Below, piece by piece: positions 1-26,326 of a DNA stretch of 26,326 nt. Positions within the stretch are counted from its first letter, which is position 1. The number at the start of each line of letters is the position of its first letter. A model generated the notes under the pieces. The model was not told where the DNA came from, made no database searches, and saw nothing but the letters and a program-made list of their open reading frames with translations. Source of the DNA: a virus. The DNA is taken from positions 1 through 26,326 of IMG/VR virus record IMGVR_UViG_3300021185_000086. One strand, 5' to 3'. The position numbers and the translations under genes were made by a program.

Positions 1-221
1 ACCTTCATGTCTGCATCTGGGTCTTTTACTGTAGTATATCTATATAGTAATCCATTTATATCTACACCAGCAATGCTAGGTAAGATAGAGTCCATAGACC
101 AACCTAATGCACCTGATGCCGCATTACCTGTAGCTCCATACGTATATGGTTCAGAGTAGGAGTAAGAAGGCAAGAGTACTAAAGATAACACCCAAGCCAA
201 TCTTAGTTTCACTGTTTTCAT
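1..221 (-). CDS. Exported protein of unknown function (3' end outside window)
   Basis: An open frame runs from an ATG at 221 to the window edge, giving 73 codons with no stop. The protein opens with a classic signal peptide: basic start MKTVKLR, a hydrophobic core, and a likely cut after SYSYS before EPYTYG. The mature part is rich in Gly, Ala and Tyr (ATGNAASGALGW). An AGGA Shine-Dalgarno lies about 7 bases upstream. The first 71 bases overlap the 3' end of the preceding exported-protein gene in another frame. The mature sequence resembles an uncharacterised family I recall next to that same neighbour in marine phages; this is memory, not a search. It probably acts in the periplasm or outer envelope. 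Function is unknown. Confidence 0.75.
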   Translation of the reverse strand, partial: MKTVKLRLAWVLSLVLLPSYSYSEPYTYGATGNAASGALGWSMDSILPSIAGVDINGLLYRYTTVKDPDADMK

Positions 222-705
222 CAAACATCCTATTGATTACATTATTCTGATCTCGTTCGATCTCATCTTTAACTGCTTCCATATCCCATGCTAATCTAGC
301 TTGATCACCAACTAATCCATCTTTAGGACAGGGTGTACCTGCATTCATCATAGCATCGAACACTCTTTCGTCTTGACACATTACTGATACTGCGGCTACC
401 TTCATGCCCATGTCATACATAGTCTTAGCATTCTTGAGTTTCTCACAGTTCATGTCACGTACTGTACGACCTGCTGAGATACCCAATATCTGTGTCTGTA
501 CCGCCCCTGCTACACCTACAGTACATAAGTCAGAGTTACTTGCACTTATCTGTGGAGATATAGCTGATGGTGGTGGGCTATTGATTGTAGTATCCATAGA
601 ACCATTTGAAGTTATAGTACTATTAGTGTCAGTCTTTATAACATCATCATCGGCATGTGCAATACTACCGATTAGTAGGGTAAATAGTATAAGTAAGAGT
701 TTCAT
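151..705 (-). CDS. Exported, tail-anchored protein with four cysteines, unknown function
   Basis: The product is 184 residues. Residues 1-18 form a signal peptide (MKLLLILFTLLIGSIAHA, cut before DDD). A Ser/Thr/Asn-rich stretch follows to about residue 58. A conserved-looking core then carries cysteines at 61, 87, 110 and 126, and residues 169-184 form a short hydrophobic tail. The even cysteine number in an exported protein suggests disulfides. There is no lipobox, so it is not an obvious outer-membrane spanin. Its ATG overlaps the upstream stop by 4 bp, so translation is probably coupled. With the coiled-coil membrane protein upstream and the exported protein downstream it forms an envelope-facing trio behind the tail fibres. 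Roles in envelope disruption or superinfection control are guesses. Confidence 0.75.
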   Translation of the reverse strand: MKLLLILFTLLIGSIAHADDDVIKTDTNSTITSNGSMDTTINSPPPSAISPQISASNSDLCTVGVAGAVQTQILGISAGRTVRDMNCEKLKNAKTMYDMGMKVAAVSVMCQDERVFDAMMNAGTPCPKDGLVGDQARLAWDMEAVKDEIERDQNNVINRMFDENSETKIGLGVIFSTLAFLLLL

Positions 706-968
706 TTATTATCTTGTTCTGCCATTCTCTCTACTAGGTTACGAATAGCTTTAATGTTTTCATCAATACGACCTAGAGAGACAGCTTGTGATTGTACTGT
801 TTTTTCTATTGTACCAATTCTAGTTTCTTGACGGACTAGATCACGAGCATTATTTTTTACGGCTGAGTCCAGTGAAGACACATACCATACAAGTGATATA
901 GTTTGCAGTACGATAGCTATTATTAACGTAACTGGTACTGACTTAGATAAGTGCCAACTCTCTGTCAT
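702..968 (-). CDS. Small membrane-anchored coiled-coil protein
   Basis: The product is 88 residues. Residues 11-31 are one strong membrane segment. Residues 35-85 are charged and heptad-like (DLVRQETRIGTIEKTVQSQ), with no helix breakers, so a coiled coil is likely. This shape, an N-terminal anchor and a coiled-coil arm, is shared by inner-membrane spanins (Rz-type) and by several uncharacterised phage proteins. The gene sits after the last fibre-chaperone module and is coupled to the next gene by a 4-bp overlap. An AAGGA lies in the leader, directly behind the upstream stop codon. A spanin role is possible but the partner gene has no lipobox, so I leave the function open. Confidence 0.7.
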   Translation of the reverse strand: MTESWHLSKSVPVTLIIAIVLQTISLVWYVSSLDSAVKNNARDLVRQETRIGTIEKTVQSQAVSLGRIDENIKAIRNLVERMAEQDNK

Positions 969-981
969 GGTTTAATATTCC

Positions 982-1176
982 TTATGTTGGTTTAGTAGGC
1001 CAAGTCACTGTATTGGGAAAACCAGATTGATCTGGTATATCTCTTAATGCTTGGCGATACGCTATTTGTGCATCTGTCATTGTAAGATCTGCAACTGCCC
1101 ACCAATCTGTTTCTGCTAAAAAATCATTTCTAAAGTCTCGTATTTGCTTTTTTATAGCGTCTGTTTCTAAGCTCAT
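982..1176 (-). CDS. Small tail-assembly-chaperone-like protein (Phage_tail_APC type)
   Basis: The 64-residue product matches the pattern I know from the Phage_tail_APC family: RNDFLAETDWW, then YRQALRDIPDQSGFP, then the WPTKPT terminus. Such proteins are usually encoded next to tail fibre genes and are thought to help fibre folding or attachment. The last 15 residues (SGFPNTVTWPTKPT end) are nearly identical to the C-terminus of the 139-residue protein at 3122-3541, so the two are paralogues. This copy is almost only the conserved C-terminal module. It directly follows the second fibre gene. An AGAGG Shine-Dalgarno lies about 8 bases before the ATG. Confidence 0.78.
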   Translation of the reverse strand: MSLETDAIKKQIRDFRNDFLAETDWWAVADLTMTDAQIAYRQALRDIPDQSGFPNTVTWPTKPT

Positions 1177-1190
1177 AGATTATACCTCTT

Positions 1191-3110
1191 TTATGTAATT
1201 TCAACCAATTTAACTATTATGTTGGCTGTGTTAGCGTTGTAGACTAAGTGTGAGTTTGCACTTGCTTGACCCGTGTAATTATCTGAAATCCAAATGCAAA
1301 ATCTATCTCCACTATCAACTGGTATTATTGCTGTTTCTGAGGTTTTTGGAAAGCCTGTTGTTTGAGTAGTCCAACCAGCATTAACTTGGAAAAAAGCTAC
1401 AGATTTACCAGTATTTGTATTTTTCTTTCCAAATAACATAATATCACCCCAATAACTACCCCTCTTATTGTATGTGTTGGGGCTTGGTAATGTAAATTTA
1501 ACAGTGGCTAATCCATCAGAGGTAAAAGTTGAAGTAACACAGGCTTCATATATTGTAGATGGCGAGCTGTTTACTGTCGTATTTAAGTTGTTTCCAAAAT
1601 GTCCTGTCATTAGATTAACAGCATTATTTGGTTTAGTAAAAGTGCTTGACCTGTAATGAGTAGTGCTATTATAGCCTATTGTCCCACCTCCAACAGCGGC
1701 AGATGTAATGCCTGTAATATGACCATAAGTATCTACAGTAATATCTTGGATAAAGTTTGAGCCAGAGTTGTTTACAGAGCCTTGTGAGGATGTGTCGCTG
1801 TGACTAATACTTATAGTAGCATTACCACTTTGGTTAGCTGTGAATGTACCGCTACCACCAAGTGCGCCTGTACCTTGTACGGTCAATGTTCCGTTGCCTA
1901 CAGATACTGTCCCAGTACCCACAGATGTAACGTGTCCGTATGTGTCAAAGTTAATGTCTTGGATAAAAGTATTACCGCTATTGTCACTATTACCAACACT
2001 GCTTGTATCAGCGTGACTTAATGTAACATCACCAGTACCACCGCCTGACAAACCAGAGCCAGCAGTAATAGTCTGGTCATTCTTAGCGTTAGCCTCAATG
2101 CCATCTAGCTTAGTGCCATCAGTAGCTACGTCACGTCCGTCTACTGTGCCTGATACGTTTACGTTTCCAGTTACGTCAACGCCTGTTGATGTTGTGGCTA
2201 GTTTTTCAGAGCCATTATGATAAAGTTCAACTTCAGCCCCTGCACGAGCGACGACCATATTTGCATTGTCGGTTTGCCGTTTCAAAGCAATATTGTCATT
2301 ATCTCTTATAAATAAACTACCAGAACCACCTTCATCAATAAAAGTGTTACCACTAGTTCCATCATGGTAAATCTGTAGGTCAGTACCAGCACCGAATATG
2401 GCTTTGTTATTATCGCCAAATGTTACATTACCAGTAAGTGTACCACCAGCTAAAGGTAACTTAGTAGCCAATGCTGTTGTGAGTGTAGTGTTATAGTTAG
2501 CATCATCATTGATAGCCGCCGCTAACTCATTCAAATCATTCAGTGTACTTGGTGCGCCACCAATAAGTGTTGTAATCTTATCTGTAACGTAAGCTGTTGT
2601 AGCTACCTTAGTACTATCATCAGACTCAGCTTGTGTAGTTGCTGTAGTAGTAGATGCTATAGCACCACTAAGTGTACCGCTAAGTGAACCACTGATAGTA
2701 CCTGTAGCTGTTATGTTACGGAAGCCTGTTATATCTTTGTTTGTATTAACTACGACAGCTTTAGATGCTGATACTGTACCTGCAGTAATACCATCAATAC
2801 TCTCTAAGTCATTCTCATTAATATCAGCACTACCTATTACAAAGCTACCGCCTGAGATAGCACCTGTAGTTGTTATAGTAGATGAGCCATTGTCTATGTT
2901 ACCAAAGCCTGACGTTATGCTACCACTATTCAATGCACCTGTAGAGGTGATGTTAGTTGTAGTGATACCATCGACGTATGCTTTGATAGACTGCTGACTA
3001 GCAATGCCAGTAGCAGAGTCACTGGCAAGATTATCTTCATCAAGGAAGCTCTTACCATCTAAGATGTTTATCTCTTGAGCACTATCTGCTAAGTCTCTTG
3101 CCTTACTCAT
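1191..3110 (-). CDS. Second tail fibre protein, mosaic of repeat modules
   Basis: The 639-residue product is rich in Gly, Ser, Thr and Asn, as expected for a trimeric beta-structured fibre. Its N-terminus contains DEDNLASDSATGIASQQ, a module also present inside the 1582-residue fibre. It also has a copy of the LNELAAAINDDAN...KLPLAGGTLTG module that occurs twice in that fibre. Further on lie QIYHDGTSGNTFIDEGG-type segments and two copies of an SHSDTSS...FIQDI..DTYGHIT unit. The C-terminal 140 residues look like a separate globular tip. The lack of a clear particle-attachment N-terminus suggests it binds the large fibre rather than the tail. An AAGGA lies 8 bases before the ATG. Receptor binding is inferred. 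Confidence 0.85.
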   Translation of the reverse strand: MSKARDLADSAQEINILDGKSFLDEDNLASDSATGIASQQSIKAYVDGITTTNITSTGALNSGSITSGFGNIDNGSSTITTTGAISGGSFVIGSADINENDLESIDGITAGTVSASKAVVVNTNKDITGFRNITATGTISGSLSGTLSGAIASTTTATTQAESDDSTKVATTAYVTDKITTLIGGAPSTLNDLNELAAAINDDANYNTTLTTALATKLPLAGGTLTGNVTFGDNNKAIFGAGTDLQIYHDGTSGNTFIDEGGSGSLFIRDNDNIALKRQTDNANMVVARAGAEVELYHNGSEKLATTSTGVDVTGNVNVSGTVDGRDVATDGTKLDGIEANAKNDQTITAGSGLSGGGTGDVTLSHADTSSVGNSDNSGNTFIQDINFDTYGHVTSVGTGTVSVGNGTLTVQGTGALGGSGTFTANQSGNATISISHSDTSSQGSVNNSGSNFIQDITVDTYGHITGITSAAVGGGTIGYNSTTHYRSSTFTKPNNAVNLMTGHFGNNLNTTVNSSPSTIYEACVTSTFTSDGLATVKFTLPSPNTYNKRGSYWGDIMLFGKKNTNTGKSVAFFQVNAGWTTQTTGFPKTSETAIIPVDSGDRFCIWISDNYTGQASANSHLVYNANTANIIVKLVEIT

Positions 3111-3121
3111 ATTTTATATCC

Positions 3122-3541
3122 TTATGTTGGCTTTGTAGGCCATGTTACTGTATTCGGGAAACCTGCTTGATCTGGTAGGTTTAGCAAGTCAGTTCGGTAC
3201 TGTGTCCACTCTGCTTGTTTAGCATCTGTAAGTTCAGCCCAACGTAGAGGGTTGGTTACTAGAGGGTCTACTTCTTCTGCCAACCTTTGGTTACGTTGCG
3301 CCCTTAGACTTGCCGCTAGTTCTGCATCTAGCTCTGCTTGAGTAGGTGCTACATAAACCTCGAAGTCTGTGCCTATAAGTTCAAGCAATACGCTGTTGTC
3401 TACAGTCATGTCTGTATCGTGTGGCGTTAATCCATAAGGTATCCAACCGTGTTCGGGATGGTTAATCTCTACATCAAATGCAGTATTGTCTGCGTTAAGT
3501 GATTGTGCGTTACGCACTTCTGTTATTGTTACAGTTGGCAT
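3122..3541 (-). CDS. Tail fibre chaperone / tail assembly protein (Phage_tail_APC C-terminus)
   Basis: The 139-residue product has an N-terminal beta-rich part (PTVTITEVRNAQSLNAD..., HPEHGWIPYGL), a middle part with ELDAELAASLRAQRNQRLAE, and a C-terminal Phage_tail_APC-like module ending AGFPNTVTWPTKPT. The layout resembles small tail-fibre assembly proteins that sit directly after the fibre they serve, which is its position here. An AGGAGG Shine-Dalgarno 6 bases before the ATG is the best ribosome site in the tail region. Its C-terminal module is duplicated as a separate gene at 982-1176, after the second fibre. Fibre-folding function is inferred from family and position. Confidence 0.8.
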   Translation of the reverse strand: MPTVTITEVRNAQSLNADNTAFDVEINHPEHGWIPYGLTPHDTDMTVDNSVLLELIGTDFEVYVAPTQAELDAELAASLRAQRNQRLAEEVDPLVTNPLRWAELTDAKQAEWTQYRTDLLNLPDQAGFPNTVTWPTKPT

Positions 3542-3572
3542 GAACGCCTCCTATTGTTATTATTGTTGTTCA

Positions 3573-6500
3573 TTAAGATATTCTAACCCAAATAGATGTA
3601 AATTTCTCATAACCATATCTACCTCTAATATCACCACCCATATTTCGCCAAGTACCAGAGTAGCCTAAACCAGTATGGAAACTACCAACGTCTATTTGAA
3701 ACGGTGTCGCATTATAAATCCCCCCAGCATCATACGAACCTAAAACACTACCAGATACAGTACCTCCTGTACTTATTTGCGTGGTACTACCCTGATTACT
3801 AGCCGCCGCTGTATAAGTACCAACAGCACCAGCAGTTGTACTACCGCCAACACCTGTTAGGTTAGAGCCATTGCCGTGATAGTTTACAGCGTATACGTCT
3901 TTGAAGCGAGAGCCTGTAGAACCTAAATCATAAGAGTTGTCTACTGTAGAACCTGCATTATTAGTTGAGTAAATATTTGTGCTACCAAATGCTATCCTTG
4001 CACCACTTTCTTTACCAATCATTAAGTTGCTATAGAAAATGTTAAGAGAACCCTTTAACACATCACCTCTATAGAACTCGGCTATAGGGCCATCACTGCT
4101 TGTACGATTTAGATTAAGCACTGGATTGCCACTTCGTGTCGCAGTTATAAAACCAGACTCACCAAGTGTTGTGCCTACAGTACCAATAGCTGTACTCTGC
4201 TTACCTATTAACAAGTTACCTGACGTATCAATTCGCATGGCCTCATTGTCACCAGCCTTACCCATTATTAACCCGTTACTACCACCTCTTAGGTAAACAA
4301 AGTTATTCTGATTTAGAACCATACCAGTTGTAGGAAAGCCGTTATTGTTTGATTGTAGTTCTAGTACACCACCAACATTAACTCCTGAGTTAAAAGTAGC
4401 AGTACCAGCATTAGACATATCAAGGGTGAGGGCTGTGATACCACTCCCACCATCAACACCTTGAAAAACTATATCCCCATCAGTAATTGTAGAGTTTATG
4501 TAAAAATTATTTGATGTGGTCATAAAGTGACCCCAAGAGTTTCCTTGTGTTTTTAGGTAAATATCTGTGCCACCAGCATCAAGGTTAATATCTCCTGACA
4601 CATCCACTGTTAGGTCGCCAGATGGATTAGCTATAGAGCCTGAGAGGTAGAGGTCTTTGAATCGAGATGTGTTTGAGCCTAAGTCAGTAGCACCATTTGA
4701 ATTATTACCATCTGTGTTTCTTGGTATAATATCATTTCCACCACTTTCAAACATTAAACCTGTCGCACCAGAGCCAAGTAAAAGAACGCCATTCTTAGTC
4801 CCAATACTACCTACAGTTGCGCCGTCTTTGAGGAACTTTGTAATATCACCATCTGAGTTTAAACGATTAAGCAAAAGCATATCGCCATCAGTCCTAGCAA
4901 TACGAACACTATCAGGCTGTATGCTTACACCATCGTTTCCACTACCAGAGTTATTAGCTACATTACTATCAGTAGTACCCACCAACAAGTTTCCTGATGA
5001 GTCTATGCGCATACGTTCAGCGTTGTTTGTACCAAACTTTGTTGCACCATTTTCATAATTCCAAAGCCTAAAATCATTCCCACTATGAAATCCCATTAAA
5101 GCACCAACAGAAGAGTTGCCATTATGAGAAATATACATAGAAGGACTATTGTCTGTTTTACCATCTAGCTCAAGAAGACCATTTGGCGAACTCGTCCCAA
5201 TACCAAGTGATTCAGCACTAGCATCCCAGAAGAACTTAGCAGTTGTGGCTGTGTCCTCGTAGAAGCTGATGTCGCCGTTGGAGGCTATGTTTAACCTACT
5301 AAAAGAGCCGCCAGAACCTAGCCTTAAATCCCCAGAAGCGTTGCTTGCATAAATATAGTTAGTTCCTGCACGTTGCATATCAATCTGTGTTGAACTGCTT
5401 GGTATCACTATATTTCCTTGAGCAGTTTCTACAGTCAGCCCAGTAGTTGTAAGCGCACCCGTCATTGTACCACCAGCTAGTGGTAGTTTAGTAGCAATAG
5501 AGTTTGTTATAGTAGTACTAAATGATGCATCATCACCTAAAGCTGCGGCTAACTCATTGAGTGTATCAAGAGAAGCAGGTGAACTAGCCACCAAGTTTGC
5601 TACTGATGTATCTGTATAGGCTTTGATAGACTGTTGTGTGGCTAGTGCTGTTGCACTGTTAGATGCCATGTTATCTTCATCAAGTATATTTGTAATAGAC
5701 ACAGAGCCTGTACCAGATAAGCTATCAAACTCAACTGATCCACCAACGTCTAAGTTACCTGTCATAGTACCGCCAGATAAGTTTAATTTTTCTGTATCAT
5801 TAGCTAATGGAATCCAGTTACCTGCATGTGCGAAGTAACCTTTACCTGTTGCATGAACATGAGCAAACATACCGTGATAAGTTGATGCACTTGGTAGGTC
5901 TGATAATTGAGAATATACGTTACCGAATAAAACTTTATTGCCGTTACCATCAATGTCACCTGTCATAGTGCCACCAGCTAGACCTAAGAACCTAGCATCT
6001 GCCGCAGTCTTATTGTAGTGATCTGCAAGTTGGAATGTACCATAACCTACGATGTCAATAATATCACCAGCAGTAGCACCTGCACTTAGTACTACAGTAG
6101 AACCACTTGTAGCTGTTACGTCTGTACCAACTAAAAGTTTTACACCATTAAGGAAAACATCTACATAACCTACATCGTATGTTGCAGAGAACGTAGTCTG
6201 TCCTGATGTAGCTGTATATGTGTTACGACCAGATGTACCATTAACTGATGAACCTGCCGCTTGCCAACCACCTGATCCACTACGAACAAACATAATGTTA
6301 CTTGTAGTGTTAAAATACAATGCACCTGCTATTAAAGCGTCACCATCATTGTCTACTGAAGGAGCAGATGATTTAGCACCTAAGTATCTGTCGTCAAAGT
6401 CATCATAAGAATTAGCGGCATTAGTAGCACTGGTAGCCGCAGCTGTTGCTGAGTTAGCTGAGTTTGTAGCTGATGTTGCCGCATTGGTAGCTGAAGTAGC

Positions 6501-8321
6501 CGCTTGAGTAGCACTTGCCGCCGCCGCAGTATTAGACCCTGCGATACTATCAACATACAGTTTTGTAGCCGCATCAGCATTAGCAGTAGGTGTACCTAAT
6601 CCAGTAATCTTATTGTCACCCATAGCTATTGCAGATGCCATAGTACCACCTGATTTTAGTAAGGCAGTTGTGTCAACGTAGTTCTTAGTAGCACCATCTT
6701 GGTTAGCAGTAGGATTACCTAGTCCAGTTATCTTACTTGTACCCATAGCTATAGCACCAGACATAGTGCCACCTGATAAGTTTAACTTAGTAGCATCTTG
6801 TGCATCTACATAACCTTTACGAGATAGCTCATCATTTGTTGCAGGGTTAGCTGTAGATGTTACAGCGTTAGTACCCATTACAATATCACCAGTTAGTGTT
6901 CCACCTGCAAGGGGTAACTTAGTAGCTATAGAATTAGTAATAGTAGTTGAGAAGTTTGCATCGTCGTTAATTGCCGCAGCTAACTCGTTAAGAGTGTTTA
7001 AAGCATCAGGAGATGAGTCAACTAAAGCAGATACCTCAGTGTCTACATAGCCCTTAGTAGCGGCATCTGTTGAAGCACTTGGAGCACCTAAACCTGTTAC
7101 TTTACTACCGCCCATAGCAATAGCACCTGACATAGTTCCACCAGACAGGTTAAGCTTTAGTGCATCTGCAGTATCTACATAGTTCTTTGTAGCCGCATCT
7201 TGAGCACTGGTTGGATCAGTAACATTAGCAATAGTTGTACCTGTAACATCTAGTGTACCGTTTACAGTTACGTTATTAAATGTAGATAAACCTGATCCTG
7301 CAGTTACATTACCTGTCACATTGCCTGTAAGATTACCAGTAACGTTACCTGTGATATTACCTGTTACGTTACCTGTAAGTGGGCCTACAAGACTTGAGCC
7401 TGTAATAGTTGTACCTGTTATTGCAGCTGTAGTAGAAGCACCGATAATAGTACCATCAATATTACCACCGTTTATATCTACAGTAGCTAGTGTAGCTTGA
7501 CCAGATGTAGATACTGTAGTAAAGCTACCAGCAACGGCTGTTGATGCACCTATAACTGTATTGTCTATGTTACCTGCATTGATGTCTACAGTAGTTAGTG
7601 TTGATGTTCCTGTAGCTGTTAGGTCTGTTACAGTAGCAGGTGAAGCTGATGAAGCACCAATAGTTGTACCATCAATAGCACCTGCATTAATATCTACAGT
7701 AGCCAGAGTAGCAGTTCCTGTAGCACTTAGTGTAGTAAATGAACCAGCACCTGCTGTTGTACCACCTATGGTTACGTTATCTATAGCACCAGAGTTAATG
7801 TCTACAGAAGTAATGACACCTGTAGTAATATTAGCTGTGCTTAGAGTAGTTGTTCCAGTAACACCTAATGTACTTCCTATAGTAAACGTACCTGCAACTG
7901 CACCATTAATATCTACATCTAGTGTATCTATGTGTGCTGTACCATCTAAGTATAAATCTTTAAACTCTAAACCTGATGTACCTAAGTCTATATCATTAGT
8001 TATTACAGGTATGATAGCACCATCAGAGAAGCGTATTTGTTCTACTGCGGCTGAAGATACCTCTACAAAGACACCTACTTGATTAGTAGCAGTGTTTATA
8101 ACAACTTTGTTTAGCGCATCAACATCACCAATAAGCGGAATGTATCCACCTTCTCCTGTTGAGCCATCGTGTTTGTGTCCACTAGACACTGCAAATGCAT
8201 CACGGAGTTTGTTGTACTCGGCGTTAATAGGTGCTGCACGAAGTGTAGCTGTTGGTATTATGTCCGCTGAGGACTGTCTTACGTAACCTGCCAAAGTATT
8301 ATCTCCTGTCGGCTGTCTCAT
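3573..8321 (-). CDS. Large tail fibre protein (1582 residues)
   Basis: This is the largest gene in the window. Residues 1-70 (QPTGDNTLAGYVRQ..., GHKHDGSTGEGG) look like the tail-attachment domain. Residues 173-316 hold VDIN-initiated repeats with an exact 36-residue spacing (V at 173, 209, 245, 281). Residues 317-340 are a run of GNVT-type tetrapeptides. Then come ATKNYVD...LSGGTMSGAI units, two NELAAA...LAGG units, an Ala/Ser/Thr/Asn heptad-like stretch at 598-638, a QTTFSATYDVGYVDVFLNG domain near 708-762, and late MRIDSSGNLLVG and SRFKDLY units. The last 70 residues lack repeats and probably form the tip. The start overlaps the preceding gene by 23 bp. Host receptor binding is the expected role. 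Confidence 0.9.
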   Translation of the reverse strand: MRQPTGDNTLAGYVRQSSADIIPTATLRAAPINAEYNKLRDAFAVSSGHKHDGSTGEGGYIPLIGDVDALNKVVINTATNQVGVFVEVSSAAVEQIRFSDGAIIPVITNDIDLGTSGLEFKDLYLDGTAHIDTLDVDINGAVAGTFTIGSTLGVTGTTTLSTANITTGVITSVDINSGAIDNVTIGGTTAGAGSFTTLSATGTATLATVDINAGAIDGTTIGASSASPATVTDLTATGTSTLTTVDINAGNIDNTVIGASTAVAGSFTTVSTSGQATLATVDINGGNIDGTIIGASTTAAITGTTITGSSLVGPLTGNVTGNITGNVTGNLTGNVTGNVTAGSGLSTFNNVTVNGTLDVTGTTIANVTDPTSAQDAATKNYVDTADALKLNLSGGTMSGAIAMGGSKVTGLGAPSASTDAATKGYVDTEVSALVDSSPDALNTLNELAAAINDDANFSTTITNSIATKLPLAGGTLTGDIVMGTNAVTSTANPATNDELSRKGYVDAQDATKLNLSGGTMSGAIAMGTSKITGLGNPTANQDGATKNYVDTTALLKSGGTMASAIAMGDNKITGLGTPTANADAATKLYVDSIAGSNTAAAASATQAATSATNAATSATNSANSATAAATSATNAANSYDDFDDRYLGAKSSAPSVDNDGDALIAGALYFNTTSNIMFVRSGSGGWQAAGSSVNGTSGRNTYTATSGQTTFSATYDVGYVDVFLNGVKLLVGTDVTATSGSTVVLSAGATAGDIIDIVGYGTFQLADHYNKTAADARFLGLAGGTMTGDIDGNGNKVLFGNVYSQLSDLPSASTYHGMFAHVHATGKGYFAHAGNWIPLANDTEKLNLSGGTMTGNLDVGGSVEFDSLSGTGSVSITNILDEDNMASNSATALATQQSIKAYTDTSVANLVASSPASLDTLNELAAALGDDASFSTTITNSIATKLPLAGGTMTGALTTTGLTVETAQGNIVIPSSSTQIDMQRAGTNYIYASNASGDLRLGSGGSFSRLNIASNGDISFYEDTATTAKFFWDASAESLGIGTSSPNGLLELDGKTDNSPSMYISHNGNSSVGALMGFHSGNDFRLWNYENGATKFGTNNAERMRIDSSGNLLVGTTDSNVANNSGSGNDGVSIQPDSVRIARTDGDMLLLNRLNSDGDITKFLKDGATVGSIGTKNGVLLLGSGATGLMFESGGNDIIPRNTDGNNSNGATDLGSNTSRFKDLYLSGSIANPSGDLTVDVSGDINLDAGGTDIYLKTQGNSWGHFMTTSNNFYINSTITDGDIVFQGVDGGSGITALTLDMSNAGTATFNSGVNVGGVLELQSNNNGFPTTGMVLNQNNFVYLRGGSNGLIMGKAGDNEAMRIDTSGNLLIGKQSTAIGTVGTTLGESGFITATRSGNPVLNLNRTSSDGPIAEFYRGDVLKGSLNIFYSNLMIGKESGARIAFGSTNIYSTNNAGSTVDNSYDLGSTGSRFKDVYAVNYHGNGSNLTGVGGSTTAGAVGTYTAAASNQGSTTQISTGGTVSGSVLGSYDAGGIYNATPFQIDVGSFHTGLGYSGTWRNMGGDIRGRYGYEKFTSIWVRIS
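6408..6530 (-). repeat. Ala/Thr/Ser/Asn-rich 7-residue repeats in large fibre
   Basis: Residues 598-638 of the large fibre are built from AATSATN-like units of about seven residues. On DNA this gives repeated GCATT/GTAGC stretches. The seven-residue period suggests a trimeric coiled-coil shaft segment between beta-structured domains. Similar runs are known in lambdoid side-tail fibres. Confidence 0.75.
7302..7373 (-). repeat. Six 12-bp GNVT-type tetrapeptide repeats in large fibre
   Basis: Six consecutive four-residue units (GNVT, GNIT, GNVT, GNLT, GNVT, GNVT) are encoded by degenerate 12-bp repeats. Each repeat adds one Gly-Asn turn, as expected of a tight beta-helix or a flexible linker. 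Short in-frame repeats like this can change copy number by slippage. Confidence 0.8.
7374..7805 (-). repeat. Exact-length 36-residue (108-bp) tandem repeats in large fibre
   Basis: Four VDIN motifs start at residues 173, 209, 245 and 281 of the large fibre, so the period is exactly 36 residues with no insertion or loss. The unit reads roughly VDIN.GNID.T.IGAS.A..GSFTT....GTATLAT. The strict spacing suggests each unit is one structural turn or domain of a shaft. Confidence 0.85.
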
Positions 8322-9840
8322 ACGTCAAGGCTACTGCCTGTATAGTATGACTTGCATTTGTATTATTCGTAACGTAGCTTATCGAAACAGAGTTACCTGA
8401 TCCCGATATATTTGTAAGTGTTTTAGGTGACGGATTACCATCATATATACCACCTGCCCCATATATAGCTGTACCATAAACGGAAGCAGCTCCTTCTGTA
8501 GTGAAGTCGTAGTTAGTAGGGTTACTTGTACCTGTGTCATCGTAGTCATAAGAGACACCAACAAAAACTTCTGTATCACCTTCTGATTTTAAGTATGTGT
8601 TTACTTTATGTATTACCTTACGTATTTCTGGGTCTTCCATATAGTAATAGGGTGTTTGATATAAACTAAAGATAGAGTTACCACCAAAGCTATTACCCTT
8701 TTCTTGTCTATGTACTCTACCAGAACCATCTCCATGTATTACATGTTCAAATTGTCCTATGTATCCACTAGCTACACAATTTGCTTCCATACCAGTAAGC
8801 TGACTATACTCAAAAATACTCTGCTTATTCTGACTCTTACGTATACCACCTATTAAAGATAGAGAAGCATCGTTCTTAAAGAAGAATCTAAACTGTGACT
8901 TCTTCCTAAGTACTACAATAGCTACATCTTCTATTTGTTCTGATAGATAATAGTTATCGAATATAGACTGTATTTCTTTAGAAACTGTAGCAAGTTCAAC
9001 ATCACCAATTTTATCAGTACCAGAAATAGGACGTATACCATCAGGGCCTAAGAAAAGTAAGTCACCACCAAATTCTACCACAGAATCAGGAGCAAGGCAA
9101 CCCATATTTGAAGTAACATTTTCTAATACAAAGTTAGCCGCATTATTACCTGTCAATCTTTTTATATTGTTAGCACCAAAGATATATAGTTGGTTACGGA
9201 ATTTCTTAACTGCTGTTATAGTATAGCCTACATTGATAACACCAGAACCATTTGCAGGACTAAAGTCAGCCGCATTTAAAGGAGCACTAAAAAACAAATT
9301 AAACGGCTCAGATGAATCTCCACATAAGAATGCATGAGAAGCAAACTCTTCTGAGTACTTAGGATTATCAGGTGCTTGTGCATGAGTTATCTGTACATAA
9401 TTAGTGCCGTCATAGGTTGCCGCAGGGTTTACACCATCAGTAAGAAGTATTACCTCTCCTGACCAATTATAGCTAGTAAATCTAATTCTAGATACATTAG
9501 TCATATCAGGATTACCAGCTTCAGGTATAGCTACCCAAGAGGTATTAGAGTTTTGCCAACGATATAAGTAATCATGTCCAGATGTAGGTTTTCTACAAGC
9601 AAATATACCATCATGTAAGTTACCGTTTACTGTTAGTCCTAGTACAGGGCCTGTACCTGGAACAGTACCGTAGTCATTAGCATAACCACTAATACGACGA
9701 TACCCACCCGAAAGAGCAGGTTCGTAGTTAATCATACGTATAGCACTACCAGATAAGCCAGAAGCTTGCGTTAAGGGATCAACATTAGTTATTAACCCTC
9801 CAGCACAAACTGACAGGTATGTACTTAATTTATCTGCCAT
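8299..9840 (-). CDS. Tail tube / hub protein, tubular-B or stabilisation-protein-like
   Basis: The 513-residue product starts directly after the stop of the 236-residue tail gene. It looks beta-rich, with repeated Tyr/Gly/Asn strands, and contains SGSAIRMINYEPALSGGYRRI near the N-terminus and GGDLLFLGPDGIRPISG in the middle. These features recall phage tail proteins that cap the portal channel, such as P22 gp10-type stabilisation proteins and T7 tail tubular protein B. Gene order (capsid, this pair, then fibre) also matches T7 genes 10-11-12 followed by fibre genes. Which of the two families is closer cannot be settled by eye. Its last 23 bp overlap the fibre gene, suggesting coupled expression. 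Confidence 0.75.
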   Translation of the reverse strand: MADKLSTYLSVCAGGLITNVDPLTQASGLSGSAIRMINYEPALSGGYRRISGYANDYGTVPGTGPVLGLTVNGNLHDGIFACRKPTSGHDYLYRWQNSNTSWVAIPEAGNPDMTNVSRIRFTSYNWSGEVILLTDGVNPAATYDGTNYVQITHAQAPDNPKYSEEFASHAFLCGDSSEPFNLFFSAPLNAADFSPANGSGVINVGYTITAVKKFRNQLYIFGANNIKRLTGNNAANFVLENVTSNMGCLAPDSVVEFGGDLLFLGPDGIRPISGTDKIGDVELATVSKEIQSIFDNYYLSEQIEDVAIVVLRKKSQFRFFFKNDASLSLIGGIRKSQNKQSIFEYSQLTGMEANCVASGYIGQFEHVIHGDGSGRVHRQEKGNSFGGNSIFSLYQTPYYYMEDPEIRKVIHKVNTYLKSEGDTEVFVGVSYDYDDTGTSNPTNYDFTTEGAASVYGTAIYGAGGIYDGNPSPKTLTNISGSGNSVSISYVTNNTNASHTIQAVALTYETADRR

Positions 9841-10551
9841 CTAGCCAAAACTCTTAGTTATAACATTAGAACCTTTTGATATCACAGTAGATAAAAGTGA
9901 GTCTTTACTATCTACAACAAGTCTTCTCATAGACTTAATACCTACTTTAAACTTGTCTTTATGTATTTGTGCTGATTGTTCATTAGATCTAAAATACATA
10001 AGGTACATCATAGCACCATCAATAATAACGTGTTTAAATCTATCAGGTATAATACAAACATCGTCACTTAAAGATAAGTCGTTTGGAAACTTCCAATATT
10101 TATATTCAATAACATAAGCTGCATCAGGTACTGGAGTAACACCAAACTTATCTTCTTGTGTTTTATAAATGTTTATAGGTTTTGTATAACCACCTGTACC
10201 AGAAGTATCATCACTAGCTCTACGTGTAGATAAGTATTGTTCATATGATAGTGGTTTTAAAACACCTGGATCTGTTGTATTAGTGTTGTTTAAATAAAAT
10301 GATTCCCAATCAGCTTTTGAATAGTCTGATGGGAAATCGTAAGTCTTCGTACCTACTGACAATGTTTGTTCGTAAGTTACTAACGTGAAGGGCCACTCTT
10401 GAGCCTCTTGTAGTATTTCACGTATGGAAGAATTAATAGAATCTTTAGCTAGAGATTGGACATTTTTAGTTGTAGCAAAATCTGCCTCACCAATCTCAAC
10501 CTCGTTAAGACGACGAAGTAATTCGTTTACTAAATTTAAATAAGTCGCCAT
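9841..10551 (-). CDS. Head-tail adaptor / tail tubular protein A-like
   Basis: The 236-residue product opens with a helical stretch (TYLNLVNELLRRLNEVEI). A segment typical of small head-tail adaptors follows: SINSSIREILQEAQEWPFT and then TKTYDFPSDYSKADWESFYL. In T7-like and related short-tailed phages such a protein binds below the portal and starts the tail tube. It is the first gene after the capsid terminator and is directly abutted by the next tail gene. An AGGA Shine-Dalgarno lies 8 bases before the ATG. The call rests on position, length and these motifs. Confidence 0.75.
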   Translation of the reverse strand: MATYLNLVNELLRRLNEVEIGEADFATTKNVQSLAKDSINSSIREILQEAQEWPFTLVTYEQTLSVGTKTYDFPSDYSKADWESFYLNNTNTTDPGVLKPLSYEQYLSTRRASDDTSGTGGYTKPINIYKTQEDKFGVTPVPDAAYVIEYKYWKFPNDLSLSDDVCIIPDRFKHVIIDGAMMYLMYFRSNEQSAQIHKDKFKVGIKSMRRLVVDSKDSLLSTVISKGSNVITKSFG

Positions 10552-10582
10552 GTTTAATTCCTACGAGATTTTAAATGTGTAT

Positions 10583-10611
10583 AAAGGGGCTAACACTAAG
10601 CCAGCCCCCTT
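10583..10611 (-). terminator. Terminator-like hairpin directly after the capsid gene
   Basis: A GC-rich stem (AAAGGGGCT at 10583-10591 against AGCCCCCTT at 10603-10611, one bulged base) closes an 11-base loop 12 bases past the capsid stop codon. On the transcribed strand only a short T-rich tail follows, so partial read-through into the tail genes is likely. It would lower tail mRNA relative to capsid mRNA, like the T7 terminator after gene 10. Confidence 0.7.
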
Positions 10612-10622
10612 AAAGTATTTTA

Positions 10623-11696
10623 TTATGCTAAGTTATATTTAGCTGTTACCAACGCTTCTGGACGTAAGATTTTGCGTCCATATAGATGCATACCACGGCA
10701 GATGTCAGCGAATGAATCTGGATCACGATATGTTTCTGTTTTGTTGATTTGCTCTGCAGTTGCTACAGCTGAATCATGACCAGCTACGATAACACCGTAG
10801 TTTAGGTTTTGGTTAGCTGTGTTTGTAGTTCCTGCACCAGTACCTACTGAAGGTAAGTTACTTGAAGTATATACACGGAAGCCGTGGAAATTGTTCAAGA
10901 CTAGACCATTACGTAATCCACCTGACTCACCGAAGTCTGCGTTAAACAGACGTGAATCTTCATCACGAAGGACTTCCATCATGATAGGATCAAGTACTAG
11001 CCATCTACCTGCAGTGTCTACTTGGTTCTGATCTAACAAACGACCCATACGTGAAATCAACATTGCTGGTGATACGTATGCTGTTGGTAGAGCAGTTGCT
11101 CCTGGTAAACGTGCTGCAACTGGGATCGAGTGATCACCTGCTGAAGTTGTAGTAATGTTTCCGAAGTCACCTTTTTTCAGCTTGTTAGCTGCAAGTAATT
11201 CGTCTGAACCAGCAGCTGTATTAGCTTTAGTTCCATTTACTGCATCGTTGACTGCGGCTGCATTAGCATGTAGAGCAGACTGTTTATAACCACTTAAGTA
11301 ACCCAATACTTCTTGGTCATGCTGATCAGCCAAGCGGAAAGCCGCACGATTGGTAGCCATGTCCATGAAATTAACATGAGAGTGTGCTTCTTCGATGTCG
11401 TCGATTTTAAATGCAAAGTAGTTTGCTTTATCTACAACAAGTGAAAAATCAGCATCAGCTAAATCTTGTGCAGCAATAGTTGTGCCACGCTTGTATGCTG
11501 ATACGCTTACTTCAGGTTCTTTGATGATTTTTACAGTGTCACCTTGCGATGCAATTTCACCGAAATAATCAGAGTTAGTTATGTCGCCACAAACTGTGGA
11601 CTTGCGGAATGCAAGTTGTACTTTTTTAGAATAAATTACGGAACTAAAGTTACCATTCGGTAAGTTTGTATATCCGCTTGCGGATGCAAATGCCAT
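10623..11696 (-). CDS. Major capsid protein (HK97-fold type)
   Basis: The 357-residue product has features I associate with marine phage major capsid proteins. It has an N-terminus of the form AFASASGYTNLPNGNFSSVIYSK, then GEIASQGDTVKIIKEPEV, a DDIEEAHSHVN stretch and a C-terminal LYGRKILRPEAL. These fit the spine helix, beta-hinge and P-domain pattern of P22-type or T7-like coat proteins with the HK97 fold. It follows the scaffold gene, has its own promoter-like sequence, a 250-base structured leader, a strong AAGGAG Shine-Dalgarno and a terminator behind it. That is what one expects of the most abundant virion protein. No cleaved delta domain is apparent, consistent with a separate scaffold. 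Confidence 0.9.
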   Translation of the reverse strand: MAFASASGYTNLPNGNFSSVIYSKKVQLAFRKSTVCGDITNSDYFGEIASQGDTVKIIKEPEVSVSAYKRGTTIAAQDLADADFSLVVDKANYFAFKIDDIEEAHSHVNFMDMATNRAAFRLADQHDQEVLGYLSGYKQSALHANAAAVNDAVNGTKANTAAGSDELLAANKLKKGDFGNITTTSAGDHSIPVAARLPGATALPTAYVSPAMLISRMGRLLDQNQVDTAGRWLVLDPIMMEVLRDEDSRLFNADFGESGGLRNGLVLNNFHGFRVYTSSNLPSVGTGAGTTNTANQNLNYGVIVAGHDSAVATAEQINKTETYRDPDSFADICRGMHLYGRKILRPEALVTAKYNLA

Positions 11697-11730
11697 TATA
11701 ATTCTCCTTGAATGTTTGGCTTATGATAGA

Positions 11731-11761
11731 GAGGTAAGTACGAGTTAAAGGTACATACCTC
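11731..11761 (-). promoter_or_regulatory. Leader hairpin upstream of the capsid gene
   Basis: GAGGTAAGTAC (11731-11741) and GTACATACCTC (11751-11761) form an 11-bp stem with one mismatch and a 9-base loop. It lies about 35 bases before the capsid ATG and just upstream of its Shine-Dalgarno. There is no T-run after it, so it is not a terminator. It may be an mRNA processing site or a 5' stabiliser. Confidence 0.7.
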
Positions 11762-11904
11762 AACTCAGAGAAACTAAACGTAAAGCAAAGAGGCTGATGA
11801 TTTTCTAGGGTGCGTTATAATAACAGTCGGCCAACCATTATCTAAACGGGCCTGTACTTAATCAGGTAGTTCTTATTTGTAGTTTAAGTTTTATTGGTTG
11901 TAGG

Positions 11905-11935
11905 CAAGAGAGGTAGTCCACAAGGGAGGCTCTTG
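11905..11935 (-). repeat. Small inverted repeat in the capsid leader
   Basis: CAAGAG (11905-11910) and CTCTTG (11930-11935) can pair across a 19-base loop. It lies just downstream of the capsid promoter. The stem is only 6 bp, so a function is uncertain. Confidence 0.4.
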
Positions 11936-11947
11936 TTCCTGCCGATA

Positions 11948-11975
11948 GTTATACTTCAGATAAACGTAATGTCAA
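11948..11975 (-). promoter_or_regulatory. Sigma70-like promoter for the major capsid gene
   Basis: On the minus strand a consensus TTGACA (11970-11975) is followed after 16 bases by TATAAC (11948-11953). The -35 box starts 3 bases beyond the scaffold stop codon. The predicted start gives a leader of about 245 bases before the capsid ATG. The same box pair and spacing occur at 23437-23464. This suggests host RNA polymerase use and extra capsid expression. Confidence 0.7.
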
Positions 11976-11978
11976 CAC

Positions 11979-12926
11979 TTATCGTGCTTTTCCTGAAATA
12001 TCGTAGACAAATTTACCATTGCGCATTGCTTTGTTAATATTGTCTTGGTTTTCTTCAAATTCTTTACTAGACATTCTTGCTACATCAGACTCACGGATTT
12101 GTCCACCAGCCTCATCAGCGTCTACTTTAGTCTTTGAAGTTCTACTAACCATAGAAGCTGCTGCCTTTTTACCAGCTTTCTTAGCTTCTTTAGTTAATCC
12201 TTTGTCAACCTTATACAGGTCGATAACTCTAATTACAGACCTAGGGTCATCTGCATTTTCATAGACAGCATCTTGTACCCACTTAGGTTGCTCTTCTGCC
12301 CAGTCATGAAAACTATCTGACTCACGTATCGTAATAAAATCTGAATGCGACTCTAAAATAGTAGCCTCTGCTGACTTACGCATAGTCTCATCATTCATTT
12401 GATCCAGCTGTTGTAGTCTTGCTTCAGCTTTACTAAATAACTGTTGAGCTTTCTTAGCAGCTATAGTCTCTACTATACCAGCAATATCAGGATGTTCAGA
12501 TGCCCATGCGTCTATATCTTCATCAGACTTAGGTGGGATAATATTCTCACCCTTCATACGAGCTTCTAAGTCTTCAAACTTTTCTTGCCAGTCTTTTTCT
12601 TTTTCAGACATATGACGACGAAGATCACCATATCTTTTCTTGAAGGATTTTTCTTCTCGACTTAACCCCTCATCAGACTCCGATGCTTCGGCTTCCTCTT
12701 TGGCTTCTTCTTGTTTGGAACTACTTGCATCCGATACTTCGGTTGCCTCAGATCCTTCGCCATCGGATTCTTCTTCAACAGTTTCACCACGAGCCTCTGC
12801 TTCTAAACGTTCTATTTCTTTTTCTTCAGCTTCCATAGCTGCACGTTTTTTATTATTATTGTAACCCCTATCTACAAATCCTGCAGTCTTCGGGGTTTCC
12901 ATTGTACTTAGTTCTGGCATATCCAT
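11979..12926 (-). CDS. Scaffolding protein
   Basis: The 315-residue product sits immediately before the major capsid gene, the usual place for a scaffold. Residues 30-100 are very acidic and low-complexity (EEESDGEGSEATEVSD, EEAKEEAEASES). A charged helical region follows (KKRYGDLRRHMSEKEKDWQEKFEDLEARMKG), then a long helix-rich middle, and the basic C-terminal end carries FVYDISGKAR. Scaffolds bind coat protein through such charged helical C-termini. The ATG at 12926 is only 3 bases from the AAGGA; the ATG two codons later (12920) has better spacing and may be the real start. No protease is seen, so the scaffold is probably released intact. Confidence 0.82.
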   Translation of the reverse strand: MDMPELSTMETPKTAGFVDRGYNNNKKRAAMEAEEKEIERLEAEARGETVEEESDGEGSEATEVSDASSSKQEEAKEEAEASESDEGLSREEKSFKKRYGDLRRHMSEKEKDWQEKFEDLEARMKGENIIPPKSDEDIDAWASEHPDIAGIVETIAAKKAQQLFSKAEARLQQLDQMNDETMRKSAEATILESHSDFITIRESDSFHDWAEEQPKWVQDAVYENADDPRSVIRVIDLYKVDKGLTKEAKKAGKKAAASMVSRTSKTKVDADEAGGQIRESDVARMSSKEFEENQDNINKAMRNGKFVYDISGKAR

Positions 12927-12928
12927 TA

Positions 12929-12940
12929 TCCTTATGTTGG
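12929..12940. repeat. 12-bp boundary repeat (third copy)
   Basis: TCCTTATGTTGG occurs exactly at 979-990, 3119-3130 and here. The first two copies encode the shared end of the paralogous chaperone modules plus the next gene's AAGGA. This copy lies in the scaffold leader and shares 14 bp with the 3117-3130 copy. Confidence 0.8.
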
Positions 12941-12942
12941 GG

Positions 12943-12993
12943 TCAGCAGTATTGCTGAGTAGCCTTATCGTTGTTTGGATACCTTATAGGTAT
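12943..12993 (-). promoter_or_regulatory. Two tandem short hairpins in the scaffold leader
   Basis: TCAGCA/TGCTGA (12943-12948 and 12953-12958, loop 4) and ATACCT/AGGTAT (12979-12984 and 12988-12993, loop 3) are two perfect 6-bp stems. They lie in the 67-base gap between the 629-residue gene and the scaffold. The second stem starts directly after the upstream stop codon. Possible roles are mRNA processing or weak attenuation. Confidence 0.55.
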
Positions 12994-14883
12994 TTATTTT
13001 TTATTTGGTTTTTTAATTAATCCGCCTTTAGCTCTACCACCACTAGCCCAAGTTCCACCTGCTTTTATAGTTTCGCTTTTTAAATTATTGACTGCTTGTC
13101 TTTTTTGTGTACTAGTACCACTGCTTGTATTAACATTAAGACCTTTAGATTTAGCAGATGCATAAGCTGCCTGTGTAGCTTTTTTAGATTTATCAGCTCT
13201 ATCTCTACTTTTTTGTACTTCAGCTGCAGAACCTTGACCTAGAGATACTCTGTTGCTTTCTGCTGCTGCGGCTTGTCTTGCTGTTTCTCTAGCTGATGCC
13301 GCTGCTTCCTCTGCTGCTTTAGCCGCTTCTTTCTTTCTTTCTGCAGAAGATAATGCAGCTTCTCTAAGTCTTGCATTATTTGCTTCTATTGCAGCTTTGA
13401 GTTCATCTTTTTTATACTGTGGCATGTTCTGTAAGTCAGCAACACTATGGAAACCATTACCTCTAGTTCCTTCCACATCATCAAGAAAACCTTTACCCAT
13501 GATCTGATTTACTAATGTTATAGTATAACCTTCACCATTTTGAGTATCAGCAAAAGCTTTTTGATCTTCAGTCATATTAGCTTTATAAGATTCTCCAGCT
13601 TTTACTGCAGATGCAGCTCGCACAGAATCACCAATTAAGTTTGCTATATTTTCCATAGCTTTAATTTTATTGATTGTTGCTTTTCTTTCCATCTTCTGAC
13701 CAATGACCATAGCTGGCCCCCACAATGGATTGGTCAGTGATACAGCTTTAGCTAAACCACTTATTTTTTCTTGAGGTTTAGATAGCTCTTTCATGTAAGC
13801 ATCAAAGTCTTCTGCGTTAGACCAATCTAATTGTTCAGTGGCTTGTACCCTCCAACCCTTTTCAACATAAGGTGTGGACATTTCAGTACCACCTATGCCG
13901 TCCATATTGTCTTTATCTCTAGTGGGTTCTAATTCAGGCACACAGCTATTTGATTCCTCATCATATACTGTACCTGGAGCACATACTGGAGTTGTAGAAG
14001 TTACAGGAGCTACAGGAGCTTTTTCTACTTCTTCAGGTGATTTAGGTACACCTGGGCCTTGATAAAAGTAAGATCCCCCTGGAATACCATACATAGAAGA
14101 TATAGATGTAGGTGAAGTAATATAAGATTGATTTTGAGTATTAGTTGTATTTAAACTATTAGGTTGAATTGTTGTACCTAAACCTGTCATAGATAGTGGA
14201 TCTAAGTAAGTACCCTCAGCAGCCTTAATTGGTGCTTGATTGGTTACTGGATTAGTTGTTTGAGAAGGAGCATTCTGTGCTTGCATTTGTGTTGGTTGAT
14301 TAGTAGCTGGAGTACGATTAATAGTAATGCCACGTTTAGCTAACTCATCCATGATTCCAGGGTTGTTCTTAGTCATTTGCATAAACTGACCAATGACTTG
14401 ATCTACACGAGTAGGATCATTATATATAGTTTTAGGCATACCTCCAGCAGCAAAACCTACAGTCATGCCACCTTCGTTTAACTTTTTATTTACTAAAGGA
14501 TCATTCATGGCAGTGTAAGCCATCTTATCCATAAGACCGCCATTAGCTACACCAGTCCTCATCATCTGTTCAAGACCAGCTAGATCAGCTTCAGTCATAC
14601 CTTTATTAGGTTCAACTGGCTCACCACCTATTCTACCATCTTGTTCCATTTCACGTAAGCCCATCTTGGCTTCCATTCGCATATCTTCAAATACTTTTAC
14701 ACCAAAGTATCTTACTACATCAGCAGGTACTACATATTCACCTTCAGATAACTGAGCTGGTATATCATCACGGACTTCACTGGCAAGAGAGCCTGAAGGT
14801 ATTTCATTACCTGATACAGGATCACGATCCATTCCGTCATCTGCAATACCACCTTCTTCAAACATACTCATCTGTCTATCCAT
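12994..14883 (-). CDS. Probable virion-associated protein, 629 residues, unknown function
   Basis: The gene lies between the portal-linked small gene and the scaffold, a slot often used for internal virion or ejection proteins. Residues 39-61 carry EGEYVVPADVVRYFG, a motif I recall from uncharacterised marine phage proteins. Residues 137-150 hold GGMTVGFAAGGM. Residues 190-300 are Gln/Asn/Thr/Pro-rich and look disordered. Residues 301-314 form a small cysteine-bounded motif (CAPGTVYDEESNSC). Residues 495-560 are Ala/Lys/Glu-rich and probably coiled coil. The C-terminus is basic (GGRAKGGLIKKPNKK). The start overlaps the upstream gene by 8 bp. It may be packaged with DNA, but the function is unknown. 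Confidence 0.7.
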   Translation of the reverse strand: MDRQMSMFEEGGIADDGMDRDPVSGNEIPSGSLASEVRDDIPAQLSEGEYVVPADVVRYFGVKVFEDMRMEAKMGLREMEQDGRIGGEPVEPNKGMTEADLAGLEQMMRTGVANGGLMDKMAYTAMNDPLVNKKLNEGGMTVGFAAGGMPKTIYNDPTRVDQVIGQFMQMTKNNPGIMDELAKRGITINRTPATNQPTQMQAQNAPSQTTNPVTNQAPIKAAEGTYLDPLSMTGLGTTIQPNSLNTTNTQNQSYITSPTSISSMYGIPGGSYFYQGPGVPKSPEEVEKAPVAPVTSTTPVCAPGTVYDEESNSCVPELEPTRDKDNMDGIGGTEMSTPYVEKGWRVQATEQLDWSNAEDFDAYMKELSKPQEKISGLAKAVSLTNPLWGPAMVIGQKMERKATINKIKAMENIANLIGDSVRAASAVKAGESYKANMTEDQKAFADTQNGEGYTITLVNQIMGKGFLDDVEGTRGNGFHSVADLQNMPQYKKDELKAAIEANNARLREAALSSAERKKEAAKAAEEAAASARETARQAAAAESNRVSLGQGSAAEVQKSRDRADKSKKATQAAYASAKSKGLNVNTSSGTSTQKRQAVNNLKSETIKAGGTWASGGRAKGGLIKKPNKK

Positions 14884-15067
14884 TAACTTGATCCCTTAAC
14901 TGTTTTATTTTACGTAGAGCAAATGCTTGACCTTGCAGTCTATACAAATCCTCTGCCCTAGTAGATTGTTCCATTACTCTGTGAACCTCTGAGATTCTTT
15001 TATCTACTTCTTCTAGAAAAGAATCCCATAGGACTTTATCGTTTACTAAAGGTTTTAAATTATTCAT
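14876..15067 (-). CDS. Small helical protein following the portal
   Basis: The 63-residue product is helical and charged (DSFLEEVDKRISEVHRVMEQ, ending LRKIKQLRDQVNG). Its ATG overlaps the portal stop by 4 bp, and its own stop overlaps the next gene by 8 bp, so all three are probably translationally coupled. Small coiled-coil proteins in this place are common in short-tailed marine phages, but I know no proven function. A packaging or portal accessory role is inferred from position. Confidence 0.65.
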   Translation of the reverse strand: MNNLKPLVNDKVLWDSFLEEVDKRISEVHRVMEQSTRAEDLYRLQGQAFALRKIKQLRDQVNG

Positions 15068-17169
15068 GCAGCACCTTGTCCAGTATTAGCTGAGAACCCA
15101 GGTTCACCTGGAGTAGGCACTGAGCCTGTCCCTATAGTACCGCCACCAGCTCCTGTAGGATCTCCTGCCTGTGCCCCAGCTGGGCCACCTTGAGGCTGTC
15201 CTGGAGCTTCTGGTTGAGGCTCAGGAGGATTAGCTTCTTGCCACTTCTTAAGCATCTCTGCTTGTACTGTAGCATCAGACATTGAATTAACTAACTTATC
15301 AGGATCAAGTTCCATAGACTTAGCTATCTCACGAATGATGTAATCCATCTTAGCAAATGGTGCTAGTACTGGGTTTTGTACAACTTGTAAGAATTGCATT
15401 AGTCGTTGGCTACGTACTTCATTAGCCATCAAGCTTTCTGTACCACGAGCCTTTACATCAAGATCACCTTTGATATCTTCGTCATAGTCAAACTGCATGT
15501 TAAAGTTAAAGAATGCTTTAGCTAAAGGGCCAAGTAGGTAATCATCTACATTCTTAACCACATTACGAATACTTCCGTTAGCGGCTGACATAAGCATTGA
15601 GATACCAGAAGCTGTACGACCTACACCTGATACACCTGTTTGACCATGTGCGAAAGAAGGAAAGCCTGTTGATTCATCTGATAGTACACGAGCTTTGTCA
15701 AACATCTGCATGTTTTCATTAGAAACATTTGGAAACTTAGTTCCGAAGATTGCCTGTCCAGGTGCTCCGCCTTGTCGTCTAAAGACTTTTCCAGGGTATA
15801 CAGATAAATCTTGACCTGGAGTCAAGTTAGTTTCATCAACCTCTATAATCATATTACCAGATAAAGCAGCATTGTCAACAGCCATTCTCATGAAACCATT
15901 CATAAGAGTTTGTGTATCATCCATATTCTCTGCAATACCTACACCAAATAGGCTGTATGGACTTACTTCATAAGGTACAGCATAGTATGGTATTAATGTT
16001 GGTGTAAATGGATTCATTACTAAACGTAATACTTGACCATTACAAACCCAAATATTAACTGATACTTGATCTAAGTCTTCAAGTTCTTTTGGAATATCTA
16101 CATCATGTCCTTCTAGGACTTCTACATCTACATTACCCCAAAACTCTAATACCTCATAACGTTCTGCTTTAGCTTCGTTAGAGTCATCTTCCATAGCTTG
16201 TTCCCACCACTCTTTAGTGTAGGATTCACCCATGTTTACTGCTGTATCTATAGCATTCTTACGGAAGAAGGGTCGTCTTTTAAGTGCACGGATTTGAGTA
16301 CGAGACATCTTATGACGTTCTATTACGTACTCAGCTTCATCCATATTAGATGCATCTGGATCAGGGTAAAAGTTCCATATAGATACAGATGAGGTTTGAG
16401 GTACTGTTTTTATGTTAGGTTTGTATTCACCTTCTTCATACTTAGGATATTCTTTATCTACAGCAAAGGGCCCTTTCATTACACCTGTACCAAACAAGGC
16501 ACATTCAAATGCGGCTACACGTAACTGTTTATTTGCATTAGATTCTTCTAGCTGATCATGGATTTTCTTTTCCATTTTCTTTGCAGAAATCATAGCAGGA
16601 TGTATAGTAATCTCTGTTGCAGTTCTACCATTACCTTCTTCAAGTATATCAGCTACTGGAGCTAACTTACTTTTAGAACTTGCTAAACGTTCTTGTAAAT
16701 CTATTACAGTCTCACCTGGTTTTAACTGCATATCCTCTGCGCCAAACTCTTCCTTAGCTTTACGCATGTCATCATTTGATTCAAAGAATACTGAGTCTGC
16801 TACACCTTCAGGTAATGTAGTAGGATCAACTGTAATTGGAAACTTACTGTTACCAAACAATACATCTACTATCTGACCATATGCAGCTAATACTTTAGTC
16901 TTAGTAACCTTTACAAATACACGAGACTTCTCTGTAGAAGTAAACTGTACATCTGGCCCATATAAACCACGATAGTTACGGTAGGCTTGTACCCAACGTT
17001 TTTCTTCAGTCTCACGAGCAGTGGAAGCTTTAGTATAATGATCTTGCACTAAACCAACTACAGTTCCTGAAAGTGGATCAGAATAATTATCTTCATCCAT
17101 GTCTTCTATAGCATTAGCCTCTACTGAGTCCATTGCCATTTCATTTTCAAAGAATTCATCTTCTTCCAT
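15064..17169 (-). CDS. Portal protein
   Basis: The 701-residue product directly follows the large terminase with a 9-base gap and has the length and composition of short-tailed phage portals. The first 35 residues are acidic. The region around residues 45-110 (STARETEEKRWVQAYRNYRGLYGP, then KTKVLAAYGQIVDVLFG) resembles the start of P22-like portals. The middle contains NIWVCNGQVLRLVMNPF and a GVGIAENMDDTQTLMN helix followed by a MRMAVDNAALSGN stretch typical of portal cores. The last 55 residues are Pro/Gly/Ala-rich and probably disordered. An AAGGA that overlaps the terminase stop serves as Shine-Dalgarno. It forms the dodecameric DNA channel at one capsid vertex. Confidence 0.88.
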   Translation of the reverse strand: MEEDEFFENEMAMDSVEANAIEDMDEDNYSDPLSGTVVGLVQDHYTKASTARETEEKRWVQAYRNYRGLYGPDVQFTSTEKSRVFVKVTKTKVLAAYGQIVDVLFGNSKFPITVDPTTLPEGVADSVFFESNDDMRKAKEEFGAEDMQLKPGETVIDLQERLASSKSKLAPVADILEEGNGRTATEITIHPAMISAKKMEKKIHDQLEESNANKQLRVAAFECALFGTGVMKGPFAVDKEYPKYEEGEYKPNIKTVPQTSSVSIWNFYPDPDASNMDEAEYVIERHKMSRTQIRALKRRPFFRKNAIDTAVNMGESYTKEWWEQAMEDDSNEAKAERYEVLEFWGNVDVEVLEGHDVDIPKELEDLDQVSVNIWVCNGQVLRLVMNPFTPTLIPYYAVPYEVSPYSLFGVGIAENMDDTQTLMNGFMRMAVDNAALSGNMIIEVDETNLTPGQDLSVYPGKVFRRQGGAPGQAIFGTKFPNVSNENMQMFDKARVLSDESTGFPSFAHGQTGVSGVGRTASGISMLMSAANGSIRNVVKNVDDYLLGPLAKAFFNFNMQFDYDEDIKGDLDVKARGTESLMANEVRSQRLMQFLQVVQNPVLAPFAKMDYIIREIAKSMELDPDKLVNSMSDATVQAEMLKKWQEANPPEPQPEAPGQPQGGPAGAQAGDPTGAGGGTIGTGSVPTPGEPGFSANTGQGAA

Positions 17170-17178
17170 TGCTTTTCC

Positions 17179-18741
17179 TTAATAACCGAAAGTTGGGTCG
17201 CTTGCTTGAAAACCTGAGTTAGATGTAGGATCGTAATCAAATAAACTACTTCTAGGTCTTGTCATTATTCCGTATCTTAATGCATCGTATAGGTGATCTT
17301 CAGCGTGAGTATCTACATCTTCTGGATTCTTTTTATCTAAAGGTATAGAAGGTAACTGGGATATAGTATTAGAACATGTGTTAAAGAATACTAGTCTTGG
17401 TTCTTCTGTAAACTCATCAACCTGTAGTCTTCTGTGTAATTCGTTTTTACCTGCTACACGAGATCCTTTTGATCTATCAGCTGGTCTCCACCTACATCCA
17501 CGCATTATCATTTGTTCTGCTAGAGATGGGCCAGTATCTCCACGTTTATGCCATAAAGAACTATCAAGTACACCATAACGTATTTTTTCAAACTGTTCAA
17601 CATCTAATATCATATCTGCTAAATCAGTAGCAATAACTTTAGATACATACATCTCTCGATAAACAATTAGTTGTTCATCAGGTGCTACTGCTATCCAAAC
17701 AACTCCAGTGTACGAACCATAACCATAGTCACATGCACGGAACTTAGGCCAATTATCTGGAATCTCAAAAGGTTCAACTACATGTATATGCCTATTGAAC
17801 TCTGGGAACGCAGCACCTTCATTAATGTCCCAATCACCTTCAAGAAGTTGTCTACGCTGATGCTCAGGTAACGACAATAGATTGGCTTCATACATACCAT
17901 CATCAGCTAAGTAGGGATTATCAAACAAAGTTGCAGGTATAAACCTACGTTTGAATAAGGGTTCACCTTCTTTACTGTGACCTTTAGGCCATTCAATTAC
18001 ATTACCTGTTTCAGGATCTGTAGCCCAGAAAGCCTTATTAGGTACTTCAGGATCAATAAAAGTCTTCTTCACCCATTGATGACCTGGGCCACCTGGGTTG
18101 GATGTTGCTCTCATGTGGAGAGGTAAACCCGATTGTTTAGTTGTACGTAACCTTGAACGCATATAGTTCCAAGGATATGGGGTAGGCCACTGTGTCATCT
18201 CGTCAAAGCCAATCCAATTAAAGGCCTGACCTTGGTATCTCATTACATCATCATCTCTATCTAAGTATGACATCCATAATGTCGCACCTGATGGTGCAAT
18301 CCAAGTCTTATCTCGTTCCATAAACTTAATCCCAGGTATTGCCTTGGGATATAGCTGCTTTGAAACAGATATAAGCTCCCTTAACTCCTCTGTACTTCTA
18401 CGTACTAGCAACATAGTTGCATGAGGGTTGTTTAAGAAGCGCACAGGGTCTGCAATCATAGCATATGACTTGCCACCGCCAGCAGAACCACCATAAAGTA
18501 CCTCTTGTTCAGTAGATGCTAGGAAATCTGTCTGAGGGCCTTCATTAGGCTCAAAGATTATTTCCCTTATAGCCTTATCTACCTGAATTGGTGCTGGCTT
18601 TACCTGTGCTGGTGCTAGTTCCTTTGAGGACTCTTGCACCGATACGTTGTCTTTCAAGCTTTTCCGCTTTTTCTGCGGCTTTCTTGTACTTTTCTGCATA
18701 GAAGCGCTGGATTGAAGCTTCTTTCTTACGTTTTTGTTCAA
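17179..18741 (-). CDS. terL: Terminase large subunit
   Basis: The 520-residue product has both halves of a DNA-packaging motor. The ATPase shows Walker A GGSAGGGKS (residues 84-92), Walker B with D180-E181 in WIGFDE, and the coupling motif ATSNPGG (212-218). The nuclease domain shows acidic residues at D338 (RACDYGYG), D393 (GVLDSS) and D482 (EDHLYDALRYG). The assigned start is a TTG at 18741, preceded by GAGGG at 7 bases. An ATG at 18699 is possible but lacks a ribosome site. Either way the very basic N-terminus overlaps the preceding helix-turn-helix gene, by 167 bp from the TTG. It cuts concatemeric DNA and drives it through the portal. Confidence 0.96.
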   Translation of the reverse strand: MNKNVRKKLQSSASMQKSTRKPQKKRKSLKDNVSVQESSKELAPAQVKPAPIQVDKAIREIIFEPNEGPQTDFLASTEQEVLYGGSAGGGKSYAMIADPVRFLNNPHATMLLVRRSTEELRELISVSKQLYPKAIPGIKFMERDKTWIAPSGATLWMSYLDRDDDVMRYQGQAFNWIGFDEMTQWPTPYPWNYMRSRLRTTKQSGLPLHMRATSNPGGPGHQWVKKTFIDPEVPNKAFWATDPETGNVIEWPKGHSKEGEPLFKRRFIPATLFDNPYLADDGMYEANLLSLPEHQRRQLLEGDWDINEGAAFPEFNRHIHVVEPFEIPDNWPKFRACDYGYGSYTGVVWIAVAPDEQLIVYREMYVSKVIATDLADMILDVEQFEKIRYGVLDSSLWHKRGDTGPSLAEQMIMRGCRWRPADRSKGSRVAGKNELHRRLQVDEFTEEPRLVFFNTCSNTISQLPSIPLDKKNPEDVDTHAEDHLYDALRYGIMTRPRSSLFDYDPTSNSGFQASDPTFGY

Positions 18742-19018
18742 GTTTAACCCTCTGCATTAGACCCACATGAGAGATATAACGTTCTGAAGTAGTACTTAGC
18801 CAATTAGAAACCTCACGTAGGCTGTATTGCTTAAGGTACTTCTTAGCTTGCTCGAATAATTCTAACTCTTCTGGGATTGGTAACAGTATATCAGAGTCGG
18901 TGGGGTCTTGTCTATAGCCAAATGGTATAACTCTACCTACTCTTACTACTGGAAGCCAATCGTATTCGCCTTCAGTCTCTTCTGGCTTAGGTAACTGCCA
19001 AGTTTTATTAGTCTTCAT
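18575..19018 (-). CDS. Helix-turn-helix protein between terminase genes
   Basis: From the ATG at 19018 the product is 147 residues. The frame stays open upstream to a TTG at 19084, but no ribosome site supports it. After a short beta-like part (WLPVVRVGRVIPFGY, with PIPEELELFEQAKKYL) comes SLREVSNWLSTTSERYISHVGL, which reads as a helix-turn-helix. The following residues are a long charged helix (KLEQKRKKEASIQRFYAEKY...). The start overlaps the small terminase by 11 bp and the last 167 bases overlap the large terminase in another frame. The family seems common beside terminases of marine phages. A role in DNA recognition for packaging is inferred. It could be a second small-terminase-like subunit. 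Confidence 0.7.
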   Translation of the reverse strand: MKTNKTWQLPKPEETEGEYDWLPVVRVGRVIPFGYRQDPTDSDILLPIPEELELFEQAKKYLKQYSLREVSNWLSTTSERYISHVGLMQRVKLEQKRKKEASIQRFYAEKYKKAAEKAEKLERQRIGARVLKGTSTSTGKASTNSGR

Positions 19019-19373
19019 CTGATTTAGGAGGTAAAATAAACAAAGGACTCTCTGCTTTAACCTCAACCTTATCTGTTTTAACAAAGCCAGCTCTATCCAG
19101 AAGATCTTTAGCAGCTGCCATCTTCTCTTTATTGCCTAAGTCTGTTGGGTTTTCCATTACGTCTAGCATAGAGTATGCAGCTTGAGGGCCACGAGTAGCT
19201 ATAAGACTCTTTGTTCTTCCTGCAATCTCCTCTTCTAGAGTTTTCATTATACTAGCTGAAGATGTTCCTTCGGCATACCCTGCTAGCTTTATAGCTTTCA
19301 TAGCATTACCTCTGGCATCCCCAAAAAGGAATCCAAGGAACATCTCTTGCTTTTCTGTAAGGTTACGAGCCAT
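19008..19373 (-). CDS. Terminase small subunit-like protein
   Basis: The 121-residue product opens with LTEKQEMFLGFLFGDARGNAMKAIKLAGYAEG. This is the LT.KQ..F......A..AGY helix-turn-helix pattern of small terminase subunits. A helical oligomerisation part follows (AAYSMLDVMENPTDLGNKEKMAAAKDLLDRAGF), then a short tail. It recognises phage DNA and loads the large terminase. It has a GGAG ribosome site in the overlap with DUF1127 upstream and overlaps the next gene by 11 bp. Assignment rests on these motifs and position. Confidence 0.82.
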   Translation of the reverse strand: MARNLTEKQEMFLGFLFGDARGNAMKAIKLAGYAEGTSSASIMKTLEEEIAGRTKSLIATRGPQAAYSMLDVMENPTDLGNKEKMAAAKDLLDRAGFVKTDKVEVKAESPLFILPPKSDED

Positions 19374-19527
19374 TCATTCTCCGTTTGATATCGTATCTTG
19401 CAATACCTATATCTTTTAGTTCTCTATCGGTTAAGTGTGTAAGTAACCACAAGTCTGCTCTAGCTTGCTGTGATTTTTGTATTGAGTCGTTTAAGGCTTT
19501 TAGCCATTTTGAAAATGTTTTAAACAT
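19363..19527 (-). CDS. DUF1127 family small basic protein
   Basis: The 54-residue product ends with LTHLTDRELKDIGIARYDIKRRM, the signature of the DUF1127 family: a helix followed by L.DRELKDIG..R.DI. In Alphaproteobacteria these small arginine-rich proteins affect RNA turnover and stress responses, and some bind RNA. I chose the ATG at 19527 because it has a GGAG ribosome site 7 bases upstream and gives the usual family length; the upstream ATG at 19557 has none. It is the first gene behind the 19592-19620 promoter and overlaps the small terminase by 11 bp. Its presence suggests an alphaproteobacterial host and a possible phage role in controlling host or phage RNA. Confidence 0.82.
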   Translation of the reverse strand: MFKTFSKWLKALNDSIQKSQQARADLWLLTHLTDRELKDIGIARYDIKRRMNGS

Positions 19528-19591
19528 GTAAGTTCTCCAGTTGGTACTACAAGACATTTGTAGTTTACTAGAGACTAGTTTTACACAAACA

Positions 19592-19620
19592 GTTATATCA
19601 TACTATAGATAATAATGCAA
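19592..19620 (-). promoter_or_regulatory. Sigma70-like promoter ahead of the terminase operon
   Basis: On the minus strand TTGCAT (19615-19620) is followed after 17 bases by TATAAC (19592-19597), with TG one base before the -10 box, which makes an extended -10. It lies in the 105-base gap between the beta-rich gene and DUF1127. It would give a leader of about 58 bases. Confidence 0.65.
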
Positions 19621-19632
19621 CCCCGTTATGCT

Positions 19633-19995
19633 TTAACGTGTTGGATTATAAAACTCTTTACAAGATATTAGCACTTCCATAGTATTAGTTGTCTCACCAT
19701 ATGCAACAATCTTATCCCCTGCATGAAGGTGTAATACACCAGCACCAAATATATTCTCTGCTGAGTTACCTGCTATAGTATGGTTCTTAAGTACGTAATG
19801 ATAAGTAGTATCATCTTGGTGATAGAACTGCAGATAAACTTTTTTAGAAGAGTTATTGTTATTAGCTACGTGTAGTAAGTCCACTGTTGCATCATGAAAT
19901 GGTGGACAAGTATACACAAGAGTAGCGTTAGCACCTGTAGTAGTAGATGCTACCGTTACTGCTTCTGTAGCTGTGGAGTAAGTTGTTTCAACCAT
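19633..19995 (-). CDS. Beta-rich probable structural protein, unknown function
   Basis: The 120-residue product is Thr/Ala/Asn-rich with alternating beta-type strands (TEAVTVASTTTGANATLVYTC, KVYLQFYHQDDT, HLHAGDKIVAYGET). It has no signal peptide or membrane segment. The look is that of a small beta-sandwich such as a capsid decoration or head-fibre protein, and marine phage genomes often have similar small proteins among structural genes. It abuts the repeat protein upstream with no gap and ends just before the terminase promoter. The function is not established. Confidence 0.6.
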   Translation of the reverse strand: MVETTYSTATEAVTVASTTTGANATLVYTCPPFHDATVDLLHVANNNNSSKKVYLQFYHQDDTTYHYVLKNHTIAGNSAENIFGAGVLHLHAGDKIVAYGETTNTMEVLISCKEFYNPTR

Positions 19996-21045
19996 TTATT
20001 TGTATTTGCCTTTTACACCAAACTTTTTCTTATGTTCAGCAATAGACTCTTCTTTAACACGAGTAGTATAAAGTTTATCTTTAAAAGTAAATGTTGCTTT
20101 ATTAGCTTTACGGTTACGTTTAAATACTGCACCAAATGATTCATCACTAACTGGGCCAGCAGCTGGTTTATTTAAGTTAATACCTTTACCTTTTTCTATT
20201 TCAGTCTTAGAAACTCTAGCTCTAGGGCTTGGTTTAACTTCAACATCACCTTTTTTGACTTTCTTTTTACCGCCAAGAGCCATTATTGCTCCAGCAACAC
20301 CAGAACCTAATCCTACTATTAACGGGAGATTAGATTGCTTACCTTTTGAAGTAGAAGTTTTGGAAGTTTTAGAACCTGGCTTAGTAGGTTTAGCACCTTT
20401 ACCTTTAGAGTTAGAAGTCTTCGAAGTAGAGGAAGGCTTAGGAGCTGCATTAGCTTTAGAACCTTTATTATTAGAAGTCTTAGAGTTCTTAGCAAGAGGT
20501 TTAACAGGTTTAGCATTAGCTCCTTTATTCGTAGAAGTCTTTGAAGTAGTAGATGGCTTAGGTGCTGCATTTGCCTTAGATCCTTTACTGTTAGAAGTCT
20601 TTGAAGTTTTTGAGGGTGGTTTAGTAGGTTTAGCTCCTGCGCCTTTATTATTAGAAGTCTTAGAGTTCTTAGCTAAAGGTTTACTAGGTTTAGAACCTGC
20701 ACCTTTATTATCAGAAGTCTTAGAATTTTTACTTAAAGGCTTACTAGGTTTAGCTCCAGCTCCTTTATTATTAGAGGTCTTAGAGTTTTTACTTAAAGGT
20801 TTTGGTAATTTAGCACCTTTACCTTTAACATTAGCTGTTCTAGAATTTTTAATTAAACCTGCAACATTACCTGGAGTAGCATTTTTAATTACACCACCTG
20901 TGCGTTTTTTTGCTATTTGTTTAGCAGCATTTTCTGAGACTTTACGTGCTCCTGCAGCTATAAGTTTTTTACCCTGTGTTTTTATTATTGCACGTACTAC
21001 TATGTTACCTAAAACATATAATCCGTATCCTATCGGTACTGGCAT
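19996..21045 (-). CDS. Lysine-rich protein with nine 20-residue repeats and a membrane segment
   Basis: The 349-residue product has four parts. Residues 1-63 are amphipathic with a hydrophobic start (YGLYVLGNIVVRAII). Residues 64-236 hold nine tandem repeats of exactly 20 residues, roughly LSKNSKTSNNKGAGAKPSKP, very rich in Lys, Ser, Asn and Pro. Residues 239-259 are a Gly-rich hydrophobic segment (PLIVGLGSGVAGAIMALG). The C-terminus (SFGAVFKRNRKANKATFTF) ends in a short motif, F..AF...R....TF...LYTT, that recurs in many phage virion proteins. The repeats resemble histone H1-like tails, so DNA binding is plausible. It could be a virion or ejected protein. The upstream basic genes support a shared role. 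Confidence 0.7.
   Translation of the reverse strand: MPVPIGYGLYVLGNIVVRAIIKTQGKKLIAAGARKVSENAAKQIAKKRTGGVIKNATPGNVAGLIKNSRTANVKGKGAKLPKPLSKNSKTSNNKGAGAKPSKPLSKNSKTSDNKGAGSKPSKPLAKNSKTSNNKGAGAKPTKPPSKTSKTSNSKGSKANAAPKPSTTSKTSTNKGANAKPVKPLAKNSKTSNNKGSKANAAPKPSSTSKTSNSKGKGAKPTKPGSKTSKTSTSKGKQSNLPLIVGLGSGVAGAIMALGGKKKVKKGDVEVKPSPRARVSKTEIEKGKGINLNKPAAGPVSDESFGAVFKRNRKANKATFTFKDKLYTTRVKEESIAEHKKKFGVKGKYK
20338..20856 (-). repeat. Nine 60-bp in-frame tandem repeats
   Basis: The SKT (or SRT) motif ends at residues 70, 90, 110, 130, 150, 170, 190, 210 and 230 of the host protein. The period is thus exactly 60 bp with no insertion or deletion. Two variants alternate in the second half: GAGAKPSKP-type and GSKANAAPKP-type units. 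The pattern points to past duplication and conversion between units. Confidence 0.88.
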
Positions 21046-21049
21046 TTAT

Positions 21050-21508
21050 CTATTTCCCTGTATAAGATGCACCGCATTTAGCCATGCCACCTTTGTTATA
21101 ACCCATTTTCTTAGCTACCTTAGGTGCAGCTTTTTTCAAAGCTTTCATACCCTTATTAGGTTTAGCCATACCACCGTGCATATACCCAGATTTTTTCTTC
21201 ATATCTGAATCCTTCATCATTGTGCCGTCAGGCATTTTGTGATAACCTTTTTTCATAGTCAGTCCGCCTTTCGAAGCTCTAAACTTTTTAGTTTTCTCTG
21301 CAATTTTCTTTGGTTGTTTTACAAATTGTTTTCCTGCTGCTGTGCCTTTGCGTTTAGCTGCACTAGTAGCTGCATATTCTGCTGGGGTTAAGGCTTCTCT
21401 TGCTTTTTTAGGGAGATAACGTTCTCCTGTTTTAGCACTAGGCTTACCGCTTTTAGTTCCCCATTTTTCTTTAGTCCACTTCTTAAGTGACTTCTGAGAA
21501 GCTTTCAT
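21050..21508 (-). CDS. Very basic conserved phage protein with GGMAK motifs
   Basis: The 152-residue product is highly lysine-rich. Its N-terminal half (KKWTKEKWGTKSGKPSAKTG, ERYLPKKAREALTPAEYAAT) resembles a small basic family I recall from marine phages and large viruses, possibly DUF5872. The C-terminal half has repeated short units: GYHKMPDGTMMKDSDM, YMHGGMAKPNKG and YNKGGMAK. No membrane segment or enzyme motif is visible. The gene is coupled to its neighbour upstream by a 4-bp overlap. DNA binding or virion packing is inferred from charge. Confidence 0.68.
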   Translation of the reverse strand: MKASQKSLKKWTKEKWGTKSGKPSAKTGERYLPKKAREALTPAEYAATSAAKRKGTAAGKQFVKQPKKIAEKTKKFRASKGGLTMKKGYHKMPDGTMMKDSDMKKKSGYMHGGMAKPNKGMKALKKAAPKVAKKMGYNKGGMAKCGASYTGK

Positions 21509-21690
21509 GTCTTCCTATAACCTCCACCAGCTTTTTTATACTGTAGGGCTAGCATCTGTGCCTTACGTGCAGACCACTGACCTGCTTTACCACCCTTAGT
21601 ACCTGCTTTAATCTTACTGAATAATCTCTTACGTAATGCAGGTTTTGTATAGTTACCTGCTTCGTTTACTTTTGATCTAGGTTTAGCCAT
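21505..21690 (-). CDS. Small basic protein, unknown function
   Basis: The 61-residue product (MAKPRSKVNEAGNYTKP...) has the conserved-looking ending GQWSARKAQMLALQYKKAGG. Similar short proteins occur in marine phages next to other basic proteins. I chose the ATG at 21690, which overlaps the upstream stop as TAATG, over a GTG two codons earlier. It shares 4 bp with the next gene. The tight coupling with its neighbours suggests joint action, perhaps on DNA. Confidence 0.65.
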   Translation of the reverse strand: MAKPRSKVNEAGNYTKPALRKRLFSKIKAGTKGGKAGQWSARKAQMLALQYKKAGGGYRKT

Positions 21691-21986
21691 TACCACTTAA
21701 CCTTATCTGCCCAATAGGCTGCTGACATTTTACCCTTCTTAATATTCTTGGCATGTCTAGACTTAAATGATTTTCTTTTCTTCTTCATCTTATCAGATTC
21801 ACCAGACTTAGGTTTACCTGCTGTAGACGCACCCTGCTCACCGAAACGAATAACTTTATACTTGCCACCCTCTGATGCCATAACGACATGAGACTTAGTA
21901 GCATGATCAGGAGTACGCTTAGGTTTATTTACGCCTTTAAGACCAAGGCGTTTCATAGCTGCTTTGACTCGATCAGGAACTGCCAT
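21690..21986 (-). CDS. Basic protein with FKSRHAKNI..GKMSAAYWADKVKW end
   Basis: The 98-residue product starts MAVPDRVKAAMKRLGLKGVNKPKRT, then has a beta-like part (HVVMASEGGKYKVIRFGEQGAST) and a very basic end (KKKRKSFKSRHAKNIKKGKM). The C-terminal SAAYWADKVKW motif is shared by a conserved hypothetical family in marine phages that I recognise but cannot name. The gene overlaps the endolysin stop by 1 bp and the next gene by 1 bp. Function unknown; nucleic-acid binding is plausible from charge. Confidence 0.68.
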   Translation of the reverse strand: MAVPDRVKAAMKRLGLKGVNKPKRTPDHATKSHVVMASEGGKYKVIRFGEQGASTAGKPKSGESDKMKKKRKSFKSRHAKNIKKGKMSAAYWADKVKW

Positions 21987-22495
21987 TATATCATACTCAA
22001 TGCTTGTTCTAGTGTTTCTTTGTTTCGCCTAGTCCAACCACGACCAAATGTTTTAAAAGTATCTAAGCCTTCATAGAAGCCTTGACGAACAGTATATACG
22101 TAGTCCACAATAAACTTAGGATCTTTCTCCAGGATAAGACCTAGTGTCTGTGGCCCGATTGCTCCATCGGCTGTAGCTCCTACTGCACGTTGAATAGCTT
22201 TAGCTGGACGACCAGAACCTGAGTTCACAGCCCAGTCAAACGCACACCAGTCTACACCAGATGGTAGATGATCACCTTTAACTCTATCCCAGTAATTCTT
22301 TTTGTAGATTGGCCCGACATCTGCTGGAGTTAGATCTCTCATCTCCTGCTCGGTAGATTCCCTGCCGATCCATTCATCATACACTCTTTTAGTAACACCG
22401 AGGTTAGTCATACCGCCTGGGTCACTAGGATGATTAACGTATCCACCTTCATGGTGTAATAACATCTCTAGACATTTATCAAAATTGTTTTTCAT
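21986..22495 (-). CDS. Endolysin, GH108-family muramidase with C-terminal peptidoglycan-binding domain
   Basis: The 169-residue product has the GH108 start LLHHEGGYVNHPSDPGG with the catalytic Glu at residue 16, then TNLGVTKRVYDEW. The C-terminal half (DWAVNSGSGRPAKAIQRAVG, ADGAIGPQTLG) matches the PG_binding_3 domain usually paired with GH108. It cleaves the glycan strands of peptidoglycan for host lysis. There is no signal peptide, so export needs the adjacent holin-like protein. It begins 1 bp inside the holin stop codon. Confidence 0.92.
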   Translation of the reverse strand: MKNNFDKCLEMLLHHEGGYVNHPSDPGGMTNLGVTKRVYDEWIGRESTEQEMRDLTPADVGPIYKKNYWDRVKGDHLPSGVDWCAFDWAVNSGSGRPAKAIQRAVGATADGAIGPQTLGLILEKDPKFIVDYVYTVRQGFYEGLDTFKTFGRGWTRRNKETLEQALSMI

Positions 22496-22851
22496 TATTT
22501 CTTCCCGAAGTATTTACTTACACCACGCATACCAATGCTGGCACTTACAATTCCACCTAGTGAGTACTGATACCAATCAGGCATAACCTCTAAAGCAGTA
22601 AACCCTGCTTGTACTATTTGATTACCCCAATCACCACAGAAGGCTAGGATCAATGGTATTGAGAATAGTAAAGTAATCCATTCGTCTTTCCACGAGTTCT
22701 CTGTAGCCTTCATAGCTGCTAGATCCCAATCAAGTTCTCCAGTAGCTATCTTCATCTTTGTTTCAGCTTCAGCCTTCTTCACAGCTGTCTTGCCTTCGAT
22801 CATTGTACCAGCTAGATTAGCTACTTGACCGATTAAGTTTAATCCAAGCAT
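22495..22851 (-). CDS. Holin-like membrane protein (GTA_holin_3TM type)
   Basis: The 118-residue product contains GTMIEGKTAVKKAEAETKMK, ATGELDWDLAAMKATENSWKDEW, then a hydrophobic segment at about 59-73 (ITLLFSIPLILAFCG), another weakly hydrophobic stretch near 80-90, and a third at 98-109. The charged lead-in and the W-K-D-E-W helix before the first membrane segment resemble the three-segment holin of gene transfer agents. It lies directly before the endolysin and overlaps it by 1 bp, the usual lysis pair. It would open the inner membrane for muramidase release. Confidence 0.8.
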   Translation of the reverse strand: MLGLNLIGQVANLAGTMIEGKTAVKKAEAETKMKIATGELDWDLAAMKATENSWKDEWITLLFSIPLILAFCGDWGNQIVQAGFTALEVMPDWYQYSLGGIVSASIGMRGVSKYFGKK

Positions 22852-23180
22852 TATCCGTTGTTACCTTTCACTTCTTTCTTGCTCATGTTAGTGACTCCAA
22901 AGAATACACCAACTATACCAGCAACTGATAGAAAATAAATAGAAGCCATAGAACCTATGATATCAGCTGCTTTATCTGCACCGATCATAGAACACAATAG
23001 AACAAGGAATGGATATGCTAGCATTCCTGCTAAACAAAACCATGCCATTCTTCTTTGAGCATCACGTTGTGCATCTTCATCATCTAATCGTCTACGTCGA
23101 TCTTCTAATGCTAATGCATCCCATTCAGTCTTATCAATAGATCCACTGTTGTCTACATCTACTTCTTCAAAACTTGTCAT
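22851..23180 (-). CDS. EF-hand protein with two membrane segments
   Basis: The 109-residue product starts with DVDNSGSIDKTE at residues 8-19. This is a canonical 12-residue calcium loop: Asp at positions 1, 3 and 9, Ser at 5, Gly at 6, Ile at 8 and Glu at 12. An arginine-rich helix follows (ALEDRRRRLDDEDAQRDAQRR). Two membrane segments then lie at about 46-65 and 73-97, with a charged tail. It is coupled to the holin (1-bp overlap) and to the upstream gene (4-bp overlap). It could be an antiholin, holin accessory or calcium-responsive membrane protein. No function is proven for this family as far as I know. Confidence 0.75.
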   Translation of the reverse strand: MTSFEEVDVDNSGSIDKTEWDALALEDRRRRLDDEDAQRDAQRRMAWFCLAGMLAYPFLVLLCSMIGADKAADIIGSMASIYFLSVAGIVGVFFGVTNMSKKEVKGNNG

Positions 23181-23431
23181 TGTTCCCAGTCTCTCTTACG
23201 CTTAGGATCTAGTACATCTCTAGCTAATAGCTTACCTTCGAGGTACATACATCTTTCTATTCTGTCTAAGGTTTCCCAAGTACCTGAATGTTGATAGTAT
23301 GCTTCTCTTATGTAGAATACATCTGATCTAGGTATATGAACCCTACGGAGTTTACCTTCGTTCTGATCAGCAAGTGCCTTATAGAACTCTTCAAGTACCC
23401 TCTCACTGGAATACATTTTAGGTTTGGACAT
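23177..23431 (-). CDS. Small conserved phage protein of unknown function
   Basis: The 84-residue product (SERVLEEFYKALADQNEGKLRRV..., FYIREAYYQHSGTWETLDRI) is charged, with no membrane segment or known catalytic motif. It begins the leftward block and overlaps the EF-hand gene by 4 bp. Only 5 bases separate the -10 box of the 23437-23464 promoter from its ATG, so that promoter would give a nearly leaderless message. A longer message can start at the 23647-23674 promoter. An AAAAGG lies 11 bases before the ATG, rather far. Function unknown. Confidence 0.65.
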   Translation of the reverse strand: MSKPKMYSSERVLEEFYKALADQNEGKLRRVHIPRSDVFYIREAYYQHSGTWETLDRIERCMYLEGKLLARDVLDPKRKRDWEQ

Positions 23432-23436
23432 GACTA

Positions 23437-23464
23437 GTTATACCTTTTAGGAAGCCTCTGTCAA
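23437..23464 (-). promoter_or_regulatory. Sigma70-like promoter next to the first leftward gene
   Basis: On the minus strand TTGACA (23459-23464) and TATAAC (23437-23442) are 16 bases apart, identical in boxes and spacing to the capsid promoter at 11948-11975. The -10 box ends 5 bases before the ATG of the 23431 gene, so transcripts would start at or inside the start codon. Confidence 0.6.
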
Positions 23465-23550
23465 CAACTAAAGTTGGTACGACAGATAATTGTACATCTA
23501 TTAAGAATCCTTATCGTTACTAGTATAGAGTAAGTATAACATTATGAGGG

Positions 23551-23738
23551 TACTTTAGGTGTACTTTAAGTATTACTTAAGTATTAATTATTAATATTAA
23601 TAATAGATTAAGTTACTTTAAGTAACTCTAAGAATACTTTAAGTATATTATATCACATTATTAAACTAAGTCAATGGACAAATTGAAGCACATTAAAGTA
23701 TTTCTTGAGCTACTTACTTAAAGTAACCTAAAGAATAC
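23551..23738. repeat. TACTTTAAGTA repeat cluster around the main leftward promoter
   Basis: The 11-mer TACTTTAAGTA occurs at 23562-23572, 23614-23624 and 23635-23645, and inverted at 23715-23725. Looser copies lie at 23551-23561 and 23573-23583. A longer 25-bp near-repeat (23613-23637 and 23714-23738) matches at 21 of 25 positions. The sites flank and overlap the predicted start of the 23647-23674 promoter, as expected for operators or for initiator-binding iterons. Confidence 0.75.
23647..23674 (-). promoter_or_regulatory. Strong sigma70-like promoter for the leftward block
   Basis: On the minus strand TTGACT (23669-23674) is followed after 16 bases by a perfect TATAAT (23647-23652). A TG one base before the -10 box makes it an extended -10. 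Predicted start is near 23640, inside a TACTTTAAGTA repeat. The leader to the first gene would be about 210 bases. This is the best promoter in the window and probably drives the lysis and structural block. Confidence 0.75.
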
Positions 23739-23843
23739 CTAACGGCGGCGGACTAGGTATAAATACCTAATGAGAAGCTCAACGTAGCTCACTGAGGGGT
23801 TGTCTTCTGTCGTCAGGTTAAGATATACCCCAGGCATACCTAA
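23735..23843. repeat. ATACCTAA repeats with an inverted copy
   Basis: ATACCTAA lies at 23735-23742, 23763-23770 and 23836-23843. An inverted TAGGTAT lies at 23754-23760, forming a 7-bp dyad with the first copy around a GC-rich centre, and a close palindrome (AGGTATAAATACCT) with the second. The third copy sits at the -35 position of a plus-strand TATAAT (23862-23867). An operator role is inferred. Confidence 0.6.
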
Positions 23844-23891
23844 AGCCTCTCTACGGGGCTGTATAATGTATTAACATAATAAGGAAGATAA

Positions 23892-23966
23892 TGGGGTAAC
23901 ATTATCACCAATATCTATATAATGATAAGGAGATTAAGTATTACCCCAGTTTCAGGGATAATGTTA
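23892..23966. repeat. Two overlapping inverted repeats
   Basis: TGGGGTAA (23892-23899) pairs with TTACCCCA (23941-23948). TAACATTATC (23897-23906) pairs with GATAATGTTA (23957-23966). The left arms share three bases, so in RNA the two stems compete. The right arm overlaps an extended -10 box on the plus strand (TGTTATAAT, 23962-23970). Confidence 0.6.
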
Positions 23967-24046
23967 TAATATAACGTATTTACATAATGTAGTTAACAGC
24001 TTTAAAAATACCCCCCGCTGTCATTGGCTGTATATACGTACGTACA

Positions 24047-24073
24047 CCCCCCGTCTGCCCCATGTCCCCTCCC
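24047..24073 (-). other. G-quadruplex motif
   Basis: Read on the minus strand there are four G-tracts (3, 4, 4 and 6 G) with loops of 1, 4 and 5 bases, a canonical quadruplex pattern. Another run of six G lies at 24011-24016. A TACGTACGTA palindrome (24035-24044) sits between the two. The surroundings are AT-rich, so the tract stands out. Confidence 0.7.
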
Positions 24074-24256
24074 TTTTGTTCCCGTTCTGTTCTTATTAGA
24101 TAATTATTATGATTATTCTCTAGCTAACCTATTGAAATCATTACATTATTTATACAATTAGAGATTATCAAATGTAGATTTATTATGAAATATGTTATGT
24201 TATACTATAACACTCTGCAACCAAAAGATTTATGTTTAATACCATACCATCTATTT

Positions 24257-24339
24257 AGTTCAATATTAAACCATATCCCCTAGTAAATCATCAAGATAGT
24301 TTAATGCTAAACCATAAAGTAGTTCAACATTAAACTAAT
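24257..24339. repeat. Three dyad-symmetric sites GTTYAAN2TTAAAC
   Basis: Three related 19-bp copies start at 24257, 24298 and 24321 (AGTTCAATATTAAACCATA, AGTTTAATGCTAAACCATA, AGTTCAACATTAAACTAAT). Each contains an imperfect 14-bp palindrome of the GTTTAA..TTAAAC form. The sites look like binding sites for a dimeric regulator or a replication initiator. Confidence 0.7.
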
Positions 24340-24759
24340 TATAATCTTTAATACATAATCTATAATATATAAATAAATATTGAATTTGTTTTCCTTTGTT
24401 TTCAATAGGTTACAAGAAATATTATAAAAATATTACAAAATATACAAATTTCTTGTTGATTTATTAAATTATATCATTATTTTGATATTTAGAAATTGAT
24501 TATAAGTATTTTCGGAGTGAGATTATATTTTAGATTTTAGTAGTTTTTTAACTATGTGCTATTTTAAATAGGTTCTAGTTTTTTACGAGTTTTATTTACT
24601 TTAGGTAAAACGAAATAAAAGACATGTTGAAAAAAGAACCATCTTTTTATTTTCGGGTTGGATAAAAAGACGCATATCAATGCACCATTCAAATCAATTC
24701 CCTTAATAGGTACAAGGTCTAGCAATCCAAATACTTATTATGTTCCGAATAAAGTAAAC

Positions 24760-24779
24760 GAACGTAGTTTTATACGTTC
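24760..24779 (+). other. Short perfect hairpin
   Basis: GAACGTA (24760-24766) and TACGTTC (24773-24779) form a 7-bp stem with a 6-base loop. No T-run follows. It may be part of an untranslated leader or small RNA, or may be meaningless. Confidence 0.4.
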
Positions 24780-24979
24780 CTATTTATATAAAAGGGAAAG
24801 CCCAAAGAGGTAAATAATTTATATAGCTATAGTTGGTAAAGGTATTAGACGACAGTCTTTCTTGATTGAACAAAATTAAAGATATTGATAGCAACTAGTA
24901 ATAAAATTTCAATCGGTTCTGCTAATTGGTTTTATTAATAAGAGATATAAAAAGAAATATTAAAAATTATTAATCAGTT

Positions 24980-25010
24980 ATGACAGCGGTTTCAATTAGG
25001 CCGCTGTTAT
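24980..25010 (+). promoter_or_regulatory. Leader hairpin before the 25068 gene
   Basis: ATGACAGCGG (24980-24989) pairs with CCGCTGTTAT (25001-25010) over 10 bp with one G-U pair and an 11-base loop. It lies 58 bases before the ATG. It is the strongest stem in the region but lacks a T-run, so a leader structure is likelier than a terminator. Confidence 0.55.
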
Positions 25011-25067
25011 TGATGTTTAATGATAGCATTAAGCAAAATGAAATAATATAAAAAGGAAAGAAATATT

Positions 25068-25607
25068 ATGACTTATACAACTTTAGAGACTGCTTTTAAT
25101 CGTGCTTTAGGCAATGGTGCAAACTTAGGTTTTACATTTAATGAATTAATTAAAAATGTGGTAACTGGTAAAAGCAAAGGTGATACAACTAGTATCGTAA
25201 ATGTGATAGCTATGGCCAATAAAAAAGGTGATAAGATTGAACAAAGAATTAAATTTGTTTTTGGTTTAGTCTATAAAGGTGCAGAATTTAAAACTGAAAA
25301 GAACAAAAAGACTGGTAAAACTACTAGCAAAATGATTATTAAAGGTATTAAACCAAATCAAAAGGTTTTAGATATACTTGAACAACTAGCACAAGATAAA
25401 GTATCAATGCGAGGTGATAAGTATTTGCAAGCCCTAGTAGGTAAAACAAAAAAGAAACCTACACCTTTAAACGTAAAATCTTTTATTGATACTTGTTCGA
25501 AGCGTTCAACAGATGAATTAAAAGAGATGCAAAAAATAATTAAGGCCGCAATTAAGCATCAAGAAAATAATGTAGTTGTTGAATTACCTAATAAAAAGGC
25601 CGCTTAA
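25068..25607 (+). CDS. Lysine-rich protein of unknown function, first rightward gene
   Basis: The 179-residue product (TYTTLETAFNRALGNGANLG...) is rich in Lys, Asn and Thr, with a basic middle (KTEKNKKTGKTTSKMIIKG) and helical end (STDELKEMQKIIKAAIKH). It has no membrane segment and no motif I recognise. An AAAAGGAAAG ribosome site lies about 9 bases before the ATG. A clear intrinsic terminator follows its stop, so it may be expressed as a single unit. First place in the divergent block suggests early expression. DNA or RNA binding is possible from charge but not shown. Confidence 0.75.
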   Translation: MTYTTLETAFNRALGNGANLGFTFNELIKNVVTGKSKGDTTSIVNVIAMANKKGDKIEQRIKFVFGLVYKGAEFKTEKNKKTGKTTSKMIIKGIKPNQKVLDILEQLAQDKVSMRGDKYLQALVGKTKKKPTPLNVKSFIDTCSKRSTDELKEMQKIIKAAIKHQENNVVVELPNKKAA

Positions 25608-25628
25608 TATAAATGAATATCGAATAAG

Positions 25629-25657
25629 CACATCATGTTTTTACATGGTGTGTTTTT
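25629..25657 (+). terminator. Intrinsic terminator after the 25068 gene
   Basis: CACATCATGT (25629-25638) pairs with ACATGGTGTG (25643-25652) over 10 bp with one G-U pair and a TTTT loop, followed directly by five T. It lies 22 bases past the stop codon. This is a textbook rho-independent terminator for rightward transcription. Confidence 0.85.
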
Positions 25658-25685
25658 CCATGTTCAACTATAGAAAGGTAATGAC

Positions 25686-25811
25686 ATGAGTAATAGACAA
25701 AAGCGTATTGACGCAGAACGCAAGGCAAAAATAAATGGAGTAATTGCCATTGTTTTTCTTTTAGTAATCACGTTTACTATAGGCGTGATGGTAGGGAGTA
25801 AATTGTTATGA
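25686..25811 (+). CDS. 41-residue single-pass membrane protein
   Basis: The product has a basic N-terminus (MSNRQKRIDAERKAKING) and one membrane segment (VIAIVFLLVITFTIGVMVG), ending SKLL. The positive-inside rule puts the N-terminus in the cytoplasm. An AAAGGT ribosome site lies about 8 bases before the ATG. The stop overlaps the next gene by 4 bp. Small single-pass proteins are common among phage early genes; the function is unknown. Confidence 0.65.
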   Translation: MSNRQKRIDAERKAKINGVIAIVFLLVITFTIGVMVGSKLL

Positions 25812-26017
25812 TGAATTATGTTTTGTGTGGTTGGTATGAAACAGAGTTTGGCCTAGAAGTTTTTGAAGTTGAAGGTCTAGACCTAGAGGCGTGTGTGGCA
25901 CAAGTACGCCATGACTCTGAAGATTTTGGCCATACCGATATGGAATTAAATGGTGGTATTGGTACGCCTGATTATGATGTTACATCTAAGGTTATTAAGA
26001 TGGTGTGTGCATCATGA
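25808..26017 (+). CDS. Small acidic protein, unknown function
   Basis: The 69-residue product is acidic and cysteine-containing (NYVLCGWYETEFGLEVFEVE, LEACVAQVRHDSEDFG) and ends KVIKMVCAS. The first half looks beta-like with a helix at DLEACVAQVRHD. The start is ATG at 25808 with a 4-bp overlap; the adjacent ATG at 25811 is equally possible. It is coupled to the next gene by a 4-bp overlap. I do not recognise a family. Confidence 0.65.
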   Translation: MMNYVLCGWYETEFGLEVFEVEGLDLEACVAQVRHDSEDFGHTDMELNGGIGTPDYDVTSKVIKMVCAS

Positions 26018-26253
26018 ATAGGGATAGCTTCAATCAATGGTTAGATACATGCCCCACTGATGGTTGGCGTGTGGTGTCGGATACCTATGGCTTTATTCAT
26101 GTAGCCTATGGTATAGAAGAAGATCATGAATGGGTGGAGGAATCCTCATGGTCTCAATTTAAGTTAGCAACACTATGGTTTTTGTTTGGTGGTGTTGTGT
26201 CTTTAGGCGTGTTCAGTATGTTTATATCGTTCATGTCGTGGTGGTTAAATTAA
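26014..26253 (+). CDS. Small membrane protein with cytoplasmic N-terminal part
   Basis: From the ATG at 26014 the product is 79 residues. The start overlaps the upstream stop by 4 bp; a GTG three codons earlier is less likely. Residues 1-45 are polar and acidic (NRDSFNQWLDTCPTDGWRVV, EEDHEWVEESS). Residues 50-78 are hydrophobic (LATLWFLFGGVVSLGVFSMF...SWWLN), enough for one or two membrane passes. It forms a coupled group with the two genes before it. Function unknown. Confidence 0.65.
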   Translation: MNRDSFNQWLDTCPTDGWRVVSDTYGFIHVAYGIEEDHEWVEESSWSQFKLATLWFLFGGVVSLGVFSMFISFMSWWLN

Positions 26254-26270
26254 TAAGTGAAAGGAATAAT

Positions 26271-26326
26271 ATGACAAGTTTTATTATAGACTGGTGGAAT
26301 TTAATAATGGATCATGAAAGAAATCC
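26271..26326 (+). CDS. Start of a further rightward gene (partial)
   Basis: An ATG at 26271 with an AAGGA ribosome site 6 bases upstream opens a frame (MTSFIIDWWNLIMDHERN) that continues to the window edge without a stop. The gap to the previous gene is 17 bases, so it is probably in the same operon. Too little is visible for a function. Confidence 0.55.
   Translation, partial: MTSFIIDWWNLIMDHERN

Follow-up and report, generated by a model that had tools for sequence, protein, structure and literature searches.

The gene and its genomic setting

What does a strongly basic, repeat-bearing protein encoded beside the terminase genes contribute to a marine phage, and which of its parts matter? 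The gene lies in a 26,326-base virus record of an HMO-2011-type marine phage (the window, meaning the whole stretch of DNA analysed), whose terminase large subunit shares 80% identity with its counterpart in Roseobacter phage CRP-13 and is next closest to those of CRP-9, CRP-2, CRP-1, and HMO-2011. The original prediction described an H1-like protein with nine exact 20-residue repeats and a membrane segment, which could condense DNA in the capsid or line an ejection path.

The open reading frame (ORF) runs uninterrupted from ATG to stop on the minus strand, and its 349-residue product contains 73 lysines, 9 arginines, 4 aspartates, and 8 glutamates. It is under genuine coding selection, because the third codon positions are the most variable among the repeat units (249/240/357 for the three positions) and the C-terminal 57 residues have dN/dS values of only 0.04–0.12 against relatives within the clade. 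We took an antisense ORF at 20255–21208 for a compositional artefact, since in most relatives the open antisense stretch is broken. The minus-strand gene order is GH108 endolysin, three small basic proteins, the 349-residue gene, a 120-residue gene, a 64-residue ORF, terminase small subunit, a 169-residue ORF, terminase large subunit (TerL), and portal, and the protein is thus encoded in the head and packaging region, between the endolysin and terminase genes:

21986..22495, minus strand: GH108-type endolysin (PF05838, 1.2e-30)
21690..21986, minus strand: upstream basic 98-residue protein, function unknown (phrog_7595)
21505..21696, minus strand: upstream basic 63-residue protein, function unknown (phrog_17747)
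21050..21508, minus strand: upstream basic 152-residue protein, function unknown (phrog_14910)
19996..21045, minus strand: whole ORF, 349 residues, net charge +70
19633..19995, minus strand: downstream 120-residue gene in the same orientation, adjoining the ORF (weak phrog_1276 match)
19008..19373, minus strand: probable terminase small subunit
17179..18741, minus strand: terminase large subunit, HMO-2011 type

Several other features of the window were recorded. The run of three small basic proteins (21050–21986) recurs in many phages of the HMO-2011 type, where the combination varies as if the three were exchangeable modules. A 109-residue protein encoded immediately upstream of the lysis genes (22851–23180) has hydrophobic segments and an EF-hand-like N-terminus (PF13202, E 8.5e-5, short of the cut-off), and may be a holin-like protein linked to calcium. 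Downstream of tail fibre genes, the small genes at 982–1176 and 3122–3541 have almost identical C-termini (LPDQ[AS]GFPNTVTWPTKPT), which suggests a duplicated accessory gene, and about 1.6 kb between divergent gene blocks (23432–25067) contains neither ORFs of 60 or more residues nor tRNA genes.

The repeat tract and the Gly-rich stretch

The following features span the middle of the protein:

20308..20847, minus strand: nine-anchor tract, residues 67–246, period 20 residues or 60 nucleotides, rich in K, S, T, N, P, and G, predicted disordered
20272..20328, minus strand: Gly-rich hydrophobic stretch, residues 240–258, hydropathy 1.87, confined to the repeat-bearing clade, not predicted as helix

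Nine [NT]S[KR]T[SA] anchors begin at residues 67, 87, 107, 127, 147, 167, 187, 207, and 227, and all eight intervals are 20 residues, so the repeats do keep register as had been claimed; Tandem Repeats Finder independently reports periods of 60, 120, and 180 nucleotides, with scores up to 382. The period is exact but the copies are not, since they are 30–90% identical in protein and 45–82% in DNA, and the ninth unit (227–246, TSKTSTSKGKQSNLPLIVGL) merges with the Gly-rich stretch, leaving eight full units and one partial.

The same array is found in six relatives (L002, L003, L004, L005, L009, and the incomplete L010). Comparison of repeat number across metagenomic relatives, which the original prediction had proposed, gives 12 copies in L002, 10 in L003, nine in L009 and in the window, eight in L004, and seven in L005. 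This variation among close relatives, between near-identical flanks, makes a role as a length ruler unlikely. The repeat, Gly-rich, and C-terminal parts of the window gene share 85–97% DNA identity with the array-bearing relatives, and its N-terminal part is only about 58–67% identical to theirs (about 58% for L002) but 90.8% identical to that of L011. Since the N-terminal part is nearest to L011 and the remainder to the array-bearing relatives, the window gene is a mosaic, with recombination suggested near residue 66.

L011 is also informative in that it retains both ends of the protein (its C-terminus is 91.8% identical in DNA) and has unrelated 18-residue repeats (SRTVKTRGGKVTDPKPT) and no Gly-rich stretch. 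L012–L020 and CRP-13 likewise keep homology without the 20-residue repeats or the Gly-rich stretch, as do most relatives, and among 27 homologues both features are confined to one clade and so do not define the family. Relatives of this kind are what the original prediction had named as evidence that would refute it. The 20-residue repeats and the supposed membrane stretch are, on these comparisons, dispensable. The linker swap in L011, the repeat-free relatives, and a constraint weaker than that on the C-terminus exclude the repeats as the functional core; the most eye-catching part of the 349-residue protein is also the least conserved.

Conserved parts of the protein

What the family conserves is a C-terminal domain of about 55 residues, joined by a basic linker to a small alpha/beta region at the N-terminus. 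In the window protein the two terminal parts and the core motif are:

20833..21030, minus strand: N-terminal module, residues 6–71, predicted mixed alpha/beta
19999..20169, minus strand: C-terminal domain, residues 293–349, helix, beta-hairpin, helix
20059..20139, minus strand: core alpha-beta-beta motif, residues 303–329, SFGAVFKRNRKANKATFTFKDKLYTTR, found in many phage proteins

Nearly all of the 18 columns that are invariant across 27 aligned homologues fall within the C-terminal domain, and the window protein has the invariant F..F, R, F, and K.YTTR.KEE...HKKKF. Besides the low C-terminal dN/dS given above, within-clade values are 0.12–0.17 for the Gly-rich and following region (residues 237–292), 0.29 for the N-terminal part (one comparison), and 0.33–0.5 for the repeats in comparisons with four relatives, with about 0 for the nearly identical L005. 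In 27 of 27 aligned homologues the charge of the linker lies between +0.12 and +0.23 per residue, and its sequence, type of repeat, and length (130–286 residues) vary.

AlphaFold2 models residues 6–71 as mixed alpha/beta (pLDDT about 80–87), roughly 73–300 as disordered, with no helix in the Gly-rich stretch (pLDDT about 40), and the C-terminus as helix, hairpin, and helix. The full model has no significant match among PDB folds, the N-terminal module alone matches nothing in phage records, the protein as a whole has no match in PHROGs, and Pfam and NCBIfam return only sub-threshold, unrelated matches and no histone or nucleoid-protein family.

The two proposed membrane segments correspond to hydropathy peaks (19-residue window) of 1.62 at residues 3–21 and 1.87 at 240–258, and both are borderline. 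A membrane helix is not favoured at the N-terminus, where the predicted fold is alpha/beta, and the 27-homologue alignment, hydropathy, and the AlphaFold2 model reveal no transmembrane segments conserved across the family. We therefore think it very improbable that the protein is a membrane-inserted pore or channel spanned by its N-terminal hydrophobic and Gly-rich segments. The height of the peaks and the within-clade conservation of residues 237–292 would fit such a structure, but the Gly-rich stretch is missing from L011 and the non-repeat relatives, and L013 and CRP-13 lack any strongly hydrophobic segment. What survives of the original description is the ORF, the period, and the basic composition, in which the protein does resemble H1; the exactness of the copies and an H1 identity do not, and the membrane segments are doubtful.

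The C-terminal module in other phage proteins

The core helix and beta-hairpin follow the pattern F..AF..R.....F.[WF]..K.Y.T, which no model in Pfam, NCBIfam, or PHROGs recognised. The module also has no significant PDB match by sequence or by fold; a BFVD search gave a best match of E 0.015, in a list that includes the already known motif protein of uncultured phage S28-C3. A tblastn search with a 33-residue motif consensus found nothing, and longer motif-bearing proteins served as queries in its place; row 1 of alignment A2 is a consensus-like typed query, used for searching only and never for structure prediction. In IMG/VR at least 404 of 599 candidate stretches encode a motif relative, and a second query gave 274 of 581.

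We examined 147 distinct, complete motif proteins, each with one copy of the motif, which lies in the C-terminal third in 83, the N-terminal third in 45, and the middle in 19. Grouped by the 5-mers that they share beyond the motif, they fall into 44 clusters with little similarity elsewhere. The module is, judged from these sequences, mobile among phage proteins that otherwise differ. Their median length is 224 residues and their median net charge +36, and 135 of the 147 have a net charge of at least +10. Among ORFs of 100–450 residues this charge is reached by 133 of 142 motif proteins versus 258 of 1146 other ORFs in the same loci, a background that includes spurious ORFs. Only three Pfam families are matched by motif proteins, none of them in more than a few of 105 members, and Phage_lysozyme2 is matched by one motif protein.

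When whole records were searched with a profile, each positive genome had one copy of the motif, and HMO-2011, CRP-9, CRP-2, phiCrAss001, and crAss002 had none. One strict peptide pattern, with which 84,980 species genomes were scanned once, matched two loci, and the rarity in hosts that this implies is only indicative because of the single strict pattern.

Two further observations concern motif proteins. Rare acidic members (L200 and L056/L059; 828–1264 residues, net charge −58 to −142) are an exception to the basic rule, and many motif proteins (L082, L090, L195, and L228) also end in a recurring motif, ADG(I/C)A.RGKT+, suggesting that small tags may be combined on one chain.

Small basic disordered proteins are common among phage head and packaging genes and mostly unnamed. 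More than 100 of them share this one compact, strongly constrained mini-domain, which none of the public family libraries searched contains.

Gene neighbourhoods of motif proteins

The recognised neighbours of motif genes are mainly TerL (13 of 48 downstream genes), scaffold or head assembly, major head, portal, and virion structural genes, counts that come from partly related contigs and are not independent. In Rhizobium autographivirids the motif protein gene lies between the portal and scaffold genes, and in S28-C3 it directly precedes TerL. The suggestion that the motif occurs in virion proteins is borne out to this extent, that it is common to proteins encoded among virion genes.

In the crAss-like phage cr107_1 the motif is in gp38, encoded directly after a long stabilization or muzzle-type gene. 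This protein is 63.6% identical to crAss002 gp30 over about half of the query, and gp30 follows a 'stabilization' gene, which is the position of C1 (gp45) in phiCrAss001. A gp38-family profile matches gp45 at 254–345 with 78 bits (one-sequence database), the match being a block KKPYPSV...SYPIPTKADARDALRLAGLHG that is present in crAss002 and largely absent from cr107_1, which has the helix-hairpin motif there instead; neither gp45 nor gp30 contains the motif. This suggests that small modules may be exchanged within a crAss-like virion cargo protein.

The motif is also present in a csAssE-Sib protein annotated as a tail lysozyme, and in two microvirus genomes it ends M15-type peptidase-like proteins. 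These two occurrences, together with the closeness of the window gene to an endolysin gene, could point to an envelope or lysis role, in which the helix-hairpin binds peptidoglycan or another envelope component and aids lysis or a penetration step during entry. However, nearly all motif proteins are devoid of an enzymatic domain and packaging or head genes are the commoner neighbours, and we regard this role as quite unlikely.

An accessory gene in a polymorphic slot

A pattern search found no motif in any of the 37 nearest terminase relatives (78–97% identity, with upstream sequence), and HMO-2011, CRP-2, and CRP-9 lack a motif gene. Homologues of the 120-residue gene border a polymorphic slot in relatives. 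Of two relatives whose TerL is 97% identical to that of the window, L248 carries another basic protein in this slot, whose small module (KYKSISAAKKAGSLYYTDKNGK) also differs, and L250 has neither this nor the motif protein.

Two annotation points arise at related loci. The basic protein at L248:1314-1964 carries a recurring small module, YKSISAAKKAGSLYYTDKNGK, that is also found in CRP-9 gp65, and has no PHROG match. In CRP-13 (laboratory host FZCC0023; MW514247.1; L022:3967-4800) gp63 comprises only the last 131 residues of an ORF of about 277 residues, on the complement at about 50223–51056 of the record, that is homologous end-to-end with L033. Within the first half of this ORF, gp64 has been called on the other strand; gp63 is likely misannotated.

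These absences bear on a histone-like, DNA-condensing function, by which the lysine-rich tract would neutralise phage DNA in the capsid or compact phage or host DNA in the cell. Such a function is favoured by the net charge of +70, the charge retained in the linkers of all homologues, and the three other small basic proteins encoded alongside. But condensation by the 349-residue protein must be dispensable if so many close relatives lack the gene, and an indispensable role in condensing the genome is unlikely; moreover, no histone or other DNA-binding family is matched, the linker is only 23% lysine, and the strongest constraint is on the C-terminal domain rather than the basic tract. We consider histone-like action unlikely.

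The protein might instead act in the host cell, for example as a host-factor binder or in counter-defence, with its gene merely located in the packaging and lysis cluster. Accessory status is typical for such genes, and the slot is polymorphic, as L248 and L250 illustrate. Against a non-virion protein stand the position of the slot inside that cluster and, in other phages, motif relatives beside portal, scaffold, major head protein, and TerL genes, making this explanation rather unlikely.

A proposed function

The reading we prefer, tentatively and with a probability of roughly 0.45, is that the 349-residue protein is an accessory, late-expressed, virion-packaged basic protein of an HMO-2011-type podovirus. 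It would be assembled from interchangeable parts: a small folded N-terminal module with a clade-specific function, a tether that is flexible and positively charged, and a helix-hairpin module at the C-terminus, by which the protein may dock onto an assembly intermediate or a conserved structure of the phage. The tether would work through net positive charge and flexibility, perhaps along packaged DNA or the channel wall, independently of repeat sequence or of a fixed length, and the 20-residue array would be one form of it that is prone to expansion. The protein would most likely end up as internal cargo that exits with the genome. The analysis establishes the modular architecture, the conserved charge, the purifying selection acting on the C-terminus, where the gene lies, and that the module is mobile; late expression, a place in the virion, docking, contact with DNA, and ejection are inferred.

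A packaged tether is consistent with the constant linker charge, the low C-terminal dN/dS, and the replacement of the linker in L011 with both ends kept. Packaging in the virion is further suggested by the basic character of motif proteins and their location beside head and packaging genes, by cr107_1 gp38 at the C1 position, by the csAssE-Sib tail lysozyme, and by the Phage_lysozyme2 match. Counting against it, the crAss link consists of gene position and partial sequence similarity, with no motif in gp45 and gp30; the motif ends M15-type peptidases in microviruses, which need not be capsid cargo; and the gene is missing from many close relatives. The literature searched contains no virion proteomics for any motif protein, and the paper on CRP-13 reports none. 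The broader interpretation in the original prediction fares similarly to its description: support extends to the origin from a phage, the disordered basic tract, and the shared C-terminal motif, but the repeats and membrane segment do not define the protein.

A more general possibility, which we hold to be doubtful, is that the helix-hairpin of about 30 residues is a mobile phage 'address tag', grafted by podoviruses, crAss-like phages, cyanomyoviruses, and possibly ssDNA microviruses onto basic disordered chains and cell-wall enzymes for carriage in the particle or delivery at infection, and exchangeable with other small unnamed modules at the same gene slot or protein position. If the module is a packaging or docking tag, virion cargo would become predictable from sequence across very different phages.

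Comparison with known systems

The C-terminal domain of histone H1 is, like the basic tract, lysine-rich, of low complexity, and disordered, but it is roughly 40% lysine, compared with about 23% here, and the window protein has no globular H1 domain and no family match.

The C1 protein (gp45) of phiCrAss001 is packed inside the virion, where it was detected by mass spectrometry and cryo-EM (PMC10172136). Like cr107_1 gp38 it is a large protein encoded directly after a muzzle or stabilization-type gene, and gp38, related to gp45 through the KKPYPSV block and gene order, is basic and carries the same motif as the window protein. Both are much larger (792–842 residues), however, and gp45 lacks the motif; no whole-protein homology of the 349-residue protein to a proven cargo protein was found, the motif alone being common with gp38. 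T7 gp6.7 and gp7.3 are small ejected virion proteins, partly resolved by cryo-EM, in the head or tail channel (PMC11784390). They are shorter (88 and 99 residues) and the resemblance is one of type, not homology, but as small accessory virion proteins of a podovirus they provide a precedent for the ejection proposed here.

In Rhizobium phage RHEph01 gp034 and its relatives (Autographiviridae) the motif is at the N-terminus and the remainder of the protein is unrelated, yet it too is part of a small basic protein, rich in proline, alanine, and lysine, encoded in the portal-scaffold interval. CRP-13 gp63, in spite of its shortened GenBank gene and its lack of the 20-residue repeats and Gly-rich stretch, is a true homologue in an isolate, with a C-terminal domain 71.7% identical to that of the window protein and the same slot before the terminase genes.
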